Shown: one piece after another, positions 1 through 64,000 of the stretch
How positions within the stretch are numbered: position 1 is the stretch's first letter
Layout: each line of letters starts with the position of its first letter
Source: Mucinivorans hirudinis
GTDB lineage: Bacteria; Bacteroidota; Bacteroidia; Bacteroidales; Rikenellaceae
Length of the DNA: 64,000 nt
Direction of reading: 5' to 3'
Assembly: GCA_000723505.1 (NCBI GenBank)
Contig: HG934468.1
Span: 2,388,798 to 2,452,797, forward strand
Made by a program: the position numbers and the translations under genes
The notes under the pieces: model-generated
Told to the model about the DNA's origin: nothing
Seen by the model: only the letters and a program-made list of their open reading frames with translations
The model's database searches: none

Positions 1-2454
1 CAGACTACCTGCAACTTTACGATGCATCTCATCTTTGGTTTCGCTCGAATTGAGTGTGTTGATGCGCTGGATATATCCTTGCCTAGTGCAAGCAACTACG
101 AGCGCATCAATTGCGTGGTGGCGATGGTCGTCGCGTTTGCTCCAATCTTTGATTACCTCTTGCGTGTGTTGATTTTTGCCGTGGTTGCTCTCCCACTCCA
201 CAATCTCGGTCATACCAATCCCTTTGTATTTTGGCATTTGGAGATTCATTGTTACATCGTCCCAACCCCATAATTTGCGCAAATGAGCTGTTACCCCGCC
301 ATCCGTACTCCAAACGTTACGACACACCGTTTGGAGAATCTCGCGTGATTTACGTGCAATATATTGACTTTCTCGCAACTGGCGGTCGATGAAATCACTC
401 GGGATTTTATCCTCGCTCATCAAGAACTTGCGTTTTTTTGTAAGAGAAATCAAGTGTTTTTTATAAAGCTCTTCCACACGTGCCACGTACTCCTCGAACT
501 GAGGCTTATCCTTCATAAAGTCATAAGCCGTTTTATTGCCCTTGCCGCTGTTGCAACTTCGGTGAGCGAGCGTTTTGTTACTCTGTGAGTCGTCAAATAG
601 TTTGTCTTTCGGTATAATATGCTCAACATCAACATTATTGCCGAGTATTGCTTCGGTTAGCGAAATCGGCTGACCACAATATATGCAGCGGGCGTTCAGT
701 TTTTTATCCTTGTCGTCTATTTCGTGATACAATCGCCATTTAATGACGTTGTTACGCGTGGCTTTCAATCCATACTTCGCTAAATCCGCCTTGATAATTT
801 CATTCTCACGCTCACGTTTTCTCATAAAATTATCGTCATCGTTGCGCTCTGTCTTACTCTGCTTGAGTTTGCGAGCAAGCTCAACACGAATTTCATCGGG
901 TCGACCCCACTGTTTAATCACCTCGTTTACCAAATTAATCATCTGGTTGAGAATCTTTTCGACAATAGGCTGGCGAAGGGAATTTTTTGGGAGATGGTTT
1001 ATTGAGTCTAATAATACACGTTGTAAGTTTTCATCCTTAGTTTGCGAAAATGAGTGGTTATAACCGGCATAATCCATCGCAACATTGTACTTATCACCCT
1101 CCATTAAGTAGGGCAAAATCTTTCGGATAACCTTAGCACACTTATTCCCGAAACCTCCCGCGCTAAAATCCAGCGAAGCCAATTTCTCGGCTATCTCCTC
1201 TTCGATACCGAAATTTTTTATCAATGCCGCGCGGCATTCATCCTTATCCTTGATTGAATAGATAGTATGCCACAGACGATAATATGGCTCTTTCTCAACG
1301 TTCTCCGATATATATTTTCGTCTCTTCTCACCTACGGGTATATGGCTCTTTGGATGATATGTATATTCAAGCTTTTCGCTTTCAATTACCTCTAACTCGA
1401 ACTTAAACAACCTTTCGTACTCTCCGATTTTGTTGCCAAAGCAGGAGGCAATCTGCGAATATGTTTTATTTCCTGTCAATCCGTTTTTAAGCTGTCCGTT
1501 CAGGCGGCTATCTTTTGATAGCTTTAGCAACTCTCTGATTTTTGCCTCAGTGATTCTCTCGTGGCAGTTCAAATAGTTGAAAAATACCAGTTTTTGTTCA
1601 GCCGTAAGCTCAATATCCGCTATTTTGATATTGTTGATATTTTCCCATATCTTCCCTAACTGAAAAATTGGCGAACTTTTGGGAGCAACTTTTGGACCTC
1701 CAAAATGTCCATTGAACTCTCTGCCCTCAAACTCGCATACGGAGACTAACCCCTTTTGGGATTTCAATCCGCGTTGAAAGTAGATTACCTCGTTGCGTAT
1801 CTTGTCTATTAACTCTTGCTTTAGAATAGTCGGATAATACTCTTTTTGACGGGCAACTATCGCATCGAACTCCTCAATGTATGCCTCGCGCGGAAAGACC
1901 TGCTCCTTTATGCGGTGATATTCGTTTTCGAGAATTTGACCATAAAAATATTGCCCTACGGTTTGTCCCGCATCTTTTATTTTTTGATGCCTCGATTTAA
2001 CAGTTGCAACATATTCCGTATCTTTTTTGTCGAGGTTTGCATCCGAACGAGAACTCTTGTACCCTCTCTTCTGGTTAAGCCAAAACAATAACCGACCCAA
2101 TTCAGGTAAAGATATTTGCACATTGGGAGCATCCGCTCGAAGTTTCCATAACTCCAACTTTTGTAGTGCTCTGACTTGCTCATTGGGATACATTCCGTTT
2201 TGAAGTAATATTTTCTCGAGATTTTTTCGGCGTAGTTGGTATCTGTCATAACCTTTACGGGCTGTTCGCGCCTTTGTCCGAAGGGAGTTACGACTCTCTC
2301 CCGTCCCCTTCTCAAATTCCTGCCCCTCTGTCCCGTTATATGGGATGATTCTGCTTCCAAGCGATACAATATTATATTGCATCTGCTCAGTCTCTTCTAC
2401 CAAAGCCCAGCCAATACTTGCCGAACCCAAATCCAAACCTAATATTTTCTTCAT
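1..2454 (-). CDS. cas9: Cas9 endonuclease, probable type II-C, 3' end beyond the window
   Basis: RNA-guided DNA endonuclease of a type II CRISPR system. The frame is open for 818 codons from the ATG at 2452-2454 to the window edge; I checked every in-frame triplet and found no stop. Domains in order: RuvC-I at residues 5-15 (LGLDLGSASIGW, Asp8), an Arg-rich bridge helix at about 50-80, a recognition lobe, RuvC-II with Glu525 (DEIRVELARKLKQSK), HNH at about 585-640 with CIYC (Cys590, Cys593) and DVEHIIPKDK (His612), and RuvC-III HHAIDALVVACT (His780, Asp783). All catalytic positions are therefore present, so it should be active. The PAM-interacting end is not visible. The motif spacing suggests a compact protein. 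The II-C label is inferred from this spacing and the phylum; cas1, cas2 and the array are outside. A tracrRNA gene lies divergently 90 bp upstream. Confidence 0.96.
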   Translation of the reverse strand, partial: MKKILGLDLGSASIGWALVEETEQMQYNIVSLGSRIIPYNGTEGQEFEKGTGESRNSLRTKARTARKGYDRYQLRRKNLEKILLQNGMYPNEQVRALQKLELWKLRADAPNVQISLPELGRLLFWLNQKRGYKSSRSDANLDKKDTEYVATVKSRHQKIKDAGQTVGQYFYGQILENEYHRIKEQVFPREAYIEEFDAIVARQKEYYPTILKQELIDKIRNEVIYFQRGLKSQKGLVSVCEFEGREFNGHFGGPKVAPKSSPIFQLGKIWENINNIKIADIELTAEQKLVFFNYLNCHERITEAKIRELLKLSKDSRLNGQLKNGLTGNKTYSQIASCFGNKIGEYERLFKFELEVIESEKLEYTYHPKSHIPVGEKRRKYISENVEKEPYYRLWHTIYSIKDKDECRAALIKNFGIEEEIAEKLASLDFSAGGFGNKCAKVIRKILPYLMEGDKYNVAMDYAGYNHSFSQTKDENLQRVLLDSINHLPKNSLRQPIVEKILNQMINLVNEVIKQWGRPDEIRVELARKLKQSKTERNDDDNFMRKRERENEIIKADLAKYGLKATRNNVIKWRLYHEIDDKDKKLNARCIYCGQPISLTEAILGNNVDVEHIIPKDKLFDDSQSNKTLAHRSCNSGKGNKTAYDFMKDKPQFEEYVARVEELYKKHLISLTKKRKFLMSEDKIPSDFIDRQLRESQYIARKSREILQTVCRNVWSTDGGVTAHLRKLWGWDDVTMNLQMPKYKGIGMTEIVEWESNHGKNQHTQEVIKDWSKRDDHRHHAIDALVVACTRQGYIQRINTLNSSETKDEMHRKVAGSL

Positions 2455-2506
2455 TTTTAGCATATTTTTAGAGAACTAAATTAAGCTAAAATTATACAAA
2501 AAAAAA

Positions 2507-2538
2507 GTTGCATAATAAAAAAGTTATTTCTATCTTTG
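2507..2538 (+). promoter_or_regulatory. Promoter of the tracrRNA gene
   Basis: A GTTG -33 element at 2507-2510 and a perfect TATCTTTG -7 element at 2531-2538 are separated by 20 nt, matching the Bacteroidetes primary-sigma consensus. Initiation is expected near 2545, exactly where the anti-repeat begins. Confidence 0.75.
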
Positions 2539-2544
2539 TAATAC

Positions 2545-2619
2545 AATTTTGAAGCAAATCACAATAAGGATTATTCCGTTGTGAAAACATTTAGAGCGGG
2601 GCAACTCGCTCTTTTTTTT
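2545..2619 (+). ncRNA. tracrRNA
   Basis: Trans-activating CRISPR RNA that pairs with the crRNA repeat and is bound by the adjacent Cas9. Three parts are visible. The anti-repeat AATTTTGAAGCAAATCACAA (2545-2564) is complementary to a repeat starting TTGTGATTTGC, which resembles the 5' end of Bacteroidetes II-C repeats as I remember them. A nexus-like element TAAGGATTATTCCG (2565-2578) resembles the AAGGCTAGTCCG nexus of other tracrRNAs. A terminator hairpin follows: a 7-bp stem (2594-2600 with 2605-2611, one G-U pair), a GCAA tetraloop and eight T at 2612-2619. The predicted RNA is about 75 nt. The 5' end is inferred from the promoter. Confidence 0.85.
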
Positions 2620-2722
2620 GAGGTTTCCGGAACTTCACGGCACGTCTCTCGCAGAAGATCATAGAGCGAACCTCCGCGGTGGGAAGGTGAATTCAATTCT
2701 TAATCTACGAATTTGGGGCGTC

Positions 2723-2754
2723 TTTGGTTTTTCTTGATAACTTCACTACCTTTG
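2723..2754 (+). promoter_or_regulatory. Promoter of mnmA
   Basis: TTTG at 2723-2726 and TACCTTTG at 2747-2754 are 20 nt apart, a perfect Bacteroidetes -33/-7 pair. The start point would be near 2761, giving a leader of about 20 nt. Confidence 0.75.
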
Positions 2755-2780
2755 TAGTGCAATAATTTATATAAGAGAAA

Positions 2781-3908
2781 TTGAAAAAGGTAGTAATAGG
2801 ATTGTCGGGAGGAGTCGATTCCAGTGTTGCCGCATACCTGCTCAAAAAGCAAGGTTACCAGGTGATTGGACTATTTATGCGCAACTGGCACGACACGACA
2901 GGAACGCTCGCGGGAGATTGCCCGTGGGAGGATGACCGTATGTTTGCCGAATTGGTGGCGAAAAAGTTGGATATTGAATTTCACTACATCGACCTGAGCG
3001 ATGAGTATAACCGCCGTGTGGTCGATTATATGTTCGCTGAGTATGAACGCGGACGCACACCTAATCCGGATGTACTCTGTAACCGCGAAATCAAGTTCGA
3101 TGCCTTCCTAAAAGCCGCCCTAAAGCTCGGTGCAGACTATGTTGCCACTGGGCACTACTGTCGCAAGGCTATTGCCGAAAACGGCTTTTTCCGCCTGCTT
3201 GCGGGGCTTGACAAAAACAAAGACCAAAGCTACTTCCTTTGCCAACTGTCACAACAACAGTTGAATATGGCGCTTTTTCCGATAGGTGAATTAGAGAAGA
3301 GCCAAGTGCGCCAAATTGCTGCAGAGCAGGGTTTGGCTACGGCAGCACGTAAGGATTCTCAAGGGATATGTTTTGTGGGCAAGGTGGATTTGCCCATCTT
3401 TTTGCAACAAAAACTCAGGGCTGTCAAGGGTGACATAATTGAAATTCCTGCCGACTGCCCAAGGCGGCACGGCGAGTTTGAGGCTTGCAAATATTCGAGA
3501 GAGGATGGATGGAAGGTAGGGGAACACAATGGTGCACACTTCTTTACAGTCGGACAACGCAAGGGCTTGGGTGTGGGTGGCAAGGTTGAGCCGTTGTTCG
3601 TTTTGCAAACCGACACGGCGGAAAATATTATATATGTGGGTATGGGCGAGAGTCACCCTGGGCTCAATCGTGAGGGTCTGTTCATCGCCCGCAATGATGT
3701 ACATTGGATACGCCCTGACTTACAAAAAGGCGGACGATATATGGTGAGAATCCGCTACCGACAGCCCTTACAAGAAGCCACGCTTACCATTGCAGACGAC
3801 GGAATTTTCATACGCTTTGACTCGCCCCAGCGGGGCATTACCTGTGGGCAATTTGCCGCCTGGTATAGCCAAGATGAAGAGCTAATCGGCTCAGGAGTAA
3901 TATCATAA
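2781..3908 (+). CDS. mnmA: tRNA-specific 2-thiouridylase MnmA
   Basis: ATP-dependent thiolase that makes 2-thiouridine at wobble position U34 of tRNAs for Lys, Glu and Gln in the cytoplasm. The 375-residue product has the usual family length. It shows the PP-loop SGGVDS at residues 9-14, the first catalytic cysteine in [10 protein letters not shown] (Cys100), ATGHYCR near 122-128 and the second catalytic cysteine in GICFVGK (Cys197). The beta-barrel domain fills the C-terminal third. The start is TTG at 2781: an in-frame TAA at 2772-2774 excludes any earlier start, and the sequence reads as the family N-terminus from the first codon. The gene has its own promoter and a short leader and is not obviously in an operon. 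Confidence 0.95.
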
Positions 3909-3980
3909 TATGGGAAATGATTTTGGATGTTATTCACTCTGTGGCGATTTACTTGGAATATAACGATGAGATTTTGTAAT

Positions 3981-4082
3981 ATGACAATCAAAGAATTAGA
4001 ATATATGATGTTAGGGTTAATGATTACCGTTGAGCTAATAGTAGCGATAAACGTTCCGGTGCATTTGTGCCTATTTGTCTGA
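3981..4082 (+). CDS. Possible small hydrophobic ORF (33 residues)
   Basis: ATG at 3981 opens 33 codons ending in TGA at 4080-4082. The product starts MTIKELEYMM and continues with a mostly apolar stretch that could be one membrane span. It follows a 20-codon ORF whose TAA is 1 nt upstream of this ATG. There is no good promoter or ribosome site and I recognise no family. It may simply be a chance ORF in the gap behind mnmA. Confidence 0.2.
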   Translation: MTIKELEYMMLGLMITVELIVAINVPVHLCLFV

Positions 4083-4130
4083 ATATTCGGACGATGACTG
4101 TGCCTCGAGAAAACGGCCTGAATTAGGACT

Positions 4131-4161
4131 ATTGGATTTAGAAATTATTGTTTTATCTTTG
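4131..4161 (+). promoter_or_regulatory. Promoter upstream of an unassigned transcript
   Basis: ATTG at 4131-4134 and a perfect TATCTTTG at 4154-4161 are 19 nt apart. The predicted start near 4168 is about 300 nt before the dipeptidase start codon, with a terminator-like hairpin between them. Confidence 0.6.
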
Positions 4162-4167
4162 TAGTGC

Positions 4168-4304
4168 AAAATACTGGTCTTTAGATACTTTTATGCAGTC
4201 CCTAGTGAAAATCAGCTATTTGCGCCAATGGTGCATTTGATTAATAGCGTGTTATGCAAAAAAAAGAAGAGTTCTCCGCGTCGGAGTGAACCTCCTTTTT
4301 TTTG
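4168..4304 (+). ncRNA. Candidate small RNA or long leader ended by a terminator-like hairpin
   Basis: The segment runs from a predicted start to a hairpin followed by eight T. It has no credible coding frame. The hairpin is built from GTTCTCCG (4272-4279) and CGGA-GT-GAAC (4283-4292), flanked by an A-tract on the left and T8 (4297-4304) on the right. The size would be about 137 nt. It could be an independent small RNA or an attenuated leader of the dipeptidase gene. I could not match it to a known RNA family by eye. Confidence 0.4.
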
Positions 4305-4464
4305 TCCTTTGTTATAACTGTTACCACGAAACGAGACGAAGTGAGGTATAGTCAATGTTTGATATGATGACTCATTGACCGACTTGGGGGGCGTACTTTT
4401 CGAAAAAAATAAATCCATAAGCAGCCTATTTTTAAGGACTATGCAACTAAACCAAACAATAATG

Positions 4465-6156
4465 ATGAAAAAAATCTTTGTGGCGACTGCTTTCATAGCT
4501 TTGACCACCATCTCGGCAATCTACAACAATGCGCATGCTTGCACTAACTTATTGGTAACCAAGGGTGCATCTAAGACCGGCGCGACAATGGTCTCCTACA
4601 CAGCCGATTCTCACACCCTTTATGGTGCGCTCTATTTCTTTGCGGCGGCTGACCATAAGCCGGGCTCGATGCGTCAGGTTCGAGAGTGGGACACGGGCAA
4701 AATCTTGGGCGAAATTCCAGAGGTTGCCCACACGTATTCTGTGGTGGGCAATATGAATGAGCATCAGTTGCTCATTGGTGAATCGACATTTGGCGGTTTG
4801 TCGCAACTAGTGGATAAAACAGGTCTTATCGACTATGGATCATTGATTTATATTACGCTTCAGCGTTGCAAAACCGCGCGCGAAGCTGTCGAGTATATGG
4901 GATGGTTGGTGAAAACGTACGGCTATTGCAGCAGTGGCGAAAGCATCTCTATTGCAGATCCTAACGAGGTTTGGTATTTGGAGATTATCGGCAAGGGCGA
5001 GAAGATTATCAATGGAGTAAACGCGAATAAAGGTGCGGTTTGGGTTGCTCTGAAAGTTCCTGACGGAATGATTTCGGCACACGCTAACCACGCTCGTATT
5101 ACAACTTTTCCGCTCAATGACCCCTCAAATTGTCTCTATTCACCTGATGTTGTCAGCTTTGCGCGCGAGCAAGGAATTTATAAGGGAGCGGACAAAGATT
5201 TCAGTTTTTCGGACGTTTACGACCCCCTCGATTTTGGCGGTGCACGCGGCTGTGAGGCACGTGTTTGGAGCATATTCAGACGGTGTGCCGATGGTATGGA
5301 TAAGTATGAGGATTATGCGATGGGTTACAACCTTCAAAATCGTATGCCTCTTTGGGTTAAGCCTAACCGCAAACTTGATGTAAAGGATGTGGCAGAGTTG
5401 ATGCGCGACCACTACCAAGGTACTAAGATGGATATGACCCAAGATGTTGGCGCGGGTGGGCACGCACTGCCTTACCGCTGGCGTCCGATGGGATTCGAGG
5501 TTGACGGGCAGGAGTATGTGAATGAGCGTGCGATTTCCACGCAACAGACCGGTTGGTGGTATGTGGGTGAGTGTCGTTCGTGGTTGCCCAATCCAATCGG
5601 CGGTGTGCTTTGGTTTGGTGTGGATGATACTGCTACTTCGCCTCTGACTCCGATTTATTGTGGCTCGACACGTGTGCCTGCTTCATTGGCAGAGGGTAAT
5701 GGTCATATGACAGAGTATTCTTCAACCTCAATGTTCTGGATTCAGCAACGCGTAACCAACTTTACGTATCTTCGCTACGACTATATTTTCAGAGATGTTA
5801 AGCGCGCAATGGACAGATTCGAGAATCGTTGCTTCGCGGAGCAAAAGGCTGTTGATGCTGCTGCAACAATGCTATACGAAGAGAACAAGGAATTGGCAAT
5901 AGACTTTATCACAGACTACTCGGTAAATACGGCGCAAAACCTCTTTAATACTTGGGTCGCTTTGGATAAATACTTGTTAGTAAAATATATAGACGGTAAT
6001 GTGAAGAAGGAGATTGCCGAGGGTGTTTTCAAGGATAACGGAAACAATCACAATATCCCTGCATCACCTGACCAGCCCGGTTACTCAGAGGCTTGGAAGC
6101 GTGCCGTTGTGAAGGATGCGGGTGAGACGCTCAAAAAAGTAAAAAGTCAAAAGTGA
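4465..6156 (+). CDS. Secreted C69-family dipeptidase
   Basis: Peptidase of family C69 (PepD-like N-terminal nucleophile hydrolase) that cleaves dipeptides, here probably in the periplasm. From ATG 4465 the product is 563 residues. A signal-like segment (MKKIFVATAFIALTT onward) ends NNAHA, directly followed by Cys26 in ACTNLLVTKG. Cys26 is the expected catalytic nucleophile, exposed as the new N-terminus after cleavage. The motif MVSYTADSH near residues 40-50 and the later tryptophan-rich core fit the family. ATG 4441 and 4462 are possible alternative starts; 4465 gives the best signal peptide. A longer frame back to 4375 is not credible. The gene stands alone, with a hairpin behind it. Confidence 0.88.
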   Translation: MKKIFVATAFIALTTISAIYNNAHACTNLLVTKGASKTGATMVSYTADSHTLYGALYFFAAADHKPGSMRQVREWDTGKILGEIPEVAHTYSVVGNMNEHQLLIGESTFGGLSQLVDKTGLIDYGSLIYITLQRCKTAREAVEYMGWLVKTYGYCSSGESISIADPNEVWYLEIIGKGEKIINGVNANKGAVWVALKVPDGMISAHANHARITTFPLNDPSNCLYSPDVVSFAREQGIYKGADKDFSFSDVYDPLDFGGARGCEARVWSIFRRCADGMDKYEDYAMGYNLQNRMPLWVKPNRKLDVKDVAELMRDHYQGTKMDMTQDVGAGGHALPYRWRPMGFEVDGQEYVNERAISTQQTGWWYVGECRSWLPNPIGGVLWFGVDDTATSPLTPIYCGSTRVPASLAEGNGHMTEYSSTSMFWIQQRVTNFTYLRYDYIFRDVKRAMDRFENRCFAEQKAVDAAATMLYEENKELAIDFITDYSVNTAQNLFNTWVALDKYLLVKYIDGNVKKEIAEGVFKDNGNNHNIPASPDQPGYSEAWKRAVVKDAGETLKKVKSQK

Positions 6157-6162
6157 AAAATA

Positions 6163-6196
6163 GGAGGTGAAAAGTTATTCGCAATTTCTCACCTCC
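6163..6196 (+). repeat. Inverted repeat behind the dipeptidase gene, possible terminator
   Basis: GGAGGTGA at 6163-6170 pairs perfectly with TCACCTCC at 6189-6196. It is preceded by a run of short GTGAAAA/AAGT-type repeats (6137-6160) and followed by T-rich sequence, so it may stop transcription before the MarC gene. Confidence 0.5.
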
Positions 6197-6245
6197 ATTT
6201 TCAAAATTTTAACTCCCCAACATTTTTTATTTTTCATTCAAGGCA

Positions 6246-6881
6246 ATGCACGATTCTCTGACTTTTGGATTACTCTGCTTTACAACGTTTTTCACGTTGA
6301 TGAACCCGCTTGGTTTGGTGCCTGTGTTCATTACGATGACCTCGACTCTGGATACGGAGCAGAAGGTCACAACGGCTCGAAAGGCGACCATTGCGGCGAT
6401 GGTAACATTGATTGTCTTTGCCTTTTCGGGGCAGTTGTTGTTTAAGTTTTTCGGTATCTCGGCAGATGCTTTTCGTGTTGTCGGAGGTATAATATTTCTC
6501 TTTGTGGGGATGGATATGCTCAATGCTAGGCTGACTACCACGAAGATAACGCAATCGGAAGTGAAGAGTTACGTGAACGATATTTCGATTACGCCACTCG
6601 CAATTCCGATGATTTGCGGACCCGGAGCCATCACCTCCTCTATTGTCCTAATGGAGGATGCCCACACTCTGCTTCGTAAATGTGTGTTGGTTGGGTCGAT
6701 AGCTGTGATTGGCATTTTGACCTACATTATACTTGTAGGAGCTACGAAAATTTCTCGCTTGCTGGGCGAGGTGGGCAACAATGTTATGATGCGGTTGATG
6801 GGCTTAATTGTTATGGTCATTGCGGTTGAGTTCTTTTTTGCCGGGCTGACTCCGTTTTTGCAAAAAATATTTATAAAATAA
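6246..6881 (+). CDS. MarC/UPF0056 family inner-membrane protein
   Basis: Integral membrane protein of the MarC (UPF0056) family; its transport role has never been firmly established. The 211-residue length is typical. About six apolar spans are visible, starting with FGLLCFTTFFTLMNPLGLVP, where the NPLG motif marks the family. A second conserved segment reads TPLAIPMICGPGAI near residues 117-130. ATG 6246 opens directly with the family N-terminus. It lies between the dipeptidase gene and tRNA-Leu and appears to be a single gene. Confidence 0.88.
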   Translation: MHDSLTFGLLCFTTFFTLMNPLGLVPVFITMTSTLDTEQKVTTARKATIAAMVTLIVFAFSGQLLFKFFGISADAFRVVGGIIFLFVGMDMLNARLTTTKITQSEVKSYVNDISITPLAIPMICGPGAITSSIVLMEDAHTLLRKCVLVGSIAVIGILTYIILVGATKISRLLGEVGNNVMMRLMGLIVMVIAVEFFFAGLTPFLQKIFIK

Positions 6882-6882
6882 G

Positions 6883-6913
6883 TTTGGAAGTTTAGAAAAA
6901 ATACCTACCTTTG
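6883..6913 (+). promoter_or_regulatory. Promoter of tRNA-Leu
   Basis: TTTG at 6883-6886 and TACCTTTG at 6906-6913 are 19 nt apart, a perfect consensus pair. It overlaps the end of the MarC-family gene region and lies 17 nt before the tRNA. Confidence 0.75.
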
Positions 6914-6930
6914 TGCCCGTAAAAAGAGCG

Positions 6931-7012
6931 GCGGATGTGGTGTAATTGGTAGCCACGCCAGACTTAGGATCTGGTGCCGCGAGGCGTGGGGGTTCGAGTC
7001 CCTTCATCCGCA
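6931..7012 (+). tRNA. tRNA-Leu (anticodon UAG)
   Basis: A complete cloverleaf of 82 nt. The acceptor arms are GCGGATG (6931-6937) and CATCCGC (7005-7011) with discriminator A at 7012. The anticodon stem CCAGA/TCTGG holds a loop with TAG at 6965-6967. A long variable arm (CCGCGAGGCGTG) marks it as a class II tRNA, and the T arm reads GGGTTCGAGTCCC. CCA is not encoded. It decodes CUA and other CUN codons. Confidence 0.97.
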
Positions 7013-7072
7013 CCGTTTTCAACTCAAGGGCAGGTTCTTCAAAAAAGACTTGCCCTTTTCTATTAGTAAAAA

Positions 7073-7747
7073 ATGAAGAAACTGATAACGAGAACAATAA
7101 CAGGCATCGTATTTGTTTGGGTAATTGTCGAGGGGACACTTTGGACTGAGTGGAGCTTCTATCTGTTGTGGGTAATTATTGCCCTTTTGTCCTTAAATGA
7201 GTACTTTACACTTGTTCGGCGTTCCGACGTTTTCAAAAGCAAGCTGTTACCATATCTTGTTGGTGGGGTTTATATCGCAGGTGCGATTTGGATATTGACC
7301 ACAATGCAGCCCGAGATGGTGGTTACCATTCTGACGATTGTGTGGGCAAATGATACGGGGGCTTTTATTGTGGGCTCTACTATCGGGAAACACAAAATTG
7401 CGCCCAAGATTTCGCCAAAGAAGAGCTGGGAGGGATTTTTTGGGGGAGTGGTTTTTGCAGTGGGAGTAGCTTTGGTGTGGTATGCTCTCTATTGGTCTGA
7501 TTCACAGGCAACCATTGCGCCGTTGTTTCAGGACGAGATTGTTGTTAAGTGGCTTTGGGTTGCCCTTGGTGTGGTGGTTGCCGTGGCGGCGTTTTTCGGA
7601 GATCTATTAGAGAGTAAATTTAAGCGCTTAATTGGTGTAAAGGATTCCGGAGCAATTATTCCGGGACACGGCGGAATGTTGGATAGATTTGATGCTGCAC
7701 TTTTGGCGATTCCGGCAGCGAAAATTTTTATAGCTCTCTTGTTTTAA
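7073..7747 (+). CDS. cdsA: Phosphatidate cytidylyltransferase CdsA
   Basis: Inner-membrane enzyme that makes CDP-diacylglycerol from phosphatidate and CTP, the branch point of phospholipid synthesis. The product is 224 residues, on the short side for the family because one or two N-terminal spans are missing. Hydrophobic spans cover the first 80 residues. The diagnostic part is intact: WANDTGAFIVG, then KISPKKSWEGFFGG, and the C-terminal signature DLLESKFKRLIGVKDSG followed by PGHGGMLDRFDA. It is followed 248 bp later by psd, which acts downstream of it in phosphatidylethanolamine synthesis. Confidence 0.93.
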   Translation: MKKLITRTITGIVFVWVIVEGTLWTEWSFYLLWVIIALLSLNEYFTLVRRSDVFKSKLLPYLVGGVYIAGAIWILTTMQPEMVVTILTIVWANDTGAFIVGSTIGKHKIAPKISPKKSWEGFFGGVVFAVGVALVWYALYWSDSQATIAPLFQDEIVVKWLWVALGVVVAVAAFFGDLLESKFKRLIGVKDSGAIIPGHGGMLDRFDAALLAIPAAKIFIALLF

Positions 7748-7995
7748 GTGGGGAAAAATAATTAAAAGTGATTTTTTAGAAGTTAATTATCGAGCAGATT
7801 TTTGTTTGAATATTGCAATTTTATTGGAATAAATGAGTGTTTTTCAAACAAAAAATACGCTGAAAAGAGGTGAGCAAAATTAGATAATAACTGCTTTACG
7901 CTACTTAGATAATGTAAACTGTATTTTGGGAATAAAAATAAATTTTTATTTCGCTCGATTTGTATTATATTTGTATAATAAAAAAATAAAGTTTA
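7748..7995 (+). other. AT-rich gap with a probable psd promoter
   Basis: No gene is visible. A TATATTTG -7 element lies at 7966-7973, 22 nt before psd; its -33 element is poor. The segment contains two copies of TTAGATAAT (about 7880 and 7906). Confidence 0.5.
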
Positions 7996-8655
7996 ATGAG
8001 AATACACAAAGAAGGGTACATAATAATTGCCATAAACACATTGATATTTACCGCATTGTCGGCGATATCTTGTTTTTTTGCACCCGTTTTTGTGTACATT
8101 CCGGTGCTGTTGATTTCACTCTTCTTTGTTGGTTTCTTTTTCCGTTTCTTCCGCGTGCCCAAGCGTCGATTACCTGTTATGGATAGTTCGGTGGTCTATT
8201 CGGCTGCTGACGGTAAGGTGGTTGCTATTGAGGAGGTAGATGATGATTTTCTCAGCGAAAAACGCATTCAGGTCAGTGTCTTTATGTCGGTGTGGAATGT
8301 GCATATAAATTGGTTTCCCGTTGGGGGCGAGGTGGTGCAGTTTCAGCACCATATAGGCGAATTTTTGGTTGCTTGGCATCCGAAGTCATCCACTGACAAC
8401 GAGCGCACTACCACTGTTGTCGATACCGGACGGCACAAAATACTCTTTAGGCAGATAGCAGGTTTGCTTGCTCGCCGAATTGTCAATTATGCGGAGGAAC
8501 ACGTGGGCGAGAAGTTCGAGCAGTGTGAGCAGTGCGGGTTTATTAAGTTTGGTTCGCGGGTGGATATACTCCTTCCTTTGGATGCGGATATTAAGATTAA
8601 AATGGGCGATAAAGTTGTGGGTAAACAGACCGTAATCGCAACTCTACCTCGATGA
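7996..8655 (+). CDS. psd: Phosphatidylserine decarboxylase proenzyme (short form)
   Basis: Pyruvoyl-dependent membrane enzyme that converts phosphatidylserine to phosphatidylethanolamine. The 219-residue length fits the short Psd-B/archaeal-type branch common in Bacteroidetes. Two spans (about 8-25 and 31-50) anchor it. FMSVWNVHINWFPV near residues 96-109 and the self-cleavage site FGSRVDILLP (Gly186-Ser187) are the family marks; cleavage there yields the pyruvoyl group. The stop overlaps the start of the next gene in ATGA, so the permease gene downstream is co-transcribed. Confidence 0.93.
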   Translation: MRIHKEGYIIIAINTLIFTALSAISCFFAPVFVYIPVLLISLFFVGFFFRFFRVPKRRLPVMDSSVVYSAADGKVVAIEEVDDDFLSEKRIQVSVFMSVWNVHINWFPVGGEVVQFQHHIGEFLVAWHPKSSTDNERTTTVVDTGRHKILFRQIAGLLARRIVNYAEEHVGEKFEQCEQCGFIKFGSRVDILLPLDADIKIKMGDKVVGKQTVIATLPR

Positions 8656-9740
8656 ATGCAATATATAAATGGTTGGCGGCAGCCTCTGGTTTACTCCTCG
8701 TGGGATTCTTGGTATGGTATTTCCACACCATTGTTTTTTATGTACTGATAGCTGCCGTCATCTCGCTTATAGGTAAGCCTATAGTGCGGGGAATAAGGAA
8801 GTTAAATATACTTGGCAAGCAAATTCCTATGTGGATAGCCGCAATGGTTGCCCTGCTTGGTGTGGGTATGGTTTTTATGTCATTGGGATGGTTTTTGGTG
8901 CCTATTTTGGTGGAAAAGGTTAAAGTTCTCTCGTCATTCAATCCCGAACATTTCGGAGTGATACTTAAAGAGACCATCAAAAGCATTGACGATGGAATTA
9001 ATAATATGATTCCATCGGTAGATTTTTCGATAAGCGATGCCCTTGCGGCTCAGATTAGACCGCTATTCTCTTCGGGTATTATCTCGAATACTATCAACTC
9101 GTTAACTTTGTTTGTAGTTGATTTTATAATGGCAATTTTTTCGGTTTGTTTTATTGCTTTCTTCTTTCTGAAGGATGAGAATCTCTTTGTAGAGGGTGTA
9201 GTGATGCTATTTCCGAAAAAATATGGGGATAATATTCGCCGCTCACTCAATTCTATTACCAACTTATTAATCAGATACTTCATAGGTATTTGCATTGAGT
9301 CGGCTATTAAGCTGACAGTTGTTGCTGTGGCACTCTATTTTATTGGATTAGACTGGAATACGGCACTCATTATCGGTGCAATAACGGCAGTTTTGAATGT
9401 CATCCCATATATAGGACCTATCATAGGAGGACTTTTTGCCTTTGCCATCGTAACTTTTTCGCCACCAATGGGCACTGAGCTTGCAACGCTCTATTGGCAA
9501 ATAGGACTGGTGTTGCTTATCTTTCAGCTTATTGACAACATTATATTGCAGCCATACATCTACTCAAGTTCGGTAAAAGCCGAACCGCTTGAGATTTTTA
9601 TTGTGATTCTGATGGCTGGTTATATCGCCGGAGTTTTGGGTATGTTGTTGGCAATTCCTGCCTATACGGTGCTCAGGGTTATTGCCAAGGAATTTTTTAA
9701 TAAATTTAGTTTAGTTCAGCGCCTTACCGAAAAAATGTAG
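8652..9740 (+). CDS. AI-2E/PerM family permease
   Basis: Multi-span membrane protein of the AI-2E transporter (PerM/YdiK/TqsA) family. The 362 residues have the family layout: three N-terminal spans, a soluble loop at about 80-150, then further spans with the conserved IGLDWNTALIIGAITAVLNV and IPYIGPIIGG region. Members include exporters of autoinducer-2 and sodium/proton antiporters, so the substrate cannot be told from sequence. It overlaps psd by 4 bp. Confidence 0.88.
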   Translation: MNAIYKWLAAASGLLLVGFLVWYFHTIVFYVLIAAVISLIGKPIVRGIRKLNILGKQIPMWIAAMVALLGVGMVFMSLGWFLVPILVEKVKVLSSFNPEHFGVILKETIKSIDDGINNMIPSVDFSISDALAAQIRPLFSSGIISNTINSLTLFVVDFIMAIFSVCFIAFFFLKDENLFVEGVVMLFPKKYGDNIRRSLNSITNLLIRYFIGICIESAIKLTVVAVALYFIGLDWNTALIIGAITAVLNVIPYIGPIIGGLFAFAIVTFSPPMGTELATLYWQIGLVLLIFQLIDNIILQPYIYSSSVKAEPLEIFIVILMAGYIAGVLGMLLAIPAYTVLRVIAKEFFNKFSLVQRLTEKM

Positions 9741-9805
9741 AAAATGTTTTGAGTTTGGAAAGCAGCCCTAAAGTTCTTTCTCTAAACTAGAGCAACTATT
9801 TTATT

Positions 9806-10660
9806 ATGAATAATATAAAGAATTTAGAAAAAATTGCCGCTCAGGTTCGTCGCGATATCGTGCGAATGGTTGCGGCTGTCAATTCGGGACACCCGGGAGG
9901 GTCGATGAGTGCGACAGATGTGGTTACGGCACTCTTTTTTGACGTTATGGATGCCGAGCCCGCAAAATTTACTCGCGAGGGTAAAGGTGAGGATATGTTT
10001 TTCCTGAGCAATGGGCATATTTCACCTGTGCTATACAGTGTTATGGCGCGTCGTGGCTATTTTCCCGTCAGCGAACTTGCTACATTCCGCCTGCTGGGCA
10101 GCAACTTGCAGGGACACCCAACGCCACGACATTTGGATACTATCCGCGTCGCGAGCGGTTCTCTTGGTCAGGGGCTTTCGGTGGCGCTCGGAGTGGGGCT
10201 TGCGAAAAAATTGGATGGTGATACCCACAAAATTTTCGTTCTCACGGGCGATGGCGAGTTGCAGGAGGGGCAAATTTGGGAGGCTGCAGCTTTTGCAACA
10301 GCTCGTAAGATTGACAACGTAATTGCCATTGTCGATTGGAATAACCAGCAGATTGACGGCACGTGTGAAGAGGTTCTGTCTCAGGGTGAAGGGTCGTTCA
10401 GGGGAAAATTCGAGGCTTTCGGTTGGCGCGTTTTGGAGGTGGATGGGCATAATATGGATGAGGTTATAAAGACGCTTCGCTATGCCAAGGAGAACGCCTG
10501 TGGTAAAGGTAAACCTGTCGTGATTCTTGCAAAAACCATTATGGGTAAGGGAGTCAGCTTTATGGAAAACACCAATGAATTCCACGGCAAGGCAACAAGT
10601 GCTCAACAGACCGAGCAGGCACTCCGAGAGCTCCCTACGACAGATTTGGGAGACTATTGA
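9806..10660 (+). CDS. Transketolase, N-terminal (thiamine diphosphate-binding) subunit
   Basis: Forms one half of a two-subunit transketolase of the non-oxidative pentose phosphate pathway, which moves two-carbon ketol units between sugar phosphates. The 284 residues cover only the PP domain. SGHPGGSMSATDV near residues 27-39, the thiamine diphosphate signature GDGELQEGQIWEAA at about 149-162 and the downstream VDWNNQQIDG are intact. The partner pyrimidine-binding domain is encoded separately 79 bp downstream. This split arrangement is known in archaea and many anaerobic bacteria and is not a frameshift, since both halves have complete ends. Confidence 0.93.
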   Translation: MNNIKNLEKIAAQVRRDIVRMVAAVNSGHPGGSMSATDVVTALFFDVMDAEPAKFTREGKGEDMFFLSNGHISPVLYSVMARRGYFPVSELATFRLLGSNLQGHPTPRHLDTIRVASGSLGQGLSVALGVGLAKKLDGDTHKIFVLTGDGELQEGQIWEAAAFATARKIDNVIAIVDWNNQQIDGTCEEVLSQGEGSFRGKFEAFGWRVLEVDGHNMDEVIKTLRYAKENACGKGKPVVILAKTIMGKGVSFMENTNEFHGKATSAQQTEQALRELPTTDLGDY

Positions 10661-10739
10661 TAAATTTTGAAGTGAGAAATTTGAAGTTAGACTAATTATT
10701 GCACACTTCACACTTCGCACTCCACACTTCTATATAATT
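10661..10739 (+). repeat. Short tandem/inverted repeats between the two transketolase genes
   Basis: GAAGTGAG and GAAGTTAG on the left face CACTTCACACTTC and CACTCCACACTTC on the right. TGAAGTG (10668-10674) and CACTTCA (10704-10710) can form a stem. It is one of several intergenic inverted repeats with tandem arms in this window. Confidence 0.45.
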
Positions 10740-11693
10740 ATGAGAGTATATACTATTCAAGGTAAGAAAGATACGCGTTCGGGTTTTGGCGACGGATTGG
10801 CCGAAGCTGCTCGCGAGAACAAGGATATTGTGGCGATGTGTGCCGATTTGACAGGCTCTGTCAAGTTCGACAAGTTTGCCAAAGAGAATCCCGACCGCTT
10901 TTGGCAGGCAGGAATTGCGGAGGCTAATATGATCAGTGCGGCGGCGGGATTAGCCGTGTCTGGAAAAGTCCCTTTTGTGGGAACTTTTGCGGCATTTGCC
11001 ACGGGACGTGTCTACGACCAGATCCGCCAGTCGGTTGCCTATTCAAAAACTAATGTTAAGATTTGTGCCTCGCACGCCGGTATAACCCTTGGCGAAGATG
11101 GTGCAACACACCAGATTATGGAAGACATAGGGTTGATGAAAATGTTGCCCGATATGGTGGTTATCAACCCCTGCGACTATAACCAAACCAAGGCGGCAAC
11201 CATTGCGCTTACCAAACACAAAGGACCTGCCTACTTGCGCTTTGGTCGCCCTGCCGAACCTATATATACGCCCGCCGATGAAGAGTTTGTGATTGGCAAG
11301 GCTGTTCAATGGGCAGATGGCGATGATGTTACCGTGATTGCGACAGGTCATTTGATGTGGCGTGCTATTCAGGCTACCGAGCAGTTGGAAGGGGAGGGTG
11401 TAGGGGTAGATTTGATTAATATTCATACTATCAAGCCTCTTGATAAGGATGCGATTTTGGCATCGGTTCGCAAGACTGGTTGCGTTGTCGTTGCGGAGGA
11501 GCATTTTATTAATGGCGGATTGGGCGACAGCGTGGCTCAACTATTGGCGCGTGAGTTGCCTGCTCCGGTGGAGTATGTGGCTGTGGATGATAAGTTTGGT
11601 GAGAGTGGCACACCAGCCGAACTGCTCGAGAAGTACCATTTGGACACGCCGGATGTCGTCCAAGCTGTTCGCCGAGTGATGAAAAGAAAGTAG
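10740..11693 (+). CDS. Transketolase, C-terminal (pyrimidine-binding) subunit
   Basis: Second half of the split transketolase. The 317 residues hold the Pyr domain and the C-terminal domain. RSGFGDGLAEAARENKDIV near the start and GIAEANMISAAAGLAVSGK at about 60-78 contain the catalytic glutamate that activates thiamine diphosphate. SHAGITLGEDGATHQ at about 111-125 and DLINIHTIKPLD follow. ATG 10740 opens directly with the domain. A clear intrinsic terminator follows 24 bp after the stop, so the pair forms the end of the operon. Confidence 0.93.
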   Translation: MRVYTIQGKKDTRSGFGDGLAEAARENKDIVAMCADLTGSVKFDKFAKENPDRFWQAGIAEANMISAAAGLAVSGKVPFVGTFAAFATGRVYDQIRQSVAYSKTNVKICASHAGITLGEDGATHQIMEDIGLMKMLPDMVVINPCDYNQTKAATIALTKHKGPAYLRFGRPAEPIYTPADEEFVIGKAVQWADGDDVTVIATGHLMWRAIQATEQLEGEGVGVDLINIHTIKPLDKDAILASVRKTGCVVVAEEHFINGGLGDSVAQLLARELPAPVEYVAVDDKFGESGTPAELLEKYHLDTPDVVQAVRRVMKRK

Positions 11694-11716
11694 ATTCACA
11701 CAAATTGTAACCATAA

Positions 11717-11749
11717 GGCGAAGCGGTAACTCCCTGCCTCGCCTTTTTT
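11717..11749 (+). terminator. Intrinsic terminator behind the transketolase genes
   Basis: GGCGAAGC and GCCTCGCC form an imperfect stem around GGTAACTCCCT, followed by six T (11744-11749). Confidence 0.7.
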
Positions 11750-11760
11750 GTATCTGAAAG

Positions 11761-13272
11761 ATGAAAAAGAGTTTTGTCGGTTTGTTATTACTGACTTTTG
11801 TTGTTGGCGCAGCACAAAATATTATACCTATTCCTAATGATGTAAAATTGGGTAATGGTAAATTGAGTGTTGAAATGATAAAATCCTTGAGGTTATCGAA
11901 TGACTCTCTGAGGAATGAATCAGCATTTCTCGGAGAGTACTTTGACTTTTCCGCCGATGGTGGTAATACTATCTCTTTGCTCATTGACAAGAGTATAGAT
12001 AATGTTCAAGGATATAGCCTCACGGTTGATAATCGGGGAGTTACAATCAAGGCATCAACACGTCAGGGTATCTTTTATGGCATTCAAACTCTCATTCAAC
12101 TCATTGATGACAAGGAGATTCCTTTTATCGAAATATGTGATAAGCCGCGTTTAGAATATCGTGCCTTGATGCTCGACCCTGCGCGCCATTTCCTTTCGGC
12201 GGAGGATGTTAAGAGATATATTGATGCCATTGCGCGTTATAAGTACAACTATCTGCATCTGCACTTGAGCGATGACCAAGGTTGGCGGGTTGAGATAAAA
12301 AAATATCCGCGACTAACCGAAGTAGGTTCGGTAAGGGCTGATACAGAGGGGGATGGCGTGCCGCATAGGGGGTATTACACGCAGGAGCAGTTAAGGGATA
12401 TTGTAGCATTTGCGGCGCAGAGGCATATTGAGATTATTCCCGAGATTGATATTCCCGGACATAGCGTTGCAGCCATTGCTGCATATGCTGAACTGACGTG
12501 TCGCGATACGATTATTCCCGTAAGAAGTGAGATAGGCGTTTCGCTCGACTTGTTGTGTGCCGGTAACGAGAAAGTTTTTGAGATGTATGGAGATATTTTC
12601 GAGGAGATTTGCGAGATTTTTCCCTCGAAACTCATCCACCTCGGCGGCGATGAAGCACCTTTGACTCACTGGGGGCAATGTCCCAAATGCCAAGCTCTTA
12701 AAAAAGAAAAAGGCTATACCGACGACCAAGAGTTGATGAGCTATTTCTTCGGCAGGATTAATCAAACTTTGCTCCGACACAATCGCACCGCATTGTTCTG
12801 GTATGAGGTTGATGTGCCTGATTATCCGCGCAATGCAATTATGTACACGTGGCGAAATGGGCTAACTCCGCGCGTGATTGAGGAGTGTCGCGAAAAGGGG
12901 TATCGCGTTATTTGTGCGCCGGGTGAGTTTGCATATTTCGACTATCCGGAAGTCAAGAGTGATATTACTGCCAAAAGTTCATCGTGGATACCGGCACTGC
13001 CCTTTGAGAAGGTTTATCAATTCGACCCCTGCTATGGGTTGAGCGAAGAGAAGAGCAGCCACATTATCGGCGTGGAAGCAACCGTTTGGGGTGAGTATGT
13101 TCCCGACTTGGAGACTGCTTTCTTTAGGACTTTTCCGCGGGCTTTCGCCCTTGCCGAAGCAGGGTGGAGTAAAATGAGCCGTCGCGAATGGAATGATTTT
13201 CTATTGAGAACAAAACGCGAGTTGGAGCATTTGAAAAGCAGAAAAATAAATTTCAGACAGCCTCAGCAGTAA
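11761..13272 (+). CDS. Exported beta-N-acetylhexosaminidase, GH20
   Basis: Glycoside hydrolase of family 20 that removes terminal N-acetylglucosamine or N-acetylgalactosamine from glycans. The 503-residue product starts with a signal peptide (MKKSFVGLLLLTFVVGAAQ). A GH20b domain covers about 20-125 and the catalytic barrel about 130-490. LHLHLSDDQGWRVEIKKYP, EIIPEIDIPGH and the catalytic pair Asp297-Glu298 in HLGGDEAP are present. No lipobox follows the signal, so it is probably periplasmic. No SusC/SusD partner lies nearby, so it may act in general glycan or mucin turnover. Confidence 0.94.
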   Translation: MKKSFVGLLLLTFVVGAAQNIIPIPNDVKLGNGKLSVEMIKSLRLSNDSLRNESAFLGEYFDFSADGGNTISLLIDKSIDNVQGYSLTVDNRGVTIKASTRQGIFYGIQTLIQLIDDKEIPFIEICDKPRLEYRALMLDPARHFLSAEDVKRYIDAIARYKYNYLHLHLSDDQGWRVEIKKYPRLTEVGSVRADTEGDGVPHRGYYTQEQLRDIVAFAAQRHIEIIPEIDIPGHSVAAIAAYAELTCRDTIIPVRSEIGVSLDLLCAGNEKVFEMYGDIFEEICEIFPSKLIHLGGDEAPLTHWGQCPKCQALKKEKGYTDDQELMSYFFGRINQTLLRHNRTALFWYEVDVPDYPRNAIMYTWRNGLTPRVIEECREKGYRVICAPGEFAYFDYPEVKSDITAKSSSWIPALPFEKVYQFDPCYGLSEEKSSHIIGVEATVWGEYVPDLETAFFRTFPRAFALAEAGWSKMSRREWNDFLLRTKRELEHLKSRKINFRQPQQ

Positions 13273-13505
13273 TGCCGAGTTAATGATAATCATTTTTCAC
13301 TTCTGAAAAGGTTGCAAACCAAAATATAAAATTTAAACAGTTTCTAAGTGAGTAAGATAAAAGAATGTTCTATATATTGTTGATTGCAAACGTTTTGTGG
13401 GAGACACCAACACTATCGACTATGCCGAGATAGATTCAAAGAGAGTTTTGAGAGATATGAGCGCGTTAGCTTTACACAAAAACAAGAAAAAGAATTATTG
13501 ACATT
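13273..13505 (+). other. Intergenic gap in front of mutS2
   Basis: It contains TAATGCCGAGTTAAT right behind the hexosaminidase stop, a string also found behind murG (about 23803-23817), and one copy of a dispersed repeat at 13326-13350. No clear promoter consensus is visible. Confidence 0.4.
13326..13350 (-). repeat. Dispersed repeat, copy 1
   Basis: Read on the minus strand it begins CACTTAGAAACTGTTTAAA and ends TTTTATATT when extended by 3 nt. Related copies occur at 22667-22687 (plus) and 26924-26948 (plus). Confidence 0.6.
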
Positions 13506-15983
13506 ATGATATATCCATCTGATTTTGAACAGCGTATAGGTTTCGACAAGGTGCGCGAGCAGGTAGGGCGACTGTTGCAGACAAAGGCTGCTGCCGAGTT
13601 GCTTGATGCGGTGGTATTTTCTTGCGACTTTGAGTTTGTTAAATTGCAAATAGGGCAGGTGGGCGAGATGGTTTCGGTGTTGAGAGTTGAGAATGATTTT
13701 CCGCTGGGAGGTTTCAAGGATATAAACTATTTCTTAAAAAGGGTCAGAATCGAAGGAGCTTTCTTAGAAACCAACCATTTAGTAGAACTTAATGCCGCTT
13801 TGGAGATGTTGGCTGAGTTGGTGCGATTTTTTGAGAATCGCAAGGAGCGCGTGCCCTACCCTCTACTTGCAGACTTGGCTGCGCCCATTGGCAATTACGA
13901 TGCGGCAAGACGTGAAATAGAGCGCATTATAGATAAGTTTGGGCGAGTTAAAGACTCTGCTTCGCCTGTGCTACAGACCATTCGTCGCTCGATTATCGAA
14001 AAGAACTCACAAGTTGGCAAACGACTGCAACAAATTCTCAAGCAGGCTCAGAATGACGGTATTGCAGACGAAGATAGCAGCATAACTATTCGCGATGGGC
14101 GCGCTTTGATTCCCGTAATGGCGGGCAGTAAGCGCAAAATTAGGGGCTTTGTACATTCTGAATCGGCAACGGGAAAAACAGCCTTTGTCGAGCCTGTCGA
14201 GGTTGTTGAACTTAACAACGAAATCAAAGAGTTAGAGTCTGACGAAAAGCGAGAAATCGTAAAAATTCTTATAAAATTTACCGACTTTATCCGTCCTCAA
14301 ATTGACGAATTGATGGTTGCGGGTGAGATTATTGCCGATTTAGACCTGATTCTTGCCAAGGCGCGATATGCTGTCGAGATTGAAGCACGAGTGCCGATAT
14401 TAGATTCTAAACCATATATTTACCTACATCAAGCACGTCACCCGCTTTTGGAAAAAGCACTGAAAAAAGAGGGCAAGGCGATTGTTCCGTTGGATATTGC
14501 CTTATCGGAAACCAAACATATCTTGTTGATTTCCGGACCTAATGCCGGCGGTAAATCGGTCTGTTTGAAAACGGTCGGATTGCTTCAGTATATGGTGCAG
14601 TGCGGATTTTTGCCCTCGACTTTGGATAACTCAGAGTTTGGTATTTTCGATAGCATCTTTATTGATATTGGCGATCAACAATCTCTTGATAATGACCTTT
14701 CTACATATTCGTCGCATCTGATTAATATGAAGACGGTTCTCAGGGAAGCTACATCGAAGAGTTTGGTGTTGATTGACGAGTTTGGCAGCGGGACAGAACC
14801 TACGATGGGTGGGGCGATTGCCGAGAGTATTTTGCAGAAGTTGGAAGAGCGTGGAACGTTTGGGGTTATTACTACTCACTATGCAAATCTCAAGTATTAT
14901 GCGGCAACGGCAAAAGGCATCGAGAATGGGGCGATGACCTTTGACATACAGCACATTAAACCGATGTTTAGGCTCGAAATGGGACGTGCAGGCAGTTCAT
15001 TTGCCTTTGAGATTGCCCGCAAAATAGGTATGCCCGAAGAGATTATTTCGATGGCCACAGAGAAGATTGGAGTAGAGCAGGTTAGCATCGAGAAACAGCT
15101 GCGTAATGCTATGCGCGATAAACGCTATTGGGAGCAGAAACGCGAACAGATTCGTGTAGCAAACAAGAATATAGAAAAGAGTGCTGCCGAGTACGAAATG
15201 GAACTTTCAGAGATTCAAAAGGAGCGCAATAGACTGATTAAAGAGGCGAAGGAGCAGGCTAAATATATTGTGGCTCAGGCAAATCGTAAAGTTGAACAGA
15301 CCATTCGCGAGATTCGCGAGGCGCAGGCAGAGAAGGCTAAGACCAAGCAGGTACGTGAAGAGCTTCAAGGCTTTATAAATGAGTTAGATAGTGAGAATTG
15401 TGAAGACCCGATAGAGCGTAAAATTCGTCTGCTTCGAGAGCGAGCACAACGGCAGCAGAATCGCCAAGCAAAGCAGCAACAGCCCATAATAGAAAAACCG
15501 CAAAAGCCAAAAGAGATTGAGGCAGGTTTCAAAGTTCGCCTTGAGGGACAGGGAGTTATCGGAGAGGTGATGTCTGTTTCGGGGACGAAGGCGGCGGTAG
15601 CTTTTGGGCAACTTATCACCTCTGTCGAACTCTCTAGACTGCAAATTGTTTCTCACCAAGAGTTTAAGCAGCAACAGCGCAAAAGTTATTCATCTTTACA
15701 ATCACCTACTTACGACACCGGCAAGCAGCGCTTGAACTTCTCTCAGCAGTTGGATGTGCGTGGTATGAGAACGGCAGATGTGTTGGCGGCGGTGGAAAAT
15801 TTTATTGATGAGGCGGTGATGCTCGGCTTTTCCGAGGTCTCTATTTTGCACGGTAAGGGGACTGGCGCGCTCAAACAGGAGATTCGTAACTACCTAGGTT
15901 CTCAGCCTGTTGTTAAATCCACAAGGGACGAACACGAGGAATTTGGAGGTGCAGGAATCACGGTTGTAAAGTTAGATTTATAG
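13506..15983 (+). CDS. mutS2: Endonuclease MutS2
   Basis: MutS-like ATPase without the mismatch-recognition domain. Family members suppress homologous recombination or rescue collided ribosomes. The 825 residues have the usual layout: core/lever domains at about 1-330, Walker A GPNAGGKS at 344-351, Walker B SLVLIDEFGSGTEP near 418-431, a long charged coiled coil (about 515-680) and a C-terminal Smr nuclease domain from about 746 with LDVRGMRT and HGKGTGAL. The Smr domain is complete. The gene has about 230 bp of upstream space and faces nfo across a short hairpin. Confidence 0.95.
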   Translation: MIYPSDFEQRIGFDKVREQVGRLLQTKAAAELLDAVVFSCDFEFVKLQIGQVGEMVSVLRVENDFPLGGFKDINYFLKRVRIEGAFLETNHLVELNAALEMLAELVRFFENRKERVPYPLLADLAAPIGNYDAARREIERIIDKFGRVKDSASPVLQTIRRSIIEKNSQVGKRLQQILKQAQNDGIADEDSSITIRDGRALIPVMAGSKRKIRGFVHSESATGKTAFVEPVEVVELNNEIKELESDEKREIVKILIKFTDFIRPQIDELMVAGEIIADLDLILAKARYAVEIEARVPILDSKPYIYLHQARHPLLEKALKKEGKAIVPLDIALSETKHILLISGPNAGGKSVCLKTVGLLQYMVQCGFLPSTLDNSEFGIFDSIFIDIGDQQSLDNDLSTYSSHLINMKTVLREATSKSLVLIDEFGSGTEPTMGGAIAESILQKLEERGTFGVITTHYANLKYYAATAKGIENGAMTFDIQHIKPMFRLEMGRAGSSFAFEIARKIGMPEEIISMATEKIGVEQVSIEKQLRNAMRDKRYWEQKREQIRVANKNIEKSAAEYEMELSEIQKERNRLIKEAKEQAKYIVAQANRKVEQTIREIREAQAEKAKTKQVREELQGFINELDSENCEDPIERKIRLLRERAQRQQNRQAKQQQPIIEKPQKPKEIEAGFKVRLEGQGVIGEVMSVSGTKAAVAFGQLITSVELSRLQIVSHQEFKQQQRKSYSSLQSPTYDTGKQRLNFSQQLDVRGMRTADVLAAVENFIDEAVMLGFSEVSILHGKGTGALKQEIRNYLGSQPVVKSTRDEHEEFGGAGITVVKLDL

Positions 15984-15989
15984 GAAAAA

Positions 15990-16010
15990 GGGGGCGAATA
16001 ATACTCCCCC
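15990..16010. terminator. Short hairpin between convergent mutS2 and nfo
   Basis: GGGGG (15990-15994) pairs with CCCCC (16006-16010) between the two stops. It has no T run and is a weak terminator candidate for either strand. Confidence 0.35.
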
Positions 16011-16015
16011 GTTCT

Positions 16016-16858
16016 CTATATGGCGAAACTATACAGCATCTCAATCTCTTCCCTCCAAAGTGTCTCGTCGGGAGTTTCCAGAATCAAAGGCATATCATCG
16101 AAGCGGCTATCGCGCGCAATATATTCAAAGACAGCCATTCCCAATGTGCCTTTTCCCAGGTTACTATGTCGGTCTACGCGGCTGCCACGTGCTTTGAGGT
16201 CGTCATTTAAGTGCATTCCCATCAGATATTTAAATCCTATGACATTGTCAAAGTGTTCAAATGTTTCTCCACAGGCATCTGTGCTGCTCAGGTCATAGCC
16301 GGCAGAGTATGCGTGGCAAGTGTCGATGCAGACGCCGATGCGACTCTTGTCCTCCACTAGTGCGATGATATCTCTAAGGTGTTCAAAGCGATATCCGATA
16401 TTTGACCCTTGCCCGGCAGTGTTTTCTATCACAGCAGTAACGCCCTGAGTCTGAGATAGAGCTATGTTTATCGACTCTGCAACGCGAGTGATACATTCAC
16501 TTTCAGTTATGATTGATAAATGGCTGCCCGGATGGAAGTTAAGGCGGTCTAATCCGAGTAGTGAGCATCGGTTCATTTCATCCGTAAAGGCTGTTCGGGA
16601 CTTGTCGAGCCCCTCTTCTTGAGGATGCCCGAGATTAATCAAGTAGCTGTCGTGAGGCAACACTTGTGAGGGTGAAAAACTGTATTTAGCCATTGCAGCG
16701 TGGAATGCCGCTATAGTTTTTTCGTCTAAAGGAGGAGCGCTCCACTGGCGTTGATTTTTAGTGAAAAGTGCAAAAGCCTTTGCACCAATATTGTAGGCGT
16801 TTGCGGGAGCATTATTTACCCCTCCTGCTGCCGAAACGTGTGCACCAAAAAATTTCAT
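16016..16858 (-). CDS. nfo: Endonuclease IV (AP endonuclease)
   Basis: Zinc-dependent endonuclease that cuts DNA at abasic sites in base excision repair. The 280-residue product has the normal length. It starts [18 protein letters not shown], the family N-terminus. It shows [46 protein letters not shown] and [20 protein letters not shown], which together carry the metal-binding His, Glu and Asp residues. It is divergent from the DUF3078 gene (65 bp apart). Confidence 0.96.
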
Positions 16859-16883
16859 TTTCTCGAAGAATTAGCTAACTTTG
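16853..16883 (+). promoter_or_regulatory. Promoter of the DUF3078-cinA operon
   Basis: TAACTTTG at 16876-16883 is a perfect -7 element; TTTC at 16853-16856 lies 19 nt upstream as an imperfect -33 element. Confidence 0.55.
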
Positions 16884-16923
16884 TGCCGCTAAGCTAATGT
16901 TTAATCCCTAATAATCCAAATAT

Positions 16924-17967
16924 ATGAAGAGAATTCTTGCAGTTTTAATTTCATTCCTACTCTTTTCTGCGCAAAATCAGGCGAATGGTCAGTTTACGCA
17001 AAAGAGTAATATTCAGAATATTAGTACGTTAGTAGACACCCTTAAAATCAAGGATAAGGGTCCGGATGTGGTCAATATTAAAATTTTCGACGAGGCGTAT
17101 AATAATTATTTGTTGATGCTTCAGCGTCGTCACCGTAACTGGGTGCAAATTAAGTCAGGGTGGCTTATCAATCAAACTTCTTTTTCGAACTGGGCAGCGG
17201 GAGGTAATAACTATTTCGCAAGTCGTACTTTTTTGAATGTCGAACATAAATACACTGCACCGACATTTAACATTCACTCCATCTTCGACGGAGCATTTGG
17301 ATTGCAGACAACCGATGGGGTGACCAGAAAAAGCGAGGACTACTTCAAACTCTCAATTACGCCAAGCTGGCGGCTTGCCAGACATTGGGAAATTTCGGCT
17401 TCCGTGCTCTTCAACTCGCAGTTCGCCAATTCGTTCATTCCGCCGGCTGACGTTATTCTTGCGGCATCGTTTATGGCACCCGGATATTTGACCGGTTCCG
17501 TTGGTATGAAGTATAATAATCTGAGCAAGACTCTGGAAGTCTATGTTGCTCCCGCTTCGGGTATGATGCTTTTTGTCCTCAATGAACAACTTGCCGCTCA
17601 GGGACGATATGGAGAAAAGGGACGTAAGGTTATCCCTAAGTTGATTAATTACAATAGGGTAACATATAAAAAGGGGAATCTTGTCAGAGGTATGATGTCT
17701 GTTTTCGCACAGATGGAAACATATTGGGACTATCAGACCGTGCCGCGTATGGTGGGAGAATTGAAATTTGATTTCAAGTTTACAAAGATTCTCGGAGCCA
17801 ATATTCGTATGCAGGCAATATATGACGATAAAATCAACACGCCGAGCATCAATGCCGGTGGTAAGAGCTATTTCCAATTCACCGAAACTGTCGGCTTCGG
17901 TTTGACCTATAACTTCACAACCCCGAAGCATCCGGCTCCACCTGAAGCACCGCGTAAAAAACGATGA
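16924..17967 (+). CDS. DUF3078 protein, probable exported or outer-membrane protein
   Basis: Member of the DUF3078 family, conserved in Bacteroidetes and of unknown function. The 347 residues begin with a signal peptide (MKRILAVLISFLLFSAQNQANG). The body is rich in alternating aromatic strands such as WLINQTSFSNWAAGGNNYF and ends with FTETVGFGLTYNF, typical of a beta-barrel. SNWAAGGNN is the family signature as I recall it. The last residues are a charged proline-rich tail (PAPPEAPRKKR). Its stop overlaps the cinA start by 4 bp, so the two are co-expressed, though no functional link is known. Confidence 0.8.
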   Translation: MKRILAVLISFLLFSAQNQANGQFTQKSNIQNISTLVDTLKIKDKGPDVVNIKIFDEAYNNYLLMLQRRHRNWVQIKSGWLINQTSFSNWAAGGNNYFASRTFLNVEHKYTAPTFNIHSIFDGAFGLQTTDGVTRKSEDYFKLSITPSWRLARHWEISASVLFNSQFANSFIPPADVILAASFMAPGYLTGSVGMKYNNLSKTLEVYVAPASGMMLFVLNEQLAAQGRYGEKGRKVIPKLINYNRVTYKKGNLVRGMMSVFAQMETYWDYQTVPRMVGELKFDFKFTKILGANIRMQAIYDDKINTPSINAGGKSYFQFTETVGFGLTYNFTTPKHPAPPEAPRKKR

Positions 17968-19235
17968 ATGCAGAGATAATAACCATTGGCGATGAGATAC
18001 TTATCGGTCAAATAGTAGATACCAATTCGGCGTGGATTGGAGCGCTGTTTTCGCAAAACGGGATTACGGTTTCTCGTGTTGTTTCTGTATCGGACAGAGT
18101 GGAAGAAATTATCGAGGCAATAGACAGTGCGATCAAACGCGCTGATGTCGTGGTGGTTACCGGTGGGCTAGGTCCCACTAAGGATGATATAACAAAGAGT
18201 GCGATTGCCCGTTATTTTGGTGTTGATTTGGTGCGAGATTATGCCACTTTTGAGCACGTTCGAAGTATGATGGAGGCGCGTGGTATTGAGTTCAATGAAT
18301 CAAATCAAGCTCAGGCTCTAGTGCCTTCAGGGTGCGAGGTGCTTAAAAATGAGAATGGTTCGGCTCCGGGTATGTTGCTAAGGCGAAACGGACGGTTGCT
18401 GTTTTCGTTGCCCGGTGTACCTTTCGAGATGAAAGCACTTGTATGTGAGAAGGTTCTGCCGCTGGTCAGGCGAGAGTTTTCGCTGCAATCTGTTGTGCAC
18501 CGTACGGTGGTGACATTCGGAATGGCAGAGTCGATTCTGAGCGAAACAATCGCACCGTGGGAAGAGGCGCTACCCGAGTGGCTCAGACTCGCATATTTGC
18601 CAAACGCCCGCGGAATAAGGCTTAGGCTGTCGGCGTATGATGTTGATAAAGAGGTTGCAAATGCTGAGATGGAGTTGCAATTTCGAGCTTTGAGGGAGAT
18701 TATAGAACCCTATTATATTGGTGATGAGCCTGTGAGTGTCGAGGCTGCCCTAGCGACTTTACTCTGTGAGAGAGGCGAGACCTTGGCTGTGGCGGAGAGT
18801 TGTACCGGAGGGTTGATTTCTTCACGAATAACACAGTTGGAGGGCGCATCAAAATATTTCTTGGGGTCTGTTACTGCCTACGATAATGATGTTAAAGAGG
18901 GTGTTTTGGGGGTTTGCTCTGCGTATTTACGGTGTTATGGTGCTGTATCGCAGCAGGTTGCCGAACAGATGGCGCAGGGAGTGCGGATGTTGATGAATGC
19001 CGATTATGCGATTGCCACTACAGGAGTGGCCGGTCCTGGCGGTGGAAGTGAAGATAAACCTGTCGGAACTGTTTGGATAGCAATTGCTTGGCGGGGTGGG
19101 GTAGAGAGCCGCTTGATGCGCTTTGGGCTTTTGCGCGACCAAAATATTGAGCGCTCCGCCACTCACGCACTAAATATGCTCAGGCTTCACATTATCGGTG
19201 CTTCGAGTTGGCTGCAGAATAGCTCTGTTTTATAG
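17964..19235 (+). CDS. cinA: CinA: ADP-ribose pyrophosphatase / nicotinamide-nucleotide amidase
   Basis: Two-domain enzyme of NAD recycling. The C-terminal PncC domain deamidates nicotinamide mononucleotide, and the N-terminal MoCF-like domain hydrolyses ADP-ribose. The 423 residues are the full family length. The N-terminal domain opens MNAEIITIGDEILIGQ, followed by VVVTGGLGPTKDDITK and LFSLPGVPFEMKAL. The C-terminal domain contains AVAESCTGGLISSRI and TTGVAGPGGG, where the serine is catalytic. It overlaps the DUF3078 gene and ends before a bidirectional terminator. Confidence 0.95.
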   Translation: MNAEIITIGDEILIGQIVDTNSAWIGALFSQNGITVSRVVSVSDRVEEIIEAIDSAIKRADVVVVTGGLGPTKDDITKSAIARYFGVDLVRDYATFEHVRSMMEARGIEFNESNQAQALVPSGCEVLKNENGSAPGMLLRRNGRLLFSLPGVPFEMKALVCEKVLPLVRREFSLQSVVHRTVVTFGMAESILSETIAPWEEALPEWLRLAYLPNARGIRLRLSAYDVDKEVANAEMELQFRALREIIEPYYIGDEPVSVEAALATLLCERGETLAVAESCTGGLISSRITQLEGASKYFLGSVTAYDNDVKEGVLGVCSAYLRCYGAVSQQVAEQMAQGVRMLMNADYAIATTGVAGPGGGSEDKPVGTVWIAIAWRGGVESRLMRFGLLRDQNIERSATHALNMLRLHIIGASSWLQNSSVL

Positions 19236-19256
19236 CTTATCATCATATACCATCTA

Positions 19257-19307
19257 AAAAAAGAGAGCCACAACGTTGTATATTCGCTGCGTGCTCTCTT
19301 CTTTTTT
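19257..19307. terminator. Bidirectional terminator between cinA and rnpB
   Basis: AAGAGAGC (19260-19267) pairs with GCTCTCTT (19293-19300), with an A tract on the left and a T-rich run on the right. It can stop cinA on the plus strand and rnpB on the minus strand. Confidence 0.7.
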
Positions 19308-19687
19308 AAGGCAAATCGTATAAGCCGGGTTCTGTACCTTTCCCGAGGAAAAGATCTCTGTCATTTATCTTGGTCGCATATTGCTATAACGACTCATCAG
19401 CAACCTACCCTCCGACTCAGGCGAGTAACCCTCTCGACCCCGCTTGCGCAGAGCCCTCATCGGTCTATTTGGTCTTGCAACTCGCAGCCCGCACTGACCG
19501 CCGAACATCACTGCCGACGCGGTGGTCTCTTACACCACCTTCTCACCCTTACCCTTATGGGCGGTTATTTTCTTCTACGGTGCGCATAACCTTACGGCTA
19601 TCTTGCAGTTTCACAAGTGCGATACTCTATGTTGCCCGGACTTTCCTCTCATACAGTTTGATATGAGCGACAGAGCCAACCTGCCTT
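19308..19687 (-). ncRNA. rnpB: RNase P RNA, bacterial type A
   Basis: Catalytic RNA of RNase P, which removes 5' leaders from tRNA precursors. On the minus strand the conserved GAGGAAAGTCCGGGC lies over 19634-19648 and the 3' hallmark ACAGAACCCGGCTTA over 19321-19335. The ends AAGGCA and TGCCTT can close helix P1, giving about 380 nt. Open frames on either strand here are accidental. It sits between cinA and tsf and ends at the shared terminator. Confidence 0.95.
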
Positions 19688-19697
19688 TTTTTATCGC

Positions 19698-20498
19698 TTA
19701 GTCGTTCAACGAGAAGCGTTTGTATGCAACCACAGTTGCACCCTTCACCGCATTCTCTACATATTGACCAACCGAGAACTTATTGTCCTTAACCAAAGGT
19801 TGATTGAGCAATGTGTTCTCTTTAAGGAATTTAGCCACTTTACCGTCTGCAATCTTCTCAAGCATTGCTTCGGGTTTACCCTCCCCACGTGCTTGCTCCA
19901 AACCGATACGGTGTTCTTGCTCAATAACCGCCGGATCGCAATCCGCCTTGTCAATAGATACTGGGTTCATCGCTGCCGCCTGCATAGCTACGTCCTTAGC
20001 AACCTCTGTTGGAACTTCTGTGTTGAAACCAACCAAAGTACCCAACTTGTTGTTAGTGTGGATGTAAGTTACGCAAAGAGGAGCTTCGATGCGAGCGTAG
20101 AAAGGAATTTCCACCTTCTCACCAGTCTTACCGGTAAGTTCAGCTGCCAAACCACCGACTACTGCCTGCAATGCGTCGAGGTCTGCACAGTCGTTTGCGA
20201 TTGCTGTTTCCAACAATTCAGCCGCCTTAGCCTTGAACTCATCACCCTTAGCCACGAAGTCTGTTTCGCAAGCCAAACATACCATATATGCCTTGTTACC
20301 AACAACCTTTGATGTAACGATACCTTCGGTAGCGGTACGGTCAGCCCTTTTGCTGGCAATTAACTTACCTTTTTCGCGGATAATCTCCTGAGCACGAGCA
20401 AAGTCGCCCTCAGCTTCCTGAAGAGCCTTCTTGCAGTCCATCATACCCGCACCTGTCATTGCGCGTAGCTTTGCTACATCTGCTGCTTTAATTTCCAT
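19698..20498 (-). CDS. tsf: Elongation factor Ts
   Basis: Guanine-nucleotide exchange factor that recycles EF-Tu during translation. The 266 residues start MEIKAADVAKLRAMTGAGMM and show the signature CKKALQEAEGD. The core contains VCLACETDFVAKGDEF, which inserts into EF-Tu. It is the last gene of the rplM-rpsI-rpsB-tsf run, 92 bp after rpsB. The rnpB 5' end is only about 10 bp beyond its stop, so rnpB may be reached by read-through or have its own promoter inside tsf. Confidence 0.97.
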   Translation of the reverse strand: MEIKAADVAKLRAMTGAGMMDCKKALQEAEGDFARAQEIIREKGKLIASKRADRTATEGIVTSKVVGNKAYMVCLACETDFVAKGDEFKAKAAELLETAIANDCADLDALQAVVGGLAAELTGKTGEKVEIPFYARIEAPLCVTYIHTNNKLGTLVGFNTEVPTEVAKDVAMQAAAMNPVSIDKADCDPAVIEQEHRIGLEQARGEGKPEAMLEKIADGKVAKFLKENTLLNQPLVKDNKFSVGQYVENAVKGATVVAYKRFSLND

Positions 20499-20540
20499 TT
20501 TTTTAATGTGTTATTGTGGGATATTTGGAGCATCCGGAAC

Positions 20541-20562
20541 AGTCGGGATGTTAATCCCGACT
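20541..20562. repeat. Perfect hairpin between rpsB and tsf
   Basis: AGTCGGGAT (20541-20549) pairs perfectly with ATCCCGACT (20554-20562) around a GTTA loop. It has no T run, so it is more likely an RNA-processing or stability element than a terminator. Confidence 0.55.
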
Positions 20563-20590
20563 CCCCAGATTCTCAATTCCCGATTTCCGA

Positions 20591-21406
20591 TTATTCTGCC
20601 GCTGCTTCAGCTGCCTCATCAGCAGGTTTTGCTTTGCGGGCACGAGTGCGTTGTCCCTCCTTCGAAGGAGCTCCTGCCTCAGCCTTGGGAGATGCCGCCG
20701 CTTCGTTCTCCTTCTCTAACTTACGTTCTGCCAAACCTTCCGAGATTGCTGCCGATACAGTGTCCAAAATCAACTCGATTGATTTTGTTGCATCGTCGTT
20801 TGCAGGGATTACATAGTCAATGTTTGTTGGGTCACAACAAGTATCCACCATTGCAAATACGGGAATGTTCAAACGTTTTGCCTCTTTCACGGCGTTGTGT
20901 TCCTTCTGAACATCAATCACGAAAAGGGCAGCGGGCAGACGAGTAAGGTCAGCGATAGAACCAAGGTTCTTTTCTAGCTTAGCTCTCTGACGAGAGATTT
21001 GTAATTTTTCACGTTTAGAAAAATTGTCGTAAGTACCGTCCGCAGCCAAGCGGTCGATGGTAGACATTTTCTTGACAGCTTTACGGATTGTTGGGAAGTT
21101 TGTGAGCATACCGCCCGCCCAACGTTCTGTAATGTAAGGCATTCCAACTGCCGTAATCTTTTCGGCAACTATATCCTTAGCCTGTTTTTTTGTTGCTACG
21201 AAAAGGATTTTACGTCCCGAACGAGCTATTTGTTTGAGTGCGGAGGCAGCCTCATCCAACTTCACGGCAGTTTTGTGAAGGTCGATGATGTGAATACCAT
21301 TCTTCTCCATAAAGATATATGGAGCCATCTTTGGATTCCATTTGCGTTTGAGGTGTCCGAAATGAACGCCTGCCTCAAGTAGTTGATTGAAATCTGTTCT
21401 TGGCAT
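20591..21406 (-). CDS. rpsB: Small ribosomal subunit protein uS2
   Basis: Ribosomal protein S2 of the 30S subunit. The 271 residues begin MPRTDFNQLLEAGVHFGHLK. Typical segments include KWNPKMAPYIF, the THEV-like motif region MPYITERWAGGMLTNF and the FVIDVQKEHNAVKEAKRL region. The C-terminus is a long alanine- and lysine-rich extension (about residues 225-271, ending ADEAAEAAAE), common in Bacteroidetes S2. It follows rpsI with an unusually long 209-bp gap that holds structured sequence. Confidence 0.97.
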   Translation of the reverse strand: MPRTDFNQLLEAGVHFGHLKRKWNPKMAPYIFMEKNGIHIIDLHKTAVKLDEAASALKQIARSGRKILFVATKKQAKDIVAEKITAVGMPYITERWAGGMLTNFPTIRKAVKKMSTIDRLAADGTYDNFSKREKLQISRQRAKLEKNLGSIADLTRLPAALFVIDVQKEHNAVKEAKRLNIPVFAMVDTCCDPTNIDYVIPANDDATKSIELILDTVSAAISEGLAERKLEKENEAAASPKAEAGAPSKEGQRTRARKAKPADEAAEAAAE

Positions 21407-21615
21407 TTTTTTGAAAATGTGTTAAGACCTTGTTTTTTTTAAGGTCATTAAAAATCTTTTATCAACCACACGGTAAGAAAAATTTCGTCCGTGCGGTTTT
21501 CCGCGACTGTGGCAATCCTCGGGTAGTACTTGTATGGGTAGTCCTGCAAGGATTTAGGCTGATTCGAAGCCTGTTGAACCAAAGTCGTGCACTCTTTTTG
21601 GGGAGCGGGAGGGGA
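21407..21615 (-). promoter_or_regulatory. Structured leader of rpsB, possible autoregulatory RNA
   Basis: The gap has no gene and no -7 consensus on the minus strand. Three stems are visible. GCGG/CCGC (21493-21504, loop TTTT on the plus strand) and CCACACGG/CCGTGCGG (21466-21473 with 21489-21496) share bases and exclude each other. GACCTT/AAGGTC (21426-21446) lies next to the rpsB start. Autoregulation by S2 is an inference from this layout only. Confidence 0.4.
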
Positions 21616-22008
21616 TTAACGTTTCGAGAATTGGAAACGTTTACGTGCGCCGGGTTGTCCCGGTTTCTTACGCTCAACAACACGTGCATCGCGAGTAAGG
21701 AAGCCTGCTTTCTTCAACTCCGAACGCAATTCTGCGTCCACAAGCAAAAGTGCGCGTGAAATTCCCAAACGGATAGCCTCTGCCTGACCCTTGATACCGC
21801 CGCCGTTCACGTTGATTTTCACGTCGAACTTACCTTCGTTCTTGGTAACGATAAAAGGTTGATTAACTACAAATTGGAGAATATCCAACGGGATATAGGT
21901 CTCCAATGAGCGACCGTTGATGGTGATTTCACCCGAGCCTGCTTTTAGGTATACGCGAGCAACGGCTGATTTACGGCGTCCTACCGCATTTACAACTTCT
22001 TGACTCAT
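21616..22008 (-). CDS. rpsI: Small ribosomal subunit protein uS9
   Basis: Ribosomal protein S9, whose C-terminal tail reaches the P-site tRNA. The 130 residues start [20 protein letters not shown] and end with the invariant basic tail [30 protein letters not shown] is the family core. The ATG shares one base with the rplM stop (TAATG), so the two are translationally coupled. Confidence 0.98.
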
Positions 22009-22463
22009 TATAATACTTCTTTAATATTTAGTGTTTTAGGAGTTTGTGCCGTGTGAGGGTGCTCAACTGCGGCATAAACGTGAAGGTTACCGAGGATTTT
22101 CGCGCCCAAACGGTTCTTTGGAAGCATACCCTTAACAGCCTTTTCAATAATAAATTCAGGTTTGATAGCCAAATAATCCTTTGGCGTACGGAAACGCTGA
22201 CCACCCGGATAGTTCGTGTGGCGGACGTAAACCTTATCGTCCATTTTAGCGCCCGTAAGTCTCACTTTGTCGGCGTTGATAACGATAACGTTGTCGCCGC
22301 AATCAACGTGAGGAGAGTAGCTTGGTTTGTTTTTACCACGGAGGATTTTCGCCACCTGTGATGCCAAACGACCAACGACTACATCCGTAGCGTCAATTAC
22401 AAACCACTCTTTTTGAGCGGTATCTGCATTGACGTAAGTTGTTTTGTAGCTTAGTGAATCCAC
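22008..22463 (-). CDS. rplM: Large ribosomal subunit protein uL13
   Basis: Ribosomal protein L13, an early assembly protein of the 50S subunit. I place the start at GTG 22461-22463, giving 151 residues that begin (V/M)[19 protein letters not shown]. This matches the usual Bacteroidetes L13 N-terminus and length. An in-frame ATG at 22496 would add 11 basic residues not typical of the family. [18 protein letters not shown] and [20 protein letters not shown] are the conserved core. It heads the rplM-rpsI-rpsB-tsf operon. Confidence 0.95.
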
Positions 22464-22553
22464 TTTTTTCGATGCGTTTTTGCTGCGTAGTATCACTACT
22501 ACGCGGTTAATACTCTGTTATTTGTGACCCATACCCATACATTTCGGGGTCTG

Positions 22554-22584
22554 CAAAGTTAACAATTTTTTTGCTAACGGCAAA
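22554..22584 (-). promoter_or_regulatory. Promoter of the rplM-rpsI-rpsB-tsf operon
   Basis: On the minus strand TTTG (22581-22584) and TAACTTTG (22554-22561) are separated by 19 nt, a perfect consensus pair about 90 nt before the GTG start. Confidence 0.75.
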
Positions 22585-22629
22585 ACTTTGAAAATAATTA
22601 TTATCCCAAAACGATAGTAAGAGCGTAAA

Positions 22630-22664
22630 ATTGGAACAAAAACAGGATTTTTTTGGTAATTTTG
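22630..22664 (+). promoter_or_regulatory. Probable murG promoter
   Basis: TAATTTTG at 22657-22664 is a full -7 match. ATTG at 22630-22633 is 23 nt upstream, slightly too far for an ideal -33 element. The start near 22671 would put a perfect inverted repeat at the very 5' end of the murG mRNA. Confidence 0.5.
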
Positions 22665-22666
22665 CA

Positions 22667-22715
22667 CACTTAGAAACTGTTTAAATTCCAAAAATAAAAC
22701 TTAAACAGTTTCTAA
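22667..22715 (+). repeat. Dispersed repeat copy 2 and perfect inverted repeat in the murG leader
   Basis: TTAGAAACTGTTTAA (22670-22684) and TTAAACAGTTTCTAA (22701-22715) are perfect 15-bp arms around a 16-nt loop. The left arm is the same 21-nt sequence found in copy 1 at 13326-13350. Confidence 0.75.
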
Positions 22716-22735
22716 CTAACAAATTATTGGTTAAG

Positions 22736-23815
22736 ATGAAGATAATTATCAGTGGTGGTGGCACGGCGGGGCATATAAACCCTGCGTTGGCTGTTGCCGA
22801 ACTTCTCAGGGAGCGTGGCGACGAGGTGCTTTTTGTGGGCGCAGAGGGCAAGATGGAGATGGAGCGAGTGCCGCACGCCGGATTCTCCATAATAGGACTA
22901 CCCGTAGTAGGCATTCAAAGAAGGCTGACTTTGAAAAACTTAGCCGTGCCTTTCAAACTTCTGCGTAGTCTGTCAAAAGCAGGAAATATCATAAAAAATT
23001 TCAAGCCCGATGTCGTAGTCGGATTTGGCGGTTATGCCTCCGCGCCCATTGTGCGGGCGGCTCAGAAGAGGGGCATTAAAACGGTTATTCAGGAGCAAAA
23101 CTCTTATGCTGGGCTCACTAACAGGGCGTTAGCGAAGAAAGCCTATCGAATTTGCGTTGCATACGAGGGTATGGAGCGATTTTTTCCGGCAGAGAAGATA
23201 GTGATAACGGGTAATCCTCTGCGTAGTGTACTTACCAATCTGCCTTCGCGCGAGCAGGCTCTTAAAATCTTTGACTTAGAGCCCGCCAAGCGTACTATTT
23301 TGGTTGTGGGCGGCAGTTTGGGCACGCGTACGCTCAACGAGATGGTGGTGCAAAATGAGATTCCTTCCAATGTGCAACTCATTTGGCAGTGTGGTAGATA
23401 CTACTATGATGAGATGGTGGAGCGAGCGGCTCACAAAATACCGCTAGCCTATATCGAGCGGATGGATTGCGCCTATTCTGTTGCAGATGTTGTGATTACG
23501 CGGGCTGGTGCCTCTACGGTTTCTGAACTTCAGCTCATCGGCAAACCGACTGTTTTTGTCCCCTCGCCCAATGTTGCAGAAGACCACCAGACCCACAATG
23601 CGATGAGCTTGGTGAAGAGGGGTGCGGCGGTGCTAGTGAAAGATAGTGAGGCGATTAACTCGGCAATGCAGATGGCGGTTGAGCTTGCCGGCGACACGGA
23701 GCGTTGCTTGGAGATGGCGGCAGCCCAGAGAGCAATGGGGCGAATGGATGCTGCGAGTGATGTGGTTAAAGTTATATCTGCCCAAAATTATCCAAATTGT
23801 TTAATGCCGAGTTAA
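22736..23815 (+). CDS. murG: MurG, lipid II synthase
   Basis: Glycosyltransferase that adds GlcNAc to lipid I on the inner face of the cytoplasmic membrane, completing lipid II for peptidoglycan. From ATG 22736 the product is 359 residues and opens MKIIISGGGTAGHINPALAV, whose GGGTAGH is the family nucleotide-sugar loop. VVGFGGYASAPIV, QEQNSYAGLTNR and the donor-site VITRAGASTVSEL follow. A frame from TTG 22727 adds three residues and is not needed. It stands apart from any mur/fts cluster. Confidence 0.96.
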   Translation: MKIIISGGGTAGHINPALAVAELLRERGDEVLFVGAEGKMEMERVPHAGFSIIGLPVVGIQRRLTLKNLAVPFKLLRSLSKAGNIIKNFKPDVVVGFGGYASAPIVRAAQKRGIKTVIQEQNSYAGLTNRALAKKAYRICVAYEGMERFFPAEKIVITGNPLRSVLTNLPSREQALKIFDLEPAKRTILVVGGSLGTRTLNEMVVQNEIPSNVQLIWQCGRYYYDEMVERAAHKIPLAYIERMDCAYSVADVVITRAGASTVSELQLIGKPTVFVPSPNVAEDHQTHNAMSLVKRGAAVLVKDSEAINSAMQMAVELAGDTERCLEMAAAQRAMGRMDAASDVVKVISAQNYPNCLMPS

Positions 23816-23897
23816 TATAATTATTAAATTATTTGCCGGTATTGTATTAATTATAATTTAATAAAAGTCTAATTAGTTAAAAAATATTAATTAGTTT

Positions 23898-23927
23898 CTT
23901 GCTAATTGCAAATAGTGTGTATCTTTG
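23898..23927 (+). promoter_or_regulatory. Promoter of the epimerase-ispG pair
   Basis: TATCTTTG at 23920-23927 is a perfect -7 element; CTTG at 23898-23901 is a slightly close -33 element (18 nt). Confidence 0.55.
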
Positions 23928-23949
23928 TGGCAATAAATGATAAATATTA

Positions 23950-25131
23950 ATGAAGTCATATTTGATATCGATTGCTCAGAAATATCGTAAGGAGTTACGA
24001 GATAACATTTTGCCATTTTGGATAGACAATGGCATAGACAAAGTGAACGGCGGAATATACACAGCTCTCGACCGCGGGGGAGTGTTGATGGATAGCGATA
24101 AATCTGTTTGGTTTCAGGGGCGCGCTGCCTGGGTTTTTTCCTACTGTTACAACACTTTAGATAGAAATCCTCAATATCTGGCAGCGGCAAAAAGTTGTGT
24201 CGATTTTATTGAGAAACATTGTTTCGACGCGGACGGCAGGATGTTCTATCAGGTGACTGCTGCCGGAGTGCCTGTGCGTAAGCGTCGCTATGCCTTTTCC
24301 GAAACTTTTGCTGCCATAGCCTTCGCTGAGTACTCTATTGCCTCCGGCGAGCAGAGTTATGCAGAGAAAGCGTTGGAGTTGTTCGATAAGATACTATATT
24401 ATATTGGTACACCGGGATTGCTCGAGCCGAAGTTTCGCGAGGGATTTTCAGCCAAAGGACACTCTATCTGTATGATACTCATAGATACGGCTCACTGCAT
24501 CCAACGCGCTGTGAAGAGCGAAAAACTTCAAGCACAGATAAACAGGTCAGTCGAAGAGATTCGTCGCGACTTTATGCATCCCGAATTCAAGGCTGTTTTG
24601 GAGACAGTAGCCCCCGATGGCTCGTTCATTGATTCGATGGCAGGGCGCACCATAAATCCGGGACATTCTTTGGAGACCGGCTGGTTTATTCTGGAGGAGG
24701 CTAAATATTCGAATTGGAATGCCGAACTCATTGAAACCGGTAAAACCATTATCGACTGGTCGTGGGATTGGGGTTGGGACAAGCAGTATGGCGGTATTCT
24801 ATATTTCCGTGATTGCAAGAACCGTCCGCAGCAGGAGTATTGGCAGGATATGAAATTTTGGTGGCCTCAAAATGAGGCGGCTCTTGCGATGCTATATGCT
24901 GCCCTTGCTACGGGTGATGTTGCTTATATCGAAAAATTCAAAATGGTGGATGAGTATATGTTCTCTCGCCTGAAGGATGCAGAGTTCCCCGAGTGGTATG
25001 GCTACCTTCACTACGATGGTTCGGTGGCTCAGCCTGCTAAGGGCAATATGTATAAGGGGCCATTTCACATTCCGCGTATGCTAATCCGTGGGGCGGAGTT
25101 GTGTGAGGAGCTTGCAGAAATATTTGAATAA
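23950..25131 (+). CDS. N-acylglucosamine 2-epimerase family protein
   Basis: Sugar 2-epimerase of the AGE/RenBP family with an (alpha/alpha)6 barrel, probably interconverting N-acetylglucosamine and N-acetylmannosamine. The 393 residues fit the family (about 400). GRAAWVFSYCYN, RRYAFSETFAAIAFAEY and the catalytic-histidine segment INPGHSLETGWF near residues 235-246 are visible. The C-terminal FHIPRML is also typical. Cellobiose 2-epimerase is a related alternative. In gut Bacteroidetes such enzymes often serve sialic acid use, but no nan genes are nearby. It is followed 24 bp later by ispG. Confidence 0.85.
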   Translation: MKSYLISIAQKYRKELRDNILPFWIDNGIDKVNGGIYTALDRGGVLMDSDKSVWFQGRAAWVFSYCYNTLDRNPQYLAAAKSCVDFIEKHCFDADGRMFYQVTAAGVPVRKRRYAFSETFAAIAFAEYSIASGEQSYAEKALELFDKILYYIGTPGLLEPKFREGFSAKGHSICMILIDTAHCIQRAVKSEKLQAQINRSVEEIRRDFMHPEFKAVLETVAPDGSFIDSMAGRTINPGHSLETGWFILEEAKYSNWNAELIETGKTIIDWSWDWGWDKQYGGILYFRDCKNRPQQEYWQDMKFWWPQNEAALAMLYAALATGDVAYIEKFKMVDEYMFSRLKDAEFPEWYGYLHYDGSVAQPAKGNMYKGPFHIPRMLIRGAELCEELAEIFE

Positions 25132-25155
25132 TTCTTTTTTCCTCTTTAATGCGAT

Positions 25156-26757
25156 ATGAATTCCTACTGCAAAAATCTTTTTGAATACAATCGTCGCCAC
25201 ACGCGGACGGTGGTTGTGGGTGGTGTTGCTATGGGTGGTACAAATCCTGTGGTGGTTCAATCAATGACCACCGCCAAGACGGAAGATGCTCTGGCGTGCG
25301 TAGATCAGGCAATATCAATTTTCGAGGCAGGTGCGCAGTTGGTCAGACTCACAGCTCAAGGGCGCGGACAGGCGGAGAATCTTTCCGTAATCAAGCAAAT
25401 GATTGCCTCACGAGGGTATATGATACCCTTGGTTGCCGATATTCACTTCAATCCGGAGGCGGCGTATATTGCTGCTAAATATATAGATAAGGTGAGGATT
25501 AACCCCGGCAATTTTGCATCGGCGGATAATATGCGCGATAAATTGGGGGAGCTCATAAAAATTTGCAAAGAGTGTAAGAGAGCATTAAGAATCGGTGTAA
25601 ACCACGGTTCATTGGCTTCTAGAATTGTGGAGAGATGGGGTGACACGCCTGCGGGAATGGTGGAGTCGGCAATGGAGTATTTGAGGTTGTGTCGCGAGTT
25701 CGATTTTTGGGATGTGGTCGTCTCTTTTAAGTCGAGCAACGTGCGAACGATGGTAGAGGCATATCGACTTGGTGCGGCAACAATGGATAGCGAGGGGTTA
25801 AATTTTCCACTCCATTTGGGGGTGACGGAGGCGGGTTCGGATGAGGACGGACGCATAAAATCAGCAGTAGGCATTGGGGCGCTTCTTGTAGACGGAATTG
25901 GCGATACGATTCGTGTCTCACTCACCGAATCGCCAGAATCCGAAATTCCGGTGGCACGTACCATAATAGAATATTGCGCCACGCGTACAATTCAAAATTA
26001 CATTCCTACTTCTCAGGAGTCATTACCATATGACCCCTTTGTGTTTAGCAAGCGCTCTGCCACTTCCGTGCCCATAGTGGTTGGTGGTGAGCAGGGTACG
26101 ATTACTGCTCAGGATGCACTCAATGGTGCGCAGGGTTGGGTGGGGGTGACCTTGGACGATTTCGAACCTGAGTTTTTGGAGTGGTTGGAGGAAAATCCGC
26201 ATAGGGAGCTGGTTGTTACCTCCGAAAACAACAACTGGACAGCAGAGATTCGGGCGGCATTTGTGGTTATGCTGAGAAATAAGTTGCCGAATCCGATGAT
26301 AATCAGAAAAAATTATGAGGAGAAGGAGTACGAAAAATTGCAGATATATGCTTCTATAGATTTTGGCTCGATACTCATTGATGGCTTTGGAGATGGCGTT
26401 TGGATAGAAAATTTCGGAGAGACCCTGCCCGAAAAATTGGGGCTTGATATTTTACAGGCTACGCGTATGCGGATGACAAAGACCGAGATAATTTCGTGTC
26501 CCGGGTGCGGGCGGACACTTTTCGATTTGCCGACAACGGCACGTAAGGTCAAGGAGCGACTAGGTGGAGTGGCAGGTCTGAAAATCGCAGTTATGGGGTG
26601 TATTGTTAATGGGCCTGGCGAGATGGCTGATGCCGACTACGGCTATGTTGGCGCGGGCGAAGGCAAGGTTACGCTCTATAAAGGAGGAGAGATAGTCGAG
26701 CGCAATATACCCCAAGAGCAGGCATTAGAGCGTCTTGCAGAGTTAGTTGCAGAGTAG
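25156..26757 (+). CDS. ispG: 4-hydroxy-3-methylbut-2-enyl diphosphate synthase IspG (long form)
   Basis: Iron-sulfur enzyme of the non-mevalonate isoprenoid pathway that reductively converts methylerythritol cyclodiphosphate to HMBPP. The 533-residue length marks the long, plant-like form with an extra central domain (about 260-420) between the barrel and the cluster domain. The N-terminal part has PVVVQSMTTAKTED and PLVADIHFNP. The [4Fe-4S] ligands are Cys448 and Cys451 in SCPGCGRTLFDLP and Cys482 in VMGCIVNGPGEM. It ends where an AT-rich and repeat-rich gap begins, before an insertion sequence. Confidence 0.95.
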   Translation: MNSYCKNLFEYNRRHTRTVVVGGVAMGGTNPVVVQSMTTAKTEDALACVDQAISIFEAGAQLVRLTAQGRGQAENLSVIKQMIASRGYMIPLVADIHFNPEAAYIAAKYIDKVRINPGNFASADNMRDKLGELIKICKECKRALRIGVNHGSLASRIVERWGDTPAGMVESAMEYLRLCREFDFWDVVVSFKSSNVRTMVEAYRLGAATMDSEGLNFPLHLGVTEAGSDEDGRIKSAVGIGALLVDGIGDTIRVSLTESPESEIPVARTIIEYCATRTIQNYIPTSQESLPYDPFVFSKRSATSVPIVVGGEQGTITAQDALNGAQGWVGVTLDDFEPEFLEWLEENPHRELVVTSENNNWTAEIRAAFVVMLRNKLPNPMIIRKNYEEKEYEKLQIYASIDFGSILIDGFGDGVWIENFGETLPEKLGLDILQATRMRMTKTEIISCPGCGRTLFDLPTTARKVKERLGGVAGLKIAVMGCIVNGPGEMADADYGYVGAGEGKVTLYKGGEIVERNIPQEQALERLAELVAE

Positions 26758-26841
26758 CTTCTTGGGGTTGTTCATAAGGAATGTTCTGCCGGCTCTTCGG
26801 GTTTTTTATCGCAATCTTTTGATTACGTTGCTTTCATCCAT

Positions 26842-26900
<59 letters not shown>

Positions 26901-26923
26901 TGGTCGCTGTAATTCTTTTTCAC

Positions 26924-26948
26924 TACTTAGAAGCTGCCTAAATTTTAT
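26924..26948 (+). repeat. Dispersed repeat, copy 3, cut by the insertion sequence
   Basis: The segment begins TACTTAGAAGCTGCCTAAA and differs from copy 1 at four of 25 positions. Its last nine bases, AAATTTTAT, are the left target duplication of the IS. The ATT that continues copy 1 reappears right after the second duplication at 28412-28414. Confidence 0.6.
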
Positions 26949-27053
26949 CATTATTAACCGACTAAAATCGGATTTTTGTTAATTATTTCTGCAATCGTTT
27001 AGTAATCAGCATGTATTTCCGCATAAATAGTCATTTCAAAATACCTACCCCCC

Positions 27054-28292
27054 TCAAAATAGTGCCATTTGTATCGTTGGGGCTCGGCTCGATGAGCAAA
27101 AATTAGCCCCTTTTCGCTTGTGATAAGTGCGTTTGCAGTTCTGAATCATCCAAAAAATATCCAGATAACTCGTCAAATGTATCCTCACCAACACCGCAAC
27201 AGTCGAAAATGCTTTGTCAGTCTGCGTTTTGACTTTCAACACCGTCAAAAGTAGATGAGCAATGAGCGTTATCCATATCTGCGTCTTAATTCCATTCTCG
27301 GTCTCAGAGTAGAAAAAGTGTAGTTGAAAATTCTGCTTCAACTTCTTAAACAACAGCTCTATTTGCCAGCGGCACTTGTAGATAAAAGCCACATCCTCTG
27401 CACTGATTTGAAAGTTATTGGTGATAAAAACCAATATCCGACCCTTTTCATCACGATAAACAACTTTCCTTAAACAAACCTTCTTCTGCTCCTTATTATC
27501 CTTATAATTCAGATGAATGTGCTCCTCTGATATTACTCCAAACTCTTTGTCGTTCAGCACTTTCTCTGAAATAACCTCCTGTACCTCGTAAACAGCATTG
27601 CGTTTCAACCGTCCGACAAACCAAACTCCCTCTTCTGTCCAGCGGGCATATTGCCCATAGTCGTTGTACGCCTTGTCGAAACAAATCATACTCCCTGCTG
27701 TGAGGTTGAGCTTGCTCAGAAATTTCTTATCGTGCATTTTTGCCTCGCTTATATTGACGTGCTTGGCACAATCGGCGTGAGCGTCTATCATCATATGCAC
27801 CTTCAATCCACCCTTCTTCTTACCATCTCCTTTGGGGTTACGACCTACCCCCTTCATTATGTCCGAAAATAGGCGAATAGTGGTAGAATCGAAGATGTAA
27901 AACTTCTCAAAATCCACCCCCTTAATTCGGCTGACCGACAAAAGTGGCGAGTAGTGGCTCAATAACTCAAAGTAGTAATCCCTGAACAAAACCTCATCTC
28001 TATCTCGCAAAGCATCGCCTATGGTGCTTTTGGCGGGCGATTTATCTAGCCCCAAATAGCTCAACTTGCCTTGCAAGCCCTGCATTGCTGCTGCAATCTC
28101 GCCCACAGAATCACACCTGCTAAAGACCCCAAAGAGCAAAGTTATCAACTGCTCCCACGAGCGAAATCGTTTGTAGTACCTATCCGATTTGTGACGGTGA
28201 ACTAACAGGTCAAACTTCGCTCTTGGCAGAAAATCTACAATCTGTTTGAAAATCGGCTGACCGACTAAATTTTTATAACTATCTTTGCCCAT
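27054..28292 (-). CDS. IS4-family transposase with DUF4372-type N-terminus
   Basis: DDE transposase that cuts and joins the ends of the surrounding element. I place the start at ATG 28290-28292 (412 residues, MGKDSYKNLVGQPIF), because the likely promoter places initiation near 28313. ATG 28316 would start upstream of that point. The N-terminal part (about 1-75) has the DUF4372 look, and the catalytic core follows with FYIFDSTTIRLF (first Asp), ICFDKAYNDY (second Asp) and the IS4 YREK signature in YKCRWQIELLFKKLKQ (Tyr-x2-Arg-x3-Glu-x6-Lys). The frame is unbroken. Confidence 0.93.
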   Translation of the reverse strand: MGKDSYKNLVGQPIFKQIVDFLPRAKFDLLVHRHKSDRYYKRFRSWEQLITLLFGVFSRCDSVGEIAAAMQGLQGKLSYLGLDKSPAKSTIGDALRDRDEVLFRDYYFELLSHYSPLLSVSRIKGVDFEKFYIFDSTTIRLFSDIMKGVGRNPKGDGKKKGGLKVHMMIDAHADCAKHVNISEAKMHDKKFLSKLNLTAGSMICFDKAYNDYGQYARWTEEGVWFVGRLKRNAVYEVQEVISEKVLNDKEFGVISEEHIHLNYKDNKEQKKVCLRKVVYRDEKGRILVFITNNFQISAEDVAFIYKCRWQIELLFKKLKQNFQLHFFYSETENGIKTQIWITLIAHLLLTVLKVKTQTDKAFSTVAVLVRIHLTSYLDIFWMIQNCKRTYHKRKGANFCSSSRAPTIQMALF

Positions 28293-28319
28293 AGTTGAAT
28301 CTTGTATTGTTTGCACTTA

Positions 28320-28353
28320 CAAAATTACAACTATCGGGGTAATTCTCTTCAAA
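28320..28353 (-). promoter_or_regulatory. Probable transposase promoter
   Basis: On the minus strand TTTG (28350-28353) and TAATTTTG (28320-28327) are 22 nt apart, close to the consensus spacing. The promoter lies inside the IS end. Confidence 0.5.
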
Positions 28354-28407
28354 GGGGATTACCCCTCTCTTTTTTTCTCAACTTTTTTGTCGGTCAGTAA
28401 TGAAATT

Positions 28408-28878
28408 TTATATTGAAATTTCCAATATCTCTAGTTTCATCTTTCCGTTTGGCACGGTAACATCCACAATATCACCCTTTTTCTTGCCCAATAGCGCCTT
28501 TGCTATGGGGGTGCTGACAGCCAATTTGCCCTCTTTGAGGTTGGCTTCGTTCTCAGAGACAAGTCTGTACTGCATATGCTTGCCCGTGGCGTGGTTCTTG
28601 AGGGTTACGCAGTTGAGAATTTGCACACATTTGGTGTCAATCTTGCTTGTATCAATCACACGAGCAGTTGAGATTATTCCCTCAAGCTTGGCAATGCGCA
28701 TTTCGAGTAGCCCTTGCGCCTCCTTTGCGGCATCATACTCAGCATTTTCCGACAGGTCGCCCTTGTCTCGGGCTTCGGCAATTTGCTGTGTTATTAGTGG
28801 TCGTTGGGCTTTGAGCGCGGCGAGATCTGCCATAAGCTTATCCAGTCCTTGTTGGGTTATGTGATTTATGGATGCCAT
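28408..28878 (-). CDS. greA: Transcription elongation factor GreA
   Basis: Factor that enters the RNA polymerase secondary channel and stimulates cleavage of backtracked RNA. From ATG 28876-28878 the product is 156 residues, the family length, starting MASINHITQQGLDKLMADL. The N-terminal coiled coil carries the acidic tip (GDLSENAEYDAAKEAQ), and the C-terminal domain ends with VTVPNGKMKLEILEISI. A longer frame from 28896 adds six untypical residues. The TAA stop (28408-28410) lies within the IS target duplication, so the insertion left the reading frame intact. Confidence 0.95.
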   Translation of the reverse strand: MASINHITQQGLDKLMADLAALKAQRPLITQQIAEARDKGDLSENAEYDAAKEAQGLLEMRIAKLEGIISTARVIDTSKIDTKCVQILNCVTLKNHATGKHMQYRLVSENEANLKEGKLAVSTPIAKALLGKKKGDIVDVTVPNGKMKLEILEISI

Positions 28879-28950
28879 TGTTTTTGAGTAATACAAAAAT
28901 AAAAGAGTCCCAATCTTTTCGGACAGGGATTCTCGCCATTAATAATGAGA

Positions 28951-28981
28951 CAAAGGTATAAATTATTTTTTAATTCACAAA
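28951..28981 (-). promoter_or_regulatory. Promoter of greA
   Basis: On the minus strand TTTG (28978-28981) and TACCTTTG (28951-28958) are separated by 19 nt, a perfect consensus. The leader would be about 65 nt. Confidence 0.75.
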
Positions 28982-29157
28982 ATAATTCTCGCTGCCTAAA
29001 ATATTTCCATTCCGGTATTTTATGGATGTATAAATCTTGTTACCACGTAAGTAGCGAAAAAATATTGCAACAATTCTTATTCCCTGCTTCGAGCGAATGG
29101 GATTCCAAGAATGAATTATTCAAACCCATTTAGAACTCTTCCAAGGACTGAAAAACA

Positions 29158-29197
29158 TAGAACGGACGATGTTTTTTCAAAAAAAACGTCCGTTCTA
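29158..29197. repeat. Long hairpin with A/T-rich loop
   Basis: TAGAACGGACG (29158-29168) pairs perfectly with CGTCCGTTCTA (29187-29197). The loop contains a T run and an A run that extend the pairing. It could terminate transcription from either side or be a repeat unit. Confidence 0.6.
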
Positions 29198-29218
29198 CGT
29201 CTTTGCAATAACTTAAGT

Positions 29219-29266
29219 GGGCTTCTGAAAACTACAAAATAACCAATGGTTAATTTTCAGAAACCC
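29219..29266. repeat. Nested hairpin behind the small DNA-binding gene
   Basis: TTCTGAAAA (29223-29231) pairs with TTTTCAGAA (29254-29262), flanked by GGG and CCC. AACCA/TGGTT forms a second stem inside the loop. It begins 11 nt past the stop of the minus-strand gene and may end its mRNA. Confidence 0.5.
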
Positions 29267-29277
29267 CCTTATTCCTA

Positions 29278-29526
29278 TTACTGTGCAATAATTGCCTTAG
29301 CTTTCTCAAGAATGGTTATATCATCCAAGACAACAATGCCACCGTCAGGACCGGGTTCGATGTGCATTCCCAGCGGTTTACCTTCGCCCGCATTGTAGTG
29401 TGTACCGCCAAAATAATTTCTGACAGTATCTGCTTCAATGCCTAATTCGTCTGCGATTCTCTGCATACTGCCCGTAGGCAATGAGTCCTTGATGCGGCGC
29501 AACTCGTTGAATGTTATGGTTGTCAT
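29278..29526 (-). CDS. Small putative DNA-binding protein (82 residues)
   Basis: A short conserved-looking protein with a probable helix-turn-helix in its first half: FNELRRIKDSLPTGSMQRIA followed by DELGIEADTVRNYF resembles two helices and a recognition helix. The second half is glycine- and aspartate-rich (MHIEPGPDGGIVVLDD) and ends in a helix. Similar proteins occur in Bacteroidales as small DNA-binding proteins, as far as I remember, with no assigned role. It is monocistronic, flanked by hairpins. No clear -33/-7 pair is visible upstream. Confidence 0.7.
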   Translation of the reverse strand: MTTITFNELRRIKDSLPTGSMQRIADELGIEADTVRNYFGGTHYNAGEGKPLGMHIEPGPDGGIVVLDDITILEKAKAIIAQ

Positions 29527-29600
29527 AAGTTTTATATAAGTTTTGGTTAATAATTTCGCTGCTTAAAGATATGAAATTATAATCAAGTGTGCAAATATTT

Positions 29601-30380
29601 TTATCGTAATTCATAAAATTTTACCCAATCTATATGCATTTCTACAGGTAGAGTGGCAGGGTCCACCTTGCCGACCCAATTTCCACCAAGTTGTGAGTCA
29701 AGTAGTAAGTAGTACGGCTCGTCACAAAACGGGAACTGTTCCTTTTCTGCTTCGGCTGCAATGCGTGGGTATGTGAGTGTTTTTTTGCCGTTTACGAAGA
29801 AACAGATGCTATCTTGATATTTTTCAACCGCATATATATTGTAGTCATCCTTATTAATTGCCGCAACGCTACCCGGCTTTGGCTCTTTGATTTTTAGGTT
29901 GAATGTGTAGTTGGAGTGAAGCGTTTGGTATGCCACGTTGTCGTAGTTTAGGTGCTCCATAATGTCAATCTCGCCACCCAGAGGCCAATTTGCCTTTTCG
30001 GGCAACATCCAAAAGGCAGGCCAGTAACCTTTTGCCGAACCGAGTTTGGCGCGAACCTCAACGCGACCGAGTCCAAACACCTTTTTGTTCTTTGTGTACA
30101 CTCCGCCGGTGAGAAATTTGGCACTGTCCGACTTTTGAGTGTGGTTGTTGATGCCGCGTAAAATCAAGTTGCCGTTTTTCACTGCGTAGAGAGAGTCGTA
30201 GTCTGACATATAGTTGTTCCAGTCGGACGGTCCGCGTGGAATCTTAGACCATATGCTCCAGTCTATTTCGTTGCCCTCGAAATTCTCTTCCCACACTAGA
30301 ACGAATTTGGGTTCTTCGAGAGTGGAGGCGCAACCAAGCGCCAAAATTAGTGCCAAAAATGGTAGTAAGATTTTTTTCAT
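29601..30380 (-). CDS. GH16-family glycoside hydrolase lipoprotein
   Basis: Probable endo-beta-glucanase or related hydrolase of family GH16, anchored as a lipoprotein. The 259 residues start with a signal (MKKILLPFLALILALG) and a lipobox LALGC with Cys17. The catalytic motif GGEIDIMEHLN contains Glu137 (nucleophile), Asp139 and Glu142 (acid/base). GYWPAFWMLP precedes it and IDWVKFYELR closes the fold, as in laminarinase-like GH16. The substrate cannot be fixed from sequence: laminarin, mixed-linkage glucan or a marine galactan are possible. No SusCD pair is adjacent. It lies 40 bp behind the carbonic anhydrase gene. Confidence 0.9.
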   Translation of the reverse strand: MKKILLPFLALILALGCASTLEEPKFVLVWEENFEGNEIDWSIWSKIPRGPSDWNNYMSDYDSLYAVKNGNLILRGINNHTQKSDSAKFLTGGVYTKNKKVFGLGRVEVRAKLGSAKGYWPAFWMLPEKANWPLGGEIDIMEHLNYDNVAYQTLHSNYTFNLKIKEPKPGSVAAINKDDYNIYAVEKYQDSICFFVNGKKTLTYPRIAAEAEKEQFPFCDEPYYLLLDSQLGGNWVGKVDPATLPVEMHIDWVKFYELR

Positions 30381-30420
30381 TGTTTTTTAGGTTATTGGAA
30401 AGTTGTTTAAAAATTATAGT

Positions 30421-30933
30421 TTAATCATACCAAGAGGCATACATAACATAATCGTTTGCAATGCGTTCCACGATGTCGCGACTTTGCTCCGGCGTTATAT
30501 TTTTGACCTTTTTCGCCGGAACACCCGCATAGATGGAGTTGGGCTCAACTATCTGATTCGAGAGCACCAAAGCTCCCGCTGCCACTATCGTGCCTGTGCC
30601 GATAACAGCGTTGTCGAGAATCGTAGCGCTCATACCGATAAGGCAGTTGTCCTCCACCGTTGCCCCGTGTACAACGGCATTGTGACCGATAGATACATTG
30701 TTTCCTATTTTCGACACGCTCTTCTTGTAGAGCGTGTGAATAACCGCACCATCCTGAATGTTCACTTTGTTGCCGATTGTGATGGTGTTTACATCGCCGC
30801 GCAAAACAGCACCGTACCATATCGAGCAGTCGTCCCCAATGGTTGTATCTCCTATGATTACTGCTGTTTCAGCCAAAAAACAGTTTTCGCCTATCTTGGG
30901 CGTGAAACCGCGCACCCCTTTTATTATTGCCAT
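30421..30933 (-). CDS. Gamma-carbonic anhydrase family protein
   Basis: Left-handed beta-helix hexapeptide-repeat protein of the gamma-carbonic anhydrase/YrdA group. The 170 residues have the family length. Repeats run through most of the chain (VIIGDTTIGDDCSIWYGAVL, then RGDVNTITIGNKVNIQD). Zinc-site histidines appear in AVIHT and IGHNAVVHG. The end GVPAKKVKNITPEQ is typical. Many members have weak or no anhydrase activity, so the name is structural. The minus-strand -7 element TAACTTTG at 30951-30958 fits; its -33 element is 23 nt away. Confidence 0.92.
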   Translation of the reverse strand: MAIIKGVRGFTPKIGENCFLAETAVIIGDTTIGDDCSIWYGAVLRGDVNTITIGNKVNIQDGAVIHTLYKKSVSKIGNNVSIGHNAVVHGATVEDNCLIGMSATILDNAVIGTGTIVAAGALVLSNQIVEPNSIYAGVPAKKVKNITPEQSRDIVERIANDYVMYASWYD

Positions 30934-31439
30934 AGTTTTGTTAGTTTACACAAAGTTATAATTTTTTTGCGAAAGTAGCGACAAATTTGTACCTTTGGAG
31001 TATTCAAATGCTTGCAGCGTAACCCGGGAATGTAGTTGCCAATGAATATGTGGCGTGATTTTACGTGGTTGATATTATATCAATAGTTAGTTAAGGAATT
31101 GATTAACACGCTGATATTCCCCGTCGTATTTTGCATTGTCACCCCCGAGTCTACCGCGCGGTGGCACGAACTAAAATTGTTTAGATAATTATTTTGTATA
31201 TAAAGTATAACTAGTATTTTCAGTTAAGTACTCATATTTTCCTTAATTACTGCCTTGAATCTCGGCTCTCAATTTTGGGGTGTTTCGTTTCTACCGATAG
31301 GTGTTCAAATCGTACTTTCGGGAAATATGACCCTTATATATGTTAAGTATCTATTAGACTTTATGTCGGGGTGTGGGTCTTGTGTAACAGCCGCACAGCC
31401 TGTGGGGGGAGTTTAGAGAAAACAATTTAATCCAATTTT
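30934..31439 (+). other. 506-bp gap with a strong plus-strand promoter and no visible gene
   Basis: The gap contains the minus-strand promoter of the carbonic anhydrase gene and a perfect plus-strand promoter at 30966-30997. No frame longer than about 15 codons follows that promoter. A palindrome ACCGCGCGGT lies at 31153-31162. The segment may be a long leader of the patatin gene or encode a small RNA. Confidence 0.5.
30966..30997 (+). promoter_or_regulatory. Strong promoter facing an apparently empty region
   Basis: TTTG (30966-30969) and TACCTTTG (30990-30997) are 20 nt apart. The next plus-strand gene starts 442 bp downstream. Confidence 0.65.
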
Positions 31440-33731
31440 ATGAGAAAGTTAATTACTGTATTACTGCTTCTTGGGGCGTTGAGATCGCAAGGGCAGAGTG
31501 TGGGATTGGTGCTAAGTGGAGGCGGTGCGCGCGGTTTGTATCACGTGGGTATTCTCAAAGCGTTGGAAGAGAATTCTATACCTATTGACTACATTGCCGG
31601 AGCATCTATGGGGGCAATTGTTGGAGGGATGTATGCGAGCGGCTACTCGCCGGACTATATGTGGGAGTTTTTCAAAACAGACTCCGTATCAACTTGGTTA
31701 TCAGGCAAACTACCTGAAGAATTCTCATACTTTTTCAAGAAATATGCTCCAACGCCCGAGATGGTCTCCATAGATCTCAATGCCGGCAAGGAGGACATTA
31801 CCAAGGCGTTGCAGTTGCCCACCAACCTTGTTTCTCCCTATCTTCTCGACTTGGCTTTTCACAGGATGATAACACCCGCTTCGAGCGCGGCAGCGGACAA
31901 TTTCGATAACCTGATGGTGCCGTTTCGATGTGTCGCCTCGGATGTTTTTAATAAGAAATTGGTAGTCTTCAAAGATGGCAATCTGACCTTTGCCATTCGT
32001 GCTTCTATGAGTATACCTTTGGTTTTTAAACCTATGATTATGGATACCACGTTGCTCTACGACGGTGGGGTCTACAATAACTTTCCGTGGCAGAGCCTTG
32101 ATGCCTACTTCCAACCGGATGTTTACATAGGCGGAGTTTGTGCCCGCAACTACGAAAATCCTTCGCATGATAATCTTGTGGGGCAACTTTCGGTGATGAT
32201 TACCCAACATACCGATTACCAGCTGCCGCGAGATACGGATGTAGAGATAAAACATATTTTCAAGGATGTCACCACACTGGAATATACCAAGGCTGAGTAC
32301 ATTATGCAGCGGGGTTATGACGATGCTATGGCGGCGATGCCCCAAATCAAGGAGCGCATAAAAAGACGTGTGTCGCCAGAGGAGATTGTGGCAAAGCGTG
32401 CCGCATTTAATGCCAAAAAATGCGAACTCATATATGAGGGCGTTCAGATTATGGGTCTCGACCCGGCACAGACCCACTTTGTAATGCGCCAGCTTGGTAT
32501 TCGCGACTCGCAACTTATATCTGAGGCATATTTCAGGGAGAAGTATTTGAAGATTATGGCAACGGGAATCTTTACAAGCGAATTTCCTGAGGTGCAATTC
32601 AATCCCAAGAGCGGTTTTTACAGAATAATATTGAGGATGGCAACCCAGTCGGATATGAAATTTTCTATTGGTGGCAACCTATCCTCAACCTCTCTGAATC
32701 AACTCTATGCCGGATTTAGATACCGAACAGTCGGGCGGACAGCCTCTAGTTACGGTGTGGAGGCTGCCTTGGGAGACTATTTGAGTTTCGTTGCGCTCAA
32801 CGGACGTCACGACTTCTATACCCGTTTCCCGTTTTATATCAGCTATGGCGCGGGAGTAGATGTTGTTGATAACGATGCTAAAAATGCGAGAATGTACTAT
32901 TCGTCAAAGGATTGGCGCGCTCAGCAGAGCATAAGATATCTGGTGAGGGGTTCGTTTGCGGCAAATGTTTCGGATAACCAAACAGCCTTCCGTGCGCACC
33001 TAAACTTGGGCAAAACACGTCATAAATATTTTAACTCGTACTATATCTCAACCGACACACCCACCCGTTTAGATTTTCTCTACGGTTCGCTCACTGCCGA
33101 GTTGCAGAAAAAAACGACAAACTATGCGATTTATCCCATATCGGGTGTAAGTCAGACTATTTCAGCGAAGTTTACTTCCGGCATCGAGGGTTATCGAGCT
33201 GGGAGTACCCAGACATTTGCTAGTAATTTGGATGGAAAGAATCGGAGCTGGTGGGAGGTGAATTTTCAGCGCGAACAATACTTAACCCTAGGGAGATTAG
33301 TTAACTTAGGTTATCATATAGAGGGGGCGGCGAGTAATCACCCAAAATTTAGCGACCCCATAGCAACAGCCTTTAGCCAGCCCACATTTGCGCCTACGCC
33401 ACTCTCAAAATCTATTTTTATGCCTGAATATCGTAGCAATTCTTACATAGCAATGGGTATAATGCCGATTTTAAAGTTTGATGCCAAGAACAATTTTTAC
33501 CTAAAAGCGTATTTATACGGTTTTTTGCCCGAGGAGTTTTTGGTGGAGAATAGAGATTTTATAGCTCCCACTTTCGAGAGACTTGCCGGATATGCAAAAT
33601 TTATCTATGGCGGCTCGTTGGTCTACCAGACGCCCATCGGTCCGGCTTCGCTCACCGTAACGCGTTTCACGACCGCACCCTCCAACTGGAATCTCGTAGT
33701 TAATTTTGGGATGATGCTTTTTAATAAATAG
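31440..33731 (+). CDS. Patatin-like phospholipase fused to an outer-membrane barrel
   Basis: PlpD-like (type Vd) architecture in 763 residues. A signal peptide (MRKLITVLLLLGALRSQG) is followed by a patatin lipase domain with SGGGARG (26-32, oxyanion loop), GASMG (Ser56, nucleophile) and the catalytic Asp in LLYDGGVYNN. A POTRA-like linker lies around 300-400, and a C-terminal 16-strand-type barrel runs to the final VVNFGMMLFNK. The lipase may be secreted through its own barrel or act at the outer membrane; Bacteroidetes homologues are often described as surface or periplasmic proteins. folP starts only 2 bp after its stop. Confidence 0.9.
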   Translation: MRKLITVLLLLGALRSQGQSVGLVLSGGGARGLYHVGILKALEENSIPIDYIAGASMGAIVGGMYASGYSPDYMWEFFKTDSVSTWLSGKLPEEFSYFFKKYAPTPEMVSIDLNAGKEDITKALQLPTNLVSPYLLDLAFHRMITPASSAAADNFDNLMVPFRCVASDVFNKKLVVFKDGNLTFAIRASMSIPLVFKPMIMDTTLLYDGGVYNNFPWQSLDAYFQPDVYIGGVCARNYENPSHDNLVGQLSVMITQHTDYQLPRDTDVEIKHIFKDVTTLEYTKAEYIMQRGYDDAMAAMPQIKERIKRRVSPEEIVAKRAAFNAKKCELIYEGVQIMGLDPAQTHFVMRQLGIRDSQLISEAYFREKYLKIMATGIFTSEFPEVQFNPKSGFYRIILRMATQSDMKFSIGGNLSSTSLNQLYAGFRYRTVGRTASSYGVEAALGDYLSFVALNGRHDFYTRFPFYISYGAGVDVVDNDAKNARMYYSSKDWRAQQSIRYLVRGSFAANVSDNQTAFRAHLNLGKTRHKYFNSYYISTDTPTRLDFLYGSLTAELQKKTTNYAIYPISGVSQTISAKFTSGIEGYRAGSTQTFASNLDGKNRSWWEVNFQREQYLTLGRLVNLGYHIEGAASNHPKFSDPIATAFSQPTFAPTPLSKSIFMPEYRSNSYIAMGIMPILKFDAKNNFYLKAYLYGFLPEEFLVENRDFIAPTFERLAGYAKFIYGGSLVYQTPIGPASLTVTRFTTAPSNWNLVVNFGMMLFNK

Positions 33732-33733
33732 TT

Positions 33734-34540
33734 ATGGTTAAAGTGATGGCTATAGTGAACATTACACCGGACTCTTTTTGGGAGGGAAGCCGTAATGTTG
33801 CGATTAAGGATATAGAAAGACGTGTCGTGCAGGCAGTTCGGGAGGGGGCTTCGATTTTGGATTTGGGAGGGTATTCCACCAGACCGGGGGCAGCAGACGT
33901 TTCTCTCGAAGAGGAGCTCTCTAGACTCGATAGTGCCTTTGAGGTGATTAGATGCTCGGGATTGAGCGAGGTGGAGATTTCGGTGGATACTTTTCGTAGC
34001 CAAGTGGTTGAAAAGATTTATGATAAGTGGGGACGATTTATTGTGAATGATATTTCGGCAGGTCGATTGGATGCAGGGATGATTGGTCTTGTGGGGCGCT
34101 TAGGGTTGCCATACATTGCGATGCACAGTCGCGCAAACCCTGCCACGATGCAGTCTATGACAGATTACGAAGATGTTGTATCGGAGGTGAGTGAGTTCCT
34201 TCGCGCCAAAATAGCGGAGTGTCGTGCCGCGGGGATTTCGGACATTACGGTAGACCCCGGGTTTGGGTTTGCAAAAACGCTGCCGCAAAATTATGAATTG
34301 CTCCGCGGTTTGCATCGCGTGTGTGAATTGGGCGTTCCGGTTTTGGCGGGTCTATCGCGCAAGTCGATGATTTGGCGCACGCTTGGTGTTACGCCTGACG
34401 AGGCTCTTAATGGCACAACGGCTCTGAATTGGGAGGCACTCAGACAGGGCGCAACGGTGCTGCGTGTGCACGATGTGAGGGCGGCGGTGGAAGTTGTAGA
34501 AATTTATACTACCTTTACAGAGGGAATTGTGATTAGTTAA
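33734..34540 (+). CDS. folP: Dihydropteroate synthase
   Basis: Folate-pathway enzyme that joins para-aminobenzoate to dihydropterin pyrophosphate; it is the sulfonamide target. The 268 residues open MVKVMAIVNITPDSFWEGSR with the pterin-binding loop. LDLGGYSTRPGA, ISVDTFRS, VNDISAGR, DPGFGFAKT and LAGLSRKSMI follow in the canonical order. It is flanked by the patatin gene (2 bp) and cdaA (79 bp). folP next to cdaA is common in this phylum. Confidence 0.96.
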   Translation: MVKVMAIVNITPDSFWEGSRNVAIKDIERRVVQAVREGASILDLGGYSTRPGAADVSLEEELSRLDSAFEVIRCSGLSEVEISVDTFRSQVVEKIYDKWGRFIVNDISAGRLDAGMIGLVGRLGLPYIAMHSRANPATMQSMTDYEDVVSEVSEFLRAKIAECRAAGISDITVDPGFGFAKTLPQNYELLRGLHRVCELGVPVLAGLSRKSMIWRTLGVTPDEALNGTTALNWEALRQGATVLRVHDVRAAVEVVEIYTTFTEGIVIS

Positions 34541-34619
34541 TAGGTTCTGCAAATGTGTTCGTGCTCGCTGTACCCAAAGTCCTACTCCCATTACAAACCT
34601 CATCCTCAGTTCACTGAAA

Positions 34620-35381
34620 ATGTCATTCATAGATTTTTCCATAATTGATGCCATCGATATAGCCATCGTGGGTTTGCTTATTTGGCAAATATACAGAGCT
34701 ATACGTGGTACGGCGGCATTCTCCATTTTTTGGGGGATTGCCCTTGTTTATCTCCTGTGGCTCGGGGTTAAAATTGCTGGTATGGAGTTGCTAAGCGTGA
34801 TTCTTGGGCAGGTTATGGGTGTGGGGGTGTTGGCGTTGATTATTGTTTTCCAGCCTGAAATACGGCGTTATCTGTTGATGATTGGCTCTCGCTATTCGAG
34901 CAGCAAGGGTGTTTTCGGTAAGTGGTTTAAGCGTGAAGAGTCTCACAGCCATTCGATTATAGGCAGTGAAGAGATTGCCAAAGCGTGCTATGCTATGTCC
35001 ACCACGCGAACCGGCGCACTTATTGCCATCGAACGCAAAAGCAACCTCGATGTCTATGCCGAAACAGGAGATATCATTGATGCCGAGCTTAGTAATAGAC
35101 TCATTCAGAATATATTTTTCAAAAACTCACCACTCCACGATGGAGCAATGATTATGCGGGATGGACGAATCTGGGCAGCAAGGTGCATCCTCCCCACATC
35201 GGAAAATCCCAATATTCCTCCCAGCCTCGGTCTGCGCCACCGTGCCGCCTTCGGGCTGTCGGAAAATACTGATGCACTGTTGATTGTGGTGTCCGAGGAG
35301 ACCGGTGGCATCTCCGTTATCGACTCCGGCAAACGCCGTACCGTTGGCAGCTACGAAGAACTATTAATGACCCTATCATAA
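34620..35381 (+). CDS. cdaA: Diadenylate cyclase CdaA
   Basis: Membrane-bound enzyme that makes cyclic di-AMP from two ATP, controlling osmotic and cell-wall balance. The 253 residues have three N-terminal spans (about 12-80), then a DAC domain. Its two signature motifs are intact: DGA at 174-176 and RHR at 206-208 (GLRHRAAFGLSENTDA). The stop shares one base with the start of the glycosyltransferase (TAATG), indicating coupling. Confidence 0.95.
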   Translation: MSFIDFSIIDAIDIAIVGLLIWQIYRAIRGTAAFSIFWGIALVYLLWLGVKIAGMELLSVILGQVMGVGVLALIIVFQPEIRRYLLMIGSRYSSSKGVFGKWFKREESHSHSIIGSEEIAKACYAMSTTRTGALIAIERKSNLDVYAETGDIIDAELSNRLIQNIFFKNSPLHDGAMIMRDGRIWAARCILPTSENPNIPPSLGLRHRAAFGLSENTDALLIVVSEETGGISVIDSGKRRTVGSYEELLMTLS

Positions 35382-36325
35382 TGAAAATAAGTGGTTTTAC
35401 AATCATCAAAAACGCCATCATCTACGATTTTCCCATCGTGGAGGCAGTGCGCTCGATACTCCCTATTTGCGACGAATTTATCATAGTAGCCGGCGATAGC
35501 GAGGATGCTACGGATGAACTATTGGAGACGATAGGCTCTGATAAAGTGAGAATTATAAAAACCGTTTGGAGCACCGAAAAGTATAAGGATAAGGGACAAC
35601 TGTTTGCCTACCAGACAGATTTGGCTTTGAAAGAGTGCGTGGGTGATTGGTGCTTTTATGTGCAGTCGGACGAGGTGGTTCACCACGACGCTCTATCCAC
35701 GATAAAGGATGCTTGTGAAAAGTATCTGAATGATTATAAGGTAGAGGGATTCCTTCTGAAATATATACATATATGGGCTGATTATAAGCACTATATAGAT
35801 GCTCTTCACTTTGCATATCCGCGCGAGGTGCGCATTGTTCGCAATTTGCCCGATGTACATTCGTGGCGTGATGCACAGTCGTTTCGCATTATCGAAAATT
35901 TTGATTACCAAGATTATTGGCAGAAGGAGCGCACGCGCAAGTTGAATTGTATATTGCTGGATGCGTGGTTGTTCCATTACGGGTGGAGTCGCGACCCGCG
36001 CGCTATGGTGGGTAAACTCAATGCTCAGAATGCTGTGCACGACCCTAACCATAAACCGGTTGTGGGGGTGGACTATTATGACTATGGAAATGTCAATTTT
36101 ATGCCCGTTTTCAGTGGCGAGCACCCCTCTGTAATGGCAGAGCGAATTGCGGCAATTTCGTGGAGTGAACTTATTCGCCACAGCGGCGCACGTCCGACTA
36201 TGAAAAAGAAATTTGCGCTTAAATATCGGATATTGAGCTTTATAGAGAATGGGATGTTGGGAGGGAGAACTATTGGCGGATTTAAGAATTATAAAATAGT
36301 TGGTCGTTTTGGGAAAAAACCGTAA
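35381..36325 (+). CDS. Family 2-like glycosyltransferase
   Basis: Cytoplasmic GT-A fold glycosyltransferase with 314 residues. The start MKISGFTIIKNAIIYDFP and ILPICDEFIIVAGDSEDAT match the GT2 nucleotide-sugar site. A QSDE motif (CFYVQSDEVVHHDAL) stands where the DxD metal motif usually is. DAWLFHYGWSRDPRAM lies in the C-terminal half. The acceptor is unknown. It overlaps cdaA by one base, so it may share its regulation. Confidence 0.85.
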   Translation: MKISGFTIIKNAIIYDFPIVEAVRSILPICDEFIIVAGDSEDATDELLETIGSDKVRIIKTVWSTEKYKDKGQLFAYQTDLALKECVGDWCFYVQSDEVVHHDALSTIKDACEKYLNDYKVEGFLLKYIHIWADYKHYIDALHFAYPREVRIVRNLPDVHSWRDAQSFRIIENFDYQDYWQKERTRKLNCILLDAWLFHYGWSRDPRAMVGKLNAQNAVHDPNHKPVVGVDYYDYGNVNFMPVFSGEHPSVMAERIAAISWSELIRHSGARPTMKKKFALKYRILSFIENGMLGGRTIGGFKNYKIVGRFGKKP

Positions 36326-36334
36326 CTTAGCGGG

Positions 36335-36853
36335 ATGAAAATCGACATAAAGGAGCTAAGCGAAAACGTTGTGAAATTAATCGGCGACCATTGGATGTTG
36401 GTAAGTGCTGGCGAGCGTGGGGCGTTCAATACTATGACGGCAAATTGGGGCGGGATGGGCTATTTGTGGAATAAGCCCGTTGTTTTTGTGTTTGTACGTC
36501 CCGAACGTTATACTTATCAATTCGTTGAGAAACACGAGTTATTCTCTCTGAGTTTTTTCGCGGCTGAGTACAAGAAAACGTTGGGGGTATTGGGGACAAA
36601 GTCGGGGCGCGATATGGATAAGATGGGAGCTTCGGGTTTGACTCCCGTTTTCACGGAGAGTGGCACGCCGGCATTCAGCGAGGCGCGCATAGTGTTGGAG
36701 TGCAAGAAGTTGTACTCTGATATGATTTCGGCGGAGAATTTCATAGAGCGGGATATTTTGGAGAAGTGGTATGGTGGGACAAAGGGCGATTTTCACAGGA
36801 TGTATGTGGCAGAGATTGTGGGGTGTGAGGTGAAACAGGATAAAAATGAATAA
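36335..36853 (+). CDS. Flavin reductase-like domain protein
   Basis: FMN-binding split-barrel protein of the flavin reductase-like family, 172 residues. NTMTANWGGMGYLWNKPV and VRPERYTYQFV correspond to the FMN-contacting strands, and FSLSFFAAEYKKTLGVLGTKSGRD is the family core. The partner oxygenase or flavodoxin is unknown. It lies 9 bp behind the glycosyltransferase and precedes the restriction-modification cassette. Confidence 0.85.
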   Translation: MKIDIKELSENVVKLIGDHWMLVSAGERGAFNTMTANWGGMGYLWNKPVVFVFVRPERYTYQFVEKHELFSLSFFAAEYKKTLGVLGTKSGRDMDKMGASGLTPVFTESGTPAFSEARIVLECKKLYSDMISAENFIERDILEKWYGGTKGDFHRMYVAEIVGCEVKQDKNE

Positions 36854-36870
36854 TTGTCTAATTTGTGGTG

Positions 36871-37014
36871 ATGAATATTACTGAACCGAATAGTCGTGAT
36901 GTTATGATTTTTGAAGAAGGTACATTTGAAATATCTGATATGGTGGGGTTACGCGATGTTACTGCCGCAATTGTTCTGCGGAGATTAATGAGAATGAAAA
37001 GCAAGAAAAAATAG
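36871..37014 (+). CDS. Small ORF in front of the methyltransferase (47 residues)
   Basis: ATG 36871 opens 47 codons ending TAG 37012-37014, followed immediately by TGA. The product has an acidic start (MNITEPNSRDVMIFEEG) and a basic helix-like end (DVTAAIVLRRLMRMKSKKK), with a possible helix-turn-helix around residues 20-40. The spacing of 10 bp to the methyltransferase gene suggests co-translation. It could be a small controller or a remnant of a larger gene; I recognise no family. Confidence 0.5.
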   Translation: MNITEPNSRDVMIFEEGTFEISDMVGLRDVTAAIVLRRLMRMKSKKK

Positions 37015-37024
37015 TGATAAAATA

Positions 37025-37924
37025 ATGAGCAAAGCAAAACCTTTCATTAAATGGGTTGGTGGCAAATCACAACTGATTGAGAAAATCGGCGAGAATTTGC
37101 CGGCTGATTTCGTGCGCTGTTCTGTGTATGTAGAGCCTTTTGTGGGTGGAGGGGCTGTTATGTTTCATGTTTTACAAAACTACAAAAACATTAAGCGCGC
37201 TATAGTAAACGATATTAATCACGAATTAATATTGACATACAACATTGTGAAAAACGATTCTAAAACTCTCATAAAAAGGCTAAGTAGAATAGAAGACGAA
37301 TTTTACAACCTTGAAAATAGTGAGCAGCGCGAGGAGTATTTTTTGGAGAAGAGGGAGATGTTTAATCAAAAAAACAGCGATGCTATAACAACGAGTTCAC
37401 TGTTTATATTCCTCAACAAAACTTGTTTCAACGGATTATATAGGGTTAATAGTAAGGGTTTATTTAATGTTCCTTATGGAAAGTATATCAAACCTGTAAT
37501 TTGCGATACGGCTACATTGTTGGCAGACAGTGAATTATTACAAAGGGTTGAAATTTTGGAAGGAGACTTTTCACAAACGGTAAAATATGCCTCAAAAGAC
37601 ACTCTTTTTTATTGCGACCCACCATATAAGCCTATCAGCGAGACCTCTACGTTTAATTCATATGCAAAAGGGGGATTTTGTGATAATGAGCAAGAACGGT
37701 TGAAGAAATTTTGTGACGAGGTGAGTTTGAATGGCGCAATGTTTTTACAAAGTAACTCTTCTCCCGAAGATGGTTTCTTTGATAGTCTATATAATGAGTA
37801 TCGTATCGAAAAGGTATTGGCATCAAGAATGGTCAATTCGGTAGGTGCTAAGAGAGGTAAGATAACGGAGTTACTTATTTCGAACTACCAAAATATTAAT
37901 CAACCTCAGTTATCTCTGTTTTAG
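37025..37924 (+). CDS. DNA adenine methyltransferase, Dam/M.DpnII class
   Basis: N6-adenine DNA methyltransferase of the alpha (D12) class. The 299 residues show KWVGGK at 9-14, the AdoMet loop VEPFVGGGAVMF at about 36-47, FNGLYRVNSKGLFNVPYG at 135-152 and the catalytic DPPY at 198-201. Many members methylate GATC, though some (M.EcoRV type) have other sites. It is followed 2 bp later by a putative endonuclease, so it protects against that enzyme. Its base composition is clearly more AT-rich than that of the neighbours, which suggests horizontal gain. Confidence 0.93.
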   Translation: MSKAKPFIKWVGGKSQLIEKIGENLPADFVRCSVYVEPFVGGGAVMFHVLQNYKNIKRAIVNDINHELILTYNIVKNDSKTLIKRLSRIEDEFYNLENSEQREEYFLEKREMFNQKNSDAITTSSLFIFLNKTCFNGLYRVNSKGLFNVPYGKYIKPVICDTATLLADSELLQRVEILEGDFSQTVKYASKDTLFYCDPPYKPISETSTFNSYAKGGFCDNEQERLKKFCDEVSLNGAMFLQSNSSPEDGFFDSLYNEYRIEKVLASRMVNSVGAKRGKITELLISNYQNINQPQLSLF

Positions 37925-37926
37925 AT

Positions 37927-38712
37927 ATGGCAAATAGTGCATCGTGGCAAAGAATTTTCGATTATTATTCACTTAACGAATGGGACTTCGAAAATGAACC
38001 TTATTACATAACATCGAAGCAAATTAAAATTGCTTGTCATGATTTTACTAAAACAAGTGAAAAAGAGGTTCGTATTTTGTGCAAACAAGATAGCAGAAAA
38101 GATAGACCCCAAATTTTTATAGATAAGGGATTATTCATTCTGCCTGTTAAAAATGGTAAATATGTAATAGTGAAAGGTGAGGGATATGTTGATATCCCCG
38201 ATATTGACATAGAAATAGCGACTTATGACTCAAGATTAGATTTCAAACTTGATTCTTCTATTGTTGGAAATTCCGAAATGCAGCATTTAGATTTTGCTTA
38301 TGCCTCTTCTTTGATACGTACCTTTATGGATGATGATTCGCTTGTGCTTACTATTAGAGGCAGAAAGTATACTCCTCAATTTGACTTTCAAGTAGGTAAT
38401 TATCTATTACATACCGAAAAAGTACAAACGGAAGTAGATGCAGGATATGAGGGCAAGGATAAAATTGTATTAGTAGAAGCAAAAAATACTAAAACAAAAA
38501 ATACTATAATAAGACAATTATATTACCCATTTCGCCAGTGGCAAAAGCATACAGATAAAGATGTAGTATTGTTGTTTTTTGAAAAACGCAGAGGATTTTA
38601 TTTGATATGGCAATATGAGTTTAGTGATGTGAACGACTATAATAGTATTGTTTTGAAGAAATTTGCGAAATATAGAATAAACAGTCCGAATACAAAAGTA
38701 GATAAACATTAA
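37927..38712 (+). CDS. Putative type II restriction endonuclease, PD-(D/E)xK
   Basis: The 261-residue product directly behind the methyltransferase is very likely its cognate endonuclease. A PD-(D/E)xK active site can be read in TEVDAGYEGKDKIVLVEAKN: Asp171, Glu184 and Lys186. The following RQLYYPFRQWQKHTDKDVV resembles the alpha-helix and strand after that core. I do not recognise the exact family or target. The gene is AT-rich like the methyltransferase. nifJ starts 17 bp downstream, so read-through into nifJ is possible. Confidence 0.8.
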   Translation: MANSASWQRIFDYYSLNEWDFENEPYYITSKQIKIACHDFTKTSEKEVRILCKQDSRKDRPQIFIDKGLFILPVKNGKYVIVKGEGYVDIPDIDIEIATYDSRLDFKLDSSIVGNSEMQHLDFAYASSLIRTFMDDDSLVLTIRGRKYTPQFDFQVGNYLLHTEKVQTEVDAGYEGKDKIVLVEAKNTKTKNTIIRQLYYPFRQWQKHTDKDVVLLFFEKRRGFYLIWQYEFSDVNDYNSIVLKKFAKYRINSPNTKVDKH

Positions 38713-38729
38713 ACAAAATCATAAAAACA

Positions 38730-41700
38730 ATGGCAAAGAAATTTATCACGTGTGATGGTAACTACGCTGCGGCGCATATCGCGTATATGTTTAGCGAGGT
38801 GTCGGCGATTTATCCTATCACTCCCAGCTCCACAATGGCTGAATATGTGGACGAATGGGCGGCAAAAGGCAAAAAGAACATCTTTGGAGAGACCGTAAAA
38901 GTTGTAGAGATGCAGTCAGAGGCGGGTGCTGCGGGTGCGGTGCACGGCTCGTTGCAGGCGGGTGCACTCACCACCACTTATACAGCATCGCAAGGTCTGC
39001 TTCTGATGATTCCCAATATGTACAAGATTGCAGGTGAGTTGCTTCCGGCAGTGTTCCACGTGTCGGCACGTGCTCTGGCGGCGCAAGCTCTCTCAATCTT
39101 TGGCGACCACCAAGATGTGATGTCGGCACGCGCAACCGGTTTTGCGATGTTGGCTTCGGGTTCGGTTCAGGAGGTGATGGACCTCTCGGCAGTGGCTCAC
39201 TTGGCGGCTATCAAAGGACGCGTCCCTTTCCTCAGCTTTTTTGACGGCTTCCGCACCTCTCACGAGATTCAAAAAATTGAGGAATTCGACACGAACACTC
39301 TAAAATCACTTGTCGATGAACAAGCCTTAGGAGAATTCCGTGCGCGTGCTCTTAATCCCGAAAATCCCGTTACGCGCGGTACGGCTCAAAACCCCGATAT
39401 TTACTTCCAATCGCGCGAGGCGGCAAATCGTTTCTACGATGCCGTGCCCGATATTGTGAACGAATATATGGGAAAGATTTCCGAAATTACAGGTCGTGAA
39501 TACAAGCCATTTACATACTACGGAGCGGCGGATGCGGAAAACATCATTATCGCGATGGGTTCTGTAACGGAAACTATCAAAGAGGTGATTGATATGAAGG
39601 TTGCGGCGGGCGAAAAGGTTGGTCTTTTGACAATACACCTCTACCGTCCATTCTCGGCGAAATATTTCTTCAATGTTCTACCAAAGAGTGTAAAAAGAAT
39701 TTGCGTTATCGACCGCACCAAAGAGCCGGGTGCAAATGGCGAGCCTTTGTATATGGAAATAAAAGAGTTGTTCTATAACTGCGACAGCCGTCCTTTGGTT
39801 GTCGGTGGGCGTTATGGTCTCTCTTCAAAGGACACTACCCCTGCTCAGATTATCGCAATCTACGATAATTTGGCTTCTAATGAACCTAAGAATCAATTTG
39901 TTGTTGGTATTGTTGATGATGTTACGTTCAAGTCTCTGCCAACGGGCGAGGAGGTGAGTGTTTCACCGGTGGGCACTTACGAGGCGCGTTTTATCGGTCT
40001 CGGTGCGGACGGAACGGTGGGTGCGAACAAGAACTCTATCAAAATCATCGGCGACAACACCAATAAATATTGTCAGGCTTACTTTGCTTATGACAGCAAG
40101 AAATCGGGCGGTTACACCTCTTCTCACCTTCGTTTCGGTGACGAGCCAATCCGCTCTACCTATCTTGTGAACACCCCCGACTTCGTAGCGTGCCACGTAC
40201 CTTCGTACCTTGGTAAATACGACTTGTTGAAAGGTTTGAAAAAAGGAGGTACTTTCCTTCTGAACTCTATTTGGGACGAAACGACGGTTGCCAACCACCT
40301 GCCCGATGATATGAAGAAGTATATGGCAGTGAACGATATACAATTCTACATAATCAACGCTACCAAAATTGCTACGGAAATAGGTCTGGGTAACCGCACG
40401 AATACCATTATGCAGGCGGCATTCTTCAAGCTGGCGAACGTGATTCCTTACGATTTGGCGGTTGAGCAGATGAAGAAGGCAATCTACAAATCCTATGGTA
40501 ATAAGGGTGAAAAGATTGTTAATATGAACTATGCGGCAGTGGATGCAGGCGGGGCAGTTACCAAGGTGGAGGTGCCGGCAGAGTGGGCATCTATTGTTGT
40601 CAAACCAAAGGAGGTTGATAGTACCAAGCCCGAGTTCATCACGAAGGTTGTTGATGTTATCAATAGTCTGGATGGTGATTTACTTCCCGTTTCTACTTTT
40701 GTCGGACGCGAAGATGGTACTTGGGAGGCTGGTACGTCGGCTTACGAAAAGCGTGGTATCGCCGCAGAAGTCCCTTGCTGGAATCCGGAAAACTGTATCC
40801 AGTGTAACAAGTGTGCTTATGTTTGTCCCCACGCTGCTATTCGTCCGTTCCTGATGACCGAAGAGGAGAAAGCGAAAGCACCTGTGGAAGTGGTCTCTAT
40901 GGCGGGTAACGGCGCAATCAAAGAGTATCAATACAAGATTCAGGTTTCACCTTTGGACTGTTCGGGTTGTGGCAACTGTGCTAATATATGTCCGGGCAAG
41001 AAGGGTGTTAAGGCTTTGGAGATGAAACCACTTGCATCACAAATGCCTGCTCAGCAACAACTGTTCGACTATTTGCACACAAGTGTTGGTTATAAGGTGG
41101 TTATGGATAAGACCAAGACGGTGCGGGGTTTGCAGTTCGAGCAGCCTTTGTTCGAGTTCTCGGGTGCGTGTGCAGGTTGTGGCGAAACTCCTTATATCAA
41201 GGCTATTACGCAGTTGTTCGGTGATAGAATGATGGTTGCCAATGCGACGGGTTGTTCCTCAATCTATGGTGGTTCTGCCCCCTCTACTCCGTATACTAAA
41301 AATGCTAAGGGTCAAGGTCCTGCGTGGGCAAACTCTCTGTTTGAGGATAATGCTGAGTTTGGTCTTGGTATGTCTATAGCGGGAGATAAACTTCGCGAGC
41401 GTTTGGTGTTGATTATGGAGGAGGCTATGGCTAAATGCAGCTGCTGCACAGAGGAAATCAAGGCGGCTATGAGCGAGTGGATTAACAATAAGGATAATGG
41501 CGAGGCATCGAAAACGGCTACCGACAAGTTGTTGCCGTTGGTTGAGGCTTGTGACTGCAAATATTGTAAGGATATTGTCGAGTTGAAACAATACCTCGTG
41601 AAACGTTCGCAGTGGATATTCGGTGGCGACGGTTGGGCATATGACATCGGTTATGGCGGTGTAGACCACGTACTTGCATCGGGTGCAAATGTAAATATCT

Positions 41701-42260
41701 TGGTTATGGACACAGAGGTTTACTCTAACACGGGCGGTCAGTCATCCAAGGCTACTCCGGTGGGTGCAATCGCGAAATTTGCATCATCGGGCAAACGTAT
41801 CCGTAAGAAAGACCTCGGTATGATGGCAGTTTCATATGGCTATGTGTATGTTGCTCAGGTTGCTATGGGTGCTTCTCACGAACAGTACTTTGCTGCTATC
41901 AAAGAGGCTGAGGCTTACGATGGACCATCACTCATCATAGCATACTCTCCTTGTATCAACCACGGAATCAAGGGTGGTATGGGTGTGTCTCAGCAGACCG
42001 AGGAGAAGGCGGTTGAGTGTGGTTACTGGCACTTGTGGCGTTACAATCCGATGTTGGAGGCAGAGGGTAAGAATCCGTTTGTTCTCGACAGCAAGGAGCC
42101 TGATTGGAGCAAATTCCAACAGTTCCTTGGCAACGAAGTTCGCTACACCTCGCTCCAAAAGCAATACCCCGAGGAGGCAGCTCAACTCTTCCAAGCAGCA
42201 GAGGATAATGCAAAATGGCGCTTGAATGGCTATGTTCGCCTTGCGAATATGAGCTACTAA
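38730..42260 (+). CDS. nifJ: Pyruvate:ferredoxin (flavodoxin) oxidoreductase
   Basis: Thiamine diphosphate and iron-sulfur enzyme that oxidises pyruvate to acetyl-CoA and CO2 and reduces ferredoxin; it is central to anaerobic energy metabolism. The 1176-residue single chain is the usual homodimer form. The N-terminal domains open FITCDGNYAAAHIAYMFSE and SAIYPITPSSTMAEYVDEWA. Two ferredoxin motifs, CIQCNKCAYVCPH and CSGCGNCANICPG, stand in the middle. The C-terminal domain has FSGACAGCGETPYIK and GGDGWAYDIGYGG for thiamine diphosphate. It ends before a very strong terminator. Confidence 0.97.
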   Translation: MAKKFITCDGNYAAAHIAYMFSEVSAIYPITPSSTMAEYVDEWAAKGKKNIFGETVKVVEMQSEAGAAGAVHGSLQAGALTTTYTASQGLLLMIPNMYKIAGELLPAVFHVSARALAAQALSIFGDHQDVMSARATGFAMLASGSVQEVMDLSAVAHLAAIKGRVPFLSFFDGFRTSHEIQKIEEFDTNTLKSLVDEQALGEFRARALNPENPVTRGTAQNPDIYFQSREAANRFYDAVPDIVNEYMGKISEITGREYKPFTYYGAADAENIIIAMGSVTETIKEVIDMKVAAGEKVGLLTIHLYRPFSAKYFFNVLPKSVKRICVIDRTKEPGANGEPLYMEIKELFYNCDSRPLVVGGRYGLSSKDTTPAQIIAIYDNLASNEPKNQFVVGIVDDVTFKSLPTGEEVSVSPVGTYEARFIGLGADGTVGANKNSIKIIGDNTNKYCQAYFAYDSKKSGGYTSSHLRFGDEPIRSTYLVNTPDFVACHVPSYLGKYDLLKGLKKGGTFLLNSIWDETTVANHLPDDMKKYMAVNDIQFYIINATKIATEIGLGNRTNTIMQAAFFKLANVIPYDLAVEQMKKAIYKSYGNKGEKIVNMNYAAVDAGGAVTKVEVPAEWASIVVKPKEVDSTKPEFITKVVDVINSLDGDLLPVSTFVGREDGTWEAGTSAYEKRGIAAEVPCWNPENCIQCNKCAYVCPHAAIRPFLMTEEEKAKAPVEVVSMAGNGAIKEYQYKIQVSPLDCSGCGNCANICPGKKGVKALEMKPLASQMPAQQQLFDYLHTSVGYKVVMDKTKTVRGLQFEQPLFEFSGACAGCGETPYIKAITQLFGDRMMVANATGCSSIYGGSAPSTPYTKNAKGQGPAWANSLFEDNAEFGLGMSIAGDKLRERLVLIMEEAMAKCSCCTEEIKAAMSEWINNKDNGEASKTATDKLLPLVEACDCKYCKDIVELKQYLVKRSQWIFGGDGWAYDIGYGGVDHVLASGANVNILVMDTEVYSNTGGQSSKATPVGAIAKFASSGKRIRKKDLGMMAVSYGYVYVAQVAMGASHEQYFAAIKEAEAYDGPSLIIAYSPCINHGIKGGMGVSQQTEEKAVECGYWHLWRYNPMLEAEGKNPFVLDSKEPDWSKFQQFLGNEVRYTSLQKQYPEEAAQLFQAAEDNAKWRLNGYVRLANMSY

Positions 42261-42278
42261 GAACTATAGTGCTTCTAG

Positions 42279-42329
42279 AACTAAGCGGGGGAAAGAATTA
42301 TTACAATAATTCTTTCCCCCCGCTTAGTT
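42279..42329. terminator. Strong bidirectional terminator between nifJ and the sigma factor gene
   Basis: AACTAAGCGGGGGAAAG on the left pairs with CTTTCCCCCCGCTTAGTT on the right, extended by AATTATT/AATAATT, giving a stem of more than 20 bp with a tiny loop. It separates the convergent nifJ and rpoD. Confidence 0.8.
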
Positions 42330-42355
42330 GTCAGCTTTTCGCTCACAGAAAATGC

Positions 42356-43216
42356 CTATCCCAGATATGATTTGAGCAGTTTGCTGCGCGAACCGTTGCG
42401 GAGTCGCCGTATAGCCTTCTCCTTAATTTGGCGCACCCGTTCGCGAGTAAGGCCGAACTTGTCGCCAACCTCCTCTAGGGTTAGTTCCGCCGTTCCGATT
42501 CCGAAAAAATACCTTATGATGTCTCTTTCTCGCTCGGTCAGGGTAGCTAATGCCCGTTCAATCTCAACCGAAAGAGACTCGTTAATCAATGCACGGTCTG
42601 CGTTGGGCGAGTCGTTATTTGCCAAGACATCCAAGAGCGTGTTGTCTTCGCCTTCTGCAAATGGCGCATCCACTGAAACGTGTCTGCCGGAAACACGTAG
42701 AGTGTCCGCAACTTTTTCGCGGGGGATATCAAGCACCTGTGCCAGCTCTTCGGGCGATGGTGTGCGCTCATTTTCCTGTTCAAATCGTGCAAAAGCCTTG
42801 TTGATTTTGTTGAGCGAACCAACCTGATTCAGCGGCAAGCGCACAATACGAGACTGCTCAGCCAACGCCTGCAAAATGGATTGACGAATCCACCATACCG
42901 CATAGGAGATGAACTTAAAACCACGTGTCTCATCAAATTTCTCGGCAGCTTTTATCAAGCCAAGATTACCCTCATTAATTAAGTCAGGCAGGGTAAGTCC
43001 TTGGTTCTGATATTGTTTAGCAACAGAAACTACAAAACGAAGATTCGCCTTGGTCAATTTCTCGAGTGCTTCCTGGTCACCCTTGCGGATTCGCTGTGCT
43101 AGCTCTACCTCCTCTTCGACGGAAATCAACTCCTCGCGTCCTATCTCCTGCAGATACTTGTCCAACGACGCACTCTCGCGATTGGTAATTGATTTTGTGA
43201 TTTTTAACTGTCTCAT
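42356..43216 (-). CDS. rpoD: Primary sigma factor, Bacteroidetes type
   Basis: Housekeeping sigma factor that recognises the TTTG/TAnnTTTG promoters seen throughout the window. The 286 residues are short because region 1.1 is absent, as in other Bacteroidetes. Region 1.2 is around [15 protein letters not shown]. Region 2 reads [18 protein letters not shown] and [16 protein letters not shown]. Region 3 follows, and region 4 ends LTREVRQI-like with [19 protein letters not shown]. It is upstream of, and on the same strand as, nothing else; the htrA gene precedes it across a repeat-rich gap. Confidence 0.96.
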
Positions 43217-43226
43217 TATTAGAATT

Positions 43227-43333
43227 TGTGATTTGTGATTTGTGATTTGGGGCTTGGGATTTAGGACTTGTAGGACTTATAGGACATTTAGGACTTATAG
43301 GTCGGCTCTAAAAATCACAAATCACAAATCACA
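43227..43333. repeat. Inverted repeat with tandem arms and tandem TAGGACTTA-type loop
   Basis: The arms are three copies of TGTGATT spaced by T: 22 bp at 43227-43248 and its exact inverse at 43312-43333. The 63-nt loop carries several near-copies of TAGGACTT (about 43261-43301). The right arm touches the htrA stop codon. Confidence 0.85.
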
Positions 43334-43334
43334 T

Positions 43335-44855
43335 TTATTTTGCTATCGTTCCGTAGCTCATACGTCTTCCATCAGGATAGATACCCTCCAAAAGCTCAAT
43401 ATCTTGGATATTTATACTCTCAAACTGCGCAATATTATTGATGGCAATATCGTTAATTGCAGTAATGATATACCCTACCTTTACTCGGCTTCTTGCCAAC
43501 AATCCGTCCGGAAGCAGAGAAATTACTTGTACGCCACCCTTAATGCTGAGCTGCTTCTTCTGAGCATCGGTCACGTTGTCAAACCTAGCGCCCAGGAATT
43601 TTGCCAAATCCAATTCCTGTTTGCGTACCACATCTGTGTTACCAGTCTTATTACGTAAAGTGACCTCGAAATGTTTCATCTCCCCATCTCTTTTTATAGA
43701 AATTTTTACTTTGTCGTTGGGGCGGTAGCGCGAAATGGTCTCATACACATCCGAAACTGAGTTTGTTTTCTGTTCATTGATGGAAATTAGCACATCCCCT
43801 TTCTTGATGCCCGCCGCCGCCGCAGCTCCATTCTCCACAACTTCACCTATGTATATACCGCCACGTTCTTTGATTCCCGCCTCCTTACCGAATCTTTCGA
43901 GCCAGTCGGCTGTGATTTCTCCCATCTGGATACCCAGAAATGCACGCTGAGCCACACCGAACTCCATTATATCCGCTACCACTTTGCGCACTATTGACGA
44001 TGGTATGGCAAACGAATAACCCGTGTATGAACCTGTCGGAGAATAGACCATAGTGTTTATGCCTACCAAACTACCGTCCAATGTGATTAGCGCGCCACCA
44101 CTGTTGCCTCGGTTCACGGCTGCGTCCGTTTGAATGAAAGATTCTATCTCCAACTTAGAATTTTTTTGCATACCCATAGTGCGTCCTTTTGCCGATACAA
44201 TACCCTGAGTTACAGTCGATGTTAAGCCATAGGGGTTACCCACCGCCAAGACCCATTCGCCCAGTCTAAGTGAATCCGAGTTACCAAATTGTAGAGTTGG
44301 CAAATTTTTGGCATCAATTTTGATAAGTGCAATATCGGTAGCCGGGTCAGTGCCGATAACCTTAGCCGTGTATTTTTCGCCGTCCGATGTTGTAACCATA
44401 ACTTCAGTTGCGTCCTCCACAACGTGATTGTTACTGACAATGTAACCGTCTTCCGAGATGATCACGCCGGAGCCACCACCGCGTTGCTCCTGATATTGGG
44501 GTGTTTGCTGCTGACCTTGTCCTCGATTACGGTTGGGGTTGCCGAAAAAGTACTCGAACATATCGTCGCCGCCGAATTGAGGCTGAACAATAGCAACCTT
44601 TTTTACTATTTCGATATTGACAACGGATTTCACACCTTTTTCGGCGGCTTGAGTGAAGTCGGGTAAGATGTTTTCCGTTAATGGGTTATTGACAAATTTC
44701 AGGTTGCTATCAACCCCGTTATCACCAACCGTGAAGCTGTAACCGCTATTTGTCGGGCTACAGAAATTAGTTGTAAAAAATGCACTCGCCCCTCCAACAA
44801 GAGCTGATGCAAGAATTGTTAATAATACTACTCGCTTTTTCATTTTTTTTGACAA
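43335..44855 (-). CDS. htrA: HtrA/DegP-family periplasmic serine protease
   Basis: Trypsin-like protease and chaperone for misfolded envelope proteins. The 506 residues start with a signal or anchor (KKRVVLLTILASALVGGASA). The catalytic triad is His144 (SNNHVVED), Asp174 (ATDIALIKI) and Ser252 (GNSGGAL). Two PDZ domains follow, at about 300-390 and 410-500, the first with AAAAAGIKKGDVLISI. A glutamine-rich LA-loop-like segment (about 105-125) is typical of the Do family. The stop TAA lies 2 bp from an inverted repeat. Confidence 0.95.
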   Translation of the reverse strand: MSKKMKKRVVLLTILASALVGGASAFFTTNFCSPTNSGYSFTVGDNGVDSNLKFVNNPLTENILPDFTQAAEKGVKSVVNIEIVKKVAIVQPQFGGDDMFEYFFGNPNRNRGQGQQQTPQYQEQRGGGSGVIISEDGYIVSNNHVVEDATEVMVTTSDGEKYTAKVIGTDPATDIALIKIDAKNLPTLQFGNSDSLRLGEWVLAVGNPYGLTSTVTQGIVSAKGRTMGMQKNSKLEIESFIQTDAAVNRGNSGGALITLDGSLVGINTMVYSPTGSYTGYSFAIPSSIVRKVVADIMEFGVAQRAFLGIQMGEITADWLERFGKEAGIKERGGIYIGEVVENGAAAAAGIKKGDVLISINEQKTNSVSDVYETISRYRPNDKVKISIKRDGEMKHFEVTLRNKTGNTDVVRKQELDLAKFLGARFDNVTDAQKKQLSIKGGVQVISLLPDGLLARSRVKVGYIITAINDIAINNIAQFESINIQDIELLEGIYPDGRRMSYGTIAK

Positions 44856-44925
44856 TTTGTTTGTTTTGGTTTTGAGTAGAACTTTGCAAATTTTTCTTAG
44901 TTTTATGTGATATGTTTTTAGTGGA

Positions 44926-44954
44926 GTAGAGCAAAATAATTATTTTTACTCTAC
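44926..44954. promoter_or_regulatory. Near-perfect palindrome between divergent htrA and lipoprotein genes
   Basis: GTAGAG (44926-44931) and CTCTAC (44949-44954) flank the 14-bp palindrome AAAATAATTATTTT. The element sits 70 bp upstream of htrA and 80 bp upstream of the lipoprotein gene and could be an operator serving either. Confidence 0.45.
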
Positions 44955-45034
44955 CTTATAACTAGATTTTCGATAAATTATTATTCGTCTTTAATAAATA
45001 TTGTATTTTTATATGTGTCGAAAAATTACGAGGA

Positions 45035-45439
45035 ATGAAAAAGCTACAAATATTATTATTTTTAACTGTACTTTTCTCGGGGTGTGCTAAAGCTCCGAGT
45101 AGCTATGTTAAGACTTTCGAGAAGTTTTGCAACTCTCTAGAGAACAGAAATATGAATGATATAAAAAAGCACTCTACCGAGAGCACCGCTCATATAATTT
45201 CTGCTTGGATGGAGCGCAAAATCGAATCCGGCAACCCCTTGCTTCGCCTTGTTGATGAGAATATTGAAATAAGTGGCAGAAAAATACAATATAATATACA
45301 AATTGTAGGTGATAGCCTATCTTCGGATGGTAGGTATGCCAAGATATGGTTTACAATTAACGATTCTGCTGAACGATATATTGCGGATTTAGTTAATATA
45401 AATGGGGAGTGGAAGATTGATATACCTATGATCAATTGA
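45035..45439 (+). CDS. Small lipoprotein, DUF4878/NTF2-like
   Basis: Predicted lipoprotein of 134 residues. The signal MKKLQILLFLTVLFSGC ends in the lipobox LFSGC (Cys17). The rest (TFEKFCNSLENRNMNDIKKH, later DLVNINGEWKIDIPM) has the helix-then-sheet pattern and the closing NGEWKID motif of DUF4878-type NTF2-like folds. The function is unknown. The sequence ACGAGGA just upstream is a rare purine-rich ribosome site here. It stands alone, 92 bp before lipA. Confidence 0.75.
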   Translation: MKKLQILLFLTVLFSGCAKAPSSYVKTFEKFCNSLENRNMNDIKKHSTESTAHIISAWMERKIESGNPLLRLVDENIEISGRKIQYNIQIVGDSLSSDGRYAKIWFTINDSAERYIADLVNINGEWKIDIPMIN

Positions 45440-45478
45440 TTTGTAGCGACAATTTAGGCGAAAAAATCGAAAAAAAAT

Positions 45479-45510
45479 GTTGCAAAAATAAATATTTTAA
45501 CCTACCTTTG
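45479..45510 (+). promoter_or_regulatory. Promoter of lipA-lipB
   Basis: GTTG (45479-45482) and TACCTTTG (45503-45510) are 20 nt apart, a good consensus pair 21 nt before lipA. Confidence 0.7.
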
Positions 45511-45531
45511 AGGCAATAAGAAAAAAAGTCG

Positions 45532-46413
45532 ATGTCTCACGATGACCCCCAACAGGTCGCTGGGCGTAAACCTAAATGGTTAAAGATTAAACTCCATAAC
45601 TCGCAAGGATATGCCGAGGTTGCCTCCTTGGTGAAGCAACACGACCTACATACAATATGTAGTAGCGGTCGCTGCCCCAACATTTCTGAATGTTGGAGCC
45701 GCGGAACAGCTACATTTATGATTTGCGGGGATGTCTGTACCCGCTCCTGCCGTTTTTGTGCAACGAAGAGCGGTAAACCAATGCCATTAGACAGAGATGA
45801 ACCCCAGAAAATTGCCCGTAGCATAAAAGTTATGGGTTTGCGTTATGCGGTTATAACTTCGGTAGACCGCGACGACTTGCCCGATGGTGGGGCAGGGCAG
45901 TGGGTAGACACCATTGAGGCAATCAAGGAGCTCAACCACGATGTCAAGGTGGAGGTGTTGATTCCCGACTTTGACGGACGTAAGGAGTTGTTGGATTTGA
46001 TAATAAACAGCCGGGCGGATGTTATCGGGCACAATCTCGAAACTGTTGAAGAGCTGACAGATAGCGTAAGAAGTCGTGCCAAATATACAACATCACTCGA
46101 AGTTTTACGTTATATAAGCAGTTGTGGTAAAGAGGCTAAGAGCGGCATTATGGTTGGCTTGGGCGAAACTCCCGAACAGGTTGTCAAAACATTGGAGGAT
46201 TTGCGTAGTGCGGGGGTTGGTCGTGCTACCATAGGGCAGTACCTGCAACCTACATCAAAGCAACTGCCCGTTGTGGAATACGTTACGCCCGAACAATTTG
46301 CCTTTTACAAACAAAAGGCGGTTGAGTTGGGCTTTACTCATATTGAGTCGGCGCCGCTTGTGAGGTCGTCGTATATGGCGGAATATTCGGAGGGAAGAGC
46401 AAAATGCGTATAG
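45532..46413 (+). CDS. lipA: Lipoyl synthase
   Basis: Radical SAM enzyme that inserts two sulfur atoms into protein-bound octanoyl chains to make lipoyl cofactors. The 293 residues carry both clusters. The auxiliary [4Fe-4S] ligands are Cys43, Cys48 and Cys54 (ICSSGRCPNISECW). The radical SAM motif is Cys69-x3-Cys73-x2-Cys76 (CTRSCRFC). The C-terminal RSSYMAE supplies the serine ligand. It overlaps lipB by 10 bp. Confidence 0.97.
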   Translation: MSHDDPQQVAGRKPKWLKIKLHNSQGYAEVASLVKQHDLHTICSSGRCPNISECWSRGTATFMICGDVCTRSCRFCATKSGKPMPLDRDEPQKIARSIKVMGLRYAVITSVDRDDLPDGGAGQWVDTIEAIKELNHDVKVEVLIPDFDGRKELLDLIINSRADVIGHNLETVEELTDSVRSRAKYTTSLEVLRYISSCGKEAKSGIMVGLGETPEQVVKTLEDLRSAGVGRATIGQYLQPTSKQLPVVEYVTPEQFAFYKQKAVELGFTHIESAPLVRSSYMAEYSEGRAKCV

Positions 46414-47027
46414 TTAATTGTGGTATAATTGATTATCAAAGCGCCCTTGCGCAACAGCGGTGTTATTTCGATGCTTTGTTGGCGGGTGGAGATGATGAGG
46501 TGGTGATGCTGTGCGAGCACCCTCACGTTTATACTTTGGGCAAAAGCGGCAATGGGAATAATTTATTGATTAACGATGAATTTTTAGAAAAAATTGACGC
46601 AACTTACTACAAGACAGACCGTGGCGGAGATATAACATACCACGGTTTCGGGCAGTTGGTGGCTTACCCGATATTGAAACTCGAGAAGCATAATCTTTCG
46701 TTGAAAGATTATATATATAGGTTGGAGCAGGCAATTATTGAGACTGTGGCTGAGTTCGGTATTGCTTCGGCGAGGCTTGAGGGTGCAACCGGTGTCTGGA
46801 TAGAGGGGCAGCGAAAGATAGCTGCCATTGGGGTGAAAGCATCGCGCTATGTTACAATGCACGGTATTGCGCTTAATGTCAATACCGATTTGAAATATTT
46901 TAGTTATATAAACCCTTGCGGATTTGTGGACAAGGGTGTAACCTCTATTGCCAAGGAGATGGGCAAGGAGGTTGATTTTGAGAGAGTGAAACGGACGTTT
47001 TGCGAAAAATTCGCAGAGCAGCTATAA
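46404..47027 (+). CDS. lipB: Lipoyl(octanoyl) transferase
   Basis: Moves the octanoyl group from acyl carrier protein onto lipoyl domains, the step before LipA. The 207 residues have the family length. DRGGDITYHGFGQLVAYPIL near residues 72-91, IAAIGVKASRYVTMHGIALN (catalytic Lys) and NPCGFVDKGVTSI (catalytic Cys) are intact. The start overlaps lipA by 10 bp, so the two are translationally coupled. Confidence 0.96.
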   Translation: MRIVNCGIIDYQSALAQQRCYFDALLAGGDDEVVMLCEHPHVYTLGKSGNGNNLLINDEFLEKIDATYYKTDRGGDITYHGFGQLVAYPILKLEKHNLSLKDYIYRLEQAIIETVAEFGIASARLEGATGVWIEGQRKIAAIGVKASRYVTMHGIALNVNTDLKYFSYINPCGFVDKGVTSIAKEMGKEVDFERVKRTFCEKFAEQL

Positions 47028-47237
47028 GAGTAGAGAGGGGTACAGAGATGGCAAGGGGGAGATAGAGGACACAGAGGAGACAGAGGACACAAAAAAGCAG
47101 GTAGCAAAAACACTTTTCAAAGAGACCTACCCGTCCTAAAAGTCCTAAAAGTCCTACCCGTCCTACAGTCCTAGCGCCCGCCCGCCCGCCCTACCGCCCC
47201 CCCCTAAAAAGTGCAAAAACAAAAAATAATATAAACA
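47028..47237. repeat. Low-complexity repeat cluster between lipB and recJ
   Basis: Three repeat kinds follow each other: GAGGACACAGAGGAGACAGA-type units (about 47062-47090), at least five GTCCTA-containing units (about 47132-47173), and GCCC runs (47175-47210). The GTCCTA units are the reverse complement of the TAGGAC units near 43261-43301. Confidence 0.8.
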
Positions 47238-49010
47238 ATGCGCGCAGAAAAAAGGTGGGTAGTCAAGCCCGCCGGCGATGCTCAGAAGGTTGCTCATTTG
47301 AGCAGGTGTTTGAGTATTGACCGTCCCTTGGCGAACCTATTGTTTCAGCGAGGCGTTACAACACCTGAGGAGGCAAACGACTTCTTCAATCCACAGTTAG
47401 AGAATTTGTTAGATCCGTTCCTGATGCAGGATATGCTCACGGCGGTGGAGCGAATCGACCGTGCCGTAAGACGCGAGGAGCGGATTATGATTTATGGCGA
47501 CTACGATGTGGATGGGATAAGTGCGGTGTCGTTACTCTACAACTTTCTAATTAAATGGAGCAAAGAGTTGTTGTTCTATATTCCCGACCGGTATGCGGAG
47601 GGGTATGGAATTTCGGAGCGGGGCATAGACTATGCCTACGACAATGGCGTGAAACTCATAATCACCTTAGATTGTGGGATTAAGGCTAATACCAAGGTTA
47701 AGTACGCTAAGGAACGAAACATCGATTTCATTATTTGTGACCACCACTTGCCGGGCGACAAACTGCCGCCTGCGGTAGCGGTCTTAGACCCAAAGCGGTC
47801 TGATTGTCAGTATCCTTTCAAAGACTTGTCGGGTTGCGGAGTGGGTTTCAAACTCATTCAGGCTTATGCACAGTACAAGGAGTTGCCTTTCTCTTATGTG
47901 GAGGAGGGGCTTGATTTGGTGGCTATAAGCATTGCATCGGATATTGTGCCCATTATCGGCGAAAACCGAATTTTGGCGCACTATGGTCTTCGCAAACTCA
48001 ACACAAATCCGAATAAGGGTTTGGGTGCTATCATTAAGATGTGCGGATTGGAGCACCACCGCATTGCCATTGACGATATTATCTTCAAGATAGGTCCACG
48101 CATCAATGCTGCAGGACGTATGGAGATAGAGATTGACTATGACGACCCGCGGGCACAGTCGGGCGGGCGTACCGCAGTTAGGTTGCTCACAGCGCCAACT
48201 CCCGAGAGGGCGTTGTATTATGTCCGCCGTATCGACGAGTTTAACAAAGACCGTAAGAGTATCGACAGAAACATTACACAGGAGGCTCACAACTTCATTG
48301 CCGGCAGGGAGGAGTTTCGCAATACGAAGAGCACGGTTATTTATAACCCGAATTGGATGAAAGGAGTTGTGGGTATCGTAGCTTCTCGTCTGATTGAGAC
48401 CTATTTCCGTCCGACGGTGGTGCTGACTCTGAGCAATGGTATGGTGACGGGTTCTGCGCGTAGTGTGCCGGGATTCGACCTCTATCAAGCGGTTGAGTCC
48501 TGTTCTGACCTGCTCGAAAATTTCGGTGGGCACACCTATGCTGCCGGTCTGACGATGCGTCCCGAGAATTTGGACGAGTTTCGCCGCCGTTTTGAAAAGT
48601 TCGTTGTAGATAACATTAATCCGGAAGAGACGATTCAGTATGTTGAGATTGATATGGAGTTGGATTTGAACGAGATAACTCCCTCGTTTCGTCAGACTCT
48701 TACTCGTTTTGAACCCTTTGGACCGGGCAACCCATCCCCCATATTCCTTACACGTGAGGCTGTGGATAATGGTACAGCGAGATTGGTGGGTGCGAAGAAC
48801 GAACACTTGAAGATGGAACTTCTTCAACCTAAGGAGAGTCGTTACAGTACTATTTCAGCAATAGCGTTCTCGCAAACATCTCATTATGAACACGTTCGTG
48901 GTAATGGTGCTATTGATGTTTGTTACACGGTGGTTGATAATAATTTTCAGGGTATGATTTCACCACAGCTCAGGGTTAAGGATGTTAGACCCAGCGAGCA
49001 AGGCGAGTGA
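47238..49010 (+). CDS. recJ: Single-stranded-DNA exonuclease RecJ
   Basis: 5'-3' single-strand exonuclease of recombination and mismatch repair, with the DHH phosphoesterase fold. The 590 residues fit the family. YGDYDVDGISAVSLL near residues 92-106 is the first Asp motif, CDHHLPGD at about 170-177 the DHH motif, GPRINAAGRME the DHHA1 junction and GGHTYAAGLT the late GGH motif. It has no visible promoter consensus in the repeat-rich gap upstream and ends at a bidirectional terminator. Confidence 0.96.
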   Translation: MRAEKRWVVKPAGDAQKVAHLSRCLSIDRPLANLLFQRGVTTPEEANDFFNPQLENLLDPFLMQDMLTAVERIDRAVRREERIMIYGDYDVDGISAVSLLYNFLIKWSKELLFYIPDRYAEGYGISERGIDYAYDNGVKLIITLDCGIKANTKVKYAKERNIDFIICDHHLPGDKLPPAVAVLDPKRSDCQYPFKDLSGCGVGFKLIQAYAQYKELPFSYVEEGLDLVAISIASDIVPIIGENRILAHYGLRKLNTNPNKGLGAIIKMCGLEHHRIAIDDIIFKIGPRINAAGRMEIEIDYDDPRAQSGGRTAVRLLTAPTPERALYYVRRIDEFNKDRKSIDRNITQEAHNFIAGREEFRNTKSTVIYNPNWMKGVVGIVASRLIETYFRPTVVLTLSNGMVTGSARSVPGFDLYQAVESCSDLLENFGGHTYAAGLTMRPENLDEFRRRFEKFVVDNINPEETIQYVEIDMELDLNEITPSFRQTLTRFEPFGPGNPSPIFLTREAVDNGTARLVGAKNEHLKMELLQPKESRYSTISAIAFSQTSHYEHVRGNGAIDVCYTVVDNNFQGMISPQLRVKDVRPSEQGE

Positions 49011-49028
49011 TTATGAGTTTCTTACAGA

Positions 49029-49061
49029 AGGAGGGGTGAATTTTAATAATTCACCCCTCCT
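49029..49061. terminator. Bidirectional terminator between recJ and carB
   Basis: AGGAGGGGTGAATT (49029-49042) and AATTCACCCCTCCT (49048-49061) form a perfect 14-bp stem with a TTAAT loop between the convergent genes. Confidence 0.7.
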
Positions 49062-49070
49062 CTTCTTGTG

Positions 49071-52000
49071 CTAATATTCGTTCCAGCTTTTTATTTTTAA
49101 ATCCTCGGTACGAGTTCGGCAGAATGCTAGTATGAAGTCATTTGCTAAACGTGCATTAGTACAGAGAGTTACGTTGAAGTCAATGGCTGAGCGGCGAATT
49201 GTGTAGTCGTTGTTCAACTCATCTTTCGTGAGGTTTTTGGGGATATTTACCACCAAGTCAATCTTGCGCTCCTTGATGTACTCCAACACATTGGGTTCGC
49301 CATTGCCCATTTGGTCGGGCCAAGCGAGCACTATAGAGGCTATACTATTTTCTGCCAAGAACTTAGCAGTTCCGCGCGTAGCGTAAATCGTGTAACCTTT
49401 TCCCTGCAGCTCTTTTGCCGCCTCCAGCGTCTGAATCTTCGACTTGGTGTCGCCCGTGGATAGCATTACGCTCTTCTGCGGAATGCGGTAACCTACTGAT
49501 AGCATTGATTTTAACAGTGCCTCGTAGTAGTCGTCCCCCAGACAGCCAACCTCACCCGTGGAAGCCATCTCCACACCCAAAATAGGGTCAGCCTTTTGTA
49601 GGCGGCTGAACGAGAATTGCGATGCCTTAATGCCCACATAATCAAGGTCAAAAGCTGATTTGGAGGGAACATTAGGGTCAATGCCGAGCATTACACGTGT
49701 GGCGATGTCTATAAAATTGACTTTCAGAACTTTGCTCACAAATGGAAATGAGCGAGATGCACGCAAATTACACTCTATCACCTTGATATTATTACTCTTA
49801 GCCAAAAGTTGCATATTGAAGGGTCCACTAATATTTAGCTCCTTCGCAATCTGTCGTGCAATCTTTTTGATACGCCTAATGGTTTCAACATAAAGCCTTT
49901 GCGCAGGAAAAACTATAGTAGCATCTCCGGAATGGACTCCGGCAAACTCTACGTGCTCGGAAATTGCGTAAATCAGCACTTCGCCATCTTTTGCAACTGC
50001 GTCAATCTCAATTTCTTTCGCATTTTCGATAAACTCAGACACAACAACCGGATACTGTTTGCTAACTTCGGTTGCGAGTTGCAGGAACTTTTCGAGCCCC
50101 TCTTTGTTGCTAACCACATTCATTGCCGCGCCCGAGAGCACATATGAGGGGCGAATCAGGAGAGGGAAACCAACCTCATCTGCAAATTTGTATATGGCAT
50201 CCATTTCTGTCAGCTCCTTCCAGCGCGGTTGGTCGATACTCAGAGTATCGCACATAGTGCTGAATTTGTGGCGGTCTTCTGCACGGTCGATATTTTCGGC
50301 GCTTGTTCCGAGCAGTCGAACACCTGCCCTATCTAGCTTCGTAGCCAAGTTGTTAGGAATTTGACCACCCACTGAGACTATCACCCCGCGTGGTTGTTCC
50401 AAGTCGGTGATGTCCAAAACACGTTCGAGCGTAAGTTCGTCGAAGTAGAGGCGGTCGCACATATCATAGTCCGTGGAGACCGTCTCGGGGTTGTAGTTTA
50501 TCATCACCGAGCGCAAACCCTGCTCGCGAATGGTGTTACCGGCTGCTACCGAGCACCAGTCAAACTCAACCGAGCTGCCAATGCGGTAAGCCCCTGAACC
50601 CAAGACGACTATCGAGCGGTCGTCCCGCGGGAAATCAACATCGTTGCTCGTGCCGTTATATGTTAAATAGAGGTAATTTGTCTGTGCCGGATACTCCGCA
50701 GCAAGGGTGTCTATCTGTTTTACAACCGGCACTATACCGTTGCGTTTTCTATACTCACGAATGGTGTCGATGCCGAACTGCATAGCTGCATCCTTGGATT
50801 TAAGCACTGTGCGAGTAATCTGAAAGTCTGAGAACCCCTTCTGCTTAGCCTCAAGCAACATATCCAAAGGCATCTGTTCAATGGCATCGTAAGAAGCCAT
50901 CTTATTTTCCAATGAAATGATTTCCTGTAATTTATATAAAAACCACCTGTCAATTTTAGTCAAGGAGTGTATTCTATCAACCGAATATCCTTCTTTGAAG
51001 GCGTTGGCAATTACAAAGACCCGTTTGTCAGTGGGTTTGGACAGTTCCTCGTCCAAATTTTCAACGGCAAAAGCTTTATTAGCAACAAACCCGTGCATCC
51101 CTTGACCAATCATACGTAACCCCTTTTGAATCGCCTCCTCGAAGTTGCGTCCGATTGCCATAATCTCGCCCACGGACTTCATCGAACTACCCAGTTCGCG
51201 GCTCACGCCCTTGAATTTACCCAAGTCCCAGCGCGGAATTTTACAAACGATATAGTCCAAAGCAGGTTCAAAACAGGCTGTAGTAGTGCGCGTTACCGAG
51301 TTCTTAAGTTCGTGTAACCCATATCCCAAACCAAGTTTTGCAGCCACGAATGCCAATGGATAACCTGTGGCTTTTGAAGCCAAAGCCGAGCTGCGCGAAA
51401 GGCGAGCATTGACCTCAATGACACGATAATCCTCTGAATTGGGGTCGAGTGCGTACTGCACATTACACTCGCCCACGATACCGATATGGCGGATAATGCG
51501 GATGGCTATCTCGCGGAGTTTGTGGTATTCGGCGTTGGTGAGGGTTTGCGAGGGGGCAACAACGATAGATTCGCCGGTGTGAATACCGAGCGGGTCGAAG
51601 TTCTCCATATTACAAACCGTGATGCAGTTGTCATATTTATCACGAACAACTTCATACTCAACCTCCTTCCATCCTTTAAGTGATTTTTCGACTAAAACCT
51701 GCGGGGAGTATGTAAATGCTTTAGCAGCAAGTATATCCATCTCTGAATCATTGTCGCAGAAGCCAGAGCCGAGACCCCCAAGGGTATATGCAGCTCGTAT
51801 GATTACCGGGTAGCCGAGTTCGTTGGCAACTCGCTTGGCATCTTCGACAGTGGTAACCGCCTCGCTCTTGATGGTTTTGACGTTGATTTGGTCTAACTTT
51901 TTAACAAACAAATCGCGGTCTTCGGTATCCATAATTGCCTGAACAGGAGTACCAAGAACGCGAACGTTATACTTTTCGAGGATGCCGCGCAGGTGGAGTT

Positions 52001-52295
52001 GCACGCCGCAATTTAGTGCCGTCTGTCCTCCGAAAGCCAAAAGGATGCCCTCGGGGCGCTCCTTGGCAATCACCTCCTCCACAAATTCCGGGGTTACCGG
52101 CAGGAAGTAAACCTTGTCGGCTATCCCCTCGCTCGTCTGGACGGTTGCAATGTTGGGGTTGATTAGAACGGTGTAAATCCCCTCCTCTTTGAGAGCTTTA
52201 AGTGCCTGAGAACCTGAGTAATCGAACTCTCCAGCCTCGCCAATTTTGAGTGCTCCCGACCCCAGAAGCACAACTTTTGTAATTTTATCTTGCAT
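49071..52295 (-). CDS. carB: Carbamoyl-phosphate synthase large subunit
   Basis: Makes carbamoyl phosphate from bicarbonate, ammonia and two ATP for arginine and pyrimidine synthesis. The 1074 residues have the full layout: two ATP-grasp halves and a C-terminal regulatory MGS-like domain. The N-terminal half opens VLLGSGALKIGEAGEFDYSG with AYTLGGLGSGFC and VIEVNARLSRSSALASKATG. The second half repeats it with VVLGSGAYRIGSSVEFDW and RPSYVLSGAAM. The small subunit carA is not in the window. It is the last gene of a run behind panD (20 bp). Confidence 0.97.
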   Translation of the reverse strand: MQDKITKVVLLGSGALKIGEAGEFDYSGSQALKALKEEGIYTVLINPNIATVQTSEGIADKVYFLPVTPEFVEEVIAKERPEGILLAFGGQTALNCGVQLHLRGILEKYNVRVLGTPVQAIMDTEDRDLFVKKLDQINVKTIKSEAVTTVEDAKRVANELGYPVIIRAAYTLGGLGSGFCDNDSEMDILAAKAFTYSPQVLVEKSLKGWKEVEYEVVRDKYDNCITVCNMENFDPLGIHTGESIVVAPSQTLTNAEYHKLREIAIRIIRHIGIVGECNVQYALDPNSEDYRVIEVNARLSRSSALASKATGYPLAFVAAKLGLGYGLHELKNSVTRTTTACFEPALDYIVCKIPRWDLGKFKGVSRELGSSMKSVGEIMAIGRNFEEAIQKGLRMIGQGMHGFVANKAFAVENLDEELSKPTDKRVFVIANAFKEGYSVDRIHSLTKIDRWFLYKLQEIISLENKMASYDAIEQMPLDMLLEAKQKGFSDFQITRTVLKSKDAAMQFGIDTIREYRKRNGIVPVVKQIDTLAAEYPAQTNYLYLTYNGTSNDVDFPRDDRSIVVLGSGAYRIGSSVEFDWCSVAAGNTIREQGLRSVMINYNPETVSTDYDMCDRLYFDELTLERVLDITDLEQPRGVIVSVGGQIPNNLATKLDRAGVRLLGTSAENIDRAEDRHKFSTMCDTLSIDQPRWKELTEMDAIYKFADEVGFPLLIRPSYVLSGAAMNVVSNKEGLEKFLQLATEVSKQYPVVVSEFIENAKEIEIDAVAKDGEVLIYAISEHVEFAGVHSGDATIVFPAQRLYVETIRRIKKIARQIAKELNISGPFNMQLLAKSNNIKVIECNLRASRSFPFVSKVLKVNFIDIATRVMLGIDPNVPSKSAFDLDYVGIKASQFSFSRLQKADPILGVEMASTGEVGCLGDDYYEALLKSMLSVGYRIPQKSVMLSTGDTKSKIQTLEAAKELQGKGYTIYATRGTAKFLAENSIASIVLAWPDQMGNGEPNVLEYIKERKIDLVVNIPKNLTKDELNNDYTIRRSAIDFNVTLCTNARLANDFILAFCRTRTEDLKIKSWNEY

Positions 52296-52315
52296 ATTAA
52301 GTTGATAGAGCTACT

Positions 52316-52669
52316 CTATTTGATTAGCCTGTTGGTATTTGTATCAGGAAAGACTATCCACGGACGGAAGCACTTTGCCTGTTCGAACTCCAGATGGCAA
52401 TATGAAATGATTATCAACACATCGCCGACGCTCACCAGACGAGCCGCAGCACCATTAACGCATATCTCGCCCGAGCCCCTACGTCCTTTTATTATGTAGG
52501 TCTCGAACCGTGCTCCGTTGTTGTTGTTCACCACAGCCACCTTCTCGCCGGCAATCATATTGGCAGCATCCATTAGATCCTCGTCAATGGTGATGCTACC
52601 CACATAGTTAAGGTCAGCCTGAGTAACCCTAACACGGTGAATCTTCGATTTTAACACCTCAATAATCAT
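52316..52669 (-). CDS. panD: Aspartate 1-decarboxylase proenzyme
   Basis: Pyruvoyl enzyme that makes beta-alanine from aspartate for pantothenate synthesis. The 117 residues fit the family. The self-cleavage site is Gly24-Ser25 in [37 protein letters not shown] follows, then [19 protein letters not shown]. The start overlaps the panC stop by 4 bp. Confidence 0.96.
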
Positions 52670-53481
52670 ATCGCAATATTATCTATGAGCCTTATTTCGC
52701 CACACCTTACCGCGACAAAAAGATGCCTTACCGAACCCGCACGCACTGCCTGCAAATCCGCCGCATCTGCAACGGTAACATACTCACATTTTAATAAACT
52801 ATTTTTATCTATCTCCTCTTGCACCCACTGTTCTATCTCTTGCACTGTTCCATCCTTCATATTTGTCGCCGCAGCAGAAATTGCCTTGTAAATTTCGGGA
52901 GCAGCCGCGCGTTGCTCTTTGTTCAAAAGCATATTACGCGAACTTAGAGCTAAGCCGTCGGTGTGACGAACTATCCGGCAACCAACTATTTCTACCCCTA
53001 CCCCCAACTGCTCCGTCATCAATCTGATGATGGCTAGTTGTTGATAATCCTTTTCGCCGAAATATGCCTTGTCGGGTTTCACTATCTCGAAAAGTCGGCT
53101 AACAACTTGTGCCACGCCGTTGAAGTGTCCCGGACGACAAGCCCCCTCCATAACTCTCTCAATATCACCAAAATCAAACACCCTTGTGTCTGGTTCCGGG
53201 TAAATTTGTTCCACGGTTGGTGCAAAAACCACATCAACCCCCGCTTGGGCAAGCATCTGCACATCAGCCTCCAATGTCCGCGGATAGCGTTCCAAATCCT
53301 TGGGGTCGTTGAACTGCGTGGGGTTCACAAATATACTAGCCACTACCGTGTCACACTCTCGGCGACAGCGCTCCACCAGTGAGATGTGCCCGCTGTGCAG
53401 TGCCCCCATTGTCGGCACAAAACCTATTACACCCTCCCGCTCGAGGTTTTCGTACTCCTGGACGGTTGTTACTACAATCAT
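52666..53481 (-). CDS. panC: Pantothenate synthetase
   Basis: Condenses pantoate and beta-alanine with ATP to give pantothenate. From ATG 53479-53481 the product is 271 residues, the family length. [20 protein letters not shown] holds the HIGH-like nucleotide site. [20 protein letters not shown] and [14 protein letters not shown] follow, then [14 protein letters not shown] longer frame from 53517 adds 12 untypical residues. panC and panD are adjacent and coupled, covering the two final inputs of the pathway. Confidence 0.95.
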
Positions 53482-53488
53482 ACAAAAA

Positions 53489-54415
53489 CTATTTGAGAAT
53501 AATCTCGTTTGTACCAATCATCAGACCGTCCATATATACATACACCGTATATTTACCTGCATTGAAACCCGTGCCGTTGTAGAAGACGCTAACCGGCAAA
53601 TCGTCACCACGATAATCTACCGAACGCGATGCCGAAAATGGGGTATTTTGTCCCTCGAAATCAAAGACCTGCCCCTGACTCTCCTGCAAATTGTAGCCCT
53701 CGGGCGATATTATACGTACATAAATCATTCTGTCTCCGTGGTTAGCCAACTCATTAGAAGTCAGCACTAACTCCACTTCCAAGCGCACCGCTTGACGTGC
53801 TCTGGTCGCGTCCTTGCCATTCTTTTGCACAGCCTTGAGCAGGATGTTTCGCGCCTTGATTTGCGAGCCGCGAGCCACCTTTTGGTTCAGCTCCTGAGCC
53901 GTCTCCACGGCAGCTTCTGTTTTAAGCCTTAAACCGGTAATCTCTTTTTTATAGTTAAGGTTTTCGCCTACAAGCTTTTGGTTTAACCTATTGAGCGAGT
54001 CAATCTGACGAACAAAACCCCGCATCGTGGTGCGCAATGTGCCAAGTTCACGCTCATACTGACGCAATTTTGCATAACTCGCCTGACGCTCGGACTTCAA
54101 ACGGTTTATCAACGAGTCTGCCTTGTGCCGCTCGTAAGATAGGTTACGATTGAGGGTGTCGTTATCAAATTTAAGGTTGTCCATATCGCCCATAAGACGC
54201 TGTGTTTGAACCTGAAGTGTATCCATACTCTCGCGCAGTGCCGCTTCGTCCGCCCGACTTCGCTGCACGCTCATAAAGTAGAGAACCGACACGGCAGCCA
54301 ATACAACCAGAAGAATGACAATAACAATCTTCATACCCATAAGTGATTTATTACCACCGGTGTTATCTGGTTGTTGATAATCGTAATTGTAATCGTTTTC
54401 TTGATAGTTGTCCAT
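53489..54415 (-). CDS. Membrane-anchored coiled-coil protein of unknown function
   Basis: A 308-residue protein with a polar tyrosine- and asparagine-rich N-terminus, one span at about 28-47 (MKIVIVILLVVLAAVSVLYF), a long coiled coil (about 55-190, e.g. RLMGDMDNLKFDNDTLNR) and a C-terminal beta domain (about 210-308, ending YVYMDGLMIGTNEIILK). The body should face the periplasm. It is conserved in Bacteroidetes, as far as I recall, without a known role. It leads the operon to panC (7 bp), but the link is probably just positional. A near-consensus minus-strand promoter (TAACTTCG at 54449-54456) lies upstream. Confidence 0.75.
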   Translation of the reverse strand: MDNYQENDYNYDYQQPDNTGGNKSLMGMKIVIVILLVVLAAVSVLYFMSVQRSRADEAALRESMDTLQVQTQRLMGDMDNLKFDNDTLNRNLSYERHKADSLINRLKSERQASYAKLRQYERELGTLRTTMRGFVRQIDSLNRLNQKLVGENLNYKKEITGLRLKTEAAVETAQELNQKVARGSQIKARNILLKAVQKNGKDATRARQAVRLEVELVLTSNELANHGDRMIYVRIISPEGYNLQESQGQVFDFEGQNTPFSASRSVDYRGDDLPVSVFYNGTGFNAGKYTVYVYMDGLMIGTNEIILK

Positions 54416-54505
54416 AATGTTTGGTATGTTTTAGCAGGTTAAACACCGCGAAGTTATATATTTTTTTCAATACACAAAAATGATTCTTTACTAATAACTC
54501 TTTTT

Positions 54506-54538
54506 ATTGCGTAATTATTGCCAAAAACCTTATCTTTG
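54506..54538 (+). promoter_or_regulatory. Promoter of the SpoIIE-like gene
   Basis: ATTG (54506-54509) and TATCTTTG (54531-54538) are 21 nt apart. Two further -7-like elements, TAAATTTG at 54589-54596 and 54600-54607, lie as a direct repeat directly in front of the ATG. Confidence 0.55.
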
Positions 54539-54611
54539 CGCGGTAGTAGACTGCATTTCTGAAATAGAAACAAGTTTTTTTATTTCATTAAATTTGCACT
54601 AAATTTGCACT

Positions 54612-55769
54612 ATGCAGGAGTTTATTGAAGTTGATACCTTGACCCGTACCAAGCAGGGGTCGAGCGTTTCGGGCGAGGTGATGCTTTCGCGTCGTGGCGA
54701 TGCAGGCGTATATATGGTGCTTGCCGACGGTGGGGCGAGTGGCGTAAAGTCGAACATTATTGCATCGACAATAGCCTCTATGGCAATAAACTATCCCCTT
54801 CGCGGAGAGAAGATGATGCAGGCTGCTCGCTCCATTCTCTCTACCTTTGGCGGAGGTGTGGCGGCATTCTCCATCGCTGAGGTCAAGAGTAGCGGCGATG
54901 TGAAAATCATTGAATATCAAACACCTCATTTTATTTTGTTGCGCGACGGCAAGGAGTGTGAAGTTTCGCGGCAGGTGATGGTTTTCCAGAGCACAAGCGG
55001 CATTCGGCACGAGGCGACACTTTCAAAATTCAAGGCTCAGTTTCAGGACAGAATAGTGCTCTTTTCAGGCGGGGTAACTCTCTCGGGAGCAGGCACAGCC
55101 CGATTGGGCGAGAGTGGTTGGCAGCGTAGAGGAGTGGTTGAAACACTGGAAGATATGTTGCGCGAGCACCCCAATATTTCGGCACAGCGTACCTCCTTGG
55201 TGGTGGTTTCGCGCGCCAATATGAACGATTTATTTATTTCCAAGAACGATATTAGTTGCGGTTCGATATATTTTCGCGAGCCGCGTCGCCTGCTCATTTG
55301 CTCTGGTCCTCCCTTCAACGAGCAGAACGATAAAGAGCTGGCTAATAGGTTAGATAGCTGGCAGGGGACGAAGGTTATTTCGGGCGGAACAACGGCGCAG
55401 ATTATCGCTCGCGAACTTGGGCGCGAGGTGTTGGTCAATCTGCGTAGGGATGTTTCGGGGCTTCCTCCCACCAGCAAGATGGAGGGGGCTGACCTTATCA
55501 CTGAAGGGGTGCTGACCCTTGCTAAGGTGAAGGGTATTCTCGAAAAGGCGGAAGATACCGAGATTGTAGGCAAGGGTACGGACTATCAGATTGTCAGGAT
55601 GCTCCTCTCGCACGATGTGATTCACTTTTTGGTGGGCACACGCATTAATGCCGTCCATCAAGACCCGAATCTGCCCATTGAATTAGAGCTCCGACGCAAT
55701 GTGGTTAAGGATATAGCTCGCCTTCTGCATACGAAGTTTCTTAAAGATGTGTCGGTGGAGTATATTTGA
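54612..55769 (+). CDS. SpoIIE/PP2C-like phosphatase domain protein
   Basis: Probable serine/threonine phosphatase of the SpoIIE type, 385 residues. The core MVLADGGASGVKSNIIAST near residues 35-53 matches the metal-binding DGxGxG loop of PPM phosphatases, with GASG replacing the usual GMGHG. RIVLFSGGVTLSG resembles the SpoIIE switch strand (LYSDGV), with the second Asp missing. The C-terminal third (about 215-385) is not in typical SpoIIE proteins. Similar proteins stand next to [FeFe]-hydrogenase genes in other Bacteroidales, as I remember; none are seen here. Loss of metal ligands makes activity uncertain. Confidence 0.75.
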   Translation: MQEFIEVDTLTRTKQGSSVSGEVMLSRRGDAGVYMVLADGGASGVKSNIIASTIASMAINYPLRGEKMMQAARSILSTFGGGVAAFSIAEVKSSGDVKIIEYQTPHFILLRDGKECEVSRQVMVFQSTSGIRHEATLSKFKAQFQDRIVLFSGGVTLSGAGTARLGESGWQRRGVVETLEDMLREHPNISAQRTSLVVVSRANMNDLFISKNDISCGSIYFREPRRLLICSGPPFNEQNDKELANRLDSWQGTKVISGGTTAQIIARELGREVLVNLRRDVSGLPPTSKMEGADLITEGVLTLAKVKGILEKAEDTEIVGKGTDYQIVRMLLSHDVIHFLVGTRINAVHQDPNLPIELELRRNVVKDIARLLHTKFLKDVSVEYI

Positions 55770-55785
55770 GTAATGACAAATGCAC

Positions 55786-55823
55786 TATTAATCCGCCTCC
55801 TATTGACAGGGGGCGGGTTAATA
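55786..55823 (+). terminator. Hairpin behind the SpoIIE-like gene
   Basis: TATTAATCCGCC and GGCGGGTTAATA pair, with CCT/AGG inside, around ATTGAC. There is no long T run. Confidence 0.55.
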
Positions 55824-56091
55824 AGTTTATGTGAAATTTGGTATATTACAGAAAAAACAGTTATCTTTGCACAAATTGTTGATTGACAGTCTTATTTGGG
55901 GTGTTTGTATTTCGAAATGTAGCGCAAATGACAATATTTGAGTTGTATTAATATGATATGCAGCACATTGGTGTTTATGATGTTATAGCAGCATTATATG
56001 CACATACTTTATTAGTATTATTTGTTATATTAGGCTTTATATTTAGGCAAATGAATTTACAGTGCTGAAATAATAAGTAAATTAATGATAT
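55824..56091 (+). other. Leader of the AraC gene with a promoter and a small ORF
   Basis: TTTG (55837-55840) and TATCTTTG (55863-55870) are 22 nt apart. Initiation near 55877 gives a leader of about 215 nt that contains the ORF at 55958-56068. No other feature is visible. Confidence 0.5.
55958..56068 (+). CDS. Possible small membrane ORF (36 residues)
   Basis: ATG 55958 opens 36 codons ending TGA 56066-56068. The product has a short polar start (MQHIGVYDVIAALYAH), one strong membrane span (TLLVLFVILGFIF) and a polar tail (RQMNLQC). It lies in the transcribed leader between the promoter and the AraC-family gene. It might be a small membrane protein or a leader peptide; length alone cannot exclude chance. 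Confidence 0.35.
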   Translation: MQHIGVYDVIAALYAHTLLVLFVILGFIFRQMNLQC

Positions 56092-56958
56092 ATGGGTTTA
56101 AGATGCGATCATAATAATGGTACTTGCAGACATTATACTCCTGATTTTAATGTTGGCTTTAAGGTAGTTACCCCTAGGAGAGGAGACCATTATGATGGTA
56201 ATAAGTTTGAAAATCACACTTTAGTCTTTCTCATAGAAGGGGATATAGAGTTCTCTTACAATGATTATTTAAATCGACGATTTAAGCAGGGGGATATTTT
56301 CTTTATTCCTCAAGCTGCCCAGATGTATGGGACTGCCCTTACGGATGCTAGGATGTTGGTACTGTCATTCAATAACAAGGTAGAATCTCTTTGTGACAGA
56401 TGTCGTATATCTGAGCAGATAAAATGTCTGCCCGAAATAGAATATGACTTCAAGCCATTGGAAATGACAGACCTATTATTCACTTTCGTTCAACTGATGG
56501 AGGGATACCTTGCAAAAGGAGCAAGATGCACCTTTCTGCACGAATTAAAGCAGAAGGAGTTATTTATCCTTCTGGGAGTGGAATATGACGAGAAATCGTT
56601 TGCTGAATTGTTTTATCCGGTTCTTGGCAGTAATACCGACTTTAAGAGCAGGGTATTGGAGAACTATCACTATGGATTGGATGTTTCTAATCTGGCTGAC
56701 AAAATGGGAATGAGCTACTCGCCGTTTTTACGTCAGTTTAAGCGAGAATTTGGCGAAACTGTCAAGGATTGGATGCTCAAACAAAAGGCAAAGCACATAA
56801 AGCTGCGAATGTCTCTCCCCTCGACCACAATCTCTGATGTTATCCGTGAGTTTAACTTTACCGACCTTCCTCACTTTGTTCGATTTTGTCGTCAGCAGTA
56901 CGGGTGTACGCCCAAGGAGTTGTTGAATTCCATAAAACACAATAAAACGGAAGTATAG
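56092..56958 (+). CDS. AraC-family transcriptional regulator
   Basis: DNA-binding regulator of 288 residues. The N-terminal half is a cupin-like sensor (FENHTLVFLIEGDIEFSYND, then GDIFFIPQAAQMYG). The C-terminal half has the two helix-turn-helix units: LDVSNLADKMGMSYSPFLRQ and TTISDVIREFNFTDLPHFVR, closing with YGCTPKELL. The signal and target genes are unknown. It is a single gene with a long leader and ends at a strong bidirectional terminator. Confidence 0.9.
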   Translation: MGLRCDHNNGTCRHYTPDFNVGFKVVTPRRGDHYDGNKFENHTLVFLIEGDIEFSYNDYLNRRFKQGDIFFIPQAAQMYGTALTDARMLVLSFNNKVESLCDRCRISEQIKCLPEIEYDFKPLEMTDLLFTFVQLMEGYLAKGARCTFLHELKQKELFILLGVEYDEKSFAELFYPVLGSNTDFKSRVLENYHYGLDVSNLADKMGMSYSPFLRQFKREFGETVKDWMLKQKAKHIKLRMSLPSTTISDVIREFNFTDLPHFVRFCRQQYGCTPKELLNSIKHNKTEV

Positions 56959-57031
56959 TTAAAGGGTGCTTTTATTAATGGTTCTGCCGTTTTTTGTGCA
57001 GAAATTTTATCAAACGAGACCTTCTAGTACT

Positions 57032-57067
57032 AAAAATGGGCTCAACCGTGAGGTTGAGCCCATTTTT
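57032..57067. terminator. Bidirectional terminator between the AraC gene and tRNA-Arg
   Basis: AAAAATGGGCTCAACC (57032-57047) and GGTTGAGCCCATTTTT (57052-57067) form a perfect 16-bp stem with a GTGA loop, with A and T tracts on both sides. Confidence 0.85.
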
Positions 57068-57070
57068 TAG

Positions 57071-57144
57071 TGACGCCGACAGGATTCAAACCTGTAACCG
57101 GCTGATCCGTAGTCAGCTACTCTATTCAGTTGAGCTACGGCGCC
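57071..57144 (-). tRNA. tRNA-Arg (anticodon ACG)
   Basis: A complete cloverleaf of 74 nt on the minus strand. The acceptor is GGCGCCG with CGGCGTC (one G-U pair) and discriminator A. The anticodon stem GCTGA/TCAGC holds loop CTACGGA with ACG (plus-strand 57108-57110). The T arm is CAGGTTTGAATCCTG. The A34 is normally edited to inosine by TadA to read CGU, CGC and CGA. CCA is not encoded. Confidence 0.96.
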
Positions 57145-57161
57145 ATTTCTTTAAGACGGTG

Positions 57162-57192
57162 CAAAGGTAGAAAAAAAATATCATCTTCCAAA
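57162..57192 (-). promoter_or_regulatory. Promoter of tRNA-Arg
   Basis: On the minus strand TTTG (57189-57192) and TACCTTTG (57162-57169) are 19 nt apart, a perfect pair 17 nt before the tRNA. Confidence 0.75.
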
Positions 57193-57203
57193 ACTTTTTT
57201 CAC

Positions 57204-57211
57204 TATCTTTG
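57204..57211 (+). promoter_or_regulatory. -7 element of bioB
   Basis: TATCTTTG at 57204-57211 is a full match; a convincing -33 element is missing because the site overlaps the divergent tRNA-Arg promoter. Confidence 0.45.
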
Positions 57212-57227
57212 CGAAAAATTATTTGTT

Positions 57228-58184
57228 ATGACAGTAAAAGATATTGAAAGCCAAATTTTTAGTGGAAAAAATATTTCTCACGAGCAAACCGTCTATATTT
57301 CAGATAACTGGGCTACGGAGAAAATTTGCGAACTTGCCGACAAAGTGCGCGCACATTTTATGGGTAGCAAAATCGATACCTGTTCGATTATGAATGCACG
57401 GAGCGGACGTTGCTCCGAGGATTGTAAATGGTGCTCGCAATCGGTGCATCACAAGAGTAAAATTGATATATATCCGCTCGTAGGTAAGGATGATGCGGTT
57501 GCTAATGCTTTGGACAATCACAGCAAGGGTGTCGGTCGTTTTTCGTTAGTTACTTCGGGCAGAGCGATGACAGATAGGGAGGTAGATAAGGCGTGCGATA
57601 TTTACAATGCCATTGCGCAAAAGTGTTCCATATATCTTTGTGCCTCGATGGGTTTGTTGAGTAAAAATCAACTTCAAAGACTAAAGGATTGTGGAGTAGG
57701 GCATTACCACTGCAACATTGAGACTGCTCCATCATATTTCTCGAAACTTTGCACCACACACACCTTTGAAGACAAGTTACGCACAATTGATTGGGCTAAA
57801 GAGGTCGGACTGAAAATTTGTTCGGGAGGCATCATAGGGATGGGCGAGACAATGGCGCAGCGTGTTGAGATGGCATTTGTGCTCAGGGAAATAGGCGTGG
57901 TTTCAATTCCCATCAATATACTAAACCCCATCGAAGGAACGGCATTAGAGGCTGCTGAGGCGCTGAGTGATGACGAGGTATTGCGCACATTCGGCTTGTT
58001 CAGATTGGTTAATCCGCAGGCGCATATTCGCTTTGCTGGTGGGCGCACACGCATTTCGCACATTCAGGCGCGCGCCTTGCGCAGTGGAGTTAGTGCGGCT
58101 TTGGTGGGCGATTTGCTTACCACAATCGGATTTAATATTGAGCAGGATAAGAAATTGTTTAGTGATTGTGGGTTTGAGTATTGA
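57228..58184 (+). CDS. bioB: Biotin synthase
   Basis: Radical SAM enzyme that inserts sulfur into dethiobiotin. The 318 residues carry the cluster motif Cys62-x3-Cys66-x2-Cys69 in GRCSEDCKWCSQS. CSIYLCASMGLL, HYHCNIETAPSYF (auxiliary-cluster Cys region), ICSGGIIGMGET and FAGGRTRISHI (Arg ligand region) follow. The other biotin genes are not in the window. It is divergent from tRNA-Arg, and its -7 element lies within 24 nt of the start. Confidence 0.95.
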   Translation: MTVKDIESQIFSGKNISHEQTVYISDNWATEKICELADKVRAHFMGSKIDTCSIMNARSGRCSEDCKWCSQSVHHKSKIDIYPLVGKDDAVANALDNHSKGVGRFSLVTSGRAMTDREVDKACDIYNAIAQKCSIYLCASMGLLSKNQLQRLKDCGVGHYHCNIETAPSYFSKLCTTHTFEDKLRTIDWAKEVGLKICSGGIIGMGETMAQRVEMAFVLREIGVVSIPINILNPIEGTALEAAEALSDDEVLRTFGLFRLVNPQAHIRFAGGRTRISHIQARALRSGVSAALVGDLLTTIGFNIEQDKKLFSDCGFEY

Positions 58185-58255
58185 TTGTGAGCTATTGAGT
58201 TAATACTCCATAGGGGAGTTCCAAATCTCAACTATTGATAAATTTGGGGTTGCCT

Positions 58256-58813
58256 CTACAATATATCGAATTCACCCTTCTCTCCAACCTTTGCCACGCA
58301 TCCGAATGGCAGTTGCAACGCAAAGCAACCATCAACGTCTGCCGCCCCAAATAAGCGGGCGGCAGCACGAATTACCCCCGCGTGCGTGATTATCAAGATA
58401 TTTCCTTGTTCCTCACCGAGAGAGTCGATAAAATCTGAGACTCTAGCCTCAAGCTCAAGAAAGGACTCTCCTCCTTCGCACGACTCGTTGAGGTAGTCGG
58501 CAAACCATTGCTTGCCCTTTGGGCTGTCATATATGCTCTGCCAGCTGAGCCCTTCCCACTTGCCAAAGTTGAGCTCCATTAATCTATCGTCCTCTACAAC
58601 AGTCTTATCGCCCCCCAAAAAACTTGCCAAAGTCCTGCATCGGAGCAATGGGCTGCTGTAAATTCGTGTGAAGTCCGTTTGTTGCAATTTGGCGGCAACT
58701 GCCGCCGCCGCCGCGGGGAAGTCGGGGGAGAGCGCCATATCACTCTGACCATAGCAGATGTCAGGTTCGACAACCGTGCTGGTGTGCCTGACTATATATA
58801 GTACACAGCCCAT
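58256..58813 (-). CDS. cobC: Alpha-ribazole phosphatase, histidine phosphatase family
   Basis: Removes the phosphate in the last steps of cobalamin nucleotide-loop assembly. From ATG 58811-58813 the product is 185 residues, beginning MGCVLYIVRHTSTVVEPDIC. The phosphatase RHG box reads RHT here, which is also seen in other Bacteroidetes CobC, as I recall. YSSPLLRCRTLASFL, MELNFGKWEG and IITHAGVIRAA hold the remaining active-site residues. The start lies 22 bp inside the end of cobS, so the two are coupled. A frame from 58954 is too long. Confidence 0.9.
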   Translation of the reverse strand: MGCVLYIVRHTSTVVEPDICYGQSDMALSPDFPAAAAAVAAKLQQTDFTRIYSSPLLRCRTLASFLGGDKTVVEDDRLMELNFGKWEGLSWQSIYDSPKGKQWFADYLNESCEGGESFLELEARVSDFIDSLGEEQGNILIITHAGVIRAAARLFGAADVDGCFALQLPFGCVAKVGEKGEFDIL

Positions 58814-59541
58814 AGGTAGAATAGCATTTCGGTAAATTGTTGCAAAGCCCCGAGGGTATCTCCTGTGAATCCGCCTATTTTCAGATGCAGGTAGCGGCGG
58901 TAGCCAATGAGCAGAATGGTGGCTAACCCAACATAGACCAATGCAAAGAGCCAACCGAAATATAGTAGGGGGGTGATGCCAAAGAGGGTAGCAATACCAA
59001 GTGTGAGACCATCTATTCCCAGCCTCGTGTGTCCCGCCTTGCCCTCTGTGCTGCGAAGGTAGCGCGAGGTGCGCACCAGCAATACCGGAAAGAGTCGGCT
59101 CGCCGCCGCCGCCGCCACCAGAACCGGCAATAGAACATCAGTGGGAAGAGCTGCCAATGCTCCGTATTTAAGCGCAATAGAGAAAATCAGAGCCAGAACT
59201 CCATAAGTGCCCACACAACTATCTTTCATTATTCGCAGTATAGCTTCTCTGTCACGCCCTCCCCCGAATCCATCGAAGAGGTCGGCAAGGGCATCTTCGT
59301 GTAGCCCACCCGTCGCTAATGCCATTGCCGACATCGCCATCAGTAGCGCACAAGGAGCCGGGAAAAGTGCATCTCCCAATGCCCAGCAACCGTAGCCGAT
59401 AACCCCAACAATAATCCCCACCAAGGGAAAGTAACCAAACGCTTGACTCAACTCTTGCTCGCCATACCTCACACTGTGGGGAGTGGGGATGCGGCTGTAG
59501 TAGCTCAGGGCGTTGAAAAATATGTTTAGTTGTTGTTTCAT
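58792..59541 (-). CDS. cobS: Cobalamin synthase (adenosylcobinamide-GDP ribazoletransferase)
   Basis: Inner-membrane enzyme that joins adenosylcobinamide-GDP and alpha-ribazole. The 249 residues start MKQQLNIFFNALSYYSRIPT. The DxxDG-type metal site is GLHEDALADLFDGFGGGRDR at about 79-98, followed by about five spans. GDTLGALQQFTEMLFYL is the conserved end. CobU and CobT are not in the window. With CobC it forms a short salvage operon. Confidence 0.95.
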   Translation of the reverse strand: MKQQLNIFFNALSYYSRIPTPHSVRYGEQELSQAFGYFPLVGIIVGVIGYGCWALGDALFPAPCALLMAMSAMALATGGLHEDALADLFDGFGGGRDREAILRIMKDSCVGTYGVLALIFSIALKYGALAALPTDVLLPVLVAAAAASRLFPVLLVRTSRYLRSTEGKAGHTRLGIDGLTLGIATLFGITPLLYFGWLFALVYVGLATILLIGYRRYLHLKIGGFTGDTLGALQQFTEMLFYLWAVYYI

Positions 59542-59594
59542 TTGCGGGTCTTACTGCGGTGGATAGCATTATCGCAATAATAGTTTTTCACCAC

Positions 59595-60395
59595 TTAAGG
59601 TGTCTTTATCTCTTTATCGCTGTCTTGAATTTTTTTAGCCTCTTCCCAGTAGACATCCATCTCTTCGAGTGTCATATCCGTGAGTTTACGCCCTTGGGCA
59701 ATGGTTTTGGATTCCAAGTAGTTGAATCTCTTTATAAATTTCCGGTTTGTGCGTTCGAGCGCCGTGTCTGGATTGATGCCCCAGAGTCGGGCGGCGTTGG
59801 TGAGCGAGAAGAATAGGTCGCCGAACTCAGCCTCGAGATTGTCGTGGTTGCCGGCAACTATCTCCACTTCTACCTCCGCAATCTCCTCTTTGACCTTAGC
59901 CCAGACATCTTCGCGTTTTTGCCAGTCGAACCCCACATTTGCGACCTTCTGCCCTATCCGATAAGCCTTGGGTAGAGCGGGCATACCCGTGGCAACGCCG
60001 CTCAATACACTTTTGTTGCCATCCTTCTCTTTGAGTTTGAGAGCCTCCCAGTTACGACTGACCTGTGCTGCATCCGATACTTCGGTGTCCGAAAAAACGT
60101 GCGGGTGGCGGTAGATGAGCTTTTCACTGATGGCATCAGCTACATCGGCAATGTCGAAATCTCCCGTTTCAGAGGCTATTTTGGAGTAGAAGACAATGTG
60201 AAGAAGCATATCACCGAGCTCCTTTTTTATCTCGTTCATATCGCCTGTCAGTATCGCATCGGTTAGCTCAAAGCACTCTTCTATCGTATTGTTTCTCAGT
60301 GACTCCATTGTCTGTTCTCTATCCCAAGGGCATTCGTTGCGCAATCTATCCATTATAAGGATAAGTCTTTGTAAGGCTTCGCTTTGTCTTTTCAT
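59595..60395 (-). CDS. mazG: Nucleoside triphosphate pyrophosphohydrolase MazG
   Basis: Hydrolyses nucleoside triphosphates to monophosphates, cleaning the pool or lowering stress signals. From ATG 60393-60395 the product is 266 residues with two MazG domains. CPWDREQTMESLRNNTIEE with ELGDMLLHIVFYSKIA is the first, and KEEIAEVEVEIV with AEFGDLFFSLTNAARL the second, each with the EExxE and ExxD metal sites. A frame from 60425 adds ten untypical residues. It precedes cobS by 53 bp and may be co-transcribed with it. Confidence 0.94.
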   Translation of the reverse strand: MKRQSEALQRLILIMDRLRNECPWDREQTMESLRNNTIEECFELTDAILTGDMNEIKKELGDMLLHIVFYSKIASETGDFDIADVADAISEKLIYRHPHVFSDTEVSDAAQVSRNWEALKLKEKDGNKSVLSGVATGMPALPKAYRIGQKVANVGFDWQKREDVWAKVKEEIAEVEVEIVAGNHDNLEAEFGDLFFSLTNAARLWGINPDTALERTNRKFIKRFNYLESKTIAQGRKLTDMTLEEMDVYWEEAKKIQDSDKEIKTP

Positions 60396-60605
60396 AATCT
60401 TGTGTTGTCTTTCGCGCACTCTCAATATTCGAGATGGCGAACAAAGGTAAGGACTTTTTTAGAAATTATCGCGCAAGCACGAAAGCAAAAAAAACGTGCT
60501 GCTAAAGTCGTTGAAACTCACTTGCCGGCGCTATGTGACGGATGCTTCGGAGCAGATATTTTGCACGGAGAGTTCATTGTTTCCAAAAAATAGTCTACCT
60601 TTGTC
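60396..60605. other. Gap between mazG and the cobalamin riboswitch
   Basis: It holds a minus-strand -7 element for mazG (TACCTTTG read from 60449 to 60442) and a plus-strand -7 element TACCTTTG at 60596-60603 for the riboswitch transcript. Both -33 elements are weak. No gene is visible. Confidence 0.5.
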
Positions 60606-60800
60606 TTGGTATCGGTTCTCGATGTTGTCCGCCGTGGCAATGGAGATTAAAAGGGAATCCTGTGAAAATCAGGGACTATCCCCGTAGCTGTAAGTTTTAT
60701 TTGAGAGGAGTGTACTCACTTTTAAGCCACTGTCCCGAGAGGATGGGAAGGCTGCACTGCCCGAAACGAGTCAGAAGACCTGCCGCCTACCTTAAATACA
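60606..60800 (+). promoter_or_regulatory. Cobalamin (B12) riboswitch
   Basis: The aptamer core is easily read: GATTAAAAGGGAATCCTG, then GTGAAAATCAGGGAC and CCCCGTAGCTGTAA. Later GCCACTG, GGGAAGGC and the B12 box GAGTCAGAAGACCTGCC (about 60769-60785) appear in the canonical order. The ends are approximate. It starts right behind a -7 element and precedes cobO by about 125 nt, so adenosylcobalamin should repress the cobO-btuF-btuC operon. Confidence 0.92.
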
Positions 60801-60924
60801 TTGGAGCTTTCGGGTGAAAGGCAACACAGAGAAGAGTCACAATAATCTCCCAATCAAGGAATCACAACTCGTCTTCGCGTCCCTTCTGCTGCTATGCTCC
60901 TATTTTTTACTAAGAATGGAGTTT

Positions 60925-61440
60925 ATGAAAGGTTATCTTCACGTCTATACGGGCGATGGAAAGGGCAAGACAACATCAGCCCTTGGATTGGCACTACGGT
61001 CAGCAGGCAGCGGAAAGAGGGTCTTTTTCGCCCAATTTATCAAAGGACAGCTTTATAGCGAAATCAAGGCACTGGAGCGTTACTCCGACCTTGTTGTTAC
61101 GCGGCAGTTCGGTTTGGGCTGCCTGCTGTTCAGCGAACCCGTTGCCGAGGATATTGAGGCGGCAAGAGAGGGGTTGCGAGAGACTGAGCGGGCAATGCTC
61201 TCGGGCGACTATCAACTTGTGGTTTTCGATGAAGCCAATATTGCGTTGCGCTACAAATTTTTCACCCTTGATGAGTTGATGGAGGTCATAAATCGACGCC
61301 CGCCCGGTGTCGAGGTTGTGGTGACAGGCAGAGACGCTCCGCCCCAACTTATCGAGGCAGCAGATCTAGTGACCCATATGCAGCAGGTGAAGCACTATTA
61401 CCAGAGTGGCGTATCGGCGCGTTTGGGTATTGAGTATTGA
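60925..61440 (+). CDS. cobO: Cob(I)yrinic acid a,c-diamide adenosyltransferase
   Basis: CobA/BtuR-type enzyme that adenosylates corrinoids. From ATG 60925 the product is 171 residues and opens MKGYLHVYTGDGKGKTTSAL, with P-loop GDGKGKT. VVFDEANIALRYKF (Walker B-like) and VEVVVTGRDAPPQLIEAADL follow, as expected. ATG 60916 is a possible alternative start; a longer frame from 60814 would begin inside the riboswitch region and is unlikely. It is the first gene under the B12 riboswitch. Confidence 0.94.
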   Translation: MKGYLHVYTGDGKGKTTSALGLALRSAGSGKRVFFAQFIKGQLYSEIKALERYSDLVVTRQFGLGCLLFSEPVAEDIEAAREGLRETERAMLSGDYQLVVFDEANIALRYKFFTLDELMEVINRRPPGVEVVVTGRDAPPQLIEAADLVTHMQQVKHYYQSGVSARLGIEY

Positions 61441-61474
61441 AGGAAGGTTATTCCTGATTTATTGCATCATTCAT

Positions 61475-61487
61475 CCCGCTGCGCGGG
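61475..61487 (+). repeat. Small GC hairpin between cobO and the next gene
   Basis: CCCGC (61475-61479) pairs with GCGGG (61483-61487) around TGC. It lacks a T run and may be an RNA-processing element; the gap of 142 bp contains no other signal. Confidence 0.3.
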
Positions 61488-61582
61488 GCGGTGGGGGTTG
61501 CCAGATTTTCAGAGGCATAAAACCGGCTCAGCAAATGGCGGCTCAAATTTCTAATAATAAGCCATTTATAAAATACTCGCAA

Positions 61583-62185
61583 ATGAAAAGAGATGCTTTT
61601 GTAATGTGGAGCGGTGGGAAGGATTGCTCATTGGCTCTCCACAATTTTTTGAAAGAGGCGAGTGGCACTGTCTCATATTTGGTGCACGTTGCCGGTTCGT
61701 GCTCGCAGGGGCATAAACTCCCTTTGCATTTGCTGAAGGCTCAGTCTCAGGCAATGGGAGTTCCATTAATTATCAGACATATCAACTCTTCGCACGAGGG
61801 GTTTGAACCGCACCTGAAGTCGGTGATAAGATCCCTAAAAAAGGAGGGTGTTAATGCCGGAATTTTCGGAGACATACATTTGCAGGAGCACAGAGATTGG
61901 ATTGAACGCGTATGCAAGGAGGTTGAGGTGGAGGCTATCTTTCCATTGTGGGGGCGCAGGATGAGGGATTTGATGGATGAGTTTGTCGATAGCGGATTCC
62001 GTGCTCGGGTTGTCGCCGTCAAGGATGAGCGTGCTCCTCTGCACTGTTTGCTCGGACGGGAAGTAGACCAAGAGTTTGTGCGTGACATCGAGGCGATGGA
62101 GGGAGTTGATTTGTGTGGCGAAAACGGGGAATATCATACCTTTGTCTACGATTCGCCACTATATGACAAGTCGATAGATTTTTAA
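61583..62185 (+). CDS. Dph6-like PP-loop ATPase in a B12 operon
   Basis: Member of the diphthine-ammonia ligase-like (COG2102, DUF71) branch of the PP-loop ATPases. From ATG 61583 the 200-residue product begins MKRDAFVMWSGGKDCSLAL, with the PP-loop SGGKDCS. GDIHLQEHRDWIERVCKE and EAIFPLWGRR, then LCGENGEYHTFVYDSPLY, are the family marks. Bacteria have no diphthamide, so the true substrate must differ. Its place between cobO and btuF under a B12 riboswitch suggests an amidation-type step on a corrinoid or a role in cobalamin uptake; this is inference. Confidence 0.88.
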   Translation: MKRDAFVMWSGGKDCSLALHNFLKEASGTVSYLVHVAGSCSQGHKLPLHLLKAQSQAMGVPLIIRHINSSHEGFEPHLKSVIRSLKKEGVNAGIFGDIHLQEHRDWIERVCKEVEVEAIFPLWGRRMRDLMDEFVDSGFRARVVAVKDERAPLHCLLGREVDQEFVRDIEAMEGVDLCGENGEYHTFVYDSPLYDKSIDF

Positions 62186-62198
62186 TGTAACTTAGACG

Positions 62199-63059
62199 AT
62201 GGAACAACATAATAGACGTCCGCCATTACTGCTCATATCGGCAATTATCCTGATTGTCTTTGGTATATACCTCTCTTTCGAGTATCATAAAAGGCAGCAG
62301 GATGATGAAGCGGGCAATTTGCGAATAGTATCGCTGATGCCCTCGCTCACTCAGAGTCTATACTATCTTGACGCCCAAAAGAGCCTTGTCGGTTGCACGA
62401 GTTACTGTCTGGCGGCTAAGGCAGACGATATTGAGTGTGTCTCTTCGGTGCTCAAACCCAACCTCGAGAAGATTGCAACCCTCCGCCCCAACCTTGTTTT
62501 GGCTTCGGGGATGACTCCACAGCGGGATGTCGAGACACTTCGTAAATTGGATGTAAGGGTGGAGCAATTTGACTCTCCGAAATCCTTCGAGCAGATATTA
62601 AGCGAATTTCTTCGACTGGGCGAGATGGTGGGCAGAGCCGAGCGGGCAAGAGAGATTATCGGGCAGACGCGCGCACACCTTCGCCTACTCGCACTGTCGG
62701 ATACGATGCAGACTAAACCCAAGATATTTTTTCAAATCGGAGCCTCGCCCATCTACGCTGTCATACCCGGCACTTTTATGGATGACTATATCACCCTGTG
62801 CGGCGGTACGAATATAGCTCGGGAGTTGTCGAGCGGAATTGTCGGGCGCGAGTTTGTGGTTTCGCGTGACCCTGACTATATATTTATCGTAACAATGGGA
62901 ATTGCGGCAGAGGAGCAGGCAAATCAGTGGCGGCAATTTGAGCAGATGAGTGCCGTCAAGAACGACAGAATCTATATTCTCGACTCGGACGTTGCCTGCT
63001 TACCCACCCCCGTAACCTTTGTTCAGACTTTGGAGATGATGCGGGAGGTGGTGCGATGA
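62199..63059 (+). CDS. btuF: Cobalamin ABC transporter substrate-binding protein BtuF
   Basis: Periplasmic binding protein that delivers cobalamin to the inner-membrane importer. The 286 residues have an N-terminal membrane anchor (about 9-27, PLLLISAIILIVFGIYLSF) rather than a clear cleavage site. The PBP fold shows NLRIVSLMPSLTQSLYYL, KPNLEKIATLRPNLVLASG and DPDYIFIVTMG. It ends in an ATGA overlap with btuC. A siderophore-type substrate is possible in this family, but the riboswitch context favours cobalamin. Confidence 0.88.
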   Translation: MEQHNRRPPLLLISAIILIVFGIYLSFEYHKRQQDDEAGNLRIVSLMPSLTQSLYYLDAQKSLVGCTSYCLAAKADDIECVSSVLKPNLEKIATLRPNLVLASGMTPQRDVETLRKLDVRVEQFDSPKSFEQILSEFLRLGEMVGRAERAREIIGQTRAHLRLLALSDTMQTKPKIFFQIGASPIYAVIPGTFMDDYITLCGGTNIARELSSGIVGREFVVSRDPDYIFIVTMGIAAEEQANQWRQFEQMSAVKNDRIYILDSDVACLPTPVTFVQTLEMMREVVR

Positions 63060-64000
63060 CTAACAATGCGATGACGATTCTGCTGTTGGTGGTCATATTG
63101 TTGGCGACAGCGATGTTGTCGCTTACTATGGGTGAGTTGTCGTTCGCTCCCTCGGAGCTTTGGGCTATCTTGGACGGCGGCTCGTCAATGGAGCGCGGTA
63201 TATTGGTGCACATACGCATTCCGCGAACAATGTTGGCTTTCGCCGTGGGGGGAAGTTTGAGTCTATGCGGAGTTATTTTGCAGGGTATCTATCGCAATCC
63301 GCTGGTGGAGCCATATACGTTGGGTATATCGGGAGGCGCTTGTTTTGGGATAACGTTGGCTATAATCACCGGAATGAACGCCGTGGGACGTTTCGTGATG
63401 CCGGCGATGGGTTTTGCGGGGGCTTTGGCGGCTATAGTTTTGGTCTACACGCTCAGCTTGGGGCGGGGGGTGGTCAGTGTGAGTAGGATGTTGCTCATAG
63501 GTGTGATGGTGAGTTTTATATGTTCGGCATTGGTTATGTTTTTGATGTCCGTAACGGCGGTGGAGAACATTCCGGGGATAGTGTTTTGGACGATGGGTTC
63601 GCTCAACGAGTCGGACGAGGTGATGGTCAATGGCATTGTCGTTCTCTCGCTCACGTTGCTTGCTCTCTCCTATCTCTTTGCCATACCGCTCAATGCACTG
63701 CGTATGGGTGAGTACAAGGCACGCCACTTGGGCATAAACACCGCGGTTGTGGTTAGGGTGCTCTTTGTTCTTACTTCGCTGCTCACGGGCAGTTGTATTG
63801 CAGTGGCGGGTGTTATCGGCTTTGTCGGGCTTATAATTCCTCATTTGGCGCGCCTGATGGTGGGGAGTGATTATAGGATGTTGTTGATAACCTCTTTCCT
63901 CGGTGGCAGCATATTTCTGATGATTTGCGATATGGCGGCACGATGGGTGATTGCCCCCAACGAGTTGCCAATCGGAGTGATAACCGGAATTTTTGGCGGT
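63056..64000 (+). CDS. btuC: Cobalamin ABC transporter permease BtuC, cut by the window end
   Basis: FecCD-type permease of the same importer. The frame from ATG 63056 is open for 315 codons to the window edge. Several apolar spans are visible. The family motifs are RIPRTMLAFAVGG, LQGIYRNPLVEPYTLGISGG and AVAGVIGFVGLIIPHLARL, the last being the coupling site with the ATPase. NELPIGVITGIFGG marks the final span, so only about 20 residues are missing. It overlaps btuF by 4 bp. The ATPase btuD should follow outside. Confidence 0.93.
   Translation, partial: MTNNAMTILLLVVILLATAMLSLTMGELSFAPSELWAILDGGSSMERGILVHIRIPRTMLAFAVGGSLSLCGVILQGIYRNPLVEPYTLGISGGACFGITLAIITGMNAVGRFVMPAMGFAGALAAIVLVYTLSLGRGVVSVSRMLLIGVMVSFICSALVMFLMSVTAVENIPGIVFWTMGSLNESDEVMVNGIVVLSLTLLALSYLFAIPLNALRMGEYKARHLGINTAVVVRVLFVLTSLLTGSCIAVAGVIGFVGLIIPHLARLMVGSDYRMLLITSFLGGSIFLMICDMAARWVIAPNELPIGVITGIFGG

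Follow-up and report, generated by a model that had tools for sequence, protein, structure and literature searches.

Within the window, by which the whole 64,000-nucleotide stretch of Mucinivorans hirudinis DNA analysed here is meant, the 118-nt gap between a gene for an htrA/degP-type protease and one for an rpoD-type sigma factor is almost filled by one repetitive element (table 1). The htrA product contains Trypsin_2 and PDZ domains (best NCBIfam match degP_htrA_DO, 1.9 bits below its cut-off), and that of rpoD contains the Pfam Sigma70 regions 1.2, 2, 3 and 4, with the listed NCBIfam RpoD models matched under their cut-offs. The arms of the element, 63 nt apart, are complementary at 22/22 positions, confirming the original prediction of three TGTGATT units facing their exact inverse over 22 bp. 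The heptamer array around the left arm extends slightly beyond it (43224-43249) and amounts to 3.7 copies; the right arm can be read as 3.1 copies of AAATCAC, and the match is 100% in both. The loop had been described as built of tandem units as well: the array is present (4.4 copies, consensus TAGGACTTA), but its unit is 9 nt and not 8 nt long, and the end of the loop is formed by a second motif, TAGGTCGGCTCTAA. The right arm does adjoin the htrA stop codon; from the end of the former at 43333 and the start of the latter at 43335, a single base separates them. Read on the mRNA, which corresponds to the minus strand for both genes, the htrA stop codon is followed after 1 nt by the TGTGATT arm, then by the loop and the AATCACA arm, and the rpoD start codon comes 10 nt further on.

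Table 1. Coordinates of the repetitive element, of its neighbouring genes and of two further repeat-bearing gaps in the window.
Feature	Position	Strand	Evidence
Left arm, three TGTGATT units	43227-43248	+	inverted-repeat and tandem-repeat analysis
Linker between left arm and 9-mer array, 13 nt	43249-43261	+	sequence
9-mer array TAGGACNNN, unit order TTG, TTA, ATT, TTA; loop of the palindrome	43262-43301	+	
Recurrent core TAGGTCGGCTCTAA, bridging the 9-mers and the right arm	43298-43311	+	
Right arm, perfect inverted copy of the left arm	43312-43333	+	
htrA/degP-type serine protease, upstream of the element in the direction of transcription	43335-44855	-	Pfam, NCBIfam
rpoD-type sigma factor, downstream of the element in the direction of transcription	42356-43216	-	Pfam, NCBIfam
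Co-directional gap in a comparable format with another heptamer, an ACACTTC array ahead of the start and GAAGTG words following the stop; weak hairpin (z -2.0 to -2.2)	10661-10739	+	
9-mer family member in a co-directional gap, GTCCTA units at 47133-47173, no TGTGATT arms	47028-47237	+	

The RNA of the htrA-rpoD gap is predicted to form a hairpin of -31.7 kcal/mol (z -6.9), and none of 200 dinucleotide shuffles was equally stable. Comparison with Rfam yielded six matches to microRNA models, all far below the gathering score, and identification as a structured RNA of that collection was rejected. The likeness of TGTGA...TCACA to a CRP site also came to mind, and this reading was put aside. In the vicinity, 13 bases at the coding start of rpoD (43194-43206) are inverse to the beginning of the right arm (43309-43321, TAAAAATCACAAA), a possible microhomology between element and gene, and the convergent gap just below rpoD (42261-42355) holds a strong palindrome (z -7.2) resembling an ordinary bidirectional terminator.

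The M. hirudinis genome, searched as one contig of 3,149,227 bases from one strain, contains the 14-mer TGTGATTTGTGATT 57 times on the plus strand and 71 times on the minus strand (128 in all, overlaps counted), while its reversed control is absent. This count, along with the fold z value and the shuffles, excludes a chance origin of the palindrome. The two strands carry the 9-mer pair pattern TAGGACNTNTAGGAC at 30 and 57 places, respectively, and its control at none. For the core, searched with up to two mismatches, 14 plus- and 23 minus-strand places were obtained against 5 and 11 for the reversed control, so that close matches alone are informative, and the whole-gap query matched 139 pieces of the genome. 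A catalogue, which is not a census, was compiled from 40 stretches fetched at matches and from the window, 100 of the 128 places of the 14-mer being among the matches listed; it comprises at least 59 array clusters. Of the 59 catalogued, 25 are two-armed, always with TGTGA first and TCACA second. That the ends have the TGTGA word in common follows from the way in which the catalogue was built; in unit and length they differ between loci, the unit counts of the two arms being very unequal at some loci (e.g. 2 versus 17), which is what slippage would produce. Nine-mers form part of the loop in 12 of the 25 two-armed copies and are missing from 13; six two-armed copies have loops that look unrelated by eye. 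Heptamers and 9-mers are combined in 18 clusters, one- or two-armed, some clusters are 9-mer arrays alone, and the core is joined to a TCACA arm in 14. The order of 9-mers TTA then ATT recurs in 6 of the 37 loci with 9-mers, that of the window included.

The 18 composites give pairwise scores up to 310 (median 127) within the element, and at most 25 and 22 (median 14) in the flanks 40-160 nt outside it, values to be read with no random control run. Likeness inside combined with unrelated-looking flanks indicates that the unit has been copied, and the repeat-spreading process initially suggested is borne out by these clusters and by the empty sites in relatives described below. Eight further 20-kb stretches of the genome, placed by hand once the catalogue was known and not at random, contained no copy. 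Elsewhere in the window, the gap at 47028-47237 holds AGAGGACAC words and a CGCC run besides its 9-mers, and fifteen exact TC dinucleotides (26844-26873), possibly a slippage site, lie in a gap between convergent called genes.

The position of the copies with respect to genes was defined by codon-based gene calls in which small genes can be missed (rpmD and rpmJ at first pass, for example). Without exception, the 25 two-armed copies of the catalogue are flanked by genes on the same strand (p = 0.004, on a background of 137 co-directional pairs among 171 adjacent gene pairs in 224 kb), and the other 34 clusters are found in 29 co-directional, 3 divergent and 1 convergent gaps and, in one case, within a called gene. 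A stop codon is present within 17 nt of the element start in 23 of the 25 two-armed copies and the next start codon within 29 nt of the element end in 20 of them, two of the five larger start distances being due to small genes missed by the gene caller. This link with co-directional gene junctions and the 10-nt distance to rpoD are features that the original prediction did not include. Four copies reside in the spc ribosomal-protein operon, in gaps of 109-120 nt that, judging from the sequences, we take to be rpsH-rplF, rpsE-rpmD, secY-map and infA-rpmJ.

For the comparison of the htrA-rpoD gap, 20 of 38 other genomes matched were fetched, 3 from the same genus and 17 from the same family. The ORF upstream of rpoD looks HtrA-like at its end in all 20 (by eye) and the gap measures 18-244 nt; neither TGTGATT nor AATCACA was found within 260 nt before rpoD in any of them, and several have ordinary-looking G+C-rich hairpins in the gap (by eye). 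Tandem pairs of TGTGA or TCACA were likewise absent from the spc stretches of 8/8 relatives and, with the sister species of the same genus (genome G002) set aside, 21 of the 28 gaps corresponding to the four element-bearing ones are no longer than 39 nt. The absence of the element from these gaps and the shortness of the spc gaps suggest a young insert, added to short operon gaps. A unique structure conserved across distant species, which would have pointed to a plain terminator, was not seen.

In some of these operon gaps the sister species has a similar format built of other heptamers. At secY-map, units of TGTGATT type in M. hirudinis correspond to facing AATTGAC/AATTGAT arrays in G002 (by eye) and, at rpmJ-rpsM, AACTAAA before rpsM corresponds to facing ATGCATT arrays; G002 also carries facing arrays of AAAATTC-like units before rpmD, in the rpsE-rpmD gap, and M. 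hirudinis ACGACAA before infA (units by eye in both species). When spc gaps of at least 40 nt were required to exceed 2.5 z in both hairpin and tandem signal, limits that we set ourselves, 5 of 8 gaps in M. hirudinis and 3 of 5 in G002 did so, as did none of 14 in the other seven relatives; the best period was 7 in 6 of the 8 and in 4 of the 5 gaps, respectively. Tandem heptamers directly upstream of start codons are present in both species; in G002, an ORF start follows the AATCACA repeats at a distance of no more than 28 nt in 7 of the 8 places inspected, out of at least 10. A survey by an automatic rule combining tandem and hairpin signals picked, in 224 kb of M. hirudinis, the element of the window and one period-11 gap and, in 120 kb of G002, two gaps, one with a clear facing heptamer array and one of period 12; no gap was picked in 120 kb of another genome (G011). 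The window gaps 10661-10739 and 47028-47237 show the tandem signal and miss the hairpin limit.

Outside the genus, the exact two-armed TGTGATT pattern was found in six stretches of four genomes, namely a Parachlamydiaceae, a Cytophagales bin (two places), a Rickettsiales bin (two places) and Desulfonema magnum, with unrelated-looking loops. According to the ORF listing, five are between co-directional ORFs and one between divergent ones, and the distance to a start is at most 15 nt for some and larger for others; in one stretch of the Rickettsiales bin (L012, 7212-7311) the AATCACA arm appears to enter the start of a phosphatase-like frame. Other genomes of the class gave matches in 8 of 394, heptamer fragments at most, with two candidates scored per genome. 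Among 13 stretches fetched from other Bacteroidia, 7 had no array of at least three units by the rule used and 1 of the 6 arrays of that length precedes a start. In three stretches, from two genomes of one genus, AATCACA arrays lie near other short repeats with no ORF start within 150 nt.

The relation between the two arms of each copy was examined by permutation. Pairing a locus's own halves gives better matches than pairing halves of different loci, 44 of 20000 permutations being as good, and this was also seen for the loci with odd units in both arms (14 of 25; 105/20000). With the arms only, 723 of 20000 permutations were as good, and own partners ranked 11.7 on average, against an expected 12. 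On omission of locus 928443, the figure for the halves rose to 926/20000 and the own partner matched best at no more than 3 of the 24 loci; the arm-matching signal is fragile and rests largely on this one locus. Selection on the mRNA acting as pairing repair would leave G-U pairs on the sense strand, an expectation that is not borne out: wobble-type mismatches left in the arms number 11 on the sense and 27 on the antisense strand, next to 60 transversions, the values without locus 2361522 being 11, 19 and 44, with no clear difference, and fold energy does not differ between the two strands (p = 0.63). Compensation on the mRNA strand was, therefore, rejected as the force that pairs the arms.

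As to loop orientation, TAGGAC belongs to the mRNA in 15 of the 18 co-directional composites; the other 3, among them the element of the window, have 9-mers that run against transcription, unlike most heptamer-bearing copies. Free inversion would not produce such a bias (two-sided p = 0.0075), and no bias is seen where 9-mer arrays occur without heptamers (6 to 10). Both loop orientations would also be expected from insertion in either orientation. In passages of earlier studies, template switching is described as homogenising arms and inverting spacers (PMC8604942) and as creating and maintaining hairpins (PMC8794818). As the process that keeps the arms paired in M. hirudinis, and thus for the strand switching put forward in the original prediction, it is weakly hinted at by the better match of own arms, a signal that shrinks when one locus is removed. 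The very unequal arms of several copies also count against it.

Several families of bacterial repeats share features with the element. REP/BIME and REPIN sequences are, like it, dispersed palindromes between genes, and differ from it in that its arms are tandem repeats and in that the genome contains no Y1_Tnp (RAYT-type) transposase; with 0 matches to PF01797 at E 0.001, and the control matched in 5 of 14 genomes, a REP/RAYT system was rejected. The STRR heptamers of Cyanobacteria are also heptanucleotide arrays between genes, which to our knowledge are not known as facing pairs. No publication on these repeats in M. hirudinis was found by a literature search with subscription journals mostly outside its coverage. 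Passages of the report on TAACTGA repeats (MacGregor 2015; PMC4679880) place such heptamers in Beggiatoaceae, Cyanobacteria and some Bacteroidetes, as short intergenic arrays of patchy distribution that form larger heptamer assemblies in some Bacteroidetes and, in the genome studied in most detail, are mostly placed directly upstream of start codons. They are described there as direct repeats for which no RNA structure is predicted, one set in 170 being inverted (PMC4679880). In M. hirudinis, by contrast, facing arrays make up a palindrome between successive genes, part of the copies having a second repeat as loop. Porphyromonas gingivalis and M. hirudinis both belong to the Bacteroidales. The BrickBuilt MITE of the former is similarly depicted, in passages of PMC4596501, as dispersed and intergenic, with inverted ends, internal tandem repeats and variable repeat number, but with a 23-nt unit within leader and tail subunits, 12-bp ends, 4-nt target duplications and a distance of 49-591 nt from genes, where the M. 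hirudinis element abuts both of its neighbours. The inverted ends of the latter are, moreover, themselves tandem heptamers.

How such an element arose and what it does may be considered from several angles. An ordinary terminator or attenuator of htrA, repetitive by accident, would account for a strong hairpin one base past the htrA stop codon and for the G+C-rich hairpins in the same gap of several relatives. However, G or C occupies 6 of the 22 bases of each arm, no T-run follows the stem on the minus strand, the T-rich stretch after the right arm being on the strand that neither gene uses, and four copies of the family sit inside the spc operon. These features agree with the original prediction that the design is not that of a terminator alone and make this explanation highly improbable; a terminator scan of the gap returned 0 sites, but its loop limit of 8 cannot call a hairpin with a 63-nt loop. 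Transposition of a MITE-like mobile element would explain dispersed copies with inverted ends, internal tandem repeats and unrelated-looking flanks, in a genome with more than 200 phage or mobile-element ORFs (PMC4319616). It is made improbable by the 25 sites, at which no target duplication is evident by eye, by the two-armed copies lacking the 9-mer loop or having unrelated-looking ones, by the absence of a Y1_Tnp transposase, the only family searched, and by the distribution of matches beyond the genome, with heptamer fragments at most in the class genomes and in plasmids, and none in phages. Phage cargo was rejected as there was no match in phages, and plasmid cargo as matches were limited to pieces, in 2 E. 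coli plasmids, that cover no more than 37% of the query.

Alternatively, the element could be a selected RNA device, i.e. an intercistronic hairpin with its 3' arm over the start region of the downstream gene, opened by the ribosome terminating upstream and coupling or tuning translation, the format being kept and the sequence left free. The location of all 25 catalogued two-armed copies between co-directional genes fits this proposal, and so do the different heptamers in similar format in G002 (at secY-map and rpsE-rpmD, for example) and the closeness of its AATCACA repeats to ORF starts. Bacteroidetes lack Shine-Dalgarno sites and favour unstructured leaders, and structure over the region lowered a Prevotella reporter fivefold, whereas a hairpin at -21 left expression intact, according to passages of PMC3155529. 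Folding and wobble mismatches without a bias for the sense strand, the short corresponding gaps in relatives except G002 and the single array found before a start among the six of other Bacteroidia also argue against it, and we regard it as unlikely, if a more serious candidate than transposition. A reading that joins these elements, in which the format (facing heptamer arrays, with a 5' arm after the stop and a G-poor 3' arm before the start) would be inherited, the heptamer swapped across speciation, pairing renewed by template switching and translation of the downstream gene selected, appears rather doubtful.

The explanation that we favour, and to which we give about an even chance, is that of a lineage-specific dispersed repeat of short co-directional gaps, shaped by slippage and template switching and either tolerated or used as an intercistronic hairpin. 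Its heptamer arms face each other, with the 9-mer loop and the common core between them in roughly one two-armed copy out of two. It would have spread as a unit of about 100 nt, the dispersal itself being evident from the copies. At each site the arrays would then grow and shrink by replication slippage, as suggested by copy numbers and units that are specific for each locus, and the arms may be renewed as mutual complements by template switching of the DNA polymerase between inverted arms, a step towards which the arm comparison points faintly. The same process might occasionally flip the loop, an equally tentative step. In the transcript of the operon a strong hairpin would extend from just after one stop codon to just before the next start. 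With its 3' arm (AATCACA) free of G and resembling the unstructured leaders preferred by the ribosomes of Bacteroidetes, the insert may be tolerated in that position, and the hairpin may tune translation of the downstream gene. The arms are symmetrical between the strands, which argues against strong selection on the RNA, and tolerance is therefore ranked above use.

Long stems are hard to reach by single mutations, and template switching has been proposed as their origin on the basis of reconstructed histories, as set out in passages of PMC8794818. With dozens of heptamer palindromes, many with a unit pattern of their own, M. hirudinis offers replicate cases of such structures in one organism and at mapped positions. 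The presence of copies beside rpoD and ribosomal-protein genes also makes them a natural test of what translation in Bacteroidetes, which proceeds free of Shine-Dalgarno sites, tolerates just before a start codon.
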